From Anaerocolumna cellulosilytica (lineage in GTDB: Bacteria; Bacillota; Clostridia; Lachnospirales; Lachnospiraceae): a stretch of 64,000 bases of DNA. The stretch is taken from contig NZ_AP023367.1 in assembly GCF_014218335.1 (NCBI RefSeq), forward strand, positions 1,923,501 through 1,987,500, read 5' to 3'. The notes beneath the pieces were generated by a model. The model saw only the letters and a list, made by a program, of their open reading frames with translations, was not told where the DNA came from and made no database searches. The position numbers were made by a program, and so were the translations under genes. This document shows, one piece after another, positions 1-64,000 of this stretch (position 1 is its first letter; the number at the start of each line of letters is the position of its first letter).

Positions 1-791
1 ATAATGGAGGAACTGAAAAAGTTGATGTCTATCAGATAAAGGATGGAATGGTCTCCATAGTAGCCACCAGACAAGAAATCTACTACAGGGACAATCTTTT
101 AAAAGAAGAAATAGCAAAGGAAAATCAGGAAATAGTGTTAATGGAGCCTCTTGTAAAGGGTACAGAATGGAAATTGCCGGATGGGAGAAAAAGGTATATC
201 TCAGCGGTAGATGAAAAAGTTAAAACCTTGTCGGGTGAGGTTAGTGCAATAGAGGTTACAACAGAGGACAGTGGAAGTATAACAAAAGAATATTATGCCA
301 AAGGGATGGGGTTGGTACAAAGAAACTATGTATCGGAAGGTTTTGATATTACATCTTCTTTAGCCGAAATAAAAAAAGAAGTTCCTATGACGCAAGATAT
401 AACCTTGTACTATATAGACATGGATGAAAGTATTAAAGAACAGACAAAAGAATTAAAATTTAACACCAACGATTCCACTGCATTAAAAATGCAGGAATTA
501 TTACAGCAAGAAGGAATTGAAGGCGCCAGAGCTTTAATTAGCAAAAATACAAAGATAAACGCACTATATCTTTCAGAGGACAATATAGTACATGTAGATT
601 TTTCAAAAGAATTTGTATATGAAATGAATGCAGGAGCAGGATATGAATCTTTAATATTAAAAGCAGTTGCCAACACCTTGGGAAATTATTATGGTGCCGA
701 TGAGGTATTACTGACATTAGAACAAAAACCTTACGAATCCGGTCATGATGTATTTGAGGAAGGTCAGACCTTGCTTGTAGAAAAGAAATAA
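1..791 (+). CDS. GerMN-domain protein, 3' part only
   Basis: The frame is already open at the left edge (first full codon at base 3), so the N-terminus, and any lipobox, lies outside the window. The last ~110 visible residues, from LYYIDMDE onward, have the GerMN pattern: a block of hydrophobic strands (INALYLSED, VHVDFSKEF) followed by a helix and NTLGNYYGADEVLLT. GerMN domains occur in GerM-type sporulation/germination lipoproteins and in other cell-envelope proteins of Firmicutes. The upstream part (YYAKGMGLVQR) looks like the beta-rich region often found before GerMN. The exact role cannot be read from the fragment. The next gene has its own promoter, so this gene ends its own unit. Confidence 0.7.
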   Translation, partial: NGGTEKVDVYQIKDGMVSIVATRQEIYYRDNLLKEEIAKENQEIVLMEPLVKGTEWKLPDGRKRYISAVDEKVKTLSGEVSAIEVTTEDSGSITKEYYAKGMGLVQRNYVSEGFDITSSLAEIKKEVPMTQDITLYYIDMDESIKEQTKELKFNTNDSTALKMQELLQQEGIEGARALISKNTKINALYLSEDNIVHVDFSKEFVYEMNAGAGYESLILKAVANTLGNYYGADEVLLTLEQKPYESGHDVFEEGQTLLVEKK

Positions 792-812
792 ATAAAGTTC
801 CACTCTTTTTCC

Positions 813-841
813 TTTACCTGGGAAATAACTTGTGCTATACT
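813..841 (+). promoter_or_regulatory. Extended -10 promoter of the queuosine-salvage operon
   Basis: TTTACC (813-818), a 17-base spacer and TATACT (836-841) with TG one base upstream of the -10. Transcription would begin near 848, just before the riboswitch aptamer. The position between the GerMN stop codon and the aptamer supports the call. Confidence 0.5.
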
Positions 842-875
842 ACTAGAGCATTTGTGAAAGCAAGCATGAGCTTGG

Positions 876-912
876 ACTGGTTCGAGAACTTCCCAGGATA
901 AAAAACTAAGGA
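876..912 (+). promoter_or_regulatory. preQ1-I-like riboswitch aptamer
   Basis: Compact hairpin CTGG (877-880) / CCAG (893-896) with loop TTCGAGAACTTC, followed by the A-rich tail ATAAAAAACTAAGGA. The tail is nearly identical to that of the Bacillus subtilis queC preQ1-I aptamer, and the loop keeps the GGUUC..AG..AC..CCC layout including the cytosine expected to read preQ1. An intrinsic terminator follows at once, so ligand binding probably lowers transcription. The downstream genes belong to queuosine salvage, which fits a preQ1-class ligand. P1 is short (4 bp), so I call it preQ1-I-like. Confidence 0.65.
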
Positions 913-916
913 TTGA

Positions 917-950
917 AAGCGTAGTGAAGATCTCACTACGCTTCTTTTCT
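917..950 (+). terminator. Intrinsic terminator of the preQ1-I riboswitch
   Basis: Perfect 11-bp stem AAGCGTAGTGA / TCACTACGCTT with a short loop and a T-rich tail. It starts five bases after the aptamer tail, as expected for the expression platform. Confidence 0.75.
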
Positions 951-954
951 TATA

Positions 955-1006
955 TAGGTAATTGCGAAATTCTTTATATAAATAAGGAAGTGGTCGCAAT
1001 CGCCTA
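955..1006. repeat. Short inverted-repeat element in the queK leader
   Basis: TAGGTAATTGCGAAA (955-969) faces TCGCAATCGCCTA (994-1006), an imperfect inverted repeat about 52 bp long. The same 15-base left end recurs exactly at 53491-53505, where it bounds a 142-bp element. This copy may be an internally deleted relative inserted between the riboswitch terminator and the first gene. Confidence 0.4.
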
Positions 1007-1037
1007 TTTTCTTATAAAAGAAAAGGAGATTGGAAAT

Positions 1038-2057
1038 ATGAATGCGAAAAGTAAAGTAATTATTGACTGTGACCCCGGCATTGATGACAGTCTGGCACTG
1101 ATGTTAGCCATAACCTCAAAAGAAATGCATATTCTTGGAATTACTGTAGTATGTGGTAATGTACCTGTAGAAACAGGGGCAGAGAATGTGCTGAAAATCC
1201 TTAAGCTTATGGACAGACTGGACATTCCGGTATATATAGGAGAAGCTAAACCTATTGTACGGGAATACGTTAGTGCACAGGACACGCACGGAGTGGATGG
1301 ACTTGGAGGGAGCAACTATCCGTCAGTAGAAATAAGTGAAAAAAATGACCCTCGTGGTGGGATAAAGAGGGAGGGAGCGGTAGAATTTATCGTTAAAGCA
1401 TTAAAAGAATATCCGGATACATCTATTGTTGCGCTGGGGCCCCTGACTAATCTTGCAAGGGCAATAGAGCTTGATGAAGAAGTGTTTACCAATCTAAAGG
1501 AATGTGTGTCTATGGGAGGCAATTACAGAAGCTTTGGTAACTGCTCTCCGGTTGCAGAGTATAATTATTGGTGTGACCCTCACGCTGCCAAGACAGTATA
1601 TAAGAATTTTTCAAAGATAGGTAAAAAAATACATATGGTAGGTCTGGATGTTACCAGAAAGATAGTGCTTACTCCCAATATTCTAGAGTATATGAAGCGT
1701 CTGAATCCAATACTTGGTGGTTTTGTGGAAGATATAACACGCTTTTATTTTGAGTTTCACTGGAAGCAAGAAAAAATTATCGGCTGTGTTATAAACGATC
1801 CCCTTGCAATAGCTTATTTTATCAATAAAAAGATTTGCTCCGGATTTTCTGCATATACAGATATTGAGACAATGGGTATCACCGCAGGTCAGTCTGTAGT
1901 GGATTCACAGGGTTTTTATGGATTTTCTCCAAACAGTATTATACTTACAGAAGTGGATTCCTTTGAATTTATGAAAATGTTCCTGATAGATGTCTTTTTA
2001 GGAGAAGAGGAGGAAGTGACATTCTATTTAAAAGAGATAGGAGGGCGGTTACTATGA
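1038..2057 (+). CDS. queK: Nucleoside hydrolase, probable queuosine hydrolase QueK
   Basis: 339 residues of the inosine-uridine nucleoside hydrolase family. The Ca2+/ribose-binding motif DCDPGIDD lies at the N-terminus, MGGNY is in the middle, and NDPLAIA stands where many family members have HDPLA, so the usual histidine is Asn. Start chosen at 1038 after AAAGGAGATTGG; an upstream in-frame ATG at 924 lies inside the terminator and has no ribosome-binding site. It is followed, with overlaps, by an ECF S component and a radical SAM protein, and preceded by a preQ1-type riboswitch. That set matches the clostridial queuosine-salvage pathway, where QueK frees queuine from the nucleoside (or its 5'-phosphate). 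The family is certain; queuosine specificity comes from context. Confidence 0.8.
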   Translation: MNAKSKVIIDCDPGIDDSLALMLAITSKEMHILGITVVCGNVPVETGAENVLKILKLMDRLDIPVYIGEAKPIVREYVSAQDTHGVDGLGGSNYPSVEISEKNDPRGGIKREGAVEFIVKALKEYPDTSIVALGPLTNLARAIELDEEVFTNLKECVSMGGNYRSFGNCSPVAEYNYWCDPHAAKTVYKNFSKIGKKIHMVGLDVTRKIVLTPNILEYMKRLNPILGGFVEDITRFYFEFHWKQEKIIGCVINDPLAIAYFINKKICSGFSAYTDIETMGITAGQSVVDSQGFYGFSPNSIILTEVDSFEFMKMFLIDVFLGEEEEVTFYLKEIGGRLL

Positions 2058-2629
2058 AGAAGGCATCCTATCTGATGGTTATGGTGGCTTTTGCCTCAGT
2101 TATTAACATGCTTGGAGGACAACTTGCTCTTTTATTAAGATTACCTATATATTTGGATGCTATCGGAACTTTTTTCGCAGCATGCCTGCTTGGTCCGGTA
2201 TGGGGAATGGTGTCCGGTATTATAAGCGGTCTTTTAACAGGTATAACCATGGATATATATTCTGTCTATTTTATACCGGTTCAGCTTTTAACAGGTCTGA
2301 TGGCAGGGATATTGTACAAAACCCCTGTATTAAAATCTGTATTTATTCCTATTGGGATTTTTATGGTCACTTTACCCGGGACACTGGCAGCTTCCGTTAT
2401 AAGTAGTTTATTATTTGGGGGTTATACCTCTTCCGGTTCTTCTATGTTGGTATTTTTGCTGCGAACAATTGGTTTTGGTGACATTGCAAGTATTTTTTTT
2501 GTGCAGTTTGTTACTGACTATATTGACCGTATTCTATCTCTTTTACTGGTTATTTCTATAATGGCTGCGCTGCCAAAGAACATTACAGAAAAAGTTAGGA
2601 GAGGTAGGACATACAATGGAAAGATATAA
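2054..2629 (+). CDS. ECF transporter S component (QrtT-like, queuosine/queuine uptake)
   Basis: 191 residues, very hydrophobic, about six membrane segments with the glycine-rich helix pattern of ECF substrate-specificity subunits (LDAIGTFFAACLLGPVWG; SGIISGLLTG). The start ATG overlaps the queK stop by four bases (ATGA), implying translational coupling. S components bind the vitamin-like substrate and use a shared energy-coupling module encoded elsewhere. Its place between a nucleoside hydrolase and the QueL-like lyase, behind a preQ1-I-like aptamer, points to queuosine or queuine as substrate. That substrate is inferred from context and from knowledge of clostridial salvage operons. Confidence 0.8.
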   Translation: MKKASYLMVMVAFASVINMLGGQLALLLRLPIYLDAIGTFFAACLLGPVWGMVSGIISGLLTGITMDIYSVYFIPVQLLTGLMAGILYKTPVLKSVFIPIGIFMVTLPGTLAASVISSLLFGGYTSSGSSMLVFLLRTIGFGDIASIFFVQFVTDYIDRILSLLLVISIMAALPKNITEKVRRGRTYNGKI

Positions 2630-3305
2630 TATAATTACCAGTAAAAAACCAAGAGAGATTGTTTTATTAAAGTCCTTTCCCTGTATATGGGGCAAGTGTA
2701 CCTTTTGTGATTATACAGAAGATAATTCCATCAACAAGGAAGAGCTGTTACAGATAAATCATGAAATACTAACAAAGGTTACAGGAGAAACCGGAGTCTT
2801 GGAGATAATTAATTCAGGTAGCTGTTTTGAACTGCCGATTGAGACTCTGGAAGAAATACGTTGCATTATAATACAAAAACAGGTGAAGCAGTTACTATTT
2901 GAAAGTCATTGGGTATACCGTCACAAATTACAGGAGATGAGGGATTTCATGGGGATTCCTATCCTGTTTAAAATAGGGGTGGAGACCTTCCATAACGAGT
3001 TTCGTCAAAACTACCTAAAGAAAAATGCTGATTTTAAAACTCCGGAAGAGGTAAGAAACTACTTTGATTCACCTTGTCTGCTGGTTGGAATAAAAGGGCA
3101 GACAAAAGAAATGGTGGAGGAGGATATCCGTCATCTTAAAAGGTACTTTGACCACGGTACTATCAATGTATTCACCAACAATTCAACACCAGTGAAAAAA
3201 GATGAAGCTCTGATAGAATGGTTTATAAAAAAGTACAAATACCTAGAGCACGATTCAGCTATTGAAATATTGTATGAAAATACAGATTTTGGAGTAGGCA
3301 CTTAA
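2616..3305 (+). CDS. queL: Radical SAM enzyme, probable queuine lyase QueL
   Basis: 229 residues, overlapping the S-component gene by 14 bases. Near residue 27 it has CIWGKCTFC, a CX4CX2C cysteine set, not the canonical radical SAM CX3CX2C. EIINSGSCFE and KIGVETFHNEFR resemble the SAM-binding GGE-type and later barrel strands. QueL in queuosine salvage converts queuine to preQ1 so that the Tgt enzyme can reuse it. The operon order hydrolase, ECF-S, rSAM is the characteristic arrangement. A general radical SAM annotation is safe; the QueL assignment rests on the operon and riboswitch. Confidence 0.75.
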   Translation: MERYNIITSKKPREIVLLKSFPCIWGKCTFCDYTEDNSINKEELLQINHEILTKVTGETGVLEIINSGSCFELPIETLEEIRCIIIQKQVKQLLFESHWVYRHKLQEMRDFMGIPILFKIGVETFHNEFRQNYLKKNADFKTPEEVRNYFDSPCLLVGIKGQTKEMVEEDIRHLKRYFDHGTINVFTNNSTPVKKDEALIEWFIKKYKYLEHDSAIEILYENTDFGVGT

Positions 3306-3378
3306 TCGACAGGGAATATACAAAATAGACAAAAAACTATTTCTAAAACTAGGAAATAATAAAAAAAAGCAAATAACG

Positions 3379-3407
3379 TTGACAAGTAACAATATTTGTG
3401 TTAGCAT
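3379..3407 (+). promoter_or_regulatory. Sigma-A promoter of the beta-glucoside locus
   Basis: TTGACA (3379-3384), a 17-base spacer and TAGCAT (3402-3407). It lies about 45 bases upstream of the first RAT site, so the leader begins shortly before the antitermination element. Confidence 0.6.
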
Positions 3408-3450
3408 AAATGTATAAAATTAAAGAAACAGTAAATGTTATATCATAAAC

Positions 3451-3479
3451 GGATTGTTACTGGTCAAGCAGGCAAAACC
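3451..3479 (+). promoter_or_regulatory. Ribonucleic antiterminator (RAT) site 1
   Basis: 29-base element beginning GGATTGTTACTGG and ending CAGGCAAAACC, the hallmark of LicT/BglG-type RAT sequences. Its 3' end overlaps the 5' arm of the following terminator, so binding of the antiterminator protein excludes termination. An identical copy lies at 4513-4541. Confidence 0.9.
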
Positions 3480-3534
3480 AACCTTGTAGTTACATGGAAT
3501 ATCTATATCTATGCTACAGGATTGGTTTTTTTTT
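3475..3534 (+). terminator. Terminator controlled by RAT site 1
   Basis: Arms AACCAACCTTGTAG and CTACAGGATTGGTT with a run of nine or more Ts. It would stop transcription ahead of the antiterminator gene unless RAT 1 is occupied, giving autoregulation. Confidence 0.8.
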
Positions 3535-3601
3535 AACCGGATTTATACTTCTAAAGGAAAGCAAGCTGAAAGTATATGTCTGTAAGCTTTGGAGGAGATA
3601 T

Positions 3602-4444
3602 ATGGTCATTGATAAGATTATTAATAACAATATTGTAAGTTCTTATGATGATAAGGGCAGGGAAGTTGTTGTCATGGGACGTGGCCTTGGTTTCCAAAGT
3701 AAAGTAGGACAACAAATTACCAAAAGCCGTATTGAAAAGATTTTTCGAATGGAAAGCAGTGAAGAATCAGAGAAACTCCAGGCAGTACTTGCGGATATCC
3801 CCTTAGAGTATATACAGATTGTAGATGAGATTATTGCATTTGCACATACAGTCCTTACGAATAAGCTAAATAAAAGTATTTATATAACTTTAACGGACCA
3901 TATTAATTATGCCATCGATAGACACCGGCAGGGCGTACATTTTTCCAATGCTTTGTTGTGGGAAATCAAGAAATTGTATCAGAAGGAGTTTTGTGTTGGC
4001 AAAAAAGCATTAGAAATTATTTGGCAAAGGCTTGCTATTGAGCTATCAGAGGATGAGGCCGCCTCTATAACTCTGCATATAGTCAATGCAGAGTTCGGTG
4101 TTGAAATGCCAAATACCATCGACATTACAAAATTAATACAGAATGTAATAAAGATAGTAACCTATCATTTCCAAACAGCACTCAATGAAGAATCCATTAA
4201 TTATGATAGATTTATAACCCACTTAAAGTTCTTTTCCCAAAGAGTTATAACCAATTGTAACAACCACGGAGAAGATGAAGTCTTTCATAAGATGATAAAA
4301 AATCAATACCCGGAAGCATATGAATGCGCCAGGAAGATAAAGGCATATATTGAGAAAGAATATGGCATAGATTTACCGAATGAAGAGATGGTTTACCTCA
4401 CCATTCATATAAAACGGATTACAATGGATCATCAGGATGAATAG
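3602..4444 (+). CDS. licT: BglG/LicT-family transcription antiterminator
   Basis: 280 residues. N-terminal RNA-binding CAT domain (about 1-55, with KIINNNIVSSYDDKG), then two PTS regulation domains; conserved histidines appear in LTDHINYAIDR (PRD1) and in YLTIHIKR at the end of PRD2. Start at 3602 follows GGAGGAGATAT; a longer frame from 3494 runs through the terminator. In this family PTS phosphorylation of PRD histidines signals sugar supply, and the active dimer binds RAT RNA to prevent termination. RAT sites both before this gene and before the glucosidase indicate control of itself and of the downstream beta-glucoside genes. Confidence 0.9.
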   Translation: MVIDKIINNNIVSSYDDKGREVVVMGRGLGFQSKVGQQITKSRIEKIFRMESSEESEKLQAVLADIPLEYIQIVDEIIAFAHTVLTNKLNKSIYITLTDHINYAIDRHRQGVHFSNALLWEIKKLYQKEFCVGKKALEIIWQRLAIELSEDEAASITLHIVNAEFGVEMPNTIDITKLIQNVIKIVTYHFQTALNEESINYDRFITHLKFFSQRVITNCNNHGEDEVFHKMIKNQYPEAYECARKIKAYIEKEYGIDLPNEEMVYLTIHIKRITMDHQDE

Positions 4445-4512
4445 TTGCAGATACGAATAATATCTATTAAAATCTCGTTAAGGGATGTGGGAGGATTAAA
4501 AATTAAATAGCA

Positions 4513-4541
4513 GGATTGTTACTGGTCAAGCAGGCAAAACC
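4513..4541 (+). promoter_or_regulatory. Ribonucleic antiterminator (RAT) site 2
   Basis: Same 29-base sequence as RAT 1, placed after the licT gene and overlapping the 5' arm of the next terminator. It makes expression of the glucosidase and PTS genes depend on LicT. Confidence 0.9.
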
Positions 4542-4596
4542 TAAGCGGATAAGACATATCTGTTCAGCAGATATTGTCTACGCTTAGGTTTTTTTA
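4538..4596 (+). terminator. Terminator controlled by RAT site 2
   Basis: Stem AACCTAAGCG / CGCTTAGGTT with additional pairing inside the loop and a seven-base T tract. Confidence 0.85.
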
Positions 4597-4707
4597 TTTC
4601 CAAGATGTAAGTATCTTAAGAAACATAATTATTAGAAATTTGGGGATTTTAAGGAATAGCCTTAAAGTTCTTAAATATAAAAAAATTAACATTTTATGTA
4701 ATTAATA

Positions 4708-8134
<3,427 letters not shown>

Positions 8135-8233
8135 ATTTTTAGAAAGCTAGGTTGAAGTTAGTGTTTATCGATTCTAAATGGCAAGAAAACAAGACTTTAA
8201 GTATATGAGACAGAAATACTTGGTTTTTATTTC

Positions 8234-8291
8234 ATAAATGGCTGCTGCCAAATGTAATAGTTATTAATTACATTTGGCAGCAGCCATTTAT
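8234..8291. terminator. 25-bp perfect hairpin after the PTS gene
   Basis: Arms 8234-8258 and 8267-8291 are perfectly complementary (…GGCTGCTGCC… / …GGCAGCAGCC…) with an eight-base loop. No T tract follows, so it could act as a weak bidirectional terminator or mRNA 3'-end protector. The rest of 8135-8459 shows no gene. Confidence 0.5.
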
Positions 8292-8459
8292 TATGAAGTG
8301 TTTTTACCCTTTGGACTTATAATAAATATTCTCCATCACTTTCTTTGATTATATCATAACTATCCGTTAATACTCTTTTATAAAAATAAATATTATAAAC
8401 CAAAATTGATAACTAAGTATTATACAGTGTCCGTAACAAACCACAACAAGGAGGAATAC

Positions 8460-10817
8460 ATGCTGCAATTAAAAGATATAAAGAAAAGTTATACGACAGG
8501 GGACTTTACCCAGATAGCCCTTAATGGTGTAAACCTTAATTTTAGAAAACATGAATTTGTAGCAATTTTAGGGCCGAGTGGTTCCGGTAAAACTACCTGC
8601 TTAAATGTTGTCGGCGGGCTTGACAAATACGACAGTGGTGATTTAATCATCAACAGCAAATCAACTAAGAATTTCAAAGACGGGGAATGGGATGCGTACC
8701 GTAATAATAGTGTTGGTTTTATTTTTCAAAGTTATAATCTGATACCCCATTTAAGTATAGTAGATAACGTCGAAATGGGTATGACCCTAAGTGGTGTTTC
8801 GATGGAAGAAAAGCACCGGAAAGCATTAGAAGCTTTAGATAAGGTAGGGCTTAAGGAACATGTGCACAAGAAACCGAATCAGCTTTCCGGAGGACAGATG
8901 CAGAGAGTGGCAATTGCGCGTGCATTAGCAAATAATCCGGATATAATACTGGCAGATGAACCTACAGGGGCTCTCGATTCTGTTACCAGCGGACAGATTA
9001 TGGACTTAATAAAGAAAATTGCAGATGATAAACTGGTTATAATGGTTACACATAACCCGGAACTTGCAGAGAAATATGCGGACAGAATTGTTAAATTTAA
9101 AGACGGCAATGTAGTCGATGACAGCTATCCTTACCGGACAGTAGAAGAGGAATCAGAGTATCAATTAAAAAGAACGAGTATGAGCTTTTTTACCGCTCTT
9201 AAGCTATCCGGAAAAAACATATCTACCAAAAAGGGAAGAACAGCCTTAACCGCTTTTGCAGCAAGTATCGGTATTATCGGAATTGCTTTAATCTTAAGTC
9301 TTTCTACCGGTTTTCAGATACAGATAGACAAGTTTCAAAAAGATGCGCTTGCGGAATTTCCGATTATTATTTCACCAACGTCCCAGAACATGGATATGGA
9401 GACCTTGGAAAAGATGCGAGGAGAAATGAAAGAAGCAAAAGAACAGGAGTATACCAATGCCAGGGAAGTTTATCTGTATGATCCGGAAGAAAGTACCGTC
9501 ACTCATACCAATAACATAACAAAAGAATATCTGGACTATATAGAAAAAATTGATTCGTCTATTTGTACAAGTATTGGTTATACCAGAGTTGTCGGTATGA
9601 ACCTATTAAGTAAGATAGAGGATGAAATTATTCCAGTATCCATTGCTCCTGCAACCAGGGATGGAAGTAACGGAGGCGGAATGCAGGGACTGACCAGTAT
9701 GAGCGGGACCTTATTATCCTCCTATCCGGAGGTACTAGATGAAAGCCAGGAATCATATCTTGAAAAAAATTATGATTTGTTGTCCGGCAATTATCCAAAA
9801 GAGGATACGGATTTGGTGTTAGTGGTAAACAGCAGTAATCAGGTGGATTATACAGTGTTTGAAAACCTCGGAATTAAAACCCATGTATTAGAGAAGATGA
9901 AGTTTGAAGATATTGTTGGTATGGAGTTAAAACTGGTTACAAACAATGATTATTATCAGGAAACAGAACTTGGTAATTTCATGCCTCAGACGGACTATGA
10001 GGAAATGTATAAATCAGATGACAATCTTACCTTAAAAATTGCCGGTATCATTCGGTTAAAAGAGGATGTTACCATTGGTATTCTTGGAACCGGCATTGCT
10101 TATAGTGATAATTTGGTGCAGCGGATTATAGAGATTGAAGAAGAGTCAGATATTGTTTTGGCACAAAAAGAAGCTGATTATAATGTAATGACTATGGAAA
10201 AGCTGGAGGAAAGTATGAAGAAAAATCTACTGTCCTATCTTGGCGGAGATACCATACCATATATGATATTTTTATATCCCTATGATTTTGAGACAAAAGA
10301 TGAGGTACTTGCTTATCTGGATGCCTACAATAACGGTAAGTCGGATGAAGATACGATAGTATATCAGGATCTTGCAAGTACTATGACCTCCATGACCGGA
10401 AGCATTATGAATGGTATAACAATTGTATTGATAGCCTTTGCTTCTATCTCTTTGGTTGTATCCTTAATCATGGTAGGGATTATTACTTACATTTCTGTCT
10501 TAGAGAGAACAAAGGAAATCGGTGTTCTTCGTGCCCTTGGTGCCAGGAAAAAAGACATTACACGGGTCTTTAATGCAGAGACTTTTCTGATTGGTGCTTT
10601 TTCTGGTTTATTAGGAATCGGTATCGCCTATCTACTAACGATTCCAACGAATATAATACTTAATAATATGACAGGATTATCAGGGGTAGCCAAATTAAAT
10701 CCTATGCATGCCTTAGTATTGGTAGCAATCAGTGTAGTATTAACCTTAATCGGCGGTATGATACCGGCTAAGATGGCAGCTAAAAAAGATCCGGTAGAAG
10801 CATTAAGATCTGAATAA
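8460..10817 (+). CDS. MacB-like ABC transporter, ATPase fused to FtsX-type permease
   Basis: 785 residues. N-terminal ATPase has Walker A GPSGSGKT, signature LSGGQMQR and Walker B ILADEPTGALD. A first membrane helix near residue 260 (IGIIGIALILSLSTGF) is followed by a ~380-residue extracellular region and three C-terminal membrane helices typical of the MacB/FtsX permease. Start at 8460 after CAAGGAGG. Single-chain fusions of this type in Firmicutes act as mechanotransmission or export systems for peptides, antibiotics or lipoproteins. There is no partner membrane-fusion protein or two-component system next to it, so the substrate is open. A bidirectional terminator follows. Confidence 0.85.
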   Translation: MLQLKDIKKSYTTGDFTQIALNGVNLNFRKHEFVAILGPSGSGKTTCLNVVGGLDKYDSGDLIINSKSTKNFKDGEWDAYRNNSVGFIFQSYNLIPHLSIVDNVEMGMTLSGVSMEEKHRKALEALDKVGLKEHVHKKPNQLSGGQMQRVAIARALANNPDIILADEPTGALDSVTSGQIMDLIKKIADDKLVIMVTHNPELAEKYADRIVKFKDGNVVDDSYPYRTVEEESEYQLKRTSMSFFTALKLSGKNISTKKGRTALTAFAASIGIIGIALILSLSTGFQIQIDKFQKDALAEFPIIISPTSQNMDMETLEKMRGEMKEAKEQEYTNAREVYLYDPEESTVTHTNNITKEYLDYIEKIDSSICTSIGYTRVVGMNLLSKIEDEIIPVSIAPATRDGSNGGGMQGLTSMSGTLLSSYPEVLDESQESYLEKNYDLLSGNYPKEDTDLVLVVNSSNQVDYTVFENLGIKTHVLEKMKFEDIVGMELKLVTNNDYYQETELGNFMPQTDYEEMYKSDDNLTLKIAGIIRLKEDVTIGILGTGIAYSDNLVQRIIEIEEESDIVLAQKEADYNVMTMEKLEESMKKNLLSYLGGDTIPYMIFLYPYDFETKDEVLAYLDAYNNGKSDEDTIVYQDLASTMTSMTGSIMNGITIVLIAFASISLVVSLIMVGIITYISVLERTKEIGVLRALGARKKDITRVFNAETFLIGAFSGLLGIGIAYLLTIPTNIILNNMTGLSGVAKLNPMHALVLVAISVVLTLIGGMIPAKMAAKKDPVEALRSE

Positions 10818-10837
10818 TTAAGTAATGATGAAGATAT

Positions 10838-10888
10838 TAAATAAGCCGTTTATCTAATGGGTATAAGATAAACGACTTATTCGTTTTT
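10838..10888. terminator. Bidirectional terminator between the ABC transporter and sodA
   Basis: Stem CGTTTATCT / AGATAAACG continued, after one mismatch, by AATAAG / CTTATT; T-rich on both sides. It serves the convergent genes on either side. Confidence 0.75.
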
Positions 10889-10921
10889 ATGCTATTGGAT
10901 TGTGCTGCTTAACGGTATGCC

Positions 10922-11545
10922 CTAGGCCTTAGCTTTGGAGTAATTCTCTGCAACTTCCTTCCAATCAACTACATCAAAGAAAGCTTTGATATAATCTGCA
11001 CGTAGGTTTTTATATTTCAGATAATACGCGTGTTCCCAAACGTCAATACCAAGAATCGGAGTCCATTCACCGCGGCTTTCAATAATTGGGTTATCTTGGT
11101 TAGGAGAGGAGGAAACTTTTAATTCCCCCTTTTTATTTGAAGATAACCAAGCCCAGCCGGAACCAAAACGGGTAGCAGCTGCGGCAGATAGTTTTTCTTT
11201 CAGAGCATTAAAGTCTCCAAAGTCTTTCTGAATTTGAGCAGCCAATTCACCTTCCGGTTCTTTGCCTCCCTGGGGTGAAAGCGTTGAAAAGTATAAATTA
11301 TGGTTATAGAAGCCTCCGCCATTATTTGTAAGTGCCGCTTTTAGAGATTCATCGGAAACTTTGGGAAGACTTACAAAAATTTCTTCTACCGATTTACCTG
11401 AAAGTTCCGGTAATTTTTCAACCGCCCCATTAAAGTTTGCAGTATAGGCTGCATGGTGCTTGGAATAATGTGTCACCATAGTAACTTCATCTATATGGGG
11501 TTCAAGATCTTTAAAATCATATCTTAATTCTATTTGTTTAAACAT
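10922..11545 (-). CDS. sodA: Superoxide dismutase, Fe/Mn type
   Basis: 207 residues with start ATG at 11545, eight bases after AAAAGGAG; an in-frame GTG at 11554 touches the Shine-Dalgarno and is unlikely. The four metal ligands can be placed: His in THYSKHHAAY, His in FYNHNLYF, and Asp/His in DVWEHAYYLKY. The core FGSGWAWL is present. The enzyme turns superoxide into peroxide and oxygen in the cytoplasm, protecting an anaerobe from transient oxygen. Fe versus Mn preference cannot be read safely. It is a single-gene unit. Confidence 0.95.
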   Translation of the reverse strand: MFKQIELRYDFKDLEPHIDEVTMVTHYSKHHAAYTANFNGAVEKLPELSGKSVEEIFVSLPKVSDESLKAALTNNGGGFYNHNLYFSTLSPQGGKEPEGELAAQIQKDFGDFNALKEKLSAAAATRFGSGWAWLSSNKKGELKVSSSPNQDNPIIESRGEWTPILGIDVWEHAYYLKYKNLRADYIKAFFDVVDWKEVAENYSKAKA

Positions 11546-11958
11546 AATAGTCACTCCTTTTGTAAATTCTTTTTTATTTGTGTTTTTATTATAGTATATT
11601 TATCTGAAAAAATAAAGAGAAATATTAAAATTAATTGATAATATTTATTAAAAAGAACTATTGATTAAATATTGATGAAATATTATCATTAATTCTGTAT
11701 TATTATTAAAACAATCCTATAATAAAAGCTTCTTTTAGTATAGTAGAAGTAATTTTAGTATTAGCAGAAATGCAAAAACATATGGTGGGAATGCAAGGAA
11801 TAATTTTGTAAAAAACATGAAATCATTATGAGGACTTGAAATTATTATGATATAATTGCGGTGACAAAAAAAATCAAATATGGTATAGTAAACCTATATA
11901 ATTTTTATGCAAAAAAATAATAAATAATTGTGGCAAACAGGGAGGATATTAAGAAAAT
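11546..11958. promoter_or_regulatory. AT-rich intergenic region with an extended -10 promoter for the esterase
   Basis: About 410 bases without a gene. TGATATAAT at 11848-11856 is an extended -10 pointing toward the esterase; I see no good -35 for it. No hairpin terminator or riboswitch was recognised. Confidence 0.35.
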
Positions 11959-12783
11959 ATGGAAATTGAACACATAATTCAGGTACCGGGAAAGCATACG
12001 GAAGGAGTAAGGTTAAAAGGTTTTGTGATAGCTAACAGCCCTATGATTGAAGCTGAGCGGAAACATCCGGCTGTATTAATCTGTCCGGGAGGCGGCTATC
12101 ATCACCTAAGTGACAGAGAAGCAGAACCGGTTGCTTATAAGTTCACAGCAGAAGGAGTCCATGCTTTTATCTTATACTATACGATAGCGCCTCAAGGCGA
12201 ATATCCTCAGTCTTTGTGTGAAGTTTTAGCAGCACTTGCATATATCAGGGAACATGCAGAGGAATATCATATTGATGTGAATAATATTGCAGTCTGTGGT
12301 TTTTCTGCGGGGGGACATCTGGCAGGATGCGCAGGTGCTTTTTGGAATAGCAGCGAGATTTTATCTTTAATAGGAAAAACGTCTGAAGAAGTAAAACCAA
12401 ATAAAGTTATTTTATCCTATCCGGTTATCAGTAGTGGCGAAAAGGCGCACAAGGATTCCTTTATTAACCTGTTAGGTGACCATAAAGACAATCAGGAGCT
12501 AAGAGATAGAGTATCATTAGAAAAGCAAGTAACAAAATACTTTCCTCCGGTACTTATCTGGCATACCCAGGAAGACGGAGCAGTTCCGGTTGAGAATTCG
12601 TTGTACCTTGTGAATGCCTTAATTGCAGCAGGGGTACGGACAGAATTTCACCTCTATCCGACCGGCAGACATGGCTTATCCCTTGGAAATTATCTGAGTG
12701 ACAGAGATATTCCTTACGGAGTAAACCATCCTACCGGAGAATGGATTGAAAAAGCAATACAATTTATGTATACAGAACTATAA
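11959..12783 (+). CDS. Alpha/beta hydrolase, acetyl-esterase (BD-FAE-like)
   Basis: 274 residues. The oxyanion motif CPGGGYHH lies near residue 38, the nucleophile Ser in CGFSAGGH near 118, an acidic residue in WHTQEDGAVP near 215 and the His in YPTGRHGLS near 236. This is the organisation of small cytoplasmic carbohydrate acetyl-esterases of the BD-FAE/Axe group, which deacetylate sugars or xylan fragments. A clean GGGAGGATAT site precedes the ATG. It stands alone between sodA and a convergent gene, so no pathway context narrows the substrate. Confidence 0.8.
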   Translation: MEIEHIIQVPGKHTEGVRLKGFVIANSPMIEAERKHPAVLICPGGGYHHLSDREAEPVAYKFTAEGVHAFILYYTIAPQGEYPQSLCEVLAALAYIREHAEEYHIDVNNIAVCGFSAGGHLAGCAGAFWNSSEILSLIGKTSEEVKPNKVILSYPVISSGEKAHKDSFINLLGDHKDNQELRDRVSLEKQVTKYFPPVLIWHTQEDGAVPVENSLYLVNALIAAGVRTEFHLYPTGRHGLSLGNYLSDRDIPYGVNHPTGEWIEKAIQFMYTEL

Positions 12784-12912
12784 TCATATTTTCTTTAGCG
12801 TAAGTATTACAGCCGCTTATTAGATTTTGTAAAAGAGCTATTGAATAAGATGGAACCAGTCTTTATTTTGGTGATTGTAACTACTGCTTTAATCATTGCG
12901 TTTTACAATTGT

Positions 12913-13929
12913 CTAATTATGTTTTTGAAAATACGGAGAAAGGTCCCATACAGCACCAAGGTATGGGACATCTTTTTCAATGCGCTCTTTGCGGCCATTC
13001 ATATAATTTTGTTCCCAGGGGCCGGGATTGTCCATATCACAGCTTCTAAAGATAACCACATATAGCTCTAATTCCCGGAGTTTTAGAAAGTCTGGAAGGA
13101 GAGCAATCCACTGGTCGGACAATTGGTTTTCTTTCCGGTAACCGGCTAAGAAATGATGCAGAAAATGATTGGCAAAGGCAATTTTATTTTCAGCAGAATC
13201 CGGTCTTAATAAGCAGTAAAACAATGCAATTGCAATATCGCTGATAAAATATTGATAGGCGCTGTCATCAAAATCAAAAATAGTAATTTTTCCTTCATGG
13301 ATAAAAAAATTACCGGTATGTATATCTGTGTGCATAAGCCCGAAGCTATCACGGTCTTTTGGAAGATTCTTTAGTTTGGAAGCTAAAGAATTCAGCTTTT
13401 CTCCCACTATTTGGTGTTCTTTAGGGAGGTAGGCTTCCGGTTTTATAAATATGGGGTCTTCATACCAGACAGGACGAGTGGTAGTAAGATTATTTGGTTT
13501 ATAATCCTTGGAAAGACGATGCATTTTGCCAATAGAACGCCCCCATTCCTTGAACAATTCATCCGTTGCATCAGAAGGCTGCATATGCTTTCCGGGAGCT
13601 TTAGTAAAGGCTGTTGCCAAAAAATAATTGTTTTCATCAATTGAAATCTTTTCTACCAACTCATGATTGAAAGAGTATACTGGCTTGCTAACAGCTGCGC
13701 TGTGTGAGGACAGGTATTCAATAAAATCTAATTCCGACTGTACCATGGCTTTCTCTCTATGAGAACTATGCGTTAAGCGAAGAATATACTCTTTGCCTTC
13801 AAACGTATAGCCATATACGAAATTTTCAAAACCACCTATTTTGGTTAAACTATCTCTATCCATAGAATATCGGACGGCTGCTTGCATTAATATGTCTTCA
13901 TTAAAAAGTTCGTGTATATATTTTTCCAT
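12913..13929 (-). CDS. Phosphotransferase (APH/choline-kinase-like fold)
   Basis: 338 residues; start ATG at 13929 follows ATAGGAG. Brenner-type catalytic motif HTDIHTGNF followed by the metal-binding DFDD marks the aminoglycoside phosphotransferase/choline kinase family. The early part (ILRLTHSSHREKAMVQSELDFI) corresponds to the nucleotide-binding lobe. Such clostridial proteins are usually small-molecule kinases acting on amino acids, choline, sugars or, rarely, antibiotics; nothing in the context selects a substrate. It is convergent with the esterase gene. Confidence 0.75.
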   Translation of the reverse strand: MEKYIHELFNEDILMQAAVRYSMDRDSLTKIGGFENFVYGYTFEGKEYILRLTHSSHREKAMVQSELDFIEYLSSHSAAVSKPVYSFNHELVEKISIDENNYFLATAFTKAPGKHMQPSDATDELFKEWGRSIGKMHRLSKDYKPNNLTTTRPVWYEDPIFIKPEAYLPKEHQIVGEKLNSLASKLKNLPKDRDSFGLMHTDIHTGNFFIHEGKITIFDFDDSAYQYFISDIAIALFYCLLRPDSAENKIAFANHFLHHFLAGYRKENQLSDQWIALLPDFLKLRELELYVVIFRSCDMDNPGPWEQNYMNGRKERIEKDVPYLGAVWDLSPYFQKHN

Positions 13930-14151
13930 AAAAACTCCTATCTGCACCCACGAGTGCCCATAAATTTGATTTGTAAGGGGTGTCTGGCTATAAGTACTAT
14001 AATTTTACTGAGGTTGTGTTAGGAATAGTATAACTTACGATTTAGAACTTGTCGAATACATTTTTAGATAGTACCGAGAATAAAAAGCAGGGGCAATCAC
14101 CAAAAACAGACTCCGATTAACGAATTATTTCTAACAAAGGAGGAATTATAC

Positions 14152-14895
14152 ATGATAAAAAAATCGAAGGGCCGTAAGTTTCTGGTAGTCATAAGTCTTC
14201 TACTGCTGTTAAGTTTCATTGCATTCGCACTTTGGGCAATGCTTCCCCATAGAACAATGGAAGCTGCAAAAGAAGCATTGAAATCAGACGAGACGGTAGC
14301 AGTTCAAAACGGTACTTATATACATTTAAAACCTTTAGTAAATCGGAAGAAAATCGGTATCATTATGTATCCCGGTGCTAGGGTAGACGCAGAGGCCTAT
14401 GCTGTGCTGGGAAAAAAGTTAGCCAGAGAAGGCATGGATGTATTTATCTTAAAAATGCCCCTTCGTATTGCCTTTTTTGGAGTAAATGCCGCAGACAGAA
14501 TTTTAAATGAACACAAGGATGAACTATCAACTTGGTATATTGGCGGACATTCTCTGGGGGGAGTAGTAGCTGCAAATTACGCCGTAGACCATCAAGAGAC
14601 GATTGACGGAGTGATATTTCTTGCTTCCTATCCGGTGAAAGGAAAAGATTTTAAAAATGCAGACTTACGTTATCTACAGATATTTGCCAGTAAAGACGGA
14701 TTTGTAACAAAGGAAGACAGAGAAAATGGTGCAGCCTTGCTGCCTGCGGAGCGAATCGTTTATACCATTGAAGGAGGTAACCACGAACAGTTCGGATATT
14801 ATGGTCATCAAAAAGGAGATGGAATACCCGACATAACAAGAGAAGAACAGCATGAAGTTATAAAAGAACAAATCAGTGCTTTTGTATTAAATTAA
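14152..14895 (+). CDS. Membrane-anchored alpha/beta hydrolase
   Basis: 247 residues. An N-terminal membrane helix (residues about 10-30, FLVVISLLLLLSFIAFAL) after a lysine/arginine start suggests an anchor or uncleaved signal. The hydrolase core has MYPGARVDAEAY (oxyanion region), nucleophile Ser in GGHSLGGVVA, an Asp in FASKDGFV and a His in EGGNHEQFG, giving a complete triad in dienelactone-hydrolase style. The active domain is predicted outside the membrane. The strong AAAGGAGG site supports the start. The substrate is unknown. Confidence 0.8.
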   Translation: MIKKSKGRKFLVVISLLLLLSFIAFALWAMLPHRTMEAAKEALKSDETVAVQNGTYIHLKPLVNRKKIGIIMYPGARVDAEAYAVLGKKLAREGMDVFILKMPLRIAFFGVNAADRILNEHKDELSTWYIGGHSLGGVVAANYAVDHQETIDGVIFLASYPVKGKDFKNADLRYLQIFASKDGFVTKEDRENGAALLPAERIVYTIEGGNHEQFGYYGHQKGDGIPDITREEQHEVIKEQISAFVLN

Positions 14896-14927
14896 AGGCA
14901 GCAGACTCTTAAAAAACTACCAAGAAA

Positions 14928-14990
14928 AGGCTCTTTTGTAGCAAGAAGTAAAGGAAAAGTATCAACCTTACGCCTGTTACAAAGAGCCTG
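14928..14990. terminator. Probable terminator between convergent genes
   Basis: AGGCTCTTTTGTA and TACAAAGAGCCT form a 12-bp stem with one bulge and a ~37-base loop, followed by T-rich sequence on the plus strand. Confidence 0.4.
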
Positions 14991-15020
14991 ATTTTGTTAT
15001 AATAGTATAGTATAATAAAT

Positions 15021-15584
15021 TTAGAGCGGCATTATAGTTTTACCGAATTCCTGGTTGATAATCTGTCCGAATGCATTGTAAAGAGCAGACAGACCGCAGA
15101 AAATTCCAACATATCCTGCAAGGGTATGGATTCCCTCAGAACCTGTGAAGTTTGCAGCAGAAAGCAGGAAGAATAAAATGGTAAGTGAACCGAATACAAC
15201 CTGGCTTGCACGGTTATGCTTTAGGGTTCCTATAAACATAAATGCGGTGAAAATTCCCCAAAGCCCTAAGTAAAAGCCCATGCTTGAAGTATCAGCGGTG
15301 CTGATTCCGGAAAAGGGATTTATCCAGATTAAAATCAGGGACCACCAGAAAAATCCATAGGCAGTAAAGGCAGTTGCTCCAAAGGTATTGTTTTTCTTAA
15401 ATTCCATAATACCTGCAATTATCTGAGCAGCTCCGCCCAGTGCAAAACCCATTGCAACGATGACTATGGACAAAGGAATAAAGCCTGCGTTGTGTAAATT
15501 TAATAAGCAGGTAGTCATTCCAAAGCCCAGGAGTCCTAGGGGAGCCGGATTAGCTATGGAAGCTTGGTTTGATTGTGTTGACAT
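15021..15584 (-). CDS. Acetate/succinate transporter, GPR1/FUN34/YaaH (SatP) family
   Basis: 187 residues with six membrane segments. The family signature NPAPLGLLGFGMTT occurs at the N-terminus, and GYFG-like text and FFWWSL match SatP proteins. Family members move acetate (and sometimes succinate) with protons across the cytoplasmic membrane; in a fermenter this may export or recapture acetate. The site GAAAGGACG lies 14 bases before the ATG. It has its own long upstream region (15585-15912, AT-rich, nothing else recognised) and no operon partner. Confidence 0.88.
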   Translation of the reverse strand: MSTQSNQASIANPAPLGLLGFGMTTCLLNLHNAGFIPLSIVIVAMGFALGGAAQIIAGIMEFKKNNTFGATAFTAYGFFWWSLILIWINPFSGISTADTSSMGFYLGLWGIFTAFMFIGTLKHNRASQVVFGSLTILFFLLSAANFTGSEGIHTLAGYVGIFCGLSALYNAFGQIINQEFGKTIMPL

Positions 15585-15912
15585 TGTTTTATAAACGTCC
15601 TTTCATACATTCTAGTCGTGTTAATTACACTCGGAGCATATCGTATCATTTTTTTCACAAAAATTCAACAAAAATTTTATATTTTACAGGTATTTCTTGT
15701 CGAATCATGTTTTTAGGAAGTAGAATTATTAAAAAGAAGCTTTGCTGATAAAAATAATTGACTTGGGTGTTAAAGCCCATTCTCAAAAAACATATACTTT
15801 GTTATTATAGAATCTAAGTAGAGAATTAAATAAATATAACATGTATGAATATGAATCGCTTATGTAGTCTTTAGGAATACTATAGTTAGAAGATTAAAAA
15901 GGAGGCTTTGAT

Positions 15913-16077
15913 ATGGCACACAATCAAATGAAAAGTACTAAAAACAATAAAAAAGAAGATGGTAAATTTCACTCAAAACACATTAAACACAATCCACAGG
16001 CAGAAAGCGCCCGTGCTGTATTTGGATTGCAAGATAACAATGGAAAAAATAAGACGGATGAGGAAGAAAGCAGGTAA
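15913..16077 (+). CDS. Small basic protein, 54 residues (CPC_1213-like)
   Basis: A short frame with an excellent AAAGGAGG site eight bases before the ATG and its own terminator downstream. The protein is Lys/Asn/His-rich and hydrophilic, with HNPQAESARAVFG in the middle. That segment resembles small clostridial proteins annotated as the CPC_1213 family (resemblance from memory, not searched). There is no membrane segment or cysteine. The function is unknown. Coding is supported by the ribosome-binding site, the terminator and the absence of any competing frame. Confidence 0.65.
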   Translation: MAHNQMKSTKNNKKEDGKFHSKHIKHNPQAESARAVFGLQDNNGKNKTDEEESR

Positions 16078-16101
16078 GATATAACAAAGAATTGTAAAAG
16101 C

Positions 16102-16142
16102 AAAGCAGGAGAGCCATAAATATCAGGTTCTTCTGCTTTTTA
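16102..16142 (+). terminator. Terminator of the 54-residue protein gene
   Basis: AAAGCAGGAGAGCC pairs with GGTTCTTCTGCTTT (two G-U pairs), followed by a T run. Confidence 0.75.
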
Positions 16143-16369
16143 AATATGGTTTATTAGGAGCTATAACTATACTTTCCTGTCTAAGACGAATCTTGTGGAA
16201 TTATCTATCATGTAGTATAATATTAAAATAAATTTCAAATGAATGCAATAGATAAAATCTAGTTTCAATAGAACAGGTTAGATAACTGGAAAAAGAGCTT
16301 CTTAAGTGTTTTAGCAGTACTATATAACGATACATATACATTTCCGTTTAAAAGTTGGGAGGTTAATCT

Positions 16370-16591
16370 ATGGGTGATAAGATAGTTAAAGTTTGTAAAA
16401 AATGCTCCGGTTTTGATGTGGAGGATTTAAAAGACATCTTAAAATCAAAGCAGTTTTCTACGGGTTGTATCCATAAATGTAAAAAGAAGTGCCCGGAACT
16501 AGAAGGTAAGGTTTATGGTTATATAAAGGGTGACTTTACAGTATGTGAAAAAAAGAAGGACTTTTTTGAAAAGATAAAAAGTCTGTTATAA
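16370..16591 (+). CDS. Small cysteine-rich protein, DUF1450/ferredoxin-like
   Basis: 73 residues. CKKCSGFDVEDLK at the N-terminus, then CIHKCKKKC and the Tyr/Gly-rich segment VYGYIKGDFTVCE. The cysteine spacing and the closing VxVCExxxxFFEKI match small DUF1450 or thioredoxin-like [2Fe-2S] proteins of Firmicutes. The site GGGAGG lies seven bases before the start. It may bind iron-sulfur or another metal; no partner genes clarify this. The upstream gap 16143-16369 holds no further gene. Confidence 0.65.
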   Translation: MGDKIVKVCKKCSGFDVEDLKDILKSKQFSTGCIHKCKKKCPELEGKVYGYIKGDFTVCEKKKDFFEKIKSLL

Positions 16592-16609
16592 AAGCCCTTC
16601 TTCTTTGCA

Positions 16610-18319
16610 TTAAGCAGATTTGGTTACTTGAAACAGGGAGTAAAAATAACTTTGCTGTTCTAAAAGCTGGTCAAAACCACCTGTTTCAACAACTCTGCCA
16701 TTGTTTAATACGATTATCTTATCATAAAGCCTTAAACTTGCTTCATCCATTCGATGAGAGATTACGATACGAGTTACATTCTCAAAATTGGAAATTTCTT
16801 GTTCTATCACTTGAGCCGTCTTCTGGTCTAGGGCAGAGGTAGCCTCATCCATAATAAGAATAGGAGTTTTACGCAGTAGGCTTCTTGCAATTGAGATACG
16901 CTGTTTTTCACCTCCGGATAAGTAATTTCCGTTCTCACCGCATTTGTATTCTGTTCCTTTTTTCTGTATCAACATGCTTAAACCTGATTTTTCCATGGCA
17001 GTTATAATGGCATTTTGTTCAAAGCTCCTGAACATGGTAACATTATCCTGAATTGTACTGTCAAAAATAAAAACATTCTGCAAAATCACAGAAAACAAGT
17101 CGTACAGTGAGTCGTTAGCAAGCTTTCCAAGATCCATATCATCAATGGTTATTTGCCCTTCATAGTTATTGTGGTAGCCTAGCAACAGGTTAACAAGGGT
17201 AGATTTTCCGCTGCCGCTGGCACCGACAATAACATAACTTTTACCTTTTTCAAAGGTAAGATTAATATTCTTAAGGATGGGTTGTTCTTTTTCATAAGCG
17301 AAGGAAACATTGTGAAAGGTAATCTCTCTTAAAAAGGATGACTTATTTAATGTGTCCCTTTCTTTTATACGGTTACTAGTGGCAGCTTCTATTTTATCAA
17401 TTAGTGCACTGGCAGCTTTTTTTTCGGTTAATAATGGACCCACGCTGCCAACAGGCTCAAGTACATAATTCAATAATTGGATAAAAGCAATAACGGTACC
17501 GGCGGTAATGATATTGTGAATGGCAAGATAAGCTCCTGCCACAAAAGTTGTAAACTGTACTAGAAATGAGGAAGCAGTGGAAAGTAGTGTAATAAAATCA
17601 CCGGTCATACGTTTCTTGTTCTTGGCATGTTCCACTTTGCTATTCCCGTCATTATAAAGCTTTAGTATTTCAGCCTCGGCGCGAAAGCTTTTTACAACGG
17701 AAAAACCGGTTAATAAATCTTTCACCATAGACACAAAGCTCTCATTTCGCTCGGAGGCAAGGAACACTTTATGTTCTAAGGATTTTCCAAATACCATGGA
17801 TATCAGAATGGGAAGCAGGCTGATGCCTAATACACAAAGTGTTAAAAACCAGTTTAAATAGGCCATTGCTATAATACCGCAGATAAAACTTAACACTTGT
17901 ATCGTTATCTGAATCGTAGCTGTCAGATAGTTTGCTTCAATTGTAGAGATATCATTTGTAAAAATAGAAATATACGTGCCAGTCACTTCATTATCAAAGG
18001 AATTTATACTCTTCTTTAATAAATTTGAGAAAGCATAGTTCTTAAATTGCAGCATGGCTTGCTTTATAAAATGATTGTAATATTTACGCTTTAAAAGTTG
18101 TATAATCACCAAAATAACAAGATAGATTAAGCTGTATACAGTCATTTGTTTTAATTCTGTCATAGAGCCGCCGGAAGCAACATCTATCAGTAGCTTTAGT
18201 ATAAAAGCAATTGATAGATTCAATGCAGTCGATAGGACGCAGATTAATATAGTAAAAAAATAATTTAGTTTGTTTTTATAATAAAATTGTTTTCTATAAG
18301 TGCTCATAGTCTGATTCAT
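16610..18319 (-). CDS. ABC exporter half-transporter (MerR-controlled)
   Basis: 569 residues: six-helix exporter membrane domain (about 1-310) and ATPase with Walker A GASGSGKST, signature LSGGEKQR and Walker B ILIMDEATSALD. A homodimer is likely because only one half is encoded. The gene lies 47 bases after a MerR regulator in the same direction, so the pair probably forms a drug- or stress-inducible efflux unit. The Shine-Dalgarno AGAAAGGA is 13 bases before the ATG, a long spacing. The substrate is unknown. Confidence 0.85.
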   Translation of the reverse strand: MNQTMSTYRKQFYYKNKLNYFFTILICVLSTALNLSIAFILKLLIDVASGGSMTELKQMTVYSLIYLVILVIIQLLKRKYYNHFIKQAMLQFKNYAFSNLLKKSINSFDNEVTGTYISIFTNDISTIEANYLTATIQITIQVLSFICGIIAMAYLNWFLTLCVLGISLLPILISMVFGKSLEHKVFLASERNESFVSMVKDLLTGFSVVKSFRAEAEILKLYNDGNSKVEHAKNKKRMTGDFITLLSTASSFLVQFTTFVAGAYLAIHNIITAGTVIAFIQLLNYVLEPVGSVGPLLTEKKAASALIDKIEAATSNRIKERDTLNKSSFLREITFHNVSFAYEKEQPILKNINLTFEKGKSYVIVGASGSGKSTLVNLLLGYHNNYEGQITIDDMDLGKLANDSLYDLFSVILQNVFIFDSTIQDNVTMFRSFEQNAIITAMEKSGLSMLIQKKGTEYKCGENGNYLSGGEKQRISIARSLLRKTPILIMDEATSALDQKTAQVIEQEISNFENVTRIVISHRMDEASLRLYDKIIVLNNGRVVETGGFDQLLEQQSYFYSLFQVTKSA

Positions 18320-18366
18320 CCAATTAGGATAGTCCTTTCTGTTAATAATGGCAAGAACAACACTTA

Positions 18367-19050
18367 TTACATCCTAAAGTCAATGAACAGGGAATCAAAG
18401 GTAAAGGCTACTATAAAGTCGCTATGAAAAATATATTTGATTAATAAAGTACGTTCTGATCCAGAGATGTATACATGGACCTCATTATCCACCATTGAAC
18501 ATTCTGTTATTTCAAGTAGAGTACCATTTAATTGCTTCATATCTTTCTCAAAAGCGGTAAGAAAACCGAATGAAAGGTATTTTCTTACATGGCTTGCAAA
18601 ATACTCGATGAACCCTTTATAGTCTTTATTAAGTAGTTTTCTTGTGGCTTTCCTTGCCAGCTCAGTTTGATAATTTGTAATTTTTTCTTCGTTCTCTAGC
18701 TCGAAGATATCCCGGTTTTCCATAAGTAATGTTACGGCCCGTTCCAAATTTCGCAGCTGCTTTTCTTTCGCAAGCATTTCTGCTTTAATCACTGCTATTT
18801 TAGATTGAATGGAAACAGAGACGTCCTGTTCGCTGAGAAAAAGTTCCTTGATATCCTTAATAGAAAGATTTAAGGAGCGCATAATTAAGATTTTTCGAAG
18901 CTTTTCAATCTCGCATACCGTATATTTCCTGGGCTGGGTTTTTTTGTCACGAAAGCTCTTTATCAATCCTTCCTTTTCATAATACCGGAGTGTTCTTGAG
19001 GTGATGTCAAAGTTTTTACAAACCTCAGATATACTTAAAAAGGTCTCCAT
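18367..19050 (-). CDS. MerR-family regulator with C-terminal DUF3887-like domain
   Basis: 227 residues; the start at 19050 uses GGAG seven bases upstream, better than an ATG at 19062 that has no site. Winged helix FLSISEVCKNFDITSRTLRYYEKEGLI is followed by the coiled-coil region (about 80-120), then a C-terminal ~90-residue domain (LLNKDYKGFIEYF onward) resembling DUF3887, probably the ligand-sensing part. It precedes an ABC exporter, and its own promoter has the MerR layout, so it likely activates both genes when the ligand is present. Confidence 0.85.
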   Translation of the reverse strand: METFLSISEVCKNFDITSRTLRYYEKEGLIKSFRDKKTQPRKYTVCEIEKLRKILIMRSLNLSIKDIKELFLSEQDVSVSIQSKIAVIKAEMLAKEKQLRNLERAVTLLMENRDIFELENEEKITNYQTELARKATRKLLNKDYKGFIEYFASHVRKYLSFGFLTAFEKDMKQLNGTLLEITECSMVDNEVHVYISGSERTLLIKYIFHSDFIVAFTFDSLFIDFRM

Positions 19051-19184
19051 TATGTTCTCCATTTCTATAATAGGTCGGTTTTATGGGTAGATTTTTCATA
19101 GGTAGGCTGTGCCTGATTCACTGCCTGTTTTTTAAGTGTTGTTTTTTCATGTTGCAAGCTTGCTGGATGAATTCATCTAGGGAT

Positions 19185-19215
19185 ATTATAACTCTTGACC
19201 TAAGGTCAACGTCAA
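19185..19215 (-). promoter_or_regulatory. MerR-type promoter with 19-bp spacer and palindromic operator
   Basis: On the minus strand: TTGACG (19210-19215), a 19-base spacer, TATAAT (19185-19190). The spacer contains the perfect palindrome TTGACCT-A-AGGTCAA (19195-19209 on the plus strand). An over-long spacer filled by an operator is the classic arrangement that MerR proteins untwist for activation. Confidence 0.85.
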
Positions 19216-19447
19216 TACCGTATTTCATGAATAGCAGAAAAAGGAGTTGAAAACAAAAAAAGAACCCAGAATAGGATTCAATTGTGTATTTCTTTTAAAA
19301 TAACTGTCTTTCCCAGACGTAGTATGCTATAATCGATATATTCGTATGGATAAATATGTGATTTCTTCGGAAAGTATATGTTTATGGGAGATATTGAATA
19401 AAAAAGTAAAAAAATAAACTACATTATAATAAGAAGTCTGCCAGAAA

Positions 19448-19511
19448 GAGTCTCCCTGTCTCTATTGGTGAATTAGTACGTCCGAATACTAATTAGAGTC
19501 AGGGGATACTC
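19448..19511. other. Unidentified long bulged stem-loop
   Basis: GAGT..TCCC-TG / CA-GGGGA..ACTC closes a stem that continues as CTCT / AGAG and then AATTAGTA / TACTAATT with loop CGTCCGAA; one strand has a seven-base bulge. It sits about 130 bases before the LysR start and 240 bases before the MerR promoter. It matches no riboswitch class I know. It could be a leader structure on either strand. The rest of 19216-19641 holds no gene. Confidence 0.4.
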
Positions 19512-19641
19512 GACGGCTTAGGTGAATTTTATTTTTACAAGTTTATTATAGTATAATATAAATGTAATTACCAATATACATTATAAATCCCACCCATAAA
19601 CAAAAGTTAATTGCTATAGTAATTTATAAAGGATGAAAGCT

Positions 19642-20547
19642 ATGGATCTGCATTATCTTAAAATATTTCATACAGTAGCGAAGTGCTTAAGTTTTAAAAA
19701 AGCTTCAGAGAAACTTCATATCAGCCAGCCGGCATTGTCAATCCAGGTTAAAAAACTGGAGGGTCAAACCGGCTTAAAGCTGTTCAATAAAATAGGAAAC
19801 AAGATATTCTTAAGTGAAAGCGGTGAGATGCTCTATAGCTATACCAGAAAAATATTTGCTATAGTTGAGGATATGGAGAATCATATTAATACCATAAAGG
19901 AAGTGATTGGAGGAACTATTAATCTGGGTGCCAGCAATACCCCAGGAACCTATATACTTCCGTATGTAATCGGTGAAATGAAGAAAAAGTATCCTGCAGT
20001 AACCGTAACGTTGCATGTTGGTGACACCTCTGAAATAACCAATCTAATTGAAAATGGAACTTTGGATGTAGCAGTTAATGGAGGTAACGGAACTTACAAT
20101 ACAAGTATTTATGTAAAAAAGCTCTTTGACGATAGGTTGGTGGTGGTGGCTTCTCCCAAGCATACCCTAAGTGAAAAGGAGCTTGTAGAGCCTGAGAATC
20201 TTGCAGAACTAAGTTTTATTGTTCACAATACTACTTCTCAGCTTTATACTTACTATAAAAGCTTTATTGGAGAGTATCATATCCCAGAAAATATCGGTAT
20301 GCATTTTGGCAGTATTGATGCTATAAAACATGCCATATATGCTAACCTTGGGGTTGCCATTATGCCGTATTATGCGGTTAAACTTGAAGTTAAGATGGGA
20401 TTGTTAAAGGTTCTGAACATTAATTGTGACAAATTAACGTATCCCTATAGCATGATTTATAATAAGAACAAGTACCTGTCCCTTACGACGAAGACATTTA
20501 TTGAAGTATTAACCCAGTGTGCAGAGGGTTCTGAAATTGAATGTTAA
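19642..20547 (+). CDS. LysR-family transcription regulator
   Basis: 301 residues. Start at 19642 (MDLHYLKIFHTVAKC) because AAAGGA is eight bases upstream; an ATG at 19633 overlaps the site. N-terminal HTH (LSFKKASEKLHISQPALSIQVKKLE) and the periplasmic-binding-like effector domain with GTINLGASNTPGTYILPY. The CysB/CysL-like GASxxPGxY start of the effector domain suggests a small-molecule ligand. It precedes a phosphodiesterase by 73 bases in the same direction. Targets are not visible. Confidence 0.88.
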   Translation: MDLHYLKIFHTVAKCLSFKKASEKLHISQPALSIQVKKLEGQTGLKLFNKIGNKIFLSESGEMLYSYTRKIFAIVEDMENHINTIKEVIGGTINLGASNTPGTYILPYVIGEMKKKYPAVTVTLHVGDTSEITNLIENGTLDVAVNGGNGTYNTSIYVKKLFDDRLVVVASPKHTLSEKELVEPENLAELSFIVHNTTSQLYTYYKSFIGEYHIPENIGMHFGSIDAIKHAIYANLGVAIMPYYAVKLEVKMGLLKVLNINCDKLTYPYSMIYNKNKYLSLTTKTFIEVLTQCAEGSEIEC

Positions 20548-20620
20548 CCTATGGAGCAGGTGATGTATGAAAAATGAACCAAAGACGATAAAAAAACCAG
20601 AAGAAGTGAAAGGAACCACT

Positions 20621-21166
20621 ATGAAAATAATGATAGCCTCAGATATACATGGCTCAGCTTTTTATTGTAATAAAATGCTTGAAGCTTATAAACGGGAAAA
20701 GGCAGATAAACTGCTTTTATTAGGTGACATCTTGTACCACGGCCCTAGAAATGATTTGCCAAGGGAATACGAGCCTAAAAGGGTTATTGAGATGTTAAAT
20801 CAGATAAAGGATGAAATTCTCTGTGTGAGAGGTAATTGTGATACCGAGGTTGACCAGATGGTACTAGAATTTCCGGTACTTGCAGAATACTGTATCCTCT
20901 ATTGGAACAGTCGCATGGTGTTTGCGACGCATGGACATAAATTCAATCCGTCTAACTTGCCTATGTTAAAAAAGGGAGATATTTTGTTAAATGGTCACAC
21001 CCATATACCTGCTTTTAATAAACAAGGTGAAATATACTATGTGAATCCGGGTTCTGTATCCATACCCAAGGAAGGCAGCGCCCACAGCTATATTATATTA
21101 GAGGATAAATTCACCTTTAAAAGCTTAGAGGGTGAGGTGTACCAGCAGGAAGAGATACCTGAGTAA
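20621..21166 (+). CDS. yfcE: YfcE/MJ0936-type metallophosphoesterase
   Basis: 181 residues from ATG 20621, where AAAGGA is spaced correctly and the protein begins MKIMIASDIHGS like its family; an in-frame ATG at 20567 would add 18 polar residues and is possible. The dinuclear metal site is complete: DIHGS, LGDILYHGPRN, RGNCD, THGH and NGHTH. Such enzymes hydrolyse phosphodiesters; the physiological substrate is unknown. A strong terminator follows. Confidence 0.85.
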   Translation: MKIMIASDIHGSAFYCNKMLEAYKREKADKLLLLGDILYHGPRNDLPREYEPKRVIEMLNQIKDEILCVRGNCDTEVDQMVLEFPVLAEYCILYWNSRMVFATHGHKFNPSNLPMLKKGDILLNGHTHIPAFNKQGEIYYVNPGSVSIPKEGSAHSYIILEDKFTFKSLEGEVYQQEEIPE

Positions 21167-21188
21167 CAATCGTTTCAATATAATATAG

Positions 21189-21228
21189 AACCGCTAAGTG
21201 GTTGGTTATTCCCGCTTAGTGGTTTTTT
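21189..21228 (+). terminator. Terminator after yfcE
   Basis: AACCGCTAAGTGG / CCCGCTTAGTGGTT stem with G-U pairs and six Ts. Confidence 0.85.
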
Positions 21229-21320
21229 CAAATTCTTATCCATTCCAGCCATTTAAAGCTATTTAAAATGTAGGATTCATCCGATATGGTATACAACAAA
21301 AGTATGTAAGGGTGATACAT

Positions 21321-21923
21321 ATGATAATTGATATAGATATAAAAATAGCAGATAATAATGGGAAGGTAATTCACCGATTTGCCAAGCAGTTCGATGAAAG
21401 AGTCGGCGGTGAGCAGAATTATAACGTAAGAAATGGAATTAAGAAAGAATTTCAGGATTTTCTTAATGAATATTTGTCTGCCAGCGGTCGTACCATTAGA
21501 GAAAGGCTTATTAGTACTCAGATTATGTATTTGCCAGGGAAGCTGCCTTATGAAACGTTTGTACGGGAAGAAGGCTTGGAAAATGGTTTGGAGTATAAAA
21601 TTAGCATAGGTAACAGGAGTGTGTTTATGGGAAATATTCCTATAGAGAGAGTAAAGCGTATCGAGAGAATTCAAGAAGCAATTCAATCTGAGAAGCAAAG
21701 AAAAGAAGCGTCAGTACCGGAGAACATTCGGCAGAGTATTGCAGAGCTTAAGGGGGCGGTTTCTGGTTTTGAGATGAAACAAAAAGAAACTGATTCACAA
21801 GAACGCCAAAAGAAGAATATTCAAAGTGCAGTGACGAAATATGAAGCTACCTTCTGCGTAGAAGAGACGAAAAAGAATAACTATGATTTAGAGGATGGAA
21901 AGGAAATTCCGGAAGTTAAGTAG
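21321..21923 (+). CDS. Hypothetical protein, 200 residues
   Basis: Start ATG 21321 follows AAGGGTGA. I do not recognise a family. The first ~115 residues look globular and mixed alpha/beta (IIDIDIKIADNNGK, YLPGKLPYETF, KISIGNRSVFMG). From about 118 on, the protein becomes strongly charged and helical (IERIQEAIQSEKQRKEA), likely a coiled coil, with a loose acidic tail. There is no signal peptide or membrane segment. It has its own terminator and no close neighbours. Confidence 0.6.
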   Translation: MIIDIDIKIADNNGKVIHRFAKQFDERVGGEQNYNVRNGIKKEFQDFLNEYLSASGRTIRERLISTQIMYLPGKLPYETFVREEGLENGLEYKISIGNRSVFMGNIPIERVKRIERIQEAIQSEKQRKEASVPENIRQSIAELKGAVSGFEMKQKETDSQERQKKNIQSAVTKYEATFCVEETKKNNYDLEDGKEIPEVK

Positions 21924-22027
21924 AATGGTACAAGCACACAGATGGGAATGAAAAATCAATAATTGAATATATATACATAAAAACAAAAAATCATACAAAA
22001 CAAAAATAAATGGGTTTTTGATATATT

Positions 22028-22073
22028 AAGCAGGAAGAAAGTCTTAGACAGAGAGACACTTCCTGCTTTTTAA
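22028..22073 (+). terminator. Terminator after the hypothetical protein
   Basis: AAGCAGGAAG / CTTCCTGCTT with loop pairing and a T run. The remaining gap to 22395 is AT-rich; a TTGACA at 22328 has no convincing -10, so I see nothing else there. Confidence 0.8.
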
Positions 22074-22395
22074 TGTGGTTTGTATCTGTAAAAGTGCTGT
22101 AATGTCTGATAGACACCATAAAAAGGAAGTGTTTTCCTAAAATGGTTATCCATACACAAGGCTGGGGATTAAAAAATATTATGTTTTAAAATGTTTGGTT
22201 GTAATTGCAATCATGTAATATATATGATATTATGTTTAATAAATTTACATTGAGTTTAAAAATATCGAAGTAAAATAGTTTAAACAGTTTGTTTTAATTA
22301 ACATTAAGATTCCACACTTAGAAAACTTGACAGATTTGAATGTGACGTCGGAGTTTTGCTTTGTGGTTTAAATTACATTTACAGCGGAGGATGAG

Positions 22396-23715
22396 ATGAA
22401 AAAAGTAGTAAAATTTGGAGGCAGCTCTTTAGCCAGTGCAGAGCAATTTAAAAAAGTCGGGGCTATCATCCATGCAGATAAGGACAGAAGATATGTTGTA
22501 CCTTCTGCACCCGGAAAAAGATTCTCTCAAGATACGAAAGTAACAGATATGTTGTATCAATGTTATGAGTTGGCAGTTAAAGAAAAGCTTTTTACAGAAG
22601 CTTTGGCAGCAATTAAAGCCCGTTATGATGAAATTATACAGGGACTTAATCTGGATTTATCTTTAGAGGCAGAATTTAAAATAATTGAAGAGGAATTTCG
22701 TGCAAAGGCTGGTTCTGATTATGCAGCTTCCAGAGGAGAATACCTAAATGGTATCATCATGGCAAATTATCTGGGGTATGAGTTTATAGATGCAAAGGAT
22801 GTTATATTCTTTGATGAGCATGGTATATTTGAAGCGGATTTAACGGATAAGGTTCTATCTGCTACTTTAGAAAGTATAGAGAGAGCTGTTATACCAGGCT
22901 TTTATGGTTCCATGGCAGACGGCACAATCAAAACATTTTCAAGAGGTGGTTCCGATATCACAGGTTCTATTGTGGCAAAAGCCGTAAAGGCAGGTCTATA
23001 TGAGAACTGGACAGATGTATCAGGTTTTCTGGTAGCAGATCCTAGAATTATATCAAATCCTGAGGTTATCTCCACTATAACCTATAAGGAACTTAGAGAA
23101 CTGTCTTACATGGGTGCAACCGTATTGCATGAAGACGCTATCTTTCCTGTAAGAAAAGAAGGGATACCTATTAATATCCGTAACACAGGTGCACCGGAAG
23201 ATCCGGGTACCATGATTGTAAAGCATACTGCCTCAAAACCTGAATATACCATAACTGGTATTGCCGGTAAAAAAGGCTTTGTAGCAATAAATATAGAAAA
23301 AGATATGATGAATTCAGAAATTGGTTTTGGGAGAAAGGTACTTGAAGTATTTGAGGAGAATGGAATTTCCTTTGAGCATGTTCCATCGGGTATCGATACC
23401 TTGACAGTTTTTGTGCACCAGGATGAATTTATAGAAAAGGAACAAAGAGTTCTGGCAGGTATTGACCATGCTACCAGTCCTGATTCCATTGACTTGGCAG
23501 GTGATTTGGCGTTGATAGCAGTAGTCGGCCGTGGTATGCGGGAGACCAGAGGGACAGCAGGCAGGATTTTCTCTGCCTTAGCCCATGCCAATGTTAATGT
23601 TAAAATGATTGACCAGGGTTCGAGTGAACTGAACATCATTATAGGAGTAAGTAACAATGATTTTGAAGCTGCTATAAAGGCAGTATATGATATTTTCGTA
23701 TTATCCAAGTTATAA
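22396..23715 (+). CDS. lysC: Aspartate kinase
   Basis: 439 residues. N-terminal KFGGSS, RGEYLNG and FSRGGSDITGSIVAKA mark the kinase domain; the C-terminal ~145 residues form two ACT domains (ITGIAGKKGFVAINIEKD and LALIAVVGRGM). It phosphorylates aspartate, the first step toward lysine, diaminopimelate, threonine and methionine, and the ACT pair is the usual site of feedback inhibition. No lysine riboswitch is visible upstream. The gene stands alone between terminators. In this length class and with VVPSAPG near the start it resembles the clostridial ThrA1-like monofunctional kinases. Confidence 0.93.
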   Translation: MKKVVKFGGSSLASAEQFKKVGAIIHADKDRRYVVPSAPGKRFSQDTKVTDMLYQCYELAVKEKLFTEALAAIKARYDEIIQGLNLDLSLEAEFKIIEEEFRAKAGSDYAASRGEYLNGIIMANYLGYEFIDAKDVIFFDEHGIFEADLTDKVLSATLESIERAVIPGFYGSMADGTIKTFSRGGSDITGSIVAKAVKAGLYENWTDVSGFLVADPRIISNPEVISTITYKELRELSYMGATVLHEDAIFPVRKEGIPINIRNTGAPEDPGTMIVKHTASKPEYTITGIAGKKGFVAINIEKDMMNSEIGFGRKVLEVFEENGISFEHVPSGIDTLTVFVHQDEFIEKEQRVLAGIDHATSPDSIDLAGDLALIAVVGRGMRETRGTAGRIFSALAHANVNVKMIDQGSSELNIIIGVSNNDFEAAIKAVYDIFVLSKL

Positions 23716-23720
23716 AAAAG

Positions 23721-23760
23721 CAACCCTAATGACTAAAATCGTTTGTCATTAGGGTTGTTC
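23721..23760 (+). terminator. Terminator after lysC
   Basis: CAACCCTAATGAC / GTCATTAGGGTTG, 13-bp perfect stem, short T-rich tail. Confidence 0.75.
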
Positions 23761-23986
23761 TGCGTAATATGAATAGCATTATATAACCTTAATTTAAGGA
23801 AAAGTATATTAACGTGAAAGTGCGTAAAAAGAGCAATTTTTATTAAGACACAGTTTATGGAATCTGCTATAATAAGAGAAATTATTAATCCTAACATAAT
23901 ACAAGAAGCTGTAAAAGTAAGTGAAGGTGTAGTATTTTTGTACCTGCGGCTCAAGGTTTGCAGGTAGGGAAAGGAATGGTTAATTT

Positions 23987-24424
23987 ATGGGTAATAGGAA
24001 AGAAACGGTGGCAAAAATAATTGATTATATAGAAGAACATTTACAAGACAATTTAGATCTAGATGAAATTGCAAAGCAGGCGGGTTATTCCAAATATCAT
24101 TTAGAGCGGATATTTGCTAAAGAAAATGGAAGTACCATATATCAGTATATAAAAAAACGGAGGCTTACTGAAGCAGCCAGACAGTTAGTATTTACAGATA
24201 AGCCAATTATAGAAATTGCCTTTGGTGCCAAGTATGAATCCCAACAGGCGTTTACCCATGCTTTTCGTACTTTGTATCAGGTTACACCTCAAATATACCG
24301 TGAGAATTGTGTGTTTCTTCCGGTACAACGAAGGGCTATTATGGAGAAGACCATTAAGCAGCATACACAAAAGCAACTGAAACAGCAATTAAAAGTTTAT
24401 TTTAAGGAGGTTAAGGCAGCATGA
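23987..24424 (+). CDS. AraC-type HTH protein coupled to clpP
   Basis: 145 residues: essentially only the double helix-turn-helix (about 8-105; [28 protein letters not shown]…, [23 protein letters not shown]) plus a basic glutamine-rich tail. No ligand domain is present, so it resembles MarA/SoxS-size regulators. AAAGGA precedes the ATG by 13 bases. Its stop overlaps the start of the clpP paralogue by four bases (ATGA), indicating one mRNA and coupled translation. A regulator tied to a protease subunit suggests a stress-response unit, possibly with the regulator itself a proteolysis target; that is inference. Confidence 0.8.
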
Positions 24425-25002
24425 GTTTAGTACCTTATGTCGTTGAGCAGACAGCCGCTGGTGAAAGAAGTTATGACATCTATTCCAGATTATTAAAAGA
24501 CCGAATCATCTTTTTAAACGAGGAAGTAACCGATACCTCGGCAAGTGTTATTGTAGCGCAGCTTTTATTCCTGGAAGCACAGGATACAGGAAAAGATATT
24601 CATTTATACATCAACTCACCAGGCGGTTCAGTGCCTGCGGGATTGGCTATCTATGATACTATGAAATTTATTAAATGTGATGTATCAACTATTTGTATTG
24701 GTATGGCGGCCAGTATGGGTTCGTTTTTACTGGCAGGCGGAACAAAAGGAAAACGCTTTGCACTTCCCAATGCAGAAATTATGATTCATCAACCCTCGGG
24801 TGGTGGAAAAGGTACCGCCAGTGATATTAAAATAGTAGCAGAATATATTCTAAAGAACAAAATGAAATTAAACCAGATTCTTTCTGAAAATACTAAAAAA
24901 CCTGTAGAAGTTATAGAAAAGGATACGGATCGGGATTATTTTATGAATGCAGAAGAAGCAAAAGCTTATGGCTTAATTGATGAAATCCTGGTTACAAGAT
25001 AA
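24421..25002 (+). CDS. clpP: ClpP-type serine protease subunit (paralogue)
   Basis: 193 residues, family length. Catalytic Ser98 in GMAASMG, His123 in MIHQP and Asp172 in DTDRDYF are intact, and the [17 protein letters not shown] segment is typical. It forms the proteolytic chamber fed by Clp ATPases. No clpX or trigger factor gene is adjacent and the ORF begins with an odd [20 protein letters not shown], normal for ClpP. Being placed behind an AraC-like gene, not with clpX, suggests an accessory copy; whether another clpP exists cannot be seen here. Confidence 0.92.
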
Positions 25003-25080
25003 TTGGCCTGCCTGTTTTCAAGTAAAGGATATGTGAAATATTTATATAGAACAACCATTTTTCAATCATATTTAATAAAG

Positions 25081-25148
25081 AAGAAGCGCTGACTTTTCAC
25101 AAGTATACCTTATAGGAGTACAGACTGGAAAGTACAGGGCTTCTTTTA
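25081..25148 (+). terminator. Terminator after clpP
   Basis: AGAAGCGCTG / CAGGGCTTCT outer stem with inner pairing ACTTTTC / GGAAAGT and a T run. Confidence 0.65.
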
Positions 25149-25152
25149 GCAT

Positions 25153-25770
25153 TTAATAACCAAGAGTTTCATTTACAATAATAACTTTAATCCGGTTTTT
25201 TATAAACTGTCCGTTTATTAAGACAAAATCATTGCAGATTCGCTGCTGATGGCGGCAGTCAATACAACGATTTAGGGCTGTACAGGGTGTCGCTTTGCCA
25301 AGACGTTTGGCGTCTAGTGGGGCAGCTATCTGCCTGGTTCTTTTGAGTGCCGCATCCACGTCTGTTGTTAGTTTATTTATGCCTACAACAACAATGACTT
25401 GATTCGGACCGTAAAGCATGGGTGCCACCCGGCTGCCGTTTCCGTCAATGTTAAAGAGTTTTCCATCTAGTGTTACAGCATTAGTACCGGTTATAAACGT
25501 ATCGGCAGTAAAGTTATTAAGATAAATGCTCCGTTTTTCTTCACGGGTAAGGTTGGGAGCGTGTTTATCCAGAAAGTTATAGCTGCCCTGTCTTAGAAAA
25601 TCAAACACACCTGTTTCTTCCAAGGTAATGGAATCTCCACACCCAATGGTTGAACCTTTTGGAATCAGTTTGGTAAGCAAGTCTAAAAGCATGGTTTGAT
25701 TCTGTACAAAATATCCCCCCATATTATTTTTGGTAAGATTTTGCAGTGTCTCTTGTATTTTTTCATCCAT
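25153..25770 (-). CDS. LUD-domain protein (lactate-utilization YkgG-like)
   Basis: 205 residues of the DUF162/LUD type: STIGCGDSITLEETGVFDFL, FTADTFITGTNAVTLDGKLFNIDGNGSRVAP and VIVVVGINKL are characteristic. A cysteine pair occurs in NRCIDCRHQQRIC near the C-terminus, typical for this stand-alone clostridial subgroup. LUD proteins act with iron-sulfur partners in lactate oxidation or have unknown roles; no lutA/lutB partners are here. AAGGAATAAAAATA precedes the ATG. It is convergent with clpP. Confidence 0.8.
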   Translation of the reverse strand: MDEKIQETLQNLTKNNMGGYFVQNQTMLLDLLTKLIPKGSTIGCGDSITLEETGVFDFLRQGSYNFLDKHAPNLTREEKRSIYLNNFTADTFITGTNAVTLDGKLFNIDGNGSRVAPMLYGPNQVIVVVGINKLTTDVDAALKRTRQIAAPLDAKRLGKATPCTALNRCIDCRHQQRICNDFVLINGQFIKNRIKVIIVNETLGY

Positions 25771-26006
25771 TATTTTTATTCCTTATAATAAAGTACGTAC
25801 TATAGTTAGAAGCCGGTAGTGGTCTAAACTGCTAGGACATTACATCGGTCTATTTATTAATCAGCTTATGTACATTATACATAACTTAAGACAGGGTTTC
25901 AAATAAATTCAGCGAAAGAATTACATATGATATGGTTTGTGATGAATGAACAAAATGAGTTAATAAGTCATGATATAACTTAGGAATAGCATATGACAAT
26001 TGTAAC

Positions 26007-26035
26007 TTGTTAATACAACCTGACTCCTGTATGAT
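26007..26035 (+). promoter_or_regulatory. Promoter of the GH42 gene
   Basis: TTGTTA, 17-base spacer, TATGAT, about 115 bases before the start codon. The other sequence from 25771 to 26151 shows no gene. Confidence 0.5.
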
Positions 26036-26151
26036 AAATACATAAGAGAAGCAATCATTATGTAGTCGATTATAAGTATATAGTTCACGTCATTGATTTG
26101 GGAAGTGATAGCAATATCAAAATGTGGAATTTTAGAAGAATGGAGAATGTT

Positions 26152-28155
26152 ATGGAAAATTTATTTTTTGGAGTGGATTATTATCCGGAGCATTGGCCCA
26201 GAGAGAGATGGGAGACAGATGCGGCATTAATGGAGGAGATGGGGCTTTCTGTTGTAAGGCTTGCTGAATTTTCCTGGGCTAAGATGGAGCCTAACTTGGG
26301 AGAATTTCATTTTGAATGGTTACAAGAGGCAATTGAAATACTTGGAAAGCATGGGATTAAGACGGTACTTGGTACTCCCACTGCAGCACCGCCGGCCTGG
26401 ATCATGGAGGAAACACCGGAAATCTATCCGGTAGACTCAAATGGTATCAGAAGAGGTTTTGGAGGCAGACACCATGACTGTCAGTCTAATAAAACCTACC
26501 GTAGTCATATAAAACGTTTTGTTACGGCTATGGCAACCACCTTTAAAGACAATCCCTATGTAATTGGCTGGCAGATTGATAATGAATTAGGAAACAGTCA
26601 TCATGATTTATGTATGTGTGATTCTTGCAAGTCAGCCTTTCAGGACTGGCTGAAAGAAAAGTATGGTTCTATAGGAGTATTGAACAAAGAGTGGGGTACT
26701 TACTTTTGGAGCCAGGATTACGCTTCCTTTGAACAGATACCGGCACCTAGAAGAACGGTTACCGGAAGCAATCCTTCTGCTATGCTTGACTGGAAGCGTT
26801 TTTGCTCCGATTTAATTGTGGAGTTTCAGCAGTATCAGATTGATATTATTCGGGATATTTGTAAGAGTCATTTTATAACCCATAATTTCATGGGGTTCGC
26901 AGATAAAGTTAATTATTTTGACTTAGCAAAAAACCTTGACTTTATCAGTCATGACCAATATCCTGGAGGTTTTTTTACTACACCCCCACATGAAAAGAAT
27001 GAAGTGCTGTCTGCTGCACTTGACTTAATGAGAGGCACTAAGAATCAAAGCTTCTGGATCATGGAGCAGCAGTCCGGTATAACAGGATGGGAGACAATGG
27101 GAAGGACTCCGGAGCCGGGTCAACTTGCCTTGTGGGCGCAGCATACGATTGCTCATGGAGCAGATACAATCGTGTTTTTCCGGTTTAGGACCTGTACGGT
27201 GGGTACGGAGCAGTACTGGCATGGAATTCTGCCCCATAGTGGTAAACCAGGTAGAAGATTTCGTGAGCTTAAAGATATGATTGCAAAGCTTAAACCCATT
27301 ATGCCAGAGTTGAAAGGTACCATGCCAAAGGCAGAGACAGGGATTGTATATTCTTATGATCAGAATTATGCTTTTCAAATACAACCTCATCATCCCGAAT
27401 TAAACTATGTAGAACAAGTGGTCAAATATTATAAGGGATTTTATGAGAGAAACATTCCGGTGGATTTTGTCAGTGATAAAGAGGAATTCCATAAATATAA
27501 GTTGCTGGTTGCACCTCTTCAATATCTTATGAATCCGGAGCTGGAAAAAAAATATGATGAATATGTGGCACAGGGAGGACATTTGGTACTGACCATGCGT
27601 ACCGGAGTAAAGAATGATAATAATGTATGTATGAGTGAGATGGAGCTGCCGGGCAGACTTGGTACGATTGCCGGTATTGAGATTAATGATTATGATTGTC
27701 TGGTAGGCTGCAATACAGAAGTTCTCTGGATTAAATCTAATAAACTAGAACCAATGAAAGCGGAAAAATGGTGTGATATTATTGAGCTAAAGGGCGCAAG
27801 TGTTTTGGCGGAATATTCCAGTCAATTCTATAAGGGTTCACCAGCCATTACGGAATATAGTTATGGTAAAGGAAAGGTTTATTATGTGGGTCATGAACCT
27901 GACCATAGATTAATGCAGATATTTAATGAATACATTACCGGGAATGCAGGCATTAATTTGCTTCCCACAACTCCTGACGGTGTAGAGATAACTCTTCGTT
28001 CAGCTGAGGCTATAGATTATGTTTTTGTTATGAATCACAATAATTTTTCAGTTAAAGTAAACCTGCCAAAGGAATGGGAAGCTGTTTTTACAGGTCAGAA
28101 CAGTGAATTAAAGCCATTTCAAGTGGATATTTATAAAGCAAAAATTACGGTGTGA
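26152..28155 (+). CDS. Beta-galactosidase, GH42
   Basis: 667 residues from ATG 26152, chosen because GGAG lies six bases upstream and the protein then begins MENLFFGVDYYPEHWP like its family. Acid/base Glu145 (DNELG), nucleophile Glu305 (IMEQQSG) and the four zinc-binding cysteines Cys110, Cys154, Cys156 and Cys159 of the A-type GH42 enzymes are all present. A catalytic barrel, trimerisation domain (about 385-590) and small C-terminal beta domain follow in order. No signal peptide, so it cleaves imported galactosides. It has its own promoter and no transporter beside it. Confidence 0.93.
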   Translation: MENLFFGVDYYPEHWPRERWETDAALMEEMGLSVVRLAEFSWAKMEPNLGEFHFEWLQEAIEILGKHGIKTVLGTPTAAPPAWIMEETPEIYPVDSNGIRRGFGGRHHDCQSNKTYRSHIKRFVTAMATTFKDNPYVIGWQIDNELGNSHHDLCMCDSCKSAFQDWLKEKYGSIGVLNKEWGTYFWSQDYASFEQIPAPRRTVTGSNPSAMLDWKRFCSDLIVEFQQYQIDIIRDICKSHFITHNFMGFADKVNYFDLAKNLDFISHDQYPGGFFTTPPHEKNEVLSAALDLMRGTKNQSFWIMEQQSGITGWETMGRTPEPGQLALWAQHTIAHGADTIVFFRFRTCTVGTEQYWHGILPHSGKPGRRFRELKDMIAKLKPIMPELKGTMPKAETGIVYSYDQNYAFQIQPHHPELNYVEQVVKYYKGFYERNIPVDFVSDKEEFHKYKLLVAPLQYLMNPELEKKYDEYVAQGGHLVLTMRTGVKNDNNVCMSEMELPGRLGTIAGIEINDYDCLVGCNTEVLWIKSNKLEPMKAEKWCDIIELKGASVLAEYSSQFYKGSPAITEYSYGKGKVYYVGHEPDHRLMQIFNEYITGNAGINLLPTTPDGVEITLRSAEAIDYVFVMNHNNFSVKVNLPKEWEAVFTGQNSELKPFQVDIYKAKITV

Positions 28156-28314
28156 AAGACACAGTAAAGACAGAAAGCAGTTAAAAAATAGATACACAAG
28201 CGGCTTATGATATGCAAGGTAATTCGTGTGAAAATAAAAACCACTTTCACACATTGAATTTAGGTCTGCAAGCAAGAGCAGACGTGCAGGTTAGTATAAA
28301 AAGAGAGGAAGTGA

Positions 28315-28331
28315 CACATCTAAGAGGTGTG
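28315..28331 (+). promoter_or_regulatory. Hairpin covering the GNAT gene ribosome-binding site
   Basis: CACATCT (28315-28321) pairs with AGGTGTG (28325-28331), leaving two bases before the ATG. It buries the local AGAGGTG site while a second purine-rich AGAGAGGAAG lies just 5' of the hairpin. Confidence 0.4.
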
Positions 28332-28333
28332 CC

Positions 28334-28912
28334 ATGGGTATTTGTATGAAGATAGATAATATAGAATTACGTGAAGGTGAAATATGTTTACGATTAATGG
28401 AAGAGAAGGATAAGGAAGCGTATTATGATGCCGCATTTTTAAATGGAGATGAAGAGGCAATGTATTTTACAGGTACAAAAGAGCGCTTTGAGAGAGATAC
28501 CGTTTATGCATTTATCCAAAAAATCATACCTGATGAAAGCAGGTACGATTTTATTATCAACAATTCCCATAATGAGATAATTGGAGAAGCAGTTATTCAT
28601 GAGATAGAGGAAGAGGAACGCTCCGCTGGTTTTAGAATCTGCCTTTTTCGTAGTGTTGATTTTAGTAAGGGTTACGGCTCTATTGCCATACGTCTCATTC
28701 TTAAGTTTGCTTTTGAAACCTTAAAGCTGCATCGTGTAGAATTAGAGGTATTTGATTATAACCACCGAGGACAGCGTGCTTATGAAAAAGCCGGTTTTGT
28801 AGTAGAGGGGACAAAGAGAGATGGGCTTTATTTAAACGGAACCTTTCACGATATTATTATGATGGCAATTTTGGAGGAAGAATACTTTAAAAAATACGGC
28901 AGTGTTAGTTAA
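28334..28912 (+). CDS. GNAT-family N-acetyltransferase (RimJ/RimL-like)
   Basis: 192 residues. Pattern LRLMEEKDKEAYYDAAF at the N-terminus, the acetyl-CoA loop around FSKGYGSIAIRLIL, and VFDYNHRGQRAYEKAGFVVEGTKRDG typical of RimJ/RimL-type acetyltransferases. These modify N-termini, amino acids or aminoglycosides; no substrate can be assigned. An in-frame ATG four codons later is an alternative start. It precedes two flavodoxin-type genes in the same direction. Confidence 0.82.
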   Translation: MGICMKIDNIELREGEICLRLMEEKDKEAYYDAAFLNGDEEAMYFTGTKERFERDTVYAFIQKIIPDESRYDFIINNSHNEIIGEAVIHEIEEEERSAGFRICLFRSVDFSKGYGSIAIRLILKFAFETLKLHRVELEVFDYNHRGQRAYEKAGFVVEGTKRDGLYLNGTFHDIIMMAILEEEYFKKYGSVS

Positions 28913-28942
28913 GTCTAAATTAAAGAAAGGCAGGGTATCGTG

Positions 28943-29437
28943 ATGCGGATGATTATACATGATTTGGACGGTACAGTACTAAATAAGATAAGTAAGAGTG
29001 CAGGAGAAGATATTGTTATTACAGATGATGGGAGTCTTCACCCTTGCATTGGTTGTTTTGGCTGTTGGATTAAGACTCCGGCAGTATGCGTTATTAGGGA
29101 TAAGTATCAGAATATGGGGGAACTAATTTCAAAATGTGAAGAGGTAATTATAATTAGCAAATGTTGTTACGGAGGTTATAGTCCGGTCGTAAAAAATGTA
29201 CTGGATAGAAGTATTTCGTATATTCATCCGTATTTTCGTATTGTAAATAAGGAAATGCACCATAAACAAAGATACCAACGTTCTTTTCAGCTACGTGTAA
29301 TTTTTTATGGTGAGGACATGACGGATAATGAAAAGAAAACGGCAAAGTATCTGGTACGAGCAAATAGTTTAAATCTGTCCTGTCAGGTTAAGGAGGTTCT
29401 TTTCTGCAAGAATCCTCTGGAATTGGAGGTGGTATGA
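28943..29437 (+). CDS. Flavodoxin-like NAD(P)H-dependent reductase, short form
   Basis: 164 residues from ATG 28943. The CIGCFGCWIKTPAVCVIRDKY segment is the cysteine-containing FMN-reductase motif of iron-sulfur flavoprotein-like enzymes, followed by EVIIISKCCYGGYSPVVKNVLDR. Electron-transfer flavoprotein of the NADPH-dependent FMN reductase superfamily is likely. It ends one base before the next flavodoxin-type gene starts, so the two are co-translated and may be partner subunits. Confidence 0.75.
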   Translation: MRMIIHDLDGTVLNKISKSAGEDIVITDDGSLHPCIGCFGCWIKTPAVCVIRDKYQNMGELISKCEEVIIISKCCYGGYSPVVKNVLDRSISYIHPYFRIVNKEMHHKQRYQRSFQLRVIFYGEDMTDNEKKTAKYLVRANSLNLSCQVKEVLFCKNPLELEVV

Positions 29438-29438
29438 G

Positions 29439-30074
29439 ATGAAAATAGCTCTGATTAATGGAAGTCCCAAGATAAAGGACAGTAATTCTGGTATATTACT
29501 GGAGGAAGTGAAGCAAGTTATTGGTGATAGGGCAGAAATCACTTACGTTCCCTGTAATAAAAGCCAGCTTACGAAAGAAACCATTGAGGAATTGTTTACT
29601 TACGATAGCTTTGTAATAGCGTTCCCTTTGTATGTGGATGGTATACCTTCTCATTTGCTGAGAGTATTACAACAATTAGAAGAAGCAATTACTATAAACT
29701 CTTATAAACCTGTCAGGATTTACGGAATTGCTAACGCAGGCTTCTATGATGCAAAGCAAAACAGGCTGGCACTAAGGATTCTAAGAAATTGGAGTGATAA
29801 GGCAGGTTGTGTCTGGGGGCAGGGTCTTGGCTTCGGAGCAGGCGGTATGCTTGGCTATTTGAAAAAAGTACCTGCCGGCTCCGGTCCTAAGAAAAATCTG
29901 GGTTCTGTACTACAAGAATTTACTACAAATATACTGGAACAAAGGCAGGGTGAAAATCTGTATACTACACCTAATTTTTCAAGATTTCTTTATAAACTGG
30001 CAGCAGAGCATGGCTGGCGGCAGCAGGTTAAATCAAACGGTCTAAAAGTTAGGGATTTGCATAGTAAACGATAG
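29439..30074 (+). CDS. NAD(P)H-dependent flavodoxin-type oxidoreductase
   Basis: 211 residues. Starts MKIALINGSPKIKDSNSG, the phosphate-binding loop of flavodoxin-fold FMN reductases, with FVIAFPLYVDGIPSHLLRVL as the next conserved strand. AGGTGGTATGAG upstream lies inside the previous gene, which ends at 29437. Both genes probably form one redox unit together with the GNAT gene. The substrate is unknown. Confidence 0.78.
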   Translation: MKIALINGSPKIKDSNSGILLEEVKQVIGDRAEITYVPCNKSQLTKETIEELFTYDSFVIAFPLYVDGIPSHLLRVLQQLEEAITINSYKPVRIYGIANAGFYDAKQNRLALRILRNWSDKAGCVWGQGLGFGAGGMLGYLKKVPAGSGPKKNLGSVLQEFTTNILEQRQGENLYTTPNFSRFLYKLAAEHGWRQQVKSNGLKVRDLHSKR

Positions 30075-30098
30075 ACTGCGTAGTGGGAAGGTGCAGGC

Positions 30099-30998
30099 TT
30101 AATCTGATGTTTTTAGACTCCGGCCCTTTTTCTCTGACAGAAATAATCCAAGGATTGTAAGCAACGTACCGACACCAGCCATCAGTGTGATTTTTTCCTT
30201 TAAAATAATAACGGATGTGATTACCGTTACTACAGGTATAATATATATGTATACACTTGCCTTTACAGCACCTAACAGCTTAGCGGCCAGATTCCATGTA
30301 ACGAAGCATAAAGCGGAGGCACCAAAACCGAGGTAGAGCAGGTTTAGTAGGTGTATAGGGTTGGCAAATCGGTCTATTTCATTGGAGACAGGGAGGAATA
30401 AGAAGGCCGGAAGCATGCTTAAAATTCCATAAAAGAATATTCTTCTGGTAGCTTCTATAGTCGGATAGCCGAGATTACTGATTTTTTTAGAAAATACAGA
30501 GTAACCACCCCATACAATTGCTGCAAGTACAGCCAGAATGTCTCCAATCGGATTAAGCTTTAATACGGAGCTGCCATTGTAACTAATTAAGAAAATACCC
30601 AGTATGGCAGTTAAGAAGCCCACGAAGAAAGATGACTTTAACCGTTCACCCTCTAAGAAGAAGTGCGCAAATACAGCTGTAAAAATGGGAGCAATTGAAA
30701 CAATGACACCTACATTGGAGGCGAGTGTTATAGTAAGAGCTATATTTTCAAAGAGAAAATATAGGGTAACGCCGCAAAGACCGGAGGCTAAAAACAAAAG
30801 TTCATGTTTTTTAGTTTGCAGCTTCAGTTTTCTGGGAGCTATGAGCCATAAAGCTAGGTAACCGATTATAAACCGGATAAAGAGAATTTCCAAGGGTGTA
30901 AAAGTCTTTAATAATACCTTGGTGGAGATGAAAGTAGTTCCCCAGATAATTACCGTGAAAAAAGCGGCTGCGTGACCTTTTAGGTTGTGGTTTTGCAT
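30099..30998 (-). CDS. EamA/DMT-superfamily transporter
   Basis: 299 residues from ATG 30998, placed by AAAGGACTATAAA; ten membrane helices in two five-helix EamA repeats (first repeat FFTVIIWGTTFISTKVLL, second ILAVLAAIVWGGYSVFSKK). Such proteins export or import amino acids, nucleosides or metabolites; the substrate is not visible. It is convergent with the reductase pair. Confidence 0.85.
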   Translation of the reverse strand: MQNHNLKGHAAAFFTVIIWGTTFISTKVLLKTFTPLEILFIRFIIGYLALWLIAPRKLKLQTKKHELLFLASGLCGVTLYFLFENIALTITLASNVGVIVSIAPIFTAVFAHFFLEGERLKSSFFVGFLTAILGIFLISYNGSSVLKLNPIGDILAVLAAIVWGGYSVFSKKISNLGYPTIEATRRIFFYGILSMLPAFLFLPVSNEIDRFANPIHLLNLLYLGFGASALCFVTWNLAAKLLGAVKASVYIYIIPVVTVITSVIILKEKITLMAGVGTLLTILGLFLSEKKGRSLKTSD

Positions 30999-31177
30999 TT
31001 TATAGTCCTTTTCTGATAATGTATTTACATACGCAGGATTACCGAAATACATGTAACTGCTAAAGAAGCAGTTGACATTTTGTATTCCGGTAATCCTGTA
31101 ATAATGTATTCATGCTTTTGTGTCACATTAAATAAAGAGTCAAGGAAGCTGCATTATAATTGCTAATGGACTTCCTG

Positions 31178-32455
31178 TTATTTTATAAGGGTTTTACCAC
31201 CCATATAAGGCTGAAGGGCAACAGGGATATTTACAGTACCATCCGCATTTAAGTTATTTTCCAGGAATGCAATTAACATTCTTGGGGGAGCAGCAACCGT
31301 ATTATTTAAGGTATGTGCAAAATATTTGCCGTCTTCTCCTACAACACGGATTTTTAAACGTCTAGCCTGTGCATCCCCTAAATTAGAGCAGCTGCCCACT
31401 TCAAAATATTTCTTTTGCCTTGGAGACCAAGCTTCAACATCAATGGATTTTACCTTTAAATCCGCAAGGTCACCGGAACAACATTCTAAAGTTCTTACAG
31501 GGATATCTAAAGAACGGAATAAATCTACGGTATTCTGCCACAAAACATTAAACCATTTAGGACTTTCCTCCGGTTTACATACCACTATCATTTCCTGTTT
31601 TTCAAATTGGTGAATACGATAAACACCGCGTTCTTCCAGTCCGTGTGCGCCTTTTTCCTTACGGAAGCAGGGAGAATAACTGGTTAAAGTCTGAGGAAGA
31701 GTAGTGTCTGGCAGGATTGTATCTATAAATTTACCTATCATAGAATGCTCACTGGTACCAATCAGGTATAAATCTTCTCCTTCAATTTTATACATCATAG
31801 CATCCATTTCAGCGAAACTCATAACACCGGTTACTACATTGCTGCGAATCATAAAAGGAGGAATACAGTAAGTAAAGCCTCGTTCAATCATATAATCTCT
31901 GGCATAGGTAATGATAGCGGAATGTAGTCTTGCAACATCACCCATCAGGTAGTAGAAACCGTTGCCGGCTACTTTTCTGGCACTGTCTAAATCAATACCG
32001 TTGAATTTTTCCATAATATCTGTATGATAAGGAATCTCAAAATCAGGAACAATAGGGTCGCCGTAGCGTTGTACCTCCACATTTTCACTGTCATCCTTAC
32101 CGATAGGAACGGTTGGGTCAATGATATTAGGGATTACCATCATAATATTTTTAATTTTTTCTTCTAGTTCGTTTTCTCTTGCTTCTAGGACTGTAAGACG
32201 TTCTGAATCAGCAGTTACTTTTTTCTTTAATTCCTCTGCTTCTTCCTTCTTCCCTTGTGCCATTAAACCACCGATTTGTTTTGAGATTTTATTTTTATCG
32301 GATCTTAAAGTATCGGCTTCCTGTTTTGCATTACGGCTCTCTAAGTCAAGAGATATAACTTCGTCTACAAGTCCTAATTTGCTATCCTGAAACTTGTTTT
32401 TTATATTTTGTTTAACGATTTCAGGATTTTCTCTTAAAAATTTTAAATCTAACAT
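31178..32455 (-). CDS. serS: Seryl-tRNA synthetase
   Basis: 425 residues, normal bacterial length. N-terminal long coiled coil (about 30-100, tRNA-binding arm), class II motif 2 in CFRKEKGAHG and motif 3 in NNTVAAPPRMLIAFLEN; serine pocket TSEHSMIG. It charges tRNA-Ser in the cytoplasm. An AGGAGG site and a T-box leader with terminator lie directly upstream, so expression responds to uncharged tRNA. Confidence 0.97.
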   Translation of the reverse strand: MLDLKFLRENPEIVKQNIKNKFQDSKLGLVDEVISLDLESRNAKQEADTLRSDKNKISKQIGGLMAQGKKEEAEELKKKVTADSERLTVLEARENELEEKIKNIMMVIPNIIDPTVPIGKDDSENVEVQRYGDPIVPDFEIPYHTDIMEKFNGIDLDSARKVAGNGFYYLMGDVARLHSAIITYARDYMIERGFTYCIPPFMIRSNVVTGVMSFAEMDAMMYKIEGEDLYLIGTSEHSMIGKFIDTILPDTTLPQTLTSYSPCFRKEKGAHGLEERGVYRIHQFEKQEMIVVCKPEESPKWFNVLWQNTVDLFRSLDIPVRTLECCSGDLADLKVKSIDVEAWSPRQKKYFEVGSCSNLGDAQARRLKIRVVGEDGKYFAHTLNNTVAAPPRMLIAFLENNLNADGTVNIPVALQPYMGGKTLIK

Positions 32456-32521
32456 AAGTTCCTCCTAATTGTAAAATGTAATTCATATAAAATTTAATTG
32501 AAAGCAGAATATAAAGAGTAA

Positions 32522-32777
32522 CGAAAAAAAGTCCTTTCATCCCATATATAATGGGACGAAAGGACTCCGCGTTGCCACCCAAATTGCCGGCTGTTAAACC
32601 GGCCTCTCAACCAAGTAGGATAGAGGCTACCAACCTTCGGCTTTGCAGCATATAACTGCTTAACACCGACAGCTCCAAAAGTGGAAAGATTTAACCTTTC
32701 ACCGGTTTGCACCAAACACCGGCTCTCTGAAGAAATTTTTAAATCGTAGCTTTTTTCAACGCTGCTTTCATATTCTT
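32522..32777 (-). promoter_or_regulatory. T-box leader of serS
   Basis: The T-box core TTGGGTGGCAACGCGG reads on the minus strand around 32566-32584. It is followed by a terminator stem (AGTCCTTTCGTCCC… / …GGGATGAAAGGACT, then seven Ts, 32523-32568). Upstream stems around 32660-32750 form stem I with an AGAGA bulge; UCC at 32685-32683 is a plausible serine specifier, which I rate as tentative. Confidence 0.92.
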
Positions 32778-32783
32778 TTACAT

Positions 32784-32812
32784 ATTATATACTTAAAATC
32801 AATATATTACAA
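32784..32812 (-). promoter_or_regulatory. serS promoter
   Basis: Minus strand TTGTAA (32807-32812), 17 bases, TATAAT (32784-32789). Places the transcript start at about 32777, at the 5' end of the T-box. Confidence 0.65.
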
Positions 32813-32828
32813 GAAAAAATAAAATTTC

Positions 32829-33623
32829 TTATAAAAGTAATAAACTGACTGCCATAACTGCCATACCGGCAACCAGGCCGTAGATGGAGAGATGATGTTC
32901 ACCGTATTCTCTGGCAGAGGGGAGCAGTTCATCCAGTGATATAAATACCATAATTCCAGCAACCAGAGCAAAAACAATTCCAAAGGTAATGTTATTAATA
33001 AAAGGCATTAACACTAAATATCCCACAAGAGCGCCCACCGGTTCTGAAAGACCGGACAAAAAGGAATATAAGAAGGCCTTCTTCTTACTGCCGGTAGCAT
33101 AATATACCGGTACTGATACGGCAATTCCTTCAGGAATATTATGTATAGCGATTGCAACCGCAATGGGAATAGCTATAGAGGGCTCCTGTAATGCCGAGAT
33201 AAAAGTAGCAAGACCCTCCGGAAAGTTGTGGATAGCAATGGCAAGGGCTGTAAAAACACCCATACGCAGAAGCTTTTTATTACTTTCATGAGGTTCCATA
33301 TCCTCTACCTTATGAACTTCATGAGGATTTTCATGGCTGGGAATCAGTTTATCTATGATAGCAATCAACAGCATGCCGGCAAAAAAAGCGATGGCTGTTA
33401 CCCAGGCACCGGGCTTGTCACCTAGTTCTATACTTAAAGAATCTTTTGCTTTCGTATAAATTTCTATCATGGATACATATATCATAACACCGGCTGAAAA
33501 ACCCAAGCTTACAGACAAAAATTTTGTATTGCTTTTCTTAGTAAAGAAAGCCAGTGCACTACCGATTCCAGTGCTTAATCCAGCGAATAAAGTCAATGCA
33601 AAAGCCAAAAATACATTTTCCAT
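32829..33623 (-). CDS. zupT: ZIP-family metal transporter (ZupT-like)
   Basis: 264 residues from ATG 33623 after CAGGAGGTG. Eight membrane segments; the metal-site helices [12 protein letters not shown] and [16 protein letters not shown] carry the His-Asn/Pro-Glu motifs of the ZupT branch, and a histidine/acid-rich loop ([17 protein letters not shown]) lies between. It imports divalent metals such as zinc, iron or manganese. It is separated from serS by the serS promoter, so transcribed on its own. Confidence 0.9.
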
Positions 33624-33748
33624 ATAATACACCTCCTGTTTATGGCTTATTGTAATTGTATCAAATGAGGGCGACAAAATCAATTAAGAAGAGACTTATT
33701 TTATTGATAGTATCTATCAAAATAAAAGAATAGAAGAGGCAAAAAACA

Positions 33749-33802
33749 TTGACAGAATCCTTTTTTTGGATTATAGTTGTATATACAAATTGTATATACA
33801 AC
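33749..33802 (+). promoter_or_regulatory. marR promoter with palindromic operator
   Basis: TTGACA (33749-33754), 17 bases, TATAGT (33772-33777). A 27-base near-perfect palindrome, two copies of GTATATACAA-like arms (33776-33802), covers the -10 end and the start point. This is where an autorepressing MarR protein would bind. Confidence 0.75.
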
Positions 33803-33887
33803 AAATGAACTGCCGATAACCTTTGAAAGAGTCAATTTATATTTGGCAGTATCGCAAGAAGATACGGCATACAATGGGAGCTAGCAT

Positions 33888-34313
33888 ATGAATGATAAGC
33901 AACAATTGAATAACTGTTTATTCTTTTCCTCCTGTAAGTTATCCAGAGAGGCCGGAAGAATAGCGGATAAAGAATTTAAAAGTACCGGGTTACCCCCCAG
34001 CCATGCTTTTCTGGTCAGCATTGTAAATCATGAGGATGGAATTCACCAAAAAAAATTAGGCGAATTACTTCATATAACGCCGTCCACCATGACCAGATTT
34101 ATAGAGAAACTGGCAGAGAAAGAACTTGTAAAGCCTGTTGCAGAGGGAAAGAGTGTTTATATTTATGCTACAAAGAAGGGCAGAAATCTGCAAAAGGAAA
34201 TTGATTTAGCCAGAGAGAGACTGTGTAGTATTTATGCGAAGGCTTTGACGGAAGAGGAAAGAGAAACACTGCATAATCTGTTAGCAAAGTTACTGAATAG
34301 TTTATCCTCTTAA
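33888..34313 (+). CDS. MarR-family regulator
   Basis: 141 residues; winged helix with LGELLHITPSTMTRFIEKLAEKELV. A cysteine pair near the N-terminus (NNCLFFSSCKL) could give redox or electrophile sensing as in OhrR/QorR-type MarR proteins; that is inference. The operator-like palindrome over its promoter suggests autorepression. Downstream in the same direction are a nitroreductase, an ABM protein and a second nitroreductase-like gene, a set expected for quinone or nitro-compound stress. Confidence 0.87.
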   Translation: MNDKQQLNNCLFFSSCKLSREAGRIADKEFKSTGLPPSHAFLVSIVNHEDGIHQKKLGELLHITPSTMTRFIEKLAEKELVKPVAEGKSVYIYATKKGRNLQKEIDLARERLCSIYAKALTEEERETLHNLLAKLLNSLSS

Positions 34314-34477
34314 TATGGATTATGTGAGGTATTGGCTGCATGATTGTCTAATTATACAGTTATGAACAGTATGTAAAAAAAAGCAATCTCCAACATGCAG
34401 ATAGCAGGTTAAAAAATGTACAGATGGAAGTTTTAGTACGAAATAGTAGGATTATAAGAAAAGGAAGGCTTATGTAT

Positions 34478-34984
34478 ATGAAAGAAATATTCAACCGCAG
34501 AAGTATTAGAAAGTTTACTAATAAACCAGTGGAAAAAGAAAAAATTGAAAAGCTGTTAAGAGCTGCAATGCAGGCCCCCTCCGCAGCCAATCAGCAGCCA
34601 TGGGAATTCATTGTTGTAGAAGGAGAAGAAGCACTGAAGGAATTAGCACAGACCTCTCCATATGCCAAGCCCGTAGAAAGCTCCGGTGTGACCTTTGTTC
34701 TTTTAGCAGATACAAGGACTTACCGGGTTCCCTCCGCTTGGCAGCAGGATATGAGTGCAGCAGCACAGAATCTGTTACTGGAAGCAGTGCATCTGGATTT
34801 AGGAGGGGTATGGCTTGGAGTTTCTACCAGCCAGGAGATAGCGGATAATGTAAGTAAATTCTATGCACTTCCGGAGTATATTGTACCGTTTGCATTACTA
34901 GCAGTAGGCTATCCTAACGAACAGGAAAATGTTTTTGTAGATCGTTATGTACCGGAAAAAATACATTACGGAGCATGGAGTTAA
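34478..34984 (+). CDS. Nitroreductase family protein
   Basis: 168 residues from ATG 34478 (MKEIFNRRSIRKF), nine bases after AAGGAAGG; ATG 34472 is only three bases from the site. FMN-binding RRSIRKF, APSAANQQPWEF and GGVWLGVSTS are the family hallmarks. It reduces nitro groups, quinones or flavin with NAD(P)H. Together with the MarR gene and ABM gene it looks like a small redox-stress group. Confidence 0.88.
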   Translation: MKEIFNRRSIRKFTNKPVEKEKIEKLLRAAMQAPSAANQQPWEFIVVEGEEALKELAQTSPYAKPVESSGVTFVLLADTRTYRVPSAWQQDMSAAAQNLLLEAVHLDLGGVWLGVSTSQEIADNVSKFYALPEYIVPFALLAVGYPNEQENVFVDRYVPEKIHYGAWS

Positions 34985-35013
34985 ACAAGTTTTAAAAAAC
35001 AGAATGAGGAAGG

Positions 35014-35033
35014 ATGCCTTAAATCGGAGGCAT
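35014..35033 (+). promoter_or_regulatory. Hairpin between a strong and a weak ribosome-binding site
   Basis: GAGGAAGG (35006-35013) is followed immediately by ATGCCT / AGGCAT hairpin, then 15 bases to the ABM start. The hairpin would bring GAGGAAGG toward the ATG, although a weak local AGGT is also present. Confidence 0.35.
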
Positions 35034-35048
35034 ATCAGGTAATTAACT

Positions 35049-35339
35049 ATGATAGCAGTAGTAGCAAAGAATTATGTGAAAGCAGAAAAGATAGAAGAAT
35101 TTTTACAGATAGCAAAGGATTTAGTAAACGCCACTAACAAACTAGATGAAGGATGTATTTCTTATGAGTTATATAAAGACCCGAAGGAGGCTAATGTATA
35201 CACGATATTAGAACAATGGGAAAGCTATCAGGCACTGGAAAGTCATACGAAGGCGAAACATTTTACAGATTGTATTCCTAAACTGGGTGAACTTATGGAA
35301 AAACCTGGTGAAACAAAAATATATGAAAAATTAGTATAA
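35049..35339 (+). CDS. Antibiotic biosynthesis monooxygenase (ABM) domain protein
   Basis: 96 residues, a single ABM ferredoxin-like fold: MIAVVAKNYVKAEKIEEFLQ, then GCISYELYKDPKEANVYTILEQWES. Related proteins (YgiN, Lsr) are quinol monooxygenases or stress proteins. It lies between two nitroreductase-type genes in the same direction, in line with quinone metabolism. Confidence 0.82.
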   Translation: MIAVVAKNYVKAEKIEEFLQIAKDLVNATNKLDEGCISYELYKDPKEANVYTILEQWESYQALESHTKAKHFTDCIPKLGELMEKPGETKIYEKLV

Positions 35340-35356
35340 ATAATAAGGAGGAGACT

Positions 35357-36205
35357 ATGGCAAAAATTTTCAATATTCCATTAGCAGAGGTTATTAAAAA
35401 AAGGTACTCTGCCCGAACTTATTCTGAGAAAAAGCTGCCTCAGGATATAATAGACCAGATAAAGGATTATATGGAAACTCTATATAATCCTTTTCAGGCA
35501 AATCTTAAATTTCGGTACTTACAGACTAAGGGGACTGCTAATTCTGAAAAGTTAGGGACCTATGGAATGATTAAAGGAGCCTCAGAGTATATCGGTGTAT
35601 CAGGAGAAAAATCAGAAACAGTGTTAGAAGCAGTTGGCTACGGTTTTGAAAAACTTATATTATACTTAACTTCTTTAGGTATTGGAACCTGCTGGCTGGG
35701 TGGTACTTTTAAGAAAGGTGAATTTGCCAAGGCAATGGAGGTAAAGGAGGGGGACATTTTCCCTGCAATCACACCCATTGGATATGCAGCAGAGAAAAAG
35801 AGAATGACGGAAAGTCTGATGCGCAAGGTAGTAAAAGCAGATAAGAGAATCCCCTGGGAAGTTATTTTTTATAACGAGAATTTTAAAACACCGTTAACGA
35901 AAGAGGAGGCTGGTACATATGCTGAGATTCTTGAATTTGTCAGACTTGCCCCTTCTGCTTCGAATAAGCAACCCTGGAGAATCGTAAAAAATAAGGAGAT
36001 GTTTCATTTTTATGAAAAGCGCACCCCAGGCTATAGTGATAAGTTAGATTATGATATTCAAAGACTGGATATTGGAATTGCTGCATGTCACTTTGATTTA
36101 GGTGTACAGGAAAAAGATTTAGCCGGTGAATTTAAGAGACTGCATTCACCAGTGGCAGAGGTACCTGAATTACATCAATATATTATGTCTTGGGTAAGAA
36201 GTTAA
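35357..36205 (+). CDS. Nitroreductase-like protein (TM-nitroreductase type)
   Basis: 282 residues with an N-terminal KKRYSARTYSEKKL and a second FMN-type block LAPSASNKQPWRIV late in the chain (about 195-210), as in the long putative TM-nitroreductase family where two half-domains are fused. ITPIGYAAEKKR is also typical. AAGGAGG precedes the ATG by five bases. It ends the MarR-led group and likely binds FMN; the substrate is unknown. Confidence 0.8.
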   Translation: MAKIFNIPLAEVIKKRYSARTYSEKKLPQDIIDQIKDYMETLYNPFQANLKFRYLQTKGTANSEKLGTYGMIKGASEYIGVSGEKSETVLEAVGYGFEKLILYLTSLGIGTCWLGGTFKKGEFAKAMEVKEGDIFPAITPIGYAAEKKRMTESLMRKVVKADKRIPWEVIFYNENFKTPLTKEEAGTYAEILEFVRLAPSASNKQPWRIVKNKEMFHFYEKRTPGYSDKLDYDIQRLDIGIAACHFDLGVQEKDLAGEFKRLHSPVAEVPELHQYIMSWVRS

Positions 36206-36404
36206 ATAGATTACTCAATGAGTTTAACCTCAGGCTTGAAGAGCTTGAAACAGAAGTGGTTTACCATGTAACTTTTTAAATAGATTTTATAATTATTTGG
36301 AACCTTTCTATAGTTTTAATCGTCTATATAACAGCAAGTAAATTTGTATATATTAATAAGCGATTGTATAGACTTTAAAAATAGGCGTATAGGAGGTTTT
36401 AGTT

Positions 36405-37448
36405 ATGAAACGATGGTATATATTATTCAGTTTTCTGTTAGTAACTATATTTTTTACCGGATGCAGCAAAAAGATGTTTACGCTAAGTGATCTGAATATG
36501 GATTTCACAGAAGCAGTGATTAAAAAAGAAAGTACCGGTTCTTTTGTTCCTATAGAGGAAGAGAAGGCACATGAGGTATATGATAAATTAAAAGATATAT
36601 CTTTTGTAGAGCTTTCTGATAGCAAAGATATGAAAGAAGCTTTGTATACTCTTACCTTCAAAAATATGGATAAGGTAGTTCAAGAGTTTCAGATTATCGA
36701 TAATAATACGATTGCATATAAGAGACATTTTTATACAGCGAAAGATAACCTTGATTTAAAATATATAGAACAGCTTTTTGAAGTAACTTTTCAAGCGACT
36801 GTTTTAGCGGCGGATACTTCGTTATTAGTTCAACCGGTGGAGGGCAGCAGTGAATTAAGATCCTCTGACAAAATCGTTGTAAGTTATAAAGACAACACAC
36901 TCTACGGCACCGAAGGAAAGAGTATTCCATTAGAGCAGCTGGAACCCGGAGACACCATAGAAATTATTTACAATGGTCTCATAATGGAATCGTATCCCGC
37001 TCAGATAACTGCGGACAGCGTAAAGGTAATAAAGCACAATTATCACTTAAGCGGTCTATTAGCTGTGATTGATGCTATATATCAGGAAGATGCAGGTCTA
37101 AACAGTAATATCAATCAGATTGTGTTGGATTTAACGGATTTAACGAATCTTTCAGAGAAGGAGAAAGAATTCCTATTAACAGCAGTTGGGTACTATTATG
37201 AGGTGGAAACCAGAACCGGTACGTATGAAGAACTGGTGGAGGAAGGTGTTTTAGAAGAATCAACTTACTTTGAAGATGGAATTATTATTAAACTAAATAA
37301 GACAGAATTTGATGAGGAAAAGAAGATTTTGACCTGCGGCATTTCAAAATGGAGAAGTCCTCTTGGAGCAGTTGGTTCTAATAGTGTTACTGCCGTTTAT
37401 AACGGAAAAGGCTGGAAGGTAACAAAAGAAAATATGTGGATAAGTTAA
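36405..37448 (+). CDS. Lipoprotein with DUF3221-like middle domain
   Basis: 347 residues. A type II signal peptide with lipobox FFTGC (cysteine near residue 20). A middle segment (about 150-215: LVQPVEGSSELRSSDKIVV, LEPGDTIEIIYNG, YPAQITADSVKVI) resembles DUF3221/YobA small beta domains. The C-terminal part is acidic with repeated strands. It is exported and membrane-anchored; function unknown. AGGAGG precedes the start and a strong terminator follows, so it is a single-gene unit. Confidence 0.7.
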   Translation: MKRWYILFSFLLVTIFFTGCSKKMFTLSDLNMDFTEAVIKKESTGSFVPIEEEKAHEVYDKLKDISFVELSDSKDMKEALYTLTFKNMDKVVQEFQIIDNNTIAYKRHFYTAKDNLDLKYIEQLFEVTFQATVLAADTSLLVQPVEGSSELRSSDKIVVSYKDNTLYGTEGKSIPLEQLEPGDTIEIIYNGLIMESYPAQITADSVKVIKHNYHLSGLLAVIDAIYQEDAGLNSNINQIVLDLTDLTNLSEKEKEFLLTAVGYYYEVETRTGTYEELVEEGVLEESTYFEDGIIIKLNKTEFDEEKKILTCGISKWRSPLGAVGSNSVTAVYNGKGWKVTKENMWIS

Positions 37449-37468
37449 TATAAATTAGAGGGTATAAA

Positions 37469-37502
37469 GAATCCCACGGTTAGTAATTAGTCGTGGGATT
37501 CT
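37469..37502 (+). terminator. Terminator after the lipoprotein gene
   Basis: AGAATCCCACG / CGTGGGATTCT, 11-bp perfect stem with T-rich tail. Confidence 0.75.
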
Positions 37503-37569
37503 ATTATGCTCTTTCTATTTTACCGAAGATACTTGTATAATCAGTAGGATATCGTCAAAACTTCTGCTG

Positions 37570-39294
37570 TTATGAGGCCTGCATAGAGTATAACTTGGTA
37601 TAAATACCGTTTTTTTGTAACAATTCTTCGTGTGTTCCTTGTTCTGCAATTCCGCCGGAATCCAGTACCAGGATTTTGTCCGCTGAACGTATTGTGGAAA
37701 GTCGATGGGCGATAACGAGGGTTGTACGGTTTTTACTAAGTTGTTCCAAAGCTTTTTGTATTTCACGTTCTGTCTTTACATCCAGTGAGGAGGTAGCTTC
37801 ATCAAGAATCAGAATCGGAGAATTTCTTAGAATTGCTCTGGCAATGGAAATTCTCTGCTTTTGTCCTCCGGATAATCTAACGCCTCGTTCACCAACAAAA
37901 GTATCATAACCTTTTTCCAAAGAAAGGATAAATTCATGGGCATTTGCAGCTTTTGCGGCAGCTATAACATCTTTTTTAGTGGCTGTTTTAGACCCATAGG
38001 CGATATTGTCATAGACAGTGCCACTAAATAAAAAGGTATCTTGTAAAACCATACTTATATTATCACGAAGACTAGTTAAAGAGACTTCTCGAATATCTAT
38101 ATTATCAATTAGAATGGAACCGGACACAGGGTCATAAAAGCGGTTTAACAGACTGCTGATAGTAGTCTTTCCGACACCGGTTGTTCCAACCAGGGCAATG
38201 GTCTGACCCTGTTCAATCATTAAATCTATATTCTTTAACAAGGGAATCTCAGGGTTATAATGGAAGGATAGGTTCTTAAACTCAATTTTTCCAGTAACTT
38301 TTTTTAAGGTCTTTGGTTTTGCAGTCTCTTTCACATCCGGGACTTCATCCATAATCTCATAAACACGTTCACAGCCGGCTATTGCATTGTGCAGCTGGTC
38401 ATTTACGGTAGCAAGACTGGTTATAGGCTGGTAGAATAAGCCCAAATACATAATAAAGCCAACAATGTCCGCAATGGATACCTGGCCGGTAGAAGCAAGA
38501 TAACCACCGTATATTATGATACCAACAGAACCAACAGAACTAAAGAAGGTAATAAGAGGATAAAATATTTCTCCGGTTTTGGTGGCATGTAAAAAGGCTT
38601 TGGTATGAAGACCGGCAAGATTGCTGATTTTATCGGTTTCATGAGTCTGTTGGTTAAAGGCTTGGATTTCTTTTACAGCTGATAAATTTTCCTGAACGGC
38701 ACCGCTTAAATCTCCCAGAGCGGAAGAATTCTTACGCCATAGGGGGAGTACCAGCTTGGAATAGCCGGCATTGGCTGCCATAAGGAAGGGAATTGTTACT
38801 AAACTGATTAATGCAAGTTTAACATTAATGGTAAAAAGCATAATGGCAACACCGACAAAGGTCAGTACATTAACGATTAAGTCAGGAACAGCATGTGCTA
38901 TTAATAACTCTGTATTTACGACATCACTGACAACTCTGCTTACCAGCTGTCCAGTCTGTTTATCATTGAAGTAACCCATAGATAAGCTTTGCATCTTATG
39001 ATACAGTTTTGTACGCAAGTCTGCTACATAATGATATGCTCCATAATGGGTTAAATATCCTCTCAAAAAGCTGCAAAAGGCACTCAGGGCATAAACTCCT
39101 AGTAAGGTAAGTCCCATCTTAAGAGACTGCCTTGCAATATCCGGATCATTGTTAGTAGCAAGCTCAGTCAGTCTTCGCAGTACCCAGGGAGCATAAAGGT
39201 TTAGAAGCGTGGATATAATGACAGCGGTCATGCCTAAGAAGATATAGATCCAATAGTTTCTGGCTTCCTTTAATAGGCGTATACATATTTTCAA
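37570..39294 (-). CDS. ABC exporter half-transporter in the iron-uptake operon
   Basis: 574 residues: six-helix exporter domain and ATPase with Walker A GTTGVGKTT, signature LSGGQKQR and Walker B ILILDEATSSLD. The only fitting start is TTG at 39294, ten bases after AAAGGGGGC in the end of the importer ATPase gene, which stops at 39297. It is thus the fourth gene of the siderophore-permease operon. In other bacteria exporter-type ABC proteins next to siderophore genes (YbtP/YbtQ, IrtA/IrtB) take part in siderophore uptake or export; here that role is inference from position. Confidence 0.85.
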   Translation of the reverse strand: MKICIRLLKEARNYWIYIFLGMTAVIISTLLNLYAPWVLRRLTELATNNDPDIARQSLKMGLTLLGVYALSAFCSFLRGYLTHYGAYHYVADLRTKLYHKMQSLSMGYFNDKQTGQLVSRVVSDVVNTELLIAHAVPDLIVNVLTFVGVAIMLFTINVKLALISLVTIPFLMAANAGYSKLVLPLWRKNSSALGDLSGAVQENLSAVKEIQAFNQQTHETDKISNLAGLHTKAFLHATKTGEIFYPLITFFSSVGSVGIIIYGGYLASTGQVSIADIVGFIMYLGLFYQPITSLATVNDQLHNAIAGCERVYEIMDEVPDVKETAKPKTLKKVTGKIEFKNLSFHYNPEIPLLKNIDLMIEQGQTIALVGTTGVGKTTISSLLNRFYDPVSGSILIDNIDIREVSLTSLRDNISMVLQDTFLFSGTVYDNIAYGSKTATKKDVIAAAKAANAHEFILSLEKGYDTFVGERGVRLSGGQKQRISIARAILRNSPILILDEATSSLDVKTEREIQKALEQLSKNRTTLVIAHRLSTIRSADKILVLDSGGIAEQGTHEELLQKNGIYTKLYSMQAS

Positions 39295-39296
39295 AA

Positions 39297-40091
39297 TTAA
39301 CTTGCCCCCTTTATTAAATCATAGGTGATACAAATTGGTCTTCCGGTGCGGGGATCATGGGATATTTCAGCATCAATATTAAAGGTCTTTTTTAATACGT
39401 CCTTTGTCATGACATCAGTAGGTGTACCATGACTGATTATATCGCCGCTACGAATAGCAACCATGTAGTCTGAGAATCTGGCAGCCAGATTTAAGTCGTG
39501 AAGTACCATGGCAATCGTACAGCCCTGTTCTTTATTCAAATTATAAAGTAAGTTTAAAACCTCTAATTGATGGGACAAATCAAGGTAAGTGGTCGGTTCA
39601 TCCAAGAGGATTAAGTCGGTCTGCTGAGCTAAAGCCATAGCAATCCAGACCCTTTGTCGCTGTCCGCCTGATAATGTATCAACTTCTCTATGTTCCATGT
39701 CAGATAGATTTGTTACTTTCAAAGCCCAGGATACGATCTCCTTATCTTCTGCGGTAAGCTTGCCGAAGCCTTTTTGATGAGGGAATCTTCCATAGGCGAC
39801 CAGTTCACTGATGGTTAAACCGCTTGGGGCAGTAGGCGTCTGAGGCAGGATGGCCATTTTTTTGGCTACTTCTTTTGTAGAAAGAGTGTTAATATCCTCA
39901 CCGCTTAGATAGACTAACCCTTTCTTTGGCTTCAAAATACGTCCGACAGCCTTTAATACGGTAGATTTTCCACAACCGTTAGGGCCAATAATGGAAGTGA
40001 TTTTTTTATGAGGAATCTGCATATCTAGATTTTTTACAATCAGTGCATCTTCATAAGCGATGGCAAGGCTTTGTGTGGTTATACTGTTCAT
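39297..40091 (-). CDS. Iron-siderophore ABC transporter ATPase (FecE/FhuC-like)
   Basis: 264 residues. Walker A GPNGCGKST, signature LSGGQRQR, Walker B LILLDEPTTYLD, with the FecE/FhuC-type sequence around LDLSHQLEVLNLLYNL. It energises the two FecCD-type permeases encoded just upstream. GAAAGGAG precedes the ATG. No substrate-binding lipoprotein gene is in the operon as seen here. Confidence 0.92.
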   Translation of the reverse strand: MNSITTQSLAIAYEDALIVKNLDMQIPHKKITSIIGPNGCGKSTVLKAVGRILKPKKGLVYLSGEDINTLSTKEVAKKMAILPQTPTAPSGLTISELVAYGRFPHQKGFGKLTAEDKEIVSWALKVTNLSDMEHREVDTLSGGQRQRVWIAMALAQQTDLILLDEPTTYLDLSHQLEVLNLLYNLNKEQGCTIAMVLHDLNLAARFSDYMVAIRSGDIISHGTPTDVMTKDVLKKTFNIDAEISHDPRTGRPICITYDLIKGAS

Positions 40092-40151
40092 TTACATGCG
40101 CTCCTTTCAATGTAGTCTGCGTGTATGCAGAAATATAGGTGAATGGTTTTA

Positions 40152-41162
40152 TTATGATTTCATCAGTAGATATAAAAAGTAGGGTGTACTTAAGACTGTT
40201 ATAATTATACCGGTTGGAATGTCGGCACCAAAACTGATGGTACGAGTTATAGTATCCGCTAAGATTACAATTACGGAGCCGGTTAATGCGGCAGCAGGAA
40301 GCAGCAGTTTGTGATTGGGGCCAACCAATCGACGGGCTAAATGCGGACTTATCATACCTACAAAAAAGAAATTACCGCCTAAAGCAACACTGCCGGAGGA
40401 TAAAGCAACGGCCGCCAAGGTTAAGAAGATAAACTCTTTTTTAACAGCCAGCCCTAGACCGGTAGCGGTTTGGTTACCTAGATTAATGGTATTTAAGGAC
40501 CTGGATTTGTAAAATACATATAAGAACAAAACTAAGGTCCAGGGAGCTAATAGGGCTATGTATTTCCAATCATCCCCCCACAAATCTCCGGCACTCCAGC
40601 GTTGTGCAAATTCCATCTGATTCCGGTCAAGTTTTAAAGTAATTAATAAGGACAGGGCATTATAGCCACTGCCTGCTGCAACACCGGTTAGGATGAGACC
40701 GGTAGGAGAAATATCCCTTCCTTTGCGGTAAGACAAAAGAAAGATAAGTGCCGCCGCAGTAACGCCCCCAGCAAAAGCTAAGAGTGGAAGAATAAATGCG
40801 GAGGAAATACCCTTAGTAGAAAAGATGGCAATGAACACCAGTACAAACAGACCTGAGCCGGAGCTTATGCCAAGGGTACCAGGACTTGCCATATCATTTT
40901 TTAATAAGCTCTGCATGATACAGCCGGAGACACCCATTCCTATGCCAACCAGCAGACCAAGAACGATTCTTGGCAACCGGAAGTCAAATACAATGAGATT
41001 CTGCTTATCAGTGCCTTTTCCAAGGAATACCTGAAACACTTCTCTGGGTGAAAGATTCATCTTACCAGAATTAATACTTATAATTGCAATTACTATAAAT
41101 AACAAAAGCATAAGGAACAGGATTCCGATTCCTTTTTTTGTTGTAAATCGTTGTTTACTCAT
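40152..41162 (-). CDS. Iron-siderophore ABC permease (FecCD family), second subunit
   Basis: 336 residues, about nine or ten membrane segments. FDFRLPRIVLGLLVGIGMGVSG near the N-terminus and FVGMISPHLARRLVGPNHK near the C-terminus are FecCD signatures. The start ATG overlaps the stop of the first permease gene by four bases (ATGA). It forms the heterodimeric channel for ferric siderophores or heme. Confidence 0.92.
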   Translation of the reverse strand: MSKQRFTTKKGIGILFLMLLLFIVIAIISINSGKMNLSPREVFQVFLGKGTDKQNLIVFDFRLPRIVLGLLVGIGMGVSGCIMQSLLKNDMASPGTLGISSGSGLFVLVFIAIFSTKGISSAFILPLLAFAGGVTAAALIFLLSYRKGRDISPTGLILTGVAAGSGYNALSLLITLKLDRNQMEFAQRWSAGDLWGDDWKYIALLAPWTLVLFLYVFYKSRSLNTINLGNQTATGLGLAVKKEFIFLTLAAVALSSGSVALGGNFFFVGMISPHLARRLVGPNHKLLLPAAALTGSVIVILADTITRTISFGADIPTGIIITVLSTPYFLYLLMKS

Positions 41163-42184
41163 TCAAATTCCCTCCTCTGTTTTCTGGCAAGGTAGAGGAA
41201 ATAAGGAACACCCACTACTGCAAAGATAACTCCTAGAGGAGTTTCGTAAGGCTTGTTTATCAACCTGCCGAAGAGGTCTGCTCCAACCAGGAATAAGGCA
41301 CCGTATAATCCGCAGGCAGGTATGATAAAGCGGTAATCAACACCAATCAGATAGCGGACTATGTGTGGTATGATAAGACCAACAAAGCTGATAGGACCTA
41401 CAATTACAACAGACATACCTGTTAAGGCCAAGACAATCAGAGTAGAAAGAGTATTAACTAGTTTTGTCCGAAGTCCGAGTCCGGCAGCTACTTCTTTTCC
41501 AAGGCTCATAACTGTAATAGATGGTGAGAGCATAATCGCACCCATAGTTCCAATAATAAATATAGGTGATACAATGAGTAATTCGTTCCATTTAGCACTG
41601 GCAGTACCACCGGCAGTCCAGAAGGAAAGAGCTTGGCCGATGTTGTATTTGATTGCCAGATATGAGCTAAAGGCACTAAATAACATGGATATGGAGATAC
41701 CTGCAAGGACAAGTTTCTGAGGGGTCATACCTCTTCGCCCAAAGGATGCTATAAAATAAGTAATTCCTGTCGTTACGGCTGCACCGATACAGGTAAAAAG
41801 CAAGGTTACTCCGTAAGTTCTGCCAGGCAGGAAAGCCAGACAGATTGCCATGGCAAAAGTTGAGCCAGAGCTGATACCCATAAGTCCTGAGTCTGCCATA
41901 GGATTTCTTGTAGTTCCCTGCATAATAGCACCAGTTATAGCAAGGCTTGCACCGACCATAATATCTGCAATGGTTCTGGGAAGTCTTAAGGTACGGATTA
42001 TTTGATGTTCTGTTAACTCTGTATTAAACTGAAAGATGGCGCCCCAGGCAGTGGACAGCTTCATTTCAGCAGCTCCAAAAGAAATGGAAGCAGCGGTTAA
42101 CAGTAGAAGCAGGATTAAACCTGCCAGCATATAAAATGTAAAATTAATGGCTCCCTTGCGAGAGGTTTGGCTTTGTACGGGCAT
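41159..42184 (-). CDS. Iron-siderophore ABC permease (FecCD family), first subunit
   Basis: 341 residues of the same family: RLPRTIADIMVGASLAITG, NPMADSGLMGISSG and FVGLIIPHIVRYLIG. First gene of a four-gene operon (permease, permease, ATPase, exporter). No Shine-Dalgarno is found in the 25 bases before its ATG; a predicted pseudoknot ends 12 bases upstream and holds a GAAAGGA. Fur-, DtxR- and AraC-type signals around this operon imply iron control. Confidence 0.92.
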   Translation of the reverse strand: MPVQSQTSRKGAINFTFYMLAGLILLLLLTAASISFGAAEMKLSTAWGAIFQFNTELTEHQIIRTLRLPRTIADIMVGASLAITGAIMQGTTRNPMADSGLMGISSGSTFAMAICLAFLPGRTYGVTLLFTCIGAAVTTGITYFIASFGRRGMTPQKLVLAGISISMLFSAFSSYLAIKYNIGQALSFWTAGGTASAKWNELLIVSPIFIIGTMGAIMLSPSITVMSLGKEVAAGLGLRTKLVNTLSTLIVLALTGMSVVIVGPISFVGLIIPHIVRYLIGVDYRFIIPACGLYGALFLVGADLFGRLINKPYETPLGVIFAVVGVPYFLYLARKQRREFE

Positions 42185-42196
42185 AGCACATTATAT

Positions 42197-42294
42197 TGCC
42201 ACAAGGTAATCGGGTGAAAGAAGTTAGTGTCCTGAATACCGAGCGGCCAGTACACTTTAAGTGGCATTCCTTTCTCTTATGTATTTTCTTTCAC
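42197..42294 (-). promoter_or_regulatory. Pseudoknot leader element, copy A (siderophore permease operon)
   Basis: On the minus strand: stem1 GTGAAAGAA (42294-42286) pairs with TTCTTTCAC (42222-42214). GAAAGGA (42274-42268) is followed one base later by stem2 TGCCAC (42266-42261), which pairs with GTGGCA (42202-42197). Between stem2 and stem1' an extra hairpin AGTGT-CTG / CAG-ACACT is inserted. The order 1-2-1'-2' is an H-type pseudoknot ending 12 bases before the start codon. Copies with the same parts are at 44222-44290, 47534-47599 and 4708-4774. Confidence 0.6.
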
Positions 42295-42349
42295 TCTTTT
42301 AGTGGGACTTAAGTTTTATCAGTCCCCGATTCCTTATAAATCATTAGCA

Positions 42350-42365
42350 GTTAGGGTTTTCTAAC
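42350..42365. promoter_or_regulatory. DtxR-like palindrome, site 1
   Basis: GTTAGGGTTTTCTAAC: perfect 5-bp arms GTTAG/CTAAC (6 bp AGTTAG/CTAACT with flanks) around six bases. On the minus strand it fills the gap between TTGCCA and TGCTAA, a possible weak promoter. The same arms and spacing recur at 43559-43574, and a DtxR-type regulator gene is nearby. Confidence 0.55.
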
Positions 42366-42485
42366 TTGGCAAATTATATCACCCGCTTATTAACCTGTCA
42401 AGACAGGGTAAAACAGCATAAGATAGACTCTTTTAGAGGCTGAATGCTGTGAAAGTACTTATTCTATAGCAGGTTTTGTGAAACT

Positions 42486-42533
42486 GTTATACTACTTAGT
42501 GTCCTAAATGGAACAGTATTGTCCTAATTTGGA
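42486..42533 (-). promoter_or_regulatory. Activator-type promoter with AraC-like direct repeats
   Basis: Minus strand: TCCAAATTAGGACAA and TCCATTTAGGACACT, two direct repeats offset by 20-21 bp (two helical turns). The second overlaps a poor -35 (GTTCCA, 42514-42509), and a good -10 TATAAC (42491-42486) follows after 17 bases. This fits activation of the permease operon by the AraC protein encoded just upstream. Confidence 0.55.
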
Positions 42534-43517
42534 CTATAAATTATACACTTTTCGGTACTCTCTGGGAGTGATACGGTGAACTTTTTTAAAAGCACCGGAG
42601 AACTTTCCAGGGCTTTCATATCCACATAAAGCGGCGATGTTCTTAATACTTAATTCATCGTCTGCAAGCAGCAAAAGGGCTTTCTTCATTTTTTCAATAT
42701 GAATATACTCCATAATAGTAATATGGAATAAACTCTTAAAACATCTTCGAAGCTTACTCGTACTGATAGCTTCCCCCATGGAAAGCTTCTCCAAAGAAGG
42801 AGGATTTAGGATATCAAGGTCTAGTATTGCTTTTATACGGTGTATTTTTTGCTCATTTTCCCAGGTGACATGATATCTTCTATTCTGATTATGCAGCCAT
42901 ACATTATTTAGATTCGTTTCAATAAAGGAGAACAACTCGCCTACCTTAAATCTATAATAGGACAGAGGCTGCCGCCCATTTCTTGCCGCCCATTTTACCT
43001 GTTCCAATAATAGCAGTATATCTTCTGTATTATAGATTTCTTCCTTCCAGTTCTTAATTTTTTCTATAGAGATATCCATCAGACCTCTAAAGAAACCGTC
43101 TCTGTCAGACCATACGGATTCTGTCAGCATAAGGCTGGTAAAACAGACATGTATTCCCGCAGGGAAAGTGATTCGCAGATTTTTTCCGGTATGGGGAATA
43201 AAATGAATCCGTGAAGTACAATGTTTTACTGACTTGCCTTGCCTTGATATGACAATATCACCTGTATCGATGCCAAGTATCCATAGAAAGGTGTCAGCAC
43301 CTGAAAAAGTATAGGTTAAATCAACGAAAGGTGTGAACCATACACTTGATACAAAAAACCCATCCTCTATATGGAAATGTGTTAACCAACCATCTCCTAG
43401 TTGCCTGGGAAGATCATAAATAATGCCGTTACCAAAAGGACGCGGAATAAAACCCATTTGGACAGCCATACTGTGAAGCCCGATAGGACCGGTGGCAGGA
43501 GAAATAGTAGTATTCAT
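42534..43517 (-). CDS. AraC-family regulator of the iron-uptake operon
   Basis: 327 residues with the double HTH at the C-terminus (about 225-325: LSMGEAISTSKLRRCFKSLF and LSIKNIAALCGYESPGKFSGAFKK). The N-terminal half is beta-rich and has no known ligand motif that I recognise. It reads into the permease operon and its gene abuts direct repeats in that operon's promoter. YbtA, PchR and Btr are AraC-type activators that sense siderophores; the same role is inferred. AAGGAG lies 12 bases before the ATG. Confidence 0.87.
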   Translation of the reverse strand: MNTTISPATGPIGLHSMAVQMGFIPRPFGNGIIYDLPRQLGDGWLTHFHIEDGFFVSSVWFTPFVDLTYTFSGADTFLWILGIDTGDIVISRQGKSVKHCTSRIHFIPHTGKNLRITFPAGIHVCFTSLMLTESVWSDRDGFFRGLMDISIEKIKNWKEEIYNTEDILLLLEQVKWAARNGRQPLSYYRFKVGELFSFIETNLNNVWLHNQNRRYHVTWENEQKIHRIKAILDLDILNPPSLEKLSMGEAISTSKLRRCFKSLFHITIMEYIHIEKMKKALLLLADDELSIKNIAALCGYESPGKFSGAFKKVHRITPREYRKVYNL

Positions 43518-43558
43518 TTGTATTGTATACTCCTTAAACTAAGATTTTTGCTGGGTAT

Positions 43559-43574
43559 GTTAGGGAAAGCTAAC
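43559..43574. promoter_or_regulatory. DtxR-like palindrome, site 2
   Basis: GTTAGGGAAAGCTAAC, same arms and spacing as site 1 at 42350-42365, located at the predicted transcription start of the AraC gene. Confidence 0.55.
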
Positions 43575-43581
43575 TGTCTAG

Positions 43582-43610
43582 ACTATAACATAGTTGAGAA
43601 CGATTATCAA
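43582..43610 (-). promoter_or_regulatory. AraC-gene promoter overlapped by a Fur-like box
   Basis: Minus strand TTGATA (43610-43605), 17 bases, TATAGT (43587-43582). A 7-1-7 palindrome TGAGAAC-G-ATTATCA (43595-43609 on the plus strand) matches 12 of 14 positions of the Fur consensus and overlaps the -35. Iron-bound Fur would repress the activator gene. Confidence 0.65.
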
Positions 43611-43688
43611 GATGATATTCCATGAAAGGGATAAGTGAAATAATTGATTAGCTGCCTTGCTGTGGCCAGTCGATTACATTAAAGTAAA

Positions 43689-43725
43689 AGAATGTATCAT
43701 TTCAACGAAACGATACATTCTTCTT
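43689..43725. terminator. Bidirectional terminator after the DtxR-type gene
   Basis: AGAATGTATC / GATACATTCT, 10-bp perfect stem with T-rich ends on both strands. Confidence 0.65.
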
Positions 43726-43802
43726 CAGGAGAGTTCCTGGCAATCGTATTATGCAATTAAAAAGTGTTGAATCTAGATTCATAGACGTATTGCTTTATTT
43801 CA

Positions 43803-44192
43803 TTACTGCTCCGTATCATTCATATATTTTTCCATTGCCCGAATGGAATCATTACTGATTACATGTTCAATGGCACAGGCATCTTCATCGGCAATAGCTT
43901 GTTCGATTTGTAATATATCTATAAAAAACTTACGTATAACATGGTGTTTTCTTGATGTGAATTTTGCTTGTTCCAGCCCTTTTTCAGTTAGGAATATTTC
44001 CTTATATTTTTCATTTGTAATCAGCCCTTTTTCGGAAAGGGTAGCCATAGCACTGTTAGTGCTTGCTTTTGTAACGCCCAGTCTTTCAGCAATGTCAGAA
44101 ACTCTCGCACCGGATCCATCCGTTGCTAATTCATAAATTGCTTCCAGATAATTTTCCATTGTAAATGTCAATTTTTCCATTTTAATACCCAT
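43803..44192 (-). CDS. DtxR/MntR-family metal-dependent regulator
   Basis: About 129 residues. HTH ARVSDIAERLGVTKASTNSAMATLSEKGLI is followed by the metal-binding and dimer domain, with HHVIRKFF and DEDACAIEHVIS; the C-x2-E-H set matches DtxR/IdeR ligands (Cys102, Glu105, His106). The C-terminal SH3-like domain is absent, as in short MntR-type proteins. Start is uncertain: ATG 44192 has AGGTG upstream, GTG 44204 or ATG 44180 are possible. Two DtxR-like palindromes in the adjacent iron genes are likely targets. Confidence 0.88.
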   Translation of the reverse strand: MGIKMEKLTFTMENYLEAIYELATDGSGARVSDIAERLGVTKASTNSAMATLSEKGLITNEKYKEIFLTEKGLEQAKFTSRKHHVIRKFFIDILQIEQAIADEDACAIEHVISNDSIRAMEKYMNDTEQ

Positions 44193-44221
44193 TGCATAAC
44201 ACACCTAGTCACAAATGTGTT

Positions 44222-44290
44222 ACTGCCACAATAAAAGATGTGAAAGAATCAATAAGTGGCAGTCCTTTCTTTTTCTGGATTTTCTTTCAC
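44222..44290 (-). promoter_or_regulatory. Pseudoknot leader element, copy B (DtxR-type gene)
   Basis: Minus strand: stem1 GTGAAAGAA (44290-44282) pairs with TTCTTTCAC (44248-44240). GAAAGGA precedes stem2, here extended to ACTGCCAC (44263-44256), pairing with GTGGCAGT (44229-44222). Linkers match copies A and C in length. It ends 17 bases before a GTG and 29 before the ATG of the regulator. Confidence 0.55.
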
Positions 44291-44335
44291 ACTATTTCCA
44301 TTAGATATCGCAAGTTTACCTACCAATCTGGTATT

Positions 44336-44400
44336 CCGAAACATGCCACAGAGCTTTAAAAGATGTGGTGTTTTAAATTTTTTAGTATGTTTATTCACAA
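44336..44400. other. Hairpin in the 44.3-44.65 kb gap
   Basis: GCCACAGAGC… / …GATGTGGT stem followed by a T-rich stretch on the plus strand; possible terminator or leader hairpin. Apart from it the region 44291-44656 holds no recognisable gene or promoter pair. Confidence 0.25.
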
Positions 44401-44656
44401 ATGTTAGTCTCTTCAATAAACACTATTGACCGCTTTCAAAATTCGAGTCCAATGATGTAGCAAGATAATAAATCGGTCTGCTTATTTAAGTAAAATCATT
44501 ATAGATACCATAAGTTTAACAGTTTACACAGCAAAAATCAATATTCAGTGGAAGTCTTTTCGTTTTCTTTTAAGCCAGTTTCTGCTATAATACTACAATC
44601 TGGGTTTACTTAATGTTTGTTTAAGTGTGTGCAAAGTACACGGATGGGAGTAAAAG

Positions 44657-45142
44657 ATGATAATACGAGAAGCTAAGCCTGCGGAAATCAGACAACTATT
44701 AGTAGAAGGTCACAAATGTTGGCATAAGGGAAGAAGCTTAGAAAAGTATTCTGCGGACAATCGAAAAGAAGAGGAGTATGGAACCAGATATGTTGCAGAG
44801 GTTGACGGGCAAGTTGTAAGTTCACTGATACTGTTAAGATTTGGTGAAATCATTACATGTCCGGCTTACGGAATCGGATCGGTATTAACAATGCCTGGCT
44901 TTAAAAAGAAGGGGTATGCCAGTGAGCTAATAAAGGCTGTTCTGCAACAGTTAGACTCAAAGAAAGCGTTGGTTTTTTTGTATTCTGAAATCAATCCGTT
45001 ATTTTATGACAGGCTGGGATTTCATAAATTACCGGACAGACTTCAGAGAAATACCGCCTGTTCCTGCATGGTGTTATGTCAGGAGGAGGCAGGGGAATTC
45101 TTAATAAAAGCGGAGCTTAAGGACATACCAGATTACTTTTAA
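44657..45142 (+). CDS. GNAT-family N-acetyltransferase
   Basis: 161 residues. Acetyl-CoA-binding segment SVLTMPGFKKKGYASELIKAVL and the late LFYDRLGFHKLP are diagnostic for GNAT proteins. The N-terminal MIIREAKPAEIRQLL is also typical. GGGAG precedes the ATG. A hairpin AGTGTC / GACACT lies between it and the convergent nuclease gene. Substrate unknown. Confidence 0.82.
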   Translation: MIIREAKPAEIRQLLVEGHKCWHKGRSLEKYSADNRKEEEYGTRYVAEVDGQVVSSLILLRFGEIITCPAYGIGSVLTMPGFKKKGYASELIKAVLQQLDSKKALVFLYSEINPLFYDRLGFHKLPDRLQRNTACSCMVLCQEEAGEFLIKAELKDIPDYF

Positions 45143-45177
45143 ATTACATTTGTGACTGGTGCAGTGTCTTTTGGACA

Positions 45178-46188
45178 CTAGAGATATATAACCATTTCTT
45201 CCGGCAGGGACAAGATTTCGGAAAAAAGGATATCCCTAAAATCAATGGTCATTTTATCGGTTAAAGGCAGAGCAGAGGTTACTGAAAGAAACCATTCTTT
45301 CTGAGGAGTGTCTTCTGTTTTTAGTTTATCCACTAAAAGATTGCCTTTGTTTATGAAATTGGCAAGACTATTTTTATTAAATGCTTTATAAAGTTTTTTA
45401 TGAATCATAGTTCCGTTTTTTATGTAAAACAACTTTATACCTTTGGGAGTAGGCAGTTTTAACACAATGTTACGAGTCATCAAAGCTGTGAATCCTTCAA
45501 TACCTTTCTGCAAATGTCTAATACAGGGGAGCAAATCACGGTACATGGAAGCAGTCTCAAACCGAAATTCCGAAGAGGCTTCCATCATTTTTAACTGAAT
45601 TACTTCAATTAATTTCGAGAGTTCTCCCGGTGTATCAAAGAGTTCCAACAGCACTTGCCTGTTGTCTATATACTCCTGCCGGTTCATAGTGAGGGGAAGC
45701 AGGTTATACGTAAGTTGATAAGAGCTCTCATTTTTGGTAATTGGATATATGTTTTTTAAGGAGGTAACAATATCTGTTAAGACGGACCGGCTGCGAAAGG
45801 GACCATAACAAGTACCTTCTCTCTCGTGAATAACTGCTAGTGGATTATGCATATTATAAGCATTAACCTTAAGGTATACGTATTGTTGATCATTCTTCAT
45901 CTGAGCGTTAAAAAAAGGCTTGTAATATTTAATTAATTCACATTCTAACAGTCGGGCTTCTAAATGGGTATCTGTTACTTCGTAATTAATTTCGGCTATC
46001 AGGTTAACCATTTTTTTAACCTTTTCCCAGGCGGGTGTCTTGGTAAAGTAAGATTTTACCCTTTTCTTCAAACATTTACTTTTGCCTATGTATATAATAT
46101 TACCGTTCTTATCAAGCATTTTATAAATGCCCGGCAGTTCTGGCAGACTGCTCAAACGTGCTTTGATAGTATCCTTTATCTCCGACAT
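45178..46188 (-). CDS. GIY-YIG nuclease, UvrC N-terminal half with UVR motif
   Basis: 336 residues. LPGIYKML…NIIYIGKSKCLKKRVKSYF is the UvrC GIY-YIG domain, and residues about 185-225 (LIEVIQLKMMEASSEFRFETASMYRDLL) form a UVR helical hairpin. The RNase-H-like second nuclease and HhH domains of full UvrC (about 600 residues) are missing. It resembles Cho-type excision nucleases making the 3' incision, yet keeps a UVR motif. It may back up UvrC or have another role. Confidence 0.85.
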   Translation of the reverse strand: MSEIKDTIKARLSSLPELPGIYKMLDKNGNIIYIGKSKCLKKRVKSYFTKTPAWEKVKKMVNLIAEINYEVTDTHLEARLLECELIKYYKPFFNAQMKNDQQYVYLKVNAYNMHNPLAVIHEREGTCYGPFRSRSVLTDIVTSLKNIYPITKNESSYQLTYNLLPLTMNRQEYIDNRQVLLELFDTPGELSKLIEVIQLKMMEASSEFRFETASMYRDLLPCIRHLQKGIEGFTALMTRNIVLKLPTPKGIKLFYIKNGTMIHKKLYKAFNKNSLANFINKGNLLVDKLKTEDTPQKEWFLSVTSALPLTDKMTIDFRDILFSEILSLPEEMVIYL

Positions 46189-46506
46189 TTTTCACCTATG
46201 CTTTACAAATAGTATTCTCAATTTATATAAAACATAATATAATAAAACTTAATCTGTTACAAGCTTGTCTTACAAATCGATGGAATTCTCAACTAAAGCA
46301 GGGGTTGAGTTGCGCTAAAATTAAGAAATTATATAACTCAAGTGCTGCTTGCTTCCTTTTTTTAGCTCTGAAACTATAATGGAAGTATGGTTGCACTAAC
46401 GTAAGTTTAGAAGTGACTAAATAAAGTAGATAATTGCAAAACACGTTGTTTATAAAAAGATTGTTTGGCAGTTGTCTGCTTAATAAAATGTAAGAAGGAG
46501 AAAGAT

Positions 46507-47346
46507 ATGTTTAATACAAGTGAAGTAGGAAGAAAAATTGCCAGTTTAAGAAAAGAGAAGAACCTTACACAAATGGAACTTGCAGATATGATAGGAGTAA
46601 GTTATCAGGCGGTTAGTAATTGGGAGAGAGGGAATTCTATGCCGGATATTTCAAAGCTGCCGGAGCTGGTGAATTTTTTAAACTGTAGTATTGACGAACT
46701 TTTATGCAATGAAAAAGAAGGGCTGCTGGTAGAACATATAATCAAAGGAGATTCCGCAGACTATGTAAGAGAAGAAAAAGTTACAATTAGAGAAATAGCG
46801 GATACGGCACCTTTATTAAGACCAAGTCAGACGGAAACCCTTTTGGATACTATTATTAAAGAAAACGAAGACAAATTTTCCATAAAGGAATTAATTATGA
46901 TTGCTCCCTTTGTTGGAGAAAAGTATCTGGATGAATTCGTAAAGCGGATAGACAGTGTAGAACATATAAAAGAGTTAACAGGTCTGGCACCTTTTTTAAA
47001 CAAAGAATCTCTGGATTACTTGGCAGGTCTGGCCACTCAGGTGGGGAGAATCAAAGATTTAATCAGCCTGGCACCCTTCTTAAGTAAGGAGACTCTGGAT
47101 GGTATTGTAAAAAGATGTGAGGATGATGGAAATATAAAAGATATAATCGGACTTGCTCCATTTCTGGCAAAAGAAACCTTGGATACGATTGTTTTAAAGG
47201 CAATGGAGCACGATGATATGAGACAGTGTACAGGTTTGTATCCCTTCTTAGGAAAGGACACGTTACAAAAGTTAGCGGATGAAATAGTGAAAAAGCATGG
47301 CTTTAAGGAAATTAGCTCTATGTTACCTTTTTTATCTGATAAATAA
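46507..47346 (+). CDS. XRE-family regulator with six 28-residue repeats
   Basis: 279 residues from ATG 46507, seven bases after AGAAGGAG. N-terminal HTH_3 (about 8-66: IASLRKEKNLTQMELADMIG, SYQAVSNWERG). The C-terminal half is a tandem repeat with exact 28-residue period; Pro-Phe pairs occur at 134, 162, 190, 218, 246 and 274 in the frame LAPFLxKExLDxxV, preceded by a diverged APLL at 101. The repeats probably form an alpha-solenoid that senses a protein or ligand. It lies just upstream of an ABC exporter pair in the same direction, its likely target. Confidence 0.87.
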   Translation: MFNTSEVGRKIASLRKEKNLTQMELADMIGVSYQAVSNWERGNSMPDISKLPELVNFLNCSIDELLCNEKEGLLVEHIIKGDSADYVREEKVTIREIADTAPLLRPSQTETLLDTIIKENEDKFSIKELIMIAPFVGEKYLDEFVKRIDSVEHIKELTGLAPFLNKESLDYLAGLATQVGRIKDLISLAPFLSKETLDGIVKRCEDDGNIKDIIGLAPFLAKETLDTIVLKAMEHDDMRQCTGLYPFLGKDTLQKLADEIVKKHGFKEISSMLPFLSDK

Positions 47347-47456
47347 TTCTAAATAGTAAAGCATCACGAACATTTGTGCGAAAAAAAACCAAATGACACA
47401 TAGTTGTCTTATATCCTATGTTATACTATTGAAGAAAAAAATTATGATACCAAGGA

Positions 47457-47521
47457 TAGTAAAGGTTCTTTGCCGGAAGTTATTCATGAACTTATGATAG
47501 TACCGGCAAAGACTTTTACTA
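47457..47521 (+). terminator. Long hairpin between the XRE gene and the ABC exporters
   Basis: TAGTAAAGGTTCTTTGCCGG and CCGGCAAAGACTTTTACTA pair with few mismatches around a 26-base loop. No T tract follows at once, so it may terminate weakly or belong to the exporter leader. Confidence 0.45.
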
Positions 47522-47533
47522 ATGGCTAATGAA

Positions 47534-47599
47534 AGTTAAGAGAAAATACCGGATGAGAAAGGATGCCACAAATAAATTTTTAACTATTTAACCGTGGCA
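47534..47599 (+). promoter_or_regulatory. Pseudoknot leader element, copy C (ABC exporter pair)
   Basis: Stem1 AGTTAAGAG (47534-47542) pairs with TTTTTAACT (47577-47585). Then AAAATACC, GAAAGGA (47557-47563) directly followed by stem2 TGCCAC (47564-47569), pairing with GTGGCA (47594-47599). The ATG is 11 bases further on and has no local Shine-Dalgarno. Stem1 differs from copies A and B in sequence but is still complementary, which is covariation support. Confidence 0.6.
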
Positions 47600-47610
47600 A
47601 GTGTGTTTAC

Positions 47611-49260
47611 ATGAAAGAATTACTATTTCGAAGAAAAGCAAAATTCATTCAATATCTTTTTGCTACCTTCTTGTTTATCATTGACCATTTTGCGCAAATC
47701 GGTCTTTTTTCTCTAATATTGGGAGCAATCGAAAGAGGTGATACAGGGTATTATAAAACTGTAATCTTAATCACTATAGGATTCATTATTTATTCTCCCT
47801 TGAATTTTCTTATTTCCAGAATGCTTAGAATACGCTACATGAGAGATACCATTCTGGATGTAAGAAAGCAAGCTTTTGATAAAATAATTCATATGACCTT
47901 TAAGCAATATTCACAAAAATCAAAGGATGTATACATATCTAATTTAATCAATGATATTAATACTTTTGAAAACAAATTTTTTCTAAGTCTTCTTAATTTC
48001 TTAATTAACGCCGGTATGTTTGTAATTTCATTAGTAATTTTAATTGTATTGGATTATAAACTAGCAATAGGTATGTTATTGTTTTCTGCTTTTTTATTTT
48101 TGTTAGCTGGTTTTTTTACAAAGAAGTCCACTGCTTTGGAACAGGAGGTTTCTACTGCTAATGAGCAGTTTACTACAGAAATGTCCAATACATTTCAAGG
48201 CCTGGAAATATTAAAACTGAATCACATCGAAGAAAAATTTAAAGAAAAAAGCCTGGATACGATAGGACGCCTGGAACGCAAAAAATTTGCAGCTAATGTA
48301 TTTACAGATATGCAGATGAAAATAGTCTGGATTCTTGCCTTTGTAGCATCGGTAGCAGCATTAATATATCTGACATATGGATTTTTAGGTGGGATGACTT
48401 TAGCGCTTGGCGGACTTTTATTTCAGCTTTGTACGTCCATCAGTAGATATTTGATAAATGCCTTTCCTATGTGGAATCAGATGAAGGCCTCCATCAGTAT
48501 CTATAATAAGATTGCAGAACCGGAAGAGGAAACTTTGTCAAACCTAAAGGGTACGAAACCGTTTCATTTTGAAAAGAAAATCAAAGTATCCAATGTTAAT
48601 TTTTATTATGATAAAAAACAGATTTTAAAAAATGCATCCTTTACCATAGAAAAGGGCAGAAAATATTTGATTAAAGGTGCAAGTGGTGCAGGAAAATCAA
48701 CACTTATGAATCTACTTGCTATGTCCATTGATGATTATAGCGGTGTCATTGAAGCGGACGGAGCTAATTATAAAGAACTATCTGAAAAATCCTTCCATGA
48801 CAAAGTGGCTTTTATCTATCAGGATGTATTTTTATTTGAAGATACCATACAAAATAACATTACTTTATATAAAGACATACCCATGGAACAGATACAATAT
48901 GCAGCAAAGGTATGCGGTCTGGAGGCTGTTATACAAGATAAGAAGAATGGTATTCATGAGATGCTGACGGAAAATGGTAAGAATCTTTCCGGCGGGCAGC
49001 GTCAAAGAATATCTATAGCTAGGGCAATTGCCAAAAATGCAGAGATTCTCTTTGTAGATGAAGGGACATCCAGCTTAAATGAAGAACTTGGTAAGGAGAT
49101 TGAGCAAGTATTTTTGGAACTGGATAATACGGTAATTGCTATCAGTCACCGCTTTTATGAAGGGGTTACCGATAAGTATGATTATGTTCTGGAAATAAAA
49201 AACGGACTGATTCATACCTTCCCTGCAAAAGACTATTTTGATGAGGTGATTACATGTTAA
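47611..49260 (+). CDS. ABC exporter, subunit 1 of a heterodimer
   Basis: 549 residues: six-helix membrane domain (about 1-310) and ATPase with Walker A GASGAGKST, signature LSGGQRQR and Walker B ILFVDEGTSSLN. The start codon has no nearby Shine-Dalgarno but follows a predicted pseudoknot. Its stop overlaps the next ATG (ATGTTAA), so the pair is translationally coupled. XRE regulator upstream suggests inducible efflux of a drug or peptide. Confidence 0.87.
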   Translation: MKELLFRRKAKFIQYLFATFLFIIDHFAQIGLFSLILGAIERGDTGYYKTVILITIGFIIYSPLNFLISRMLRIRYMRDTILDVRKQAFDKIIHMTFKQYSQKSKDVYISNLINDINTFENKFFLSLLNFLINAGMFVISLVILIVLDYKLAIGMLLFSAFLFLLAGFFTKKSTALEQEVSTANEQFTTEMSNTFQGLEILKLNHIEEKFKEKSLDTIGRLERKKFAANVFTDMQMKIVWILAFVASVAALIYLTYGFLGGMTLALGGLLFQLCTSISRYLINAFPMWNQMKASISIYNKIAEPEEETLSNLKGTKPFHFEKKIKVSNVNFYYDKKQILKNASFTIEKGRKYLIKGASGAGKSTLMNLLAMSIDDYSGVIEADGANYKELSEKSFHDKVAFIYQDVFLFEDTIQNNITLYKDIPMEQIQYAAKVCGLEAVIQDKKNGIHEMLTENGKNLSGGQRQRISIARAIAKNAEILFVDEGTSSLNEELGKEIEQVFLELDNTVIAISHRFYEGVTDKYDYVLEIKNGLIHTFPAKDYFDEVITC

Positions 49261-50870
49261 AAAAATTATATAAAGTACTGCCTTTTCTTATCATCGCTTT
49301 GGTAGTGTCGGCTGCAGCTGCACTCTTGGATGGTCTTGTTACAAGAGATATGATGGGGTTGTTGGATTATGCCCTATCAGGGGATTTGGAAGCGATAAGA
49401 GAAAGGGCACCAAAGCTGCTCCTAACCGCAACCATGATGGTTCCCCTCGGAATTTTAGAGGTGGCAGCGAATCATCTGTATAAAAGAAAAACCAATGTGA
49501 AACTAAAAAACTACTATATATCCAGAGTGTTTCTCAAAAATATCTCAAAGTTCCAGAAAGAAAATACAGCAAGGTATATATCAGCTATGACGAATGATTT
49601 TAATACCTTAGAGATAAATCTCATAGCTGTTATTCATACAGTCTGTAGTAACCTCCTAAGCTTTCTAGTAGGTATATGGCTTTTATCTACAGTCGATAAG
49701 AAGCTGATTGCACTGGCGATTGTACTCATACTACTAAACCTTTTGATTTCTTTGTTAACATCTAAACCCACAAAAAAGGCTTATAAGGAAAGAAGTGATT
49801 TATTTGATGACTATACCACTTATATTAAAGAAATACTTTCTGCTTTTCATATTGTAAAAAACTATAATTTACAGGAGAGGGTGACGGAGGATTATAATAA
49901 GAAAAGTGAGGTAATCCAGCAGAAGGGTTATATCATTGAACGGCTCTTTTCCTTTATAAGCAGTACTCAGAATTTTATGATAAGCAGTTCCATCTATGGT
50001 ATTATAGGCGGGGTAGGCTATATGGCCTTAACCGGGAAGATTACAGTAGGCGGGCTTTTGCTAGTGGTAGAAGGTGTACAGCGTATGAACTGGCCGGTAT
50101 TTCAGATTATTGAAAGTTTACCAAAGTTGTTTTCTTCCGGAAATATCATACAGAAGATAGAGGGCTCTTTAGGCAATACGGATTCTCATGTTGAAACGAT
50201 TGCACTTAAGGAATTTAAGGATAAGATTGAGTTTAAAGACGTGGCATTTCATTATGAGGAGGATGATACTCTTATTCTATCAGATGTTAACCTGGAATTT
50301 AAAAAGAATGGGAAGTATCTTATTGTAGGTCCCAGCGGTGGCGGTAAATCCACTCTGCTAAAGCTTTTTCGAAAATATTTTAATCCAACCCAGGGAAGTA
50401 TTTATATAGACGGACATAATATGAAGGATGTGAAGCGGGAAGATTATTTTTTAAAGATTGCTAATATCGAGCAGCAAGTATTTATCTTTGAAGATACGGT
50501 TTTAAATAATATAACCTTGTATAAGGAATATTCCGAGGAGGAAATAAATCAGGCAATTAAAATGTCTGGATTAACTGATTTTGTAGAGAAGCTTCCTAAG
50601 GGACTTGATACGGTTATTTATGATAATGGCAGAAACATATCAGGAGGAGAACGAAGCAGAATAGTAATAGCCAGAGCACTGCTAAACAAAGCCAGTATAC
50701 TTTTTATGGATGAAGCCTTTGCCTCCCTCGATATGGAAAGAGCAAGGGAGATTGAAAAAACAATTCTTGCCTTAAAGGATATCACCGTTATAAATGTCAG
50801 CCATGTACTGTTTAAAGATACGAGGGATATGTATGACCGTGTTATTACGATTAAAAAAACTGCGTATTGA
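49254..50870 (+). CDS. ABC exporter, subunit 2 of a heterodimer
   Basis: 538 residues with the same layout: Walker A GPSGGGKST, variant signature ISGGERSR and Walker B ILFMDEAFASLD. The overlap with subunit 1 and the non-identical ATPase motifs fit a heterodimeric exporter with unequal sites. The stop codon region already contains the -35 of the next promoter. Substrate unknown. Confidence 0.87.
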   Translation: MLKKLYKVLPFLIIALVVSAAAALLDGLVTRDMMGLLDYALSGDLEAIRERAPKLLLTATMMVPLGILEVAANHLYKRKTNVKLKNYYISRVFLKNISKFQKENTARYISAMTNDFNTLEINLIAVIHTVCSNLLSFLVGIWLLSTVDKKLIALAIVLILLNLLISLLTSKPTKKAYKERSDLFDDYTTYIKEILSAFHIVKNYNLQERVTEDYNKKSEVIQQKGYIIERLFSFISSTQNFMISSSIYGIIGGVGYMALTGKITVGGLLLVVEGVQRMNWPVFQIIESLPKLFSSGNIIQKIEGSLGNTDSHVETIALKEFKDKIEFKDVAFHYEEDDTLILSDVNLEFKKNGKYLIVGPSGGGKSTLLKLFRKYFNPTQGSIYIDGHNMKDVKREDYFLKIANIEQQVFIFEDTVLNNITLYKEYSEEEINQAIKMSGLTDFVEKLPKGLDTVIYDNGRNISGGERSRIVIARALLNKASILFMDEAFASLDMERAREIEKTILALKDITVINVSHVLFKDTRDMYDRVITIKKTAY

Positions 50871-50895
50871 TTTTTTATTAAACCTTTGTTATAAT
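50867..50895 (+). promoter_or_regulatory. Strong sigma-A promoter for a short transcript
   Basis: TTGATT (50867-50872, overlapping the exporter stop codon), 17 bases, TATAAT (50890-50895). It fires into a region with no long gene. Confidence 0.65.
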
Positions 50896-50901
50896 GATTT
50901 T

Positions 50902-51092
50902 AATTATAGGATTGGAGGGTTGCTTAGAAATGGGTATTTTTATTAAATTTCGTTTTACAGCTTTATGTAACTAATTTTATAGAGCCTCTGCTGTCAGTGG
51001 AGAAACGGGATTGGACTGCCTATTTTTAAGTATACCTATGTATCGGATATATGGTTAAAAATAGAAGAGGGTGCTACCCTCTTTTTTTTCAT
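50902..51092 (+). ncRNA. Candidate ~190-nt small RNA or leader
   Basis: Starts after a consensus promoter and ends at a textbook terminator (GAGGGT-GCT-ACCCTC plus eight Ts, 51066-51090). A second GAGGGT at 50914-50919 could pair with the terminator's ACCCTC, suggesting attenuation. It contains a 14-codon frame at 50930-50974 behind GGAGGG, so it could also be a peptide leader. No known RNA family was recognised. Confidence 0.45.
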
Positions 51093-51369
51093 GTCTTTTT
51101 TAACAATAGGAACAATTACAATTAACAATCAGTTTACGATAAGAAGGTATAGAATTCAGAGAGAAATCAGATATATGAAAAATATTTATGATTTATGAGC
51201 TGGTTCTATGGAGAGGCTAAGACTGTAGCTTCAAATCGTAAAGGATATTGATTAAATGGACGAAAAAGTGGCATATTCTTTTCTGTATAGACTGACCGCT
51301 GCAGCTCCCACACATGGTAACACACGCAATTGTACCTGTAAATAAAAGTTTACAGGTACCGGAAAGGGC
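51093..51369. other. hflX upstream region with an 11-bp hairpin
   Basis: Perfect inverted repeat GTACCTGTAAA / TTTACAGGTAC (51332-51342 and 51349-51359), ending next to the hflX ribosome-binding site GGAAAGGG. No gene or clear promoter is otherwise seen here. Confidence 0.4.
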
Positions 51370-52656
51370 ATGGCTATTTATATGGAACAACGTGAAAAAG
51401 TTGTGTTGGCAGGAGCCAACCTAAATAATGATGTTAATTTTACAAATTCAATGAAAGAATTAGAGAAGCTGGCTGGGGCATGTGACTTAGAAGTAGTTGG
51501 AACTTTATATCAGCATCTGGACAGAATACAGTCATATGCTTACTTTGGAAAAGGAAAAGTAGAAGAACTGTCGGAATATCGTAAGGAGCAAGAGGCGGAT
51601 ACAGTAGTTTTCAATGATGAACTCAGTCCTTCACAGATTCGCAATCTGGAAGAAGCACTTAATTGCAAGGTAATTGACCGTACTGTCTTGATTCTGGATA
51701 TATTCTCTAGCCGTGCAAGGACAAAGGAAGCGCAGTTGCAGGTAGAGGTTGCCAGGTTAAAATATATGCTTCCCAGGCTTTCAGGCCTGCGGGAATCTCT
51801 TGGAAGACAGGGTGGAGGCGCAGGTCTTCGAAATAAAGGTGCCGGTGAAACAAAACTAGAGCTGGACAGAAGAAAAATTGAGGACAGAATCAGCCGACTG
51901 GAGTCAGAATTAGCAGAATTAGCCTTACGAAGACAGAATCAACGTAAGAGAAGACAAAAGCAGGAAATACCGGTTGCAGCCTTAGTAGGATATACGAATG
52001 CTGGTAAGTCTACCATTATGAATGCATTAATGGAGTATACTAATTCAGAAGAAGATAAACAGGTTTTTGCTAAGGATATGCTTTTTGCTACTTTGGAGAC
52101 ATCTGTCAGGAATATATCTTTCCCGGATAATAAATCCTTTTTGTTAACGGATACAGTTGGTTTTATCAGTAAGCTGCCCCATCACCTGGTAAAAGCATTC
52201 CGTTCCACTTTAGAAGAGGTATCAGAAGCAGACTTACTGCTGCACGTGATTGATTATTCTGACCCGGATTATGAACTGCATAAAACGGTTACCCATGAAA
52301 CTTTAAAAGAGCTTGGTGCGGATACCATTCCTGTTTTATATGTTTATAATAAGACTGATAAAGCAGGGATAGATACTGAATCAGTCAAAAAGGCAGAGGA
52401 GGAAGCAAGCAGCATCTATATCTCCGCCAAATCGAAAGAGGGAGTTAAGGCACTTGTAGAACGAATAAAAAGCCTTATATTTGCAGATTATATGGAATAC
52501 CAGTTATTAATTCCTTATGATAAAGGCGGTATCGTATCCTATCTCAATGAAAAGGCAACTGTCTTGGAAACCAAATATGAAGAAAACGGGATATGGTTAT
52601 CTATAGAAGGCAATCGAGCAGATTATGAAAAATATAGGATGTATGAGAAAAAGTAA
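51370..52656 (+). CDS. hflX: Ribosome-associated GTPase HflX
   Basis: 428 residues. N-terminal HflX domain with FGKGKVEELSEY and VFNDELSPSQIRNLE; the linker GGAGLRNKGAGETKLELDRR; then the G domain with G1 GYTNAGKST, G3 DTVGFI and G4 NKTD. HflX splits or rescues stalled ribosomes under stress. The start follows GGAAAGGG directly. It sits alone between a candidate small RNA and the Mn2+-controlled mntP. Confidence 0.95.
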   Translation: MAIYMEQREKVVLAGANLNNDVNFTNSMKELEKLAGACDLEVVGTLYQHLDRIQSYAYFGKGKVEELSEYRKEQEADTVVFNDELSPSQIRNLEEALNCKVIDRTVLILDIFSSRARTKEAQLQVEVARLKYMLPRLSGLRESLGRQGGGAGLRNKGAGETKLELDRRKIEDRISRLESELAELALRRQNQRKRRQKQEIPVAALVGYTNAGKSTIMNALMEYTNSEEDKQVFAKDMLFATLETSVRNISFPDNKSFLLTDTVGFISKLPHHLVKAFRSTLEEVSEADLLLHVIDYSDPDYELHKTVTHETLKELGADTIPVLYVYNKTDKAGIDTESVKKAEEEASSIYISAKSKEGVKALVERIKSLIFADYMEYQLLIPYDKGGIVSYLNEKATVLETKYEENGIWLSIEGNRADYEKYRMYEKK

Positions 52657-52683
52657 TATTTCCTATAATTGTAATAAAAGACA

Positions 52684-52712
52684 TTGACAGGTATTTATCG
52701 GTAAGCTATGAT
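52684..52712 (+). promoter_or_regulatory. mntP promoter
   Basis: TTGACA, 17 bases, TATGAT; transcription would start just before the riboswitch. Confidence 0.75.
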
Positions 52713-52723
52713 ATTAGTATTGT

Positions 52724-52789
52724 GATAAGGGAGTAAGCCAACATACTGATAGTGTCTATCTGGTTTTGTTCTAAGTAACGAGACTTATC
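52724..52789 (+). promoter_or_regulatory. yybP-ykoY-type Mn2+ riboswitch
   Basis: P1 GATAAG (52724-52729) pairs with CTTATC (52784-52789). The L1 segment GGGAGTAAGC and the L3 segment TAACGAGAC are typical of the class, here in a compact form. CTTATC is also part of the following terminator stem, so Mn2+ binding (P1 formed) would prevent termination and turn on the efflux gene mntP, the classic partner. Confidence 0.72.
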
Positions 52790-52822
52790 TACAGCTTTCC
52801 TTGCTGTAGGTAAGTCTTTTTT
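52781..52822 (+). terminator. Terminator of the Mn2+ riboswitch
   Basis: AGACTTATCTACAGC / GCTGTAGGTAAGTCT with six Ts; competes with riboswitch P1. Confidence 0.85.
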
Positions 52823-52895
52823 CATACGATATAACTGGGTAATCAGATATAATTTGTCTAACTTCCCTAATATAATGTCCAAAGGAGAATTAGCT

Positions 52896-53474
52896 ATGAG
52901 TTTATTCGAATTGTTTATTCTGGCAGTTGGTTTGTCTATGGATGCATTTGCAGTTGCAGTCTGTAAGGGCTTATCCTTAAAAAAAATCACGGTCAAACAT
53001 CCTGTGACGGTCGGTTTGTATTTTGGTATATTTCAGGCCGGTATGCCGCTAATAGGTTTTATACTTGGAAGTCAATTCAGCAGCAGGATATCAAGTATTG
53101 ATCATTGGATTGCTTTTATTTTGTTAGGAGCTATTGGTATTAATATGATTCGGGAAGCCTTGAGGAAGCAGGAGGAAGAATGCAGTAAGGTTGAACAGGA
53201 CACAGCCCTTAGTTTTAATAACATGATTGTTCTTGCACTGGCTACCAGCATTGACGCCCTTGCAATAGGGATAACCTTTGCTTTCTTAAAAGTTTCTATT
53301 ATACCGGCAGTAAGCTTTATTGGTGTTGTAACCTTTATTATCTCCGCAGCCGGTGTGTTTATCGGTAACTTTTTTGGCGCAAAGTATAAATCAAAGGCGG
53401 AATTTTCAGGGGGTGTGATTCTGGTCTGTCTTGGTTTTAAAATTCTTATAGAACATTTGGAGATATTTTCTTAG
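52896..53474 (+). CDS. mntP: Manganese efflux pump MntP
   Basis: 192 residues from ATG 52896 after AAAGGAGAAT. Six membrane segments in two repeats, each opening with a conserved Asp motif ([13 protein letters not shown] and [14 protein letters not shown]). It exports Mn2+ from the cytoplasm. A yybP-ykoY-type riboswitch and terminator control it. Confidence 0.93.
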
Positions 53475-53490
53475 CTTCCTTACATACTAC

Positions 53491-53632
53491 TAGGTAATTG
53501 CGAAATGCCAAGTCTAGAAGTTAGAAGCAGGCAAAATCACCAAAATAAATGTGACTTGCCACTGCACCAGAACCTGTTTTTGGTGGGTTTGTCTGGTTTC
53601 GGCACATATAATAATAGTTTCGCAATTGACTA
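53491..53632. repeat. 142-bp inverted-repeat element (MITE-like)
   Basis: Terminal inverted repeats TAGGTAATTGCGAAA and TTTCGCAATTGACTA (13 of 15 complementary), with further inner inverted repeats and no coding capacity. The left end is identical to that of the 52-bp element at 955-1006. Confidence 0.45.
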
Positions 53633-53657
53633 TATTTATTACAAAGGAGGAGTGAAA

Positions 53658-53756
53658 ATGTCGATTGGTTATGCTTGCTTGACAATAGGAGTTCCTGGTA
53701 CGGAGCTTTCAAGGTGCACGCTTAAGAATGCCAGTGAAGCTGATGAGCGGTTATAA
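53658..53756 (+). pseudogene. uvsE: uvsE (UV-damage endonuclease) 5' remnant
   Basis: 32 codons behind a perfect AAAGGAGG site: MSIGYACLTIGVPGTE…CTLKNAS is the N-terminus of clostridial UvsE. After KNASEADERL the frame stops, and the following 120 bases no longer encode UvsE in any frame that I can follow. The rest of the ~300-residue enzyme is missing. The gene was lost before or apart from the IS insertion at 53897, which lies 140 bases downstream. Confidence 0.7.
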
Positions 53757-53885
53757 AAATGGAGATAACAGTATTGCATCAATGAAAAAGCATTTATTAA
53801 AATGTGCAGCAATTAAAAAGATAGATTACCTGATAGAATCCTACTACTTTTATTTATAGCTGCCTACAGACCACTAGCTTGTACG

Positions 53886-53896
53886 GCAGTAAAGAG
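53886..53896. repeat. Target-site duplication, left copy
   Basis: GCAGTAAAGAG, repeated exactly at 55141-55151 on the other side of the IS. Confidence 0.7.
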
Positions 53897-55140
53897 CAAG
53901 ACAAACGCATGAATATATTTAAAGGTTTATAAGAATAAGGGAAAAGTGTATAATCATTCCAAGGGGGATGAAAAAATGCACAAGACATTGAAATATTTAG
54001 AACAAGTAGAAGATTTAAGACAGAAGAAAAAAATTCTTTACAAGATGAGTGATATTATAGCGCTGGTATTCTTTGCAATGCTGGCAAATGCAGACGAATG
54101 GATAGCAATAGAAATATTTGGGAAAGAACATGAGAAGTTTCTGCGAAGATATTTGGAGCTTCCAAACGGCATTCCTTCTCACGATACGATTCAACGTGTA
54201 TTTAGCATGGTATCCCCAGAGTTTCTTCAGAAATTCCAACTGCTTTGGAATGAGATGCTAAGTAGCGGAGAAGGAGAAAAAATCAAAAAAATCCTCGCCA
54301 TTGACGGAAAAACACAATGTGGAAATAGGAACAAAGACCAGAATGCAAACCATATTGTCAGTGCAGTGGACGAGAAAGGAATCTGCCTTGGGCAAAAGCG
54401 AGTAGAAGAAAAGACCAATGAAATTACAGCGATTCCTGAACTGCTTGACGATTTGAACGTGAAAGGTCATATCATTACAACGGATGCAATGGGAACGCAA
54501 ACGCAGATTGTAAAGAAGATATGGAAAAAGAAAGCCGATTACGTGCTAGCCCTAAAAGGAAATCAGGGAAGACTTCATGAGGATGTGAAATTATATTTTG
54601 ATGATGTTGGATTATTGGAGCAGTGTGCCTATACAAAGACAATAGAGAAAGCGCGAGGCGGCATAGAGAAGCGCGAATACTGGCAGAGTGTAGATATTGC
54701 ATGGCTAGAGCAGAAGAAGGACTGGGCAGGGCTGAAATCCATTGCAATGACACGCAATACTATAGTCAGAAACGAGGTAGAGATAACGGAAACCCGATAT
54801 TTTATAAGTAGTCTACCACTAGAGGTCAGCGAAATTGCCCGAGCGATTCGGGGACATTGGATGGTGGAAAGTTTTCATTGGCATCTGGATGTAACCTTTC
54901 GAGAGGATGACAACCACACCCTTGAAAAGCAGGCAGCATTTAATTTAAATATCATGAGAAAACTGGCATTGAACGTATTAAGGATATATGAATTAAGGAA
55001 AACGCCCATGAGCCTGAAAATGAAACGCTTTGCAATTGGAACGAATCCTGAAAGACACTTGGAAAACATTCTGAATCTGTAATACTTAAAAAAGATACAT
55101 TCAAGTGCTTGTTAATAGAACACATTCATGCGTTTGTCGT
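53897..55140 (+). mobile_element. Complete ISAs1-family insertion sequence
   Basis: 1244 bp. Inverted ends GACAAACGCATGAAT (53900-53914) and ATTCATGCGTTTGTC (55124-55138) enclose one transposase gene, and the 11-base direct repeat GCAGTAAAGAG flanks the element. Intact ends, intact gene and exact duplication suggest a recent insertion. Confidence 0.85.
53976..55082 (+). CDS. ISAs1-family transposase
   Basis: 368 residues, the family length, from ATG 53976 after AGGGGGATG. DDE catalytic residues are in AIDGKTQCG, ITTDAMGTQ and the HWMVESFHWHLDVTFREDDN block. The N-terminal DUF4372-type segment (LYKMSDIIALVFFAMLANAD) and PSHDTIQRVFS are typical. It cuts and pastes its own element. Base composition is slightly richer in GC than the neighbouring genes. 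Confidence 0.93.
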   Translation: MHKTLKYLEQVEDLRQKKKILYKMSDIIALVFFAMLANADEWIAIEIFGKEHEKFLRRYLELPNGIPSHDTIQRVFSMVSPEFLQKFQLLWNEMLSSGEGEKIKKILAIDGKTQCGNRNKDQNANHIVSAVDEKGICLGQKRVEEKTNEITAIPELLDDLNVKGHIITTDAMGTQTQIVKKIWKKKADYVLALKGNQGRLHEDVKLYFDDVGLLEQCAYTKTIEKARGGIEKREYWQSVDIAWLEQKKDWAGLKSIAMTRNTIVRNEVEITETRYFISSLPLEVSEIARAIRGHWMVESFHWHLDVTFREDDNHTLEKQAAFNLNIMRKLALNVLRIYELRKTPMSLKMKRFAIGTNPERHLENILNL

Positions 55141-55151
55141 GCAGTAAAGAG
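55141..55151. repeat. Target-site duplication, right copy
   Basis: GCAGTAAAGAG, exact copy of 53886-53896. Confidence 0.7.
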
Positions 55152-55251
55152 TCGATACTATAGCAAATTCGGCTAACAGGTGGTATAATAAAGAAAGAAA
55201 AGCATAAACAATTATCACATTATAGTAAACAGGCAGAAAGAAGGAAGCAGA

Positions 55252-56280
55252 ATGTACAGCTTTATGAATGATTATAGTGAGGGAGCACATAAAAGAATCC
55301 TGGAGCTATTGGCAAGTACCAGTCTTGAGCAAAATAACGGCTATGGAGAAGATAAACATACCAAACAGGCAAAAAAATATATAAATAATTTATTGGGACC
55401 AGTAGAGGCCGACATACATTTAATACCAGGAGGTACTCAGACAAATCTATTGGTTATATCAGCGTTTTTACGTCCTCATCAATGTGTAATTGCAGCTGAT
55501 ACGGGGCATATTAATGTACATGAAACCGGAGCAATTGAAGCCACCGGTCATAAAGTACTTGCAATGCCGTGTATAGATGGAAAATTGACCCCGGAAGTAA
55601 TATTGCAGGCTCTTAAAACCCATTCAGATGAGCATATGGTACAGCCTAAGATGGTGTATATATCCAACACAACAGAACTTGGGACTATATATAGTAAGGC
55701 AGAATTGATACAGCTGAGTAAAGTATGCAGGGAAAGAGGGCTAATCCTATACTTAGATGGTGCCAGATTAGCTTCTGCACTGACTTGTAAGGAGAATGAT
55801 TTAACACTTTCTGACCTTGCCGATTTAACAGATGCTTTTTATATAGGAGGAACAAAAAACGGTGCACTTCTTGGGGAAGCATTAGTGCTTACCAAAGAAG
55901 AGTTAAAAGAAGATTTTAGATTTCTTATAAAGCAGCGAGGAGCCTTAATGGCAAAGGGATTTATACTAGGCATCCAATTCGAAGCTTTATTTGAGGATGA
56001 TTTGTATTTTACTCTGGGGAGACATAGTAACGCTATGGCAAAGGAGATTGAGAGGGCATTGCAGGAACTGGGTGTATCTTTTCTTGCTCCGCCAATGACG
56101 AATCAACTATTTCCCATTCTACCCATTCATTTATTAAAGGAATTGGAGAAAGAATTTACCTTCTCTGTCCAGAAAGAAATAGATGAAAAGCACAGTGCAA
56201 TTCGTTTTGTAACTTCTTGGGCGACGACCCAGGAGAGTGTTGCTGCGCTTTGCAGCTTTTTAAAAAAAACTCTAACGTAA
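55252..56280 (+). CDS. Low-specificity threonine aldolase family (PLP)
   Basis: 342 residues. PLP-lysine Lys202 in YIGGTKNGALLGEA, cofactor Asp169 in LYLDGARLASA, and the N-terminal MNDYSEGAHKRILELL match the beta-eliminating lyase/threonine aldolase family. It cleaves threonine or allo-threonine to glycine and acetaldehyde. GAAGGAAG lies before the ATG. The transcript probably starts after the IS, from TATAAT-like sequence near 55183. Confidence 0.88.
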   Translation: MYSFMNDYSEGAHKRILELLASTSLEQNNGYGEDKHTKQAKKYINNLLGPVEADIHLIPGGTQTNLLVISAFLRPHQCVIAADTGHINVHETGAIEATGHKVLAMPCIDGKLTPEVILQALKTHSDEHMVQPKMVYISNTTELGTIYSKAELIQLSKVCRERGLILYLDGARLASALTCKENDLTLSDLADLTDAFYIGGTKNGALLGEALVLTKEELKEDFRFLIKQRGALMAKGFILGIQFEALFEDDLYFTLGRHSNAMAKEIERALQELGVSFLAPPMTNQLFPILPIHLLKELEKEFTFSVQKEIDEKHSAIRFVTSWATTQESVAALCSFLKKTLT

Positions 56281-56377
56281 TAGGAGGTCTGGTATAAGGT
56301 ATTTTAAGTCCGGTTTTTTAGAAGCTCTACACAATATAACAATATAATAAGAATGGATTCACAGGAAGGAGGAGGCT

Positions 56378-57250
56378 ATGACAGAAATAAGACAAAAAAC
56401 TGTTTTAATAACCGGTGCGAGCTCCGGTATGGGAAAGGCTGCAGCTGCTATGTTAGCGGATAAGGGCTTTCGTGTAATCCTGTTATGCAAAAACAAAGAG
56501 CGGGGTGAAAAAGCCCAGGCTGAATTAAAACAGAAAAACCAAAGAAGAGAGTTGGAACTTGCATTATGTGATTTAGGCAGCATGAAGGATATACGCAGAT
56601 TTACCGATGAATGGAACAAAAGAGGGGAAGTACTGGATGTTTTAATTAATAATGCCGGGGTTATTTCCTTAAACCGAAGAGAAACCGAGGATGGTCTTGA
56701 GGAGCAGTTCGGAGTGAACCACATCGGACACTTTTTATTAACGCTGAGACTGCTTGATACTATGAAGCGTGGCAGTAGAATTGTTGTGGTAGCTTCCGGC
56801 GCCCATAGAATCGGGAAAATACATTTTTCCAATTTTAATCTTACTTATGGCTTTCATGTAATAAAGGCTTATAGCCAATCCAAACTTGCCAATGTGTTAT
56901 TTACCAGAGAATTAGCCAGAAGGCTGAAAAACCAAGGAATTACTGTAAACTGCTGCCATCCCGGTGCAGTGGCCACTTCTATGGGGATTGACAGAGAATC
57001 CGGCTTTGGTAAATCCATAACTAGTTTATTAAAGCCTTTTTTCCTTACGCCGGAAGAGGGCGCACAAACTACAGTTTTTTTAGCAACAAGCCCTGCGGTT
57101 CAAAAGGTTACGGGAAAGTATTACTATAAGGAAGCTAAGGAAAAAACCTCCCGTTTGGCTAAGAGCAAATCTCTGGCAGAAAAATTATTTGTACTTAGCG
57201 AAAATATTACAGATGAACGGTTAATTAACCATCTTCCTATAGAACAATAA
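56378..57250 (+). CDS. Short-chain dehydrogenase/reductase, retinol-dehydrogenase-like
   Basis: 290 residues. NAD(P)-binding TGASSGMGK at residues 12-20, NNAG, and the catalytic AYSQSK (YxxxK). The arrangement and CHPGAV after the catalytic lysine match the long SDRs of the retinol dehydrogenase/WW-oxidoreductase group. Substrate unknown. A GAAGGAGGAGG site precedes the ATG; GGGCAG/CTGCCC hairpin (57258-57280) follows. Confidence 0.85.
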   Translation: MTEIRQKTVLITGASSGMGKAAAAMLADKGFRVILLCKNKERGEKAQAELKQKNQRRELELALCDLGSMKDIRRFTDEWNKRGEVLDVLINNAGVISLNRRETEDGLEEQFGVNHIGHFLLTLRLLDTMKRGSRIVVVASGAHRIGKIHFSNFNLTYGFHVIKAYSQSKLANVLFTRELARRLKNQGITVNCCHPGAVATSMGIDRESGFGKSITSLLKPFFLTPEEGAQTTVFLATSPAVQKVTGKYYYKEAKEKTSRLAKSKSLAEKLFVLSENITDERLINHLPIEQ

Positions 57251-57368
57251 GAAGGACGGGCAGAAAAGAACTGCCCTTAAGTACATATTCTATCCGGATA
57301 CAAAAGAAGTAAGAGTGATTAGCATTTCGCTATTGTCTAAATAGAATAAATTCAAAAAGGAGTATAGT

Positions 57369-58154
57369 ATGTCAAATACAGATATGAAGGAAATCATCAA
57401 AGTGCGTCGCGAGGTTATGAAGGAACAAGACACTGAAAACATAACAAGTGACCAGGCCTTGGGACTACCCCAGCCATCCATTGCCAATGAGAAGAAGTCA
57501 GACATGGTTATTGAACTTCCGAATAGTTATGAATCCGTTGTTGTTAATAATAACTTTATGGAAGTTCTAAATAACCGTACCAGTAAGAGAAAGTATTCCG
57601 AAGAAATCATAAGCCTTTTGGAACTTGCATACCTTTTATGGTCAACGCAGGGAGTGAAAAAGGTTATTGGTAAGGAAAGAAAGGCTACTATGCGCACGGT
57701 CGCATCAGCAGGAGCCAGACATCCATTTGAGACTTATTTGTTTGTTAACAGGGTCGAGGGACTGAAACCGGGACTATATCATTATCTTGCTCTAGAGCAT
57801 AAATTAGAGTATCTTGGTGAAGTTAAAGACCAGACGGCGAAGGTTACAGAAGCTTTCGGTGATCAGGAATTTTTTGCAACTGCACCGGTGGGTTTTGTCT
57901 GGACAGTGGTTCCCTACCGTAGTGAATGGCGTTATACTGTGAATGCACAAAAATATGCACTCTTAGATGCAGGGCATGTATGCCAGAACCTGTATCTTGC
58001 GGCAGAATCTATTGGCTGCGGTGCTTGTGCTATCGGTGCCTATGAACAGGATTTGGCTGATAAGCTCCTAGGACTAAGTTCAGAACCAACGAGTGAAAAA
58101 GAGAATGAATTCGTGGTTTATGCCGCATCTGTCGGAAAGCTTCCAAACGAATAA
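57369..58154 (+). CDS. SagB-type nitroreductase-family oxidoreductase
   Basis: 261 residues. NRTSKRKYSEEIISLLELAYLLWSTQGV, SAGARHPFETYLFVN and GLYHYLALEHKLEYLG are the SagB/ThcOx hallmarks; FMN-binding GCGACAIGAYEQD occurs late. SagB-type enzymes oxidise azolines in RiPP pathways, but stand-alone forms with unknown substrates are common in clostridia. No cyclodehydratase or precursor peptide is adjacent, so a RiPP role is not supported. Confidence 0.85.
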   Translation: MSNTDMKEIIKVRREVMKEQDTENITSDQALGLPQPSIANEKKSDMVIELPNSYESVVVNNNFMEVLNNRTSKRKYSEEIISLLELAYLLWSTQGVKKVIGKERKATMRTVASAGARHPFETYLFVNRVEGLKPGLYHYLALEHKLEYLGEVKDQTAKVTEAFGDQEFFATAPVGFVWTVVPYRSEWRYTVNAQKYALLDAGHVCQNLYLAAESIGCGACAIGAYEQDLADKLLGLSSEPTSEKENEFVVYAASVGKLPNE

Positions 58155-58238
58155 ATTATAAAACAGTACGTTGTTTATAGTAGAGGGTAATTACAGCGTA
58201 TCCTACTCAATACCGTAAATTTATAGGAGGACATGTCT

Positions 58239-58520
58239 ATGATTATTGGAACAATGCGCATAACAATTCACACGCCCTGGGTACATTCCTTAAAAGAAAA
58301 AAGAATGGTAGTTAAAAGCCTATGTGCGAAGATTCACAATAAGTTTAATGTTTCTGTTGCAGAGGTAGATGAGCAGGACACACACCAGACAGTTGTACTT
58401 GGAATCGCGGGTGTGGCAGGAGATACCTCTCAGGCAGATAGTATTTTGGATCATGTCCTGCAATATACCGAAGGAAATACAGAGGGTGAAGTAATAAGCG
58501 TAGAGCGGGAACTATTGTAA
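58239..58520 (+). CDS. DUF503 (YlxP-like) small protein
   Basis: 93 residues from ATG 58239, eight bases after AGGAGGAC; ATG 58233 is too close to the site. MRITIHTPWVHSLKEKRMVVKSL and VSVAEVDEQDTHQTVVLGIAGV are the DUF503 signature. YlxP proteins are small dimers linked to ribosome maturation genes in Firmicutes, yet here it follows a SagB-type enzyme. Confidence 0.85.
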   Translation: MIIGTMRITIHTPWVHSLKEKRMVVKSLCAKIHNKFNVSVAEVDEQDTHQTVVLGIAGVAGDTSQADSILDHVLQYTEGNTEGEVISVERELL

Positions 58521-58911
58521 CCCTTAACTTAACCACTACTTAAAAACAACAGGAATACCTCTAACAAGATTAGCTTTCATTGTCAAACAGGGACTGCTAG
58601 GATTACGTCTTGGAAGGAAAATATTACTGGAAAATTGCAAGAACATTTTTTTAGGGTAATTATTGCAATGCTACTGATAGACAAGTCACGGGGTAGGGAG
58701 TAATAAAAAGAGTGTCAAAAGAAGGTATATTTCTAAAGGATACGGAGGATTGTTATCTGCCCTAGAATGCCCATGAATACGGCATAAGGCTTTTTTTGCA
58801 TCAGTAATACAAGGGATGATAAGCTAGAAAGAGCGATAAAGGCAATTAGAAGGTGCCTTGAACCATATGTGGAGCAGGAAAAGCAATAGTAGGAATGAAG
58901 AAAAAGATAGA
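58521..58911. other. Intergenic region without recognisable genes
   Basis: About 390 bases with no frame carrying a ribosome-binding site and no clear promoter or hairpin. It precedes the decayed ABC locus and may be remnant sequence. Confidence 0.3.
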
Positions 58912-58963
58912 AGAAGCCTATATATTTGGTGCATACAATTAAATATGCAAGGCTTTTTCTATG
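58912..58963. terminator. Terminator next to the 23-residue peptide gene
   Basis: AAGCCT / AGGCTT outer stem with inner GCATA / TATGC, T-rich on both strands. It would end the minus-strand peptide transcript. Confidence 0.5.
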
Positions 58964-58974
58964 TAAATATTAAG

Positions 58975-59046
58975 CTAAATAAGAATCTGTAAGATTCCAC
59001 TTAAAGTTCCAAGGCCTCCAAGTATTAATTCAATAGCGTTTTCCAT
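58975..59046 (-). CDS. Small hydrophobic peptide, 23 residues
   Basis: Reads MENAIELILGG followed by LGTLSGILQILI; a single predicted helix with a glycine stripe, two acidic residues near the start and no lysine or arginine. TGGAGGCAGTATA gives a good ribosome-binding site, and a terminator follows. It is divergent from, and directly next to, the remnant of an ABC transporter of the antimicrobial-resistance type. It could be a bacteriocin-like, toxin or signalling peptide; the sequence alone does not decide. Confidence 0.45.
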   Translation of the reverse strand: MENAIELILGGLGTLSGILQILI

Positions 59047-59063
59047 TATACTGCCTCCATTGT

Positions 59064-59538
59064 ACTTTTTCGCAGAAAGAAATTATAAGAAATTTTAACA
59101 TGAAGGTTCCAAAAAGGTCTATTTATGGTTTGTTAGGTCCTAATGGTGCTGGTAAAACCACCGTTTTTAAGCTTTTAATGGGCTTACTTACTCCAACTGC
59201 GGGTAATATACGTATTTCAGGTATGGATACCATATCCTCCAGGAGTTTTGACCGCAGCTGCAACAGGAATGGTTGCCTTAGGTATCGGTTTTATAAAAAA
59301 ATCAGTACCCTCCACCATACTGTCAGCTGTTTTAATCTCTTCTTTCTTCAGCAACATTATGTTTAATGTCGTTCAATCACAAAATCACTTCGATTTACTC
59401 CCTCTGGTTTTTATGATTATCGCTGTTGCTGCCGGAACTATTGTAACGCTTCTGCTGGCACAAACTATAACTAATAAAGGCTGCTTTTGTCAAATCATTT
59501 TTAAGAAAACAGACAGCAAATTTTTGCTGTCTGTTTAG
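59064..59538 (+). pseudogene. Composite remnant of an ABC ATPase and ABC-2 permease
   Basis: From about 59064 the frame reads SQKEIIRNFNMKVPKRSIYG then LLGPNGAGKTTVFKLL, the start of a BcrA-type ATPase with Walker A but no start codon. Near 59225-59245, after ISGMD, the homology jumps frame into the C-terminal part of a membrane protein (TAAATGMVALGIGFIKKS…FMIIAVAAGTIVTLLLAQ) that continues to the stop at 59538. The best reading is an internal deletion that joined the 5' part of the ATPase gene to the 3' part of the permease gene. A strong terminator is retained. Confidence 0.7.
59507..59536 (+). terminator. Terminator of the decayed ABC operon
   Basis: 14-bp perfect stem AAACAGACAGCAAA / TTTGCTGTCTGTTT with a two-base gap; it overlaps the permease stop region. 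Confidence 0.75.
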
Positions 59539-59575
59539 TGGATTTCAATTCAAAATGAAACTAGGAAAAAGGTAT

Positions 59576-60460
59576 TCAGATCTTAACAAGAGGCATATAC
59601 AAATCAATACCACCTGTATGGCTGGCATTATCATCAAATCCCAAATGTTCTTCCAGCCATTGATGTGAACCAAAGATGTATTTGCTATCCTTAAGCCAGC
59701 TATTAAATCTCTTCCAGGCATTCGCAATTTCATCACCGAAATCACTCTTGCCATTTCTCCTGACATTGGTTACTGCATAAAGACCGCCTTCCAAGATTTT
59801 TTCTTTTACCAGGCTATCTTTGAATGTAAAATCTTTATCCAGAGTAACGCATACTTCATAACCATATTCCAGCTGGTCGGGAGAAGATGGACTGGGGTTA
59901 TTAAATCCGAAGATTCGAAGCTTATCTTTATTAATATTTAGTCCACTTTCCAGAACCCATTTCGTCATAACCTGAAAAGCATGTGTTTCTGGATCTTTTC
60001 CGAAATAGCAGAAGGAGGCTGTTCGAATCGGTTCCATTTCTTTTAAAACTTTAATATCAGGGTACTTCTCAAGAAGCTCTGTGTTTTGAATCTCAAAATA
60101 TTTATCCATAAGATTTATCCTTTCAAAATAATACATGGATTTTGTAGTTTTGTAATCGCTGGGTAAAAGTCCAGTAGTTCGCTTAAAGGCCCTTGAAAAG
60201 CTGTCTCCGCTTTCATAATCATAGGTGAGTGCCAGACTAAGAATTGTCATAGAGCCTTCTATGAGTATAGGAGCAGCCAGGCTTATCCTTCGGCACCGAA
60301 TATAATTTTTTACGGTATAACCCGTCAAGGAAAAAAACATCCGGTAAAAATTTGATACGGACATAAAGGCAGTCTGGGCAGCCCTAGAAATACTGATTTT
60401 ATTTTCAAGGTTTGCTTCAATATAATCAATGGATTTTTGTACTCTCTCGTAGTAATTCAT
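59576..60460 (-). CDS. AraC-family regulator with GyrI-like effector domain
   Basis: 294 residues: AraC double HTH at the N-terminus (about 8-105; ISISRAAQTAFMSVSNFYRMFF, YDYESGDSFSRAFKRTTGLLPSDY) and a GyrI-like/Rob-type small-molecule domain (about 135-294, with GYEVCVTLDKDF and GGLYAVTNVRR). Rob/SoxS/BmrR-like sensors of this type often control multidrug efflux. The adjacent ABC remnant may have been its target; that is inference. It is convergent with the remnant. Confidence 0.88.
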   Translation of the reverse strand: MNYYERVQKSIDYIEANLENKISISRAAQTAFMSVSNFYRMFFSLTGYTVKNYIRCRRISLAAPILIEGSMTILSLALTYDYESGDSFSRAFKRTTGLLPSDYKTTKSMYYFERINLMDKYFEIQNTELLEKYPDIKVLKEMEPIRTASFCYFGKDPETHAFQVMTKWVLESGLNINKDKLRIFGFNNPSPSSPDQLEYGYEVCVTLDKDFTFKDSLVKEKILEGGLYAVTNVRRNGKSDFGDEIANAWKRFNSWLKDSKYIFGSHQWLEEHLGFDDNASHTGGIDLYMPLVKI

Positions 60461-60651
60461 GGGGAGCGCTCCGTTTCTCTTAAGATAAACTTATGATACC
60501 ATAGAAGAGTGTATTATGTCCGACATTTTTTCTAAATATTTAAGAAGTTTTCTTATATGGTTTGAATTATTCTATATCAGAACAAAAATCCAGCAGGAGG
60601 AATTCATCACTTACTTTATTACTTTTACTGACAATTTTTTTGTGATTATAA

Positions 60652-60690
60652 AAAGGTGCTTCCTGTATTCTTATCACAGGGAGCACCTTT
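60652..60690 (-). terminator. Terminator after ridA
   Basis: Stem AAAGGTGCTTCCTGT / ACAGGGAGCACCTTT (one mismatch), followed on the minus strand by TTTTTATA. Confidence 0.75.
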
Positions 60691-60718
60691 CTTTATCAGG
60701 GTAACAGTATGGCATAAA

Positions 60719-61114
60719 TTACTTAGCGGCCCATATCTCAATTTCTAATTTTATTTCTTCAAGCCCTAAAGCATTGACATAGGCAACGGTCATGGAAGGA
60801 GAGGGTTTACCGAAAAAATCGTCGTATACATTATAAAAATACGCCCAGTCAATTTCTTCTGTCGCCCATATATTTACTTTTATTACGTTACCTGGCGTTA
60901 AATCGATGCTTTTTAACAGGTTTGATATATTTAAAAATGTATTGTCCACTTGTTGATTAAAATCTTTTGGGATAATCCCTTCTAAATCTGCTCCAATCTG
61001 CCCTGAAAAAGTATAAAAGGTGGCGTTGGGCTCTATTTTGGTTATATGTGTATAATTACCTACTGCTTTGCTAATCTTTGAAGAATCTAATCTGCTTACT
61101 ACTTTATGGTTCAT
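60719..61114 (-). CDS. RidA/YjgF/Rid-family protein
   Basis: 131 residues from ATG 61114, after AAAGGATTTT. The core segments FYTFSGQIGADLEG, NVIKVNIWATEEIDW and PSPSMTVAYVNALGLEEIKLEIEIWA fit the Rid family, although the canonical substrate-binding Arg region (usually RxxVxV near the end) reads MTVAYV, so imine deaminase activity is uncertain. Trimeric Rid proteins remove reactive enamines/imines. A short peptide frame and a hairpin lie upstream on the same strand. Confidence 0.82.
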   Translation of the reverse strand: MNHKVVSRLDSSKISKAVGNYTHITKIEPNATFYTFSGQIGADLEGIIPKDFNQQVDNTFLNISNLLKSIDLTPGNVIKVNIWATEEIDWAYFYNVYDDFFGKPSPSMTVAYVNALGLEEIKLEIEIWAAK

Positions 61115-61145
61115 GTTCAAAATCCTTTCTGTATTGGGATAATAT

Positions 61146-61196
61146 AATTTCTATCACTAAGTTCGTTTTACAAAATTTATACTTAGTTATCCATTG
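61146..61196 (-). promoter_or_regulatory. Hairpin between the leader peptide and ridA
   Basis: TTTCTATC…GATAGAAA (outer) and ACTAAGT…ACTTAGT (inner) form an interrupted stem just 5' of ridA; probably a translational control or spacer structure. Confidence 0.45.
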
Positions 61197-61204
61197 ATAG
61201 AAAC

Positions 61205-61273
61205 TTATTTATCAAAAACAGAAATGGAGTGTTTATGCATTGAAAGGATTTTTGAATAGAAACAATCTTTCAT
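61205..61273 (-). CDS. Short leader-like peptide upstream of ridA, 22 residues
   Basis: ATG at 61273 is six bases after a perfect AGGAGG and downstream of a consensus promoter. It begins MKDCFYSKILSMHK and ends FDK, hydrophilic with one cysteine. It may be translated as a leader controlling ridA or be an independent small protein; nothing else supports a function. Confidence 0.4.
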   Translation of the reverse strand: MKDCFYSKILSMHKHSISVFDK

Positions 61274-61300
61274 TTCACACCTCCTAAAGTATTACTAAGT

Positions 61301-61329
61301 AATATAACTAATCCTCATTAAATTGTCAA
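61301..61329 (-). promoter_or_regulatory. Consensus promoter upstream of the leader peptide and ridA
   Basis: Minus strand TTGACA (61329-61324), 17 bases, TATATT (61306-61301). The 13-base palindrome ATTACT-A-AGTAAT (61291-61303) overlaps the -10 end, a possible operator. Confidence 0.7.
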
Positions 61330-61384
61330 TAATAAATGGTGTTGCTAAGTGGTGATTCCTGTTTTAGAGAAGTTGTAAGGGTTG

Positions 61385-61412
61385 ACTTGTCTTTTTTTAG
61401 TCTTTTGATATA
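61385..61412 (+). promoter_or_regulatory. Promoter of the TetM-like gene
   Basis: TTGTCT, about 16 bases, TATAAT. The transcript would carry a ~210-base leader with a small hairpin AATACC / GGTATT near 61530-61550, but I do not see a clear terminator in it. Confidence 0.45.
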
Positions 61413-61625
61413 ATTAAATTTTAAACATATGGTACAGGATAAGAATCAAACCAGGTTTATTATATCGAAGACGGAAGACAGTCATACAAATGTGTTTACT
61501 ACCATAATACGATAAATTTGTAAAATACCGAAATTACTGGTATTATAGTAGAGTAAAACTAAAAATACAGGTATTAAAACTGTGGTTTTGCAACTAGATG
61601 AAAAATGAAGGATTTGAAATAGATT

Positions 61626-64000
61626 ATGAGTAAACTAGTCATTGGGATATTAGCACATGTGGATGCCGGCAAGACAACTTTATCAGAAAGTATATTATAT
61701 CATTGCGGGAAAATCGGGAGATTGGGCAGAGTAGATAACAAAGACGCTTATCTAGATACTTATGAGCTTGAAAAAGCCAGAGGAATCACCATTTTTTCAA
61801 AGCAAGCTGTTATAGAGACTGGTAATCTAAAGATTACCTTATTAGACACCCCAGGACATGTAGACTTTTCAGCGGAAATGGAGAGAACCTTACAGGTGCT
61901 TGATTATGCCTTATTAGTAATTAGTGGAGCAGACGGGGTGCAAGGACATACGAAGACCCTGTGGCGTCTCCTTAAGAGATACCAGATACCTGTATTCTTA
62001 TTTGTAAATAAGATGGATCAGCCTGGAACAAATAAGGATCAGCTGATAAAAGAAATAAAAAGTCAACTGGATGACGGTTGTATCCCATTCGAACACGCAG
62101 GGAGTGATTATTTTTATGACCAACTGGCTATGTGTGATGAAATTTTATTGGAAACCTATTTGGAGACAGGTAGTATTAAGAAAGAGCAAATAATTGAAGC
62201 TGTAAAGGTACGAAAAGTATTCCCCTGTTTTTTCGGCTCGGCACTAAAATTAGAAGGGGTAGAGCAGTTCATTAAAGGTATTCAAACGTATACAGCGGTA
62301 CTTGACTACCCGGACGAGTTCGGGGCTAAAGTGTTTAAAATAACAAGAGATGAACAGGGAAACCGTCTTACCCACATGAAGCTTACCGGCGGCAGGCTTA
62401 AGATAAGAGATACTATATCAAATGGCGACTGGGAAGAGAAAGTAAATCAGATTCGAGTGTATTCTGGACAAAAATTTGAGGCATTAAATGAAGCAGAAGC
62501 AGGAACTGTAATTGCAGTAGCCGGACTTAGTAAGACCAGACCGGGAGAAGGACTGGGAGCAGAAAAGGCTTCCGATATTCCAGTATTAGAGCCGGTGCTG
62601 TCCTATCAGATTATTCTGCCAATGGACTGTGACCCAAGAGCGATACTTCCTAAGCTGCGAACGATTGAAGAAGAAGAACCGGAACTTCATATTGTTTGGG
62701 AGGAACAGCTCCAGGAGATTCAAGTTCAGATAATGGGAGAAGTACAGATTGAAATACTGCAAAGTCTGATAAAGGAACGGTTTGGAGTGGAGGTATCCTT
62801 TGATGCCGGAAGAATTGTATATAAAGAAACCATTGCTGGTACCGTAGAAGGGGTAGGACACTTTGAACCATTACGGCATTATGCGGAAGTACATTTGCTA
62901 TTAGAGCCGGGAAAACCAGGCAGTGGTTTACAGTATGGGACAGATTGCAGTGAAGACATTCTGGGCAAAAGCTGGCAGAGGCTGATAATAACCCATCTTG
63001 AGGAAAAAGTGCATAAGGGTGTACTGACAGGTTCCCCTATTACAGATATGAGGATTACTCTGGTATCCGGGCGTGCCCACAATAAACATACAGAAGGCGG
63101 AGATTTTAGAGAAGCTACTTACCGGGCAGTTCGTCAGGGGTTAAAAGAAGCAGAATCCATAGTATTAGAACCATACTATGCCTTTCAATTAGAATTACCG
63201 GAAAAAATGGTTGGAAGAGCCATGACTGATATTGAGAAAATGTCCGGTACCTGTGAGATATCCCAAACTTATGATGGAATGACAGTTCTTACAGGAAGTG
63301 CTCCTGTAATTACCATGAGGAATTATCAGAAGGAAGTGATTGCTTATACGAAAGGCGTTGGGAGGCTGTTTTGTAGTTTAAAAGGTTACGAACCTTGTCA
63401 TAATACAGAGGAAGTCACTGGTAATTTGGGTTACGATTCGGAAAGAGATATTGAAAATCCTACAGCTTCCGTATTTTGTACCCATGGAACAGGATTTTTA
63501 GTCCCTTGGGATGAAGTGAAGAATTATATGCATATAGAAAGCTATTTTCAGAAAAAAGAAAGTATAGCAGAGAAGGAAGTTAAAAATCAAACACCTTACA
63601 CAGAGGAGAAGTGGATTAGTTTAGAGGAGATTGATAGTATCATCGGCAATATATCCTATGCAAACCAAGGGAAAAAATCAGTTTGGAAAAAACGGAAAAC
63701 TGCCCATGAAAGCTTTTACGATACGGTTCATTATAGCAACAGGCAGACAGAAAAGAAGGAAGAATATCTTCTGGTGGACGGATACAATATTATATATGCT
63801 TGGGAAGAACTCAAGGTGCTTGCAGATGAAAATATGGATGCAGCCCGAATCCGATTGCTGGATGTACTAAGCAATTATCAGGGAATTCGAAAATGTCAGA
63901 TAATTGTCGTCTTTGATGCATATCGTGTTGAAGGACACCAAGAGGAAATGATTGATTACCATAATATCCATATGGTATTTACAAAAGAAGCACAAACGGC
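61626..64000 (+). CDS. TetM/EF-G-like GTPase fused to a YacP/Rae1-like NYN nuclease domain (3' end outside)
   Basis: 791 codons visible and still open. G1 AHVDAGKTT, G2 ARGITIF, G3 DTPGHVDF, G4 NKMD and G5 GSAL define a translation GTPase; the later domains follow the ribosomal-protection (TetM/TetO) order, with SGRAHNKHTEGGDF in domain IV. From about residue 710 a second unit begins: LLVDGYNIIYAWEEL, RLLDVLSNYQ, IIVVFDAYRVEG, then TKEAQTA. That is the YacP/Rae1 NYN pattern with two acidic active-site residues. Rae1 cuts mRNA in the ribosomal A site, so one chain combines A-site GTPase and A-site nuclease modules. The domain calls are secure, the joint function is inference. Confidence 0.88.
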   Translation, partial: MSKLVIGILAHVDAGKTTLSESILYHCGKIGRLGRVDNKDAYLDTYELEKARGITIFSKQAVIETGNLKITLLDTPGHVDFSAEMERTLQVLDYALLVISGADGVQGHTKTLWRLLKRYQIPVFLFVNKMDQPGTNKDQLIKEIKSQLDDGCIPFEHAGSDYFYDQLAMCDEILLETYLETGSIKKEQIIEAVKVRKVFPCFFGSALKLEGVEQFIKGIQTYTAVLDYPDEFGAKVFKITRDEQGNRLTHMKLTGGRLKIRDTISNGDWEEKVNQIRVYSGQKFEALNEAEAGTVIAVAGLSKTRPGEGLGAEKASDIPVLEPVLSYQIILPMDCDPRAILPKLRTIEEEEPELHIVWEEQLQEIQVQIMGEVQIEILQSLIKERFGVEVSFDAGRIVYKETIAGTVEGVGHFEPLRHYAEVHLLLEPGKPGSGLQYGTDCSEDILGKSWQRLIITHLEEKVHKGVLTGSPITDMRITLVSGRAHNKHTEGGDFREATYRAVRQGLKEAESIVLEPYYAFQLELPEKMVGRAMTDIEKMSGTCEISQTYDGMTVLTGSAPVITMRNYQKEVIAYTKGVGRLFCSLKGYEPCHNTEEVTGNLGYDSERDIENPTASVFCTHGTGFLVPWDEVKNYMHIESYFQKKESIAEKEVKNQTPYTEEKWISLEEIDSIIGNISYANQGKKSVWKKRKTAHESFYDTVHYSNRQTEKKEEYLLVDGYNIIYAWEELKVLADENMDAARIRLLDVLSNYQGIRKCQIIVVFDAYRVEGHQEEMIDYHNIHMVFTKEAQT

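Follow-up and report, generated by a model that had tools for sequence, protein, structure and literature searches.

A dispersed pseudoknot at start codons of Anaerocolumna, probably a structured ribosome-binding site

H-type pseudoknots are known from mRNA leaders, where the preQ1, SAM-II and fluoride riboswitches adopt this fold near the ribosome-binding site (RBS). REP/BIME sequences are short, dispersed, hairpin-bearing elements that occur with RAYT transposases. For phage T4 genes 38 and 25, one study reports that a structure between a distant Shine-Dalgarno sequence (SD) and the AUG restores a functional distance, shortened from 22 to 5 nt and from 27 to 11 nt, and that initiation is lowered when the structure is destabilised (PMC3014915). 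According to a report on Beggiatoaceae, 169 sets of TAACTGA repeats are present in one genome, mostly just 5' of start codons and with no functional theme; ordinary SDs are few there, and the repeats were suggested to be binding sites of a post-transcriptional regulator (PMC4679880).

Here we analysed 64,000 nt of the Anaerocolumna cellulosilytica genome (NZ_AP023367.1, positions 1,923,501 to 1,987,500; the window), in which a first-pass annotation had proposed a recurring H-type pseudoknot in four gene leaders, copies A to D. All four were recovered by a script that scanned the two strands for H-type pseudoknots containing GAAAGGA. Copies A (42294-42197, minus strand), C (47534-47599, plus) and D (4708-4774, plus) lie where they had been placed, the stem sequences of all four read as described and the extra hairpin of copy A is present. 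The start of copy B at 44290 (minus) also stood, but its proposed end at 44222 was one base too far; the copy spans 44290-44224, or ends at 44223 if stem 2 gains one extra pair. One further place in the window returned by the same script (61144-61077, minus, with a 6-bp stem 1) was taken for a chance match. In the window, where 0.24 occurrences of the motif AAATNC-N4..14-GAAAGGA are expected, there are four, three of which belong to copies A, B and C. The genome as a whole contains 40 instances of GAAAGGA-N0..4-TGCCAC-N15..45-GTGGCA and none of this pattern read backwards. Among the matches listed by a covariance model (at most 150 candidates scored), copies A to D and no other place were found in the window, copy D being weak (E=0.0024). 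The parts of the four copies are given in Table 1. Copies A and C possess neither the third hairpin nor a clear second SD half, and for the copy B gene the ORF list has a GTG at 44204 instead of the likely ATG at 44180.

Table 1. Parts of the four leader copies and the genes that follow them (P1, stem 1; S2, pseudoknot stem 2; P3, third hairpin).
Copy	Feature	Position	Strand	Remark
A	P1 5' strand GTGAAAGAA	42286..42294	-	
A	Displaced SD GAGAAAGGA	42268..42276	-	1 nt ahead of S2
A	S2 5' strand TGCCAC	42261..42266	-	
A	Extra hairpin	42226..42256	-	in loop between S2 and P1 3' strand
A	P1 3' strand TTCTTTCAC	42214..42222	-	
A	S2 3' strand GTGGCA	42197..42202	-	likely start codon 12 nt on; P3 not seen
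A	Gene, FecCD-type permease	41159..42184	-	
B	P1 5' strand GTGAAAGAA	44282..44290	-	
B	Displaced SD AGAAAGGA	44263..44270	-	
B	S2 5' strand TGCCAC	44256..44261	-	
B	P1 3' strand TTCTTTCAC	44240..44248	-	
B	S2 3' strand GTGGCA	44224..44229	-	
B	P3 (GTAACACA...TGTGTTAT)	44196..44223	-	abuts S2 3' strand
B	GGGT, proposed second SD half	44187..44190	-	likely start ATG 6 nt on
B	Gene, iron-dependent repressor / MntR family regulator	43803..44180	-	
C	P1 5' strand AGTTAAGAG	47534..47542	+	
C	Displaced SD GAGAAAGGA	47555..47563	+	abuts S2
C	S2 5' strand TGCCAC	47564..47569	+	
C	P1 3' strand TTTTTAACT	47577..47585	+	
C	S2 3' strand GTGGCA	47594..47599	+	ATG 11 nt on; without P3
C	Gene, ABC transporter, membrane and ATPase domains fused	47611..49260	+	
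D	P1 5' strand GGTTGGAGGAA	4708..4718	+	
D	Displaced SD AAGAAAGGA	4725..4733	+	4 nt ahead of S2
D	S2 5' strand CCGCCT	4738..4743	+	
D	P1 3' strand TTCTTTCAACC	4748..4758	+	
D	S2 3' strand AGGCGG	4769..4774	+	then TATGGGTATTAATT (4775-4788), then ATG
D	Gene, glycosyl hydrolase family 1	4789..6204	+	

The leaders share an RNA structure. Over P1 and S2, 96 same-genome copies (the ones without an exact match to the stem-2 pattern) contained 113 double-changed cells against 41.0 after shuffling (0/500) and at most 65 after sliding, and 84 copies of other genomes contained 57 against 12.7 and at most 26, although the P1 counts lean towards P1 because the alignments (A3 and A4) were made on a model that contained it. 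Covariation of stem 1 is strong and exceeds both controls; that of the pseudoknot stem is weaker within the genus, where S2 changes little (8 and 7 double-changed cells in the two sets). In other genera stem 2 is compensated, and rewritten versions that retain pairing are TGCCATAT/ATATGGCA in L073, TGCCC/GGGCA in G131, CCAAAGG/CCTTTGG in G029 and TGTCAC/GTGACA in L359. The compensatory changes include G-U pairs. Abundant homologues found with the covariance model in the same genome and in relatives, stem 1 covariation and compensated rewriting of stem 2 thus bear out the earlier proposal of a recurring, selected RNA structure in leaders. To that proposal the present analysis adds a third hairpin, the reading of GAAAGGA as a displaced SD, a near-fixed distance to the AUG, the dispersal of the element and the diversity of the genes, which it precedes at more than 100 places.

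The element is located at start codons. A real-looking ORF starts no more than 110 nt away from 104/115 of the best copies, compared to 261/4000 random positions, the copies being scored in the direction of the gene by construction. P3 usually follows the 3' strand of S2, with the AUG at a near-fixed distance after it: an in-frame ATG stands 13-16 nt past the hairpin in 68 of the 113 copies that have a hairpin there. A hairpin score of at least 7 after S2 was reached by 75/117 copies and by 20% of shuffles, while a score of at least 5 was non-discriminating (shuffled median 5.5). Leader position and stable stems would also suit a role in transcription or mRNA stability, as attenuator, antiterminator or 5' cap-like stabiliser. 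However, the sequence upstream is unconserved, several copies abut the end of the upstream gene (by eye) and the spacing is tied to the AUG and not to a promoter or terminator; such a role appears highly improbable. A conserved upstream domain was rejected as well, as the 150 nt 5' of the element contained no strongly enriched 7-mer except A+T-rich promoter-like words.

The ordinary SD is weak at these start codons. The position and SD statistics were computed on those of the best 125 copies that a long ORF follows, numbering 117, then 110 and then 76. Median anti-SD binding of the region from -20 to -4 was -5.5 kcal/mol for 117 leader genes versus -9.7 for another 48 ORFs in the window (p=2e-14), and that of the GAAAGGA region in the leaders was -10.0, using what we take to be the anti-SD sequence; a 16S tail gave no match in the same genome or in 373 loci searched, in which rRNA may be masked. 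A strong ordinary SD at the AUG is present in 12/110 copies. In 92/106 copies, 1-2 nt separate GAAAGGA from the S2 core. The SD seems to be split in the common form, where AGAAAGGA 5' of the fold and GG(T/G)TG 3' of it would be the halves of AGAAAGGAGGTG. The joined halves reach -12.95, versus -9.1 when the first half stands by itself and -10.15 when control heptamers are used (n=76, p=2e-12), and the second GG, at -10 to -8, falls within the ordinary SD range of the same genome. The G029 variant is without the second half, but its first half is longer (AAAGGAG, by eye). Mutual compensation between the strengths of the halves was not found (rho -0.02, p=0.84). An ATG right after GAAAGGA in some copies had suggested a peptide reading, which was discarded by eye, since neither frame nor length is constant and no gap would separate the SD from the ATG.

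The 3' strand of P1 could make the leader a translational on/off switch, its TTCTTTC pairing either with GAAAGAA of the P1 5' strand, which leaves the SD free, or with GAAAGGA, which hides it. The latter pairing is possible in most typical copies (7 bp with one G-U), yet it is only partial in copy C and in the G029 variant. Moreover, P1 is the longer pairing, with a 5' strand that is transcribed first, and the SD is open in pseudoknot-free folds (median unpaired probability 0.81, above 0.5 in 72/92 copies), which makes a switch of this kind quite unlikely.

The RNA structure and the RBS position of the element are well supported. We consider it probable that the element is a structured, dispersed RBS of ~105 nt, the SD of which is used through the fold and which is gained and lost between species. 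In the proposed order, the 5' strand of P1 would be followed by an A-rich linker, the SD (GAAAGGA), the 5' strand of S2, a loop, the 3' strand of P1, a second loop and the 3' strand of S2, usually then by P3 and GCAAT-GGGTG-N5-AUG. P1 and S2 would form the H-type pseudoknot and fold away the RNA that separates SD and AUG; judged from sequence, the SD is distant from the AUG but would be near it once folded. The 30S subunit may thereby be able to use an SD tens of nucleotides upstream. The likeness to T4 genes 38 and 25 lies in the fold between SD and AUG, which is read here from sequence; in T4 a simple secondary structure serves two individual genes, whereas the Anaerocolumna element has a pseudoknot and P3, carries an apparently split SD within its P1 loop and occurs in more than 100 copies per genome. 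With the TAACTGA repeats it shares many copies at start codons, the lack of a gene theme and a scarcity of ordinary SDs, but those are short direct repeats with little SD character.

If the proposed mechanism is correct, many genes in these bacteria initiate from an SD that is separated from the start codon in the primary sequence, and predictors of start sites that are limited to the last 20 nt would overlook such SDs. An RBS could then be a dispersed, copyable RNA module. The leaders would provide a natural system in which to test how the 30S subunit makes room for a folded RNA that separates SD from AUG, as well as a portable RBS ready for engineering. The bridging principle has a precedent in T4 genes 38 and 25; we know of no precedent for a dispersed bridging family this large.

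The genes behind the leaders are unrelated and include those for EutC, GlyS, PtsI, an MntR family protein, a ClpA/B family protein, SpeE, PepT, GpmI and Hom, and further PhoU, FecCD, GH1 and others. No common pathway or transport function was found among 34 typed leader proteins (30 NCBIfam, 4 Pfam; 11/30 without an NCBIfam match at 1e-15). Metal and ABC transporter genes near copies A to C had suggested an iron or siderophore riboswitch, an idea that was dropped, since such genes are not near other copies. In agreement with the first-pass annotation, no known riboswitch class was matched: Rfam release 15 returned only a T-box and a PreQ1 in the whole window at gathering score, both away from the leaders (copy D was covered here), and nothing over a leader in 41900-47700 at E<=5 or at 10 loci at E<=1. 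A regulated leader, either a riboswitch or one bound by a global RNA-binding protein, would have a pseudoknot that opens or closes on a signal and tunes a large regulon. Conserved single strands (the AAAAT linker and GAAAGGA) flank conserved stems, the H-type fold is that of several riboswitches, and extra hairpins and tandem copies could supply inputs. The absence of a common pathway and of an Rfam match nevertheless argues against it, as do leader gene sets that differ among congeners, unlike a metabolite regulon, and we regard a regulated leader as unlikely; a riboswitch, if this was what had been meant, is unsupported. The likeness to H-type riboswitches is confined to a leader pseudoknot near the RBS; here conserved positions are lacking too, and the fold lies between SD and AUG.

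At least 144 matches (E<=1) were found in the 5.43-Mb genome with a covariance model built from copies of the same genome. The element is present in 15/15 Anaerocolumna genomes examined, with at least 2 to at least 141 matches each (E<=0.001), and also in Robinsoniella and a few other Lachnospirales; a phylum sample of 397 further genomes yielded no match in a covariance-model search with limited candidates scored per genome. Copy numbers are lower bounds, since at most 150 candidates per genome were scored in small searches and 24 or 12 in large ones. No description of the element was found in the open-licence literature searched, and the main texts of PMC11109978 and PMC8632094 contain neither 'Lachno' nor 'Anaerocolumna'.

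The positions differ between species. Only 2/52 leader genes of the G024 genome have a counterpart with >=75% identity among 130 own leader genes, a comparison that excludes own copies from rank 134 downwards; by eye, a third common gene is polA (L216 and own copy 139). For G024, at least 55 places were taken from the matches listed and 40/41 remaining regions were retrieved. Among 81 homologue pairs, not all proven to be of different species, the leader signature is present on both sides in 51, and many positions are therefore stable; in 12/81 the leader is lacking yet an ordinary SD is present, e.g. at 95.6% protein identity, and some of the 18 unclassified pairs carry leader pieces by eye. 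In Robinsoniella, near-identical copies precede unrelated genes and tandem 106-nt units occur. Near-identical copies at unrelated sites thus accompany filled and empty sites among relatives. Unrelated genes, differing positions and leaderless homologues with an ordinary SD together point to a dispersed RBS cassette and not to a riboswitch of one pathway. The element would have been copied ahead of many genes, replacing their ordinary SD, with gains and losses between species, and probably moves as one unit.

These near-identical dispersed copies, the tandem units and the differing positions would also fit a selfish repeat, with hairpins that serve DNA transposition, start-codon placement that reflects tolerated insertion sites and no role in translation. 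But 104/115 copies lie at ORF starts where the ordinary SD of the host is weak, S2 and the SD position are constrained, the compensatory G-U pairs are typical of RNA and Y1 transposases do not follow copy number, so that a purely selfish repeat is very unlikely. PF01797 (Y1 transposase) is present in 7/15 genomes of the genus and absent from G209 (at least 141 matches), G201 (at least 88) and G210 (at least 87). Y1 transposases, which were the only family tested, are therefore unsupported as the mover, and no mobilising enzyme was found. Like REP/BIME the element is short, dispersed and hairpin-bearing; unlike REP/BIME it sits at start codons, and the relative richest in matches has no Y1 transposase. 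Returning to the structured RBS, it is conceivable, though rather doubtful, that it is a mobile element that lives in RBSs and is tolerated since its own transcript folds aside and rebuilds the SD-AUG spacing. Pseudoknot and P3 might then, just as tentatively, restore the spacing even of a split SD, the host gene still being translated. At the level of translation, such an element would correspond to a self-splicing intron, except that nothing is spliced. Divergence of the flanks at filled and empty sites is too great to place the element ends. SD remnants just 5' of the element occur in 20/117 named copies versus 5-13 elsewhere and in 14/125 own copies versus 2-12 elsewhere; the enrichment is modest, so it was taken as a hint, not as proof, that the element inserted between SD and AUG. 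Carriage of the element by phage was considered and rejected, a viral collection having given one match.

The four pseudoknot leaders that the first-pass annotation had described in the window, copies A and B on the minus strand and C and D on the plus strand, were all found again; the positions of A, C and D stood, whereas copy B proved one base shorter at its end. The window contains four occurrences of the single-strand motif where 0.24 would be expected, and copies A-C account for three of them; a pattern including both strands of stem 2 (S2 and S2') finds 40 places genome-wide against none when read backwards. As had been stated, the element fits no known riboswitch class: no Rfam family matched over any leader examined. 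A single-pathway riboswitch is not supported, since the downstream genes are functionally unrelated.

The proposal of a selected RNA structure with compensatory change was supported by stem 1, which exceeds shuffles, and by stem 2, which is rewritten between genera. In the 26 model sequences, 20 cells had changed on both sides versus 6.6 in shuffles; stem 2 was invariant there because the copies had been picked by it. Among 96 same-genome copies from regions missed by the exact pattern (a few exact copies also fall inside them), 113 double-changed cells were counted versus 41.0 in shuffles and at most 65 in slid controls, and 84 copies from other genomes gave 57 versus 12.7 and at most 26; both alignments were fitted to stem 1, and these counts therefore lean in its favour. 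Stem 2 was absent from the model used for the two alignments; 91.4% and 93.2% of its cells, respectively, are paired, and few are double-changed (8 and 7). The stronger support for stem 2 is its rewriting between genera, read by eye and tabulated here together with two other RNA leaders of the window.

Other RNA leaders in the window and variants of stem 2 in other genomes
Feature	Location	Strand	Rfam match or stem 2 strands	Remark
PreQ1 riboswitch	window, 871-915	+	Rfam RF00522, 44.0 bits	immediately precedes ORF starting at 924
T-box leader	window, 32768-32549	-	RF00230, 98.3 bits	
Stem 2	genome G054		TGCCATAT/ATATGGCA	by eye
Stem 2	genomes G131 and G548		TGCCC/GGGCA	by eye; G131, 6 pattern matches vs 0 in reversed control
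Stem 2	genome G111		CAAACAC/GTGTTTG	by eye
Stem 2	genome G029		CCAAAGG/CCTTTGG	by eye; 5/7 pattern matches look genuine, 2 are coding chance
Stem 2	locus L359 (another family)		TGTCAC/GTGACA	by eye

Further homologues were abundant in the A. cellulosilytica genome and its genus, and occurred in some other genera. A covariance model (R1), built on 26 same-genome copies with stem 1 as sole structure, gave at least 144 matches at E<=1 and at least 115 at E<=0.001 in this genome; its copy numbers per genome are lower bounds. All 15 genomes of the genus carry the element, with at least 2 to at least 141 matches each (E<=0.001). R1 matched 13 of 200 genomes in the family sample, the own genome among them (E<=0.01), 7 of 392 in the order sample, three from another family (E<=0.001), and one of 398 in the phylum sample, the own genome itself. 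Anaerocolumna aminovalerica DSM 1283 (G024) and Robinsoniella peoriensis (G179), both Lachnospiraceae, were identified by stretches letter-for-letter identical to named contigs. Among the matches listed for a strict pattern are also A. sedimenticola, two further Anaerocolumna species, Clostridium sp. KNHs205 and several metagenome bins. The sole strict-pattern match in the viral collection (L365, putatively viral contig IMGVR_UViG_2585428173_000002) lies upstream of an ORF.

The element is tied to gene starts: for 104 of the 115 best copies, a same-strand ORF that looks real starts no more than 110 nt away, versus 261 of 4000 random positions. Stem 2 is usually followed directly by a third hairpin, P3, then by GCAAT-GGGTG and the start codon. 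P3 scores at least 7 in 75/117 copies versus 20% of shuffles, and an in-frame ATG lies 13-16 nt past the hairpin in 68 of the 113 copies with a hairpin score of at least 5, a cut-off that shuffled sequences reach too. Comparison of flanks upstream of the element revealed no common motif. In the own genome ATGGGTGTAAATATG is common before the start codon, and in some copies another in-frame ATG precedes the likely start by 12 nt; the protein could thus begin MGxxM.

GAAAGGA, the conserved strand before S2, is read here as a displaced Shine-Dalgarno (SD) sequence: it matches the 5' half of AGAAAGGAGGTG, to which the usual 16S tail is complementary. The tail itself was not found in the own genome sequence and the fetched loci, where it is possibly masked. 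With the usual anti-Shine-Dalgarno (anti-SD) sequence taken as given, binding at -20..-4 is weak in leader genes (median -5.5 kcal/mol, n=117) and strong in other window ORFs (-9.7, n=48); with -10.0, binding by the GAAAGGA region is on a par with that of an ordinary SD. GAAAGGA stands 1-2 nt from the stem 2 core in 92/106 copies and is open in pseudoknot-free predicted folds (median 0.81, n=92). The leader GG at -10 to -8 sits where ordinary SDs here carry their second GG, for the most part -13 to -7, and the joined SD halves reach -12.95 versus -9.1 for the first half alone and -10.15 with control heptamers (n=76). Two observations weigh against this reading: the strengths of the two halves showed no mutual compensation, and 12/110 copies retain a strong SD at the AUG. 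The G029 variant has the hairpin within the pseudoknot and its AUG about 10-13 nt past stem 2; the first half is longer (AAAGGAG) and a second was not seen.

Judged from sequence, a fold-bridged SD is the most likely way in which the leader works. The RNA that separates the AUG from the displaced and often split SD would be folded away by the pseudoknot and P3, which would let the 30S subunit use both. Ribosomes would thus reach the displaced SD through the fold, and both SD halves might pair simultaneously. What the sequences show is the structure, its placement, the weakness of the SD at the AUG, the strength of the displaced one, and the variation among species. An added regulatory role is a possible candidate. 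The same bridging principle is reported for T4 genes 38 and 25 (PMC3014915); here it would serve a dispersed family. What is taken to be new is the combination, a dispersed RBS cassette; the bridging principle alone has precedent.

Leader genes differ between species. Six of 52 leader genes of A. aminovalerica match any of 130 own leader genes (E<=1e-10), and only phoU and nusB do so at 75% identity or more, with polA a third by eye. In 81 distinct homologue pairs (fetched loci, 60-99% identity), the partner also carries the leader signature in 51 and an ordinary SD without leader in 12 (18 unclassified). The clearest case is a 95.6% identical gene, labelled ACT-domain-like from its N-terminus, with a leader in Anaerocolumna sp. 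AGMB13025 and, in two others, GGAGG-ATATAACA-ATG or GGAGG-ATAAAAA-ATG without one. A native SD lies just downstream of the tpiA leader (L280), which may therefore be idle. Twelve Robinsoniella copies show 83-100% majority identity inside the element and about 50% outside, with 67% over the 10 nt adjoining its left end and likeness extending to the ATG; some stand in tandem (unit 106 nt). We infer that the element may move as a unit; Y1 transposases did not track copy number among the genus genomes compared.

Many copies carry added modules: P1 hairpin arrays, hairpins between P1 and stem 2, or an upstream hairpin. Head-to-tail arrays occur at L302, L251 and L336 on named contigs and at L187 and L193 in A. 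aminovalerica; each unit has its own GAAAGGA and TGCCAC, one final stem 2 closes the array, and growth may be by slippage. A hairpin of the GATGCCGC...GCGGCATCATG type recurs just upstream of P1 in a subset of copies (L221, L245, L256, L318, L331). Two inserted hairpins, of types TGTGAAACTTGTTTCACA and AATAGAATGC...GCATTCTATT, recur in the P1-stem 2 loop, between P1' and S2' (L222, L255, L297, L226; L295, L315, L324). At L361 (genome G402), apparently a decayed or deleted copy, P1 closes directly on itself without the SD and the 5' strand of S2, and S2', P3 and GCAATGGGTATAAAAAATG are retained.
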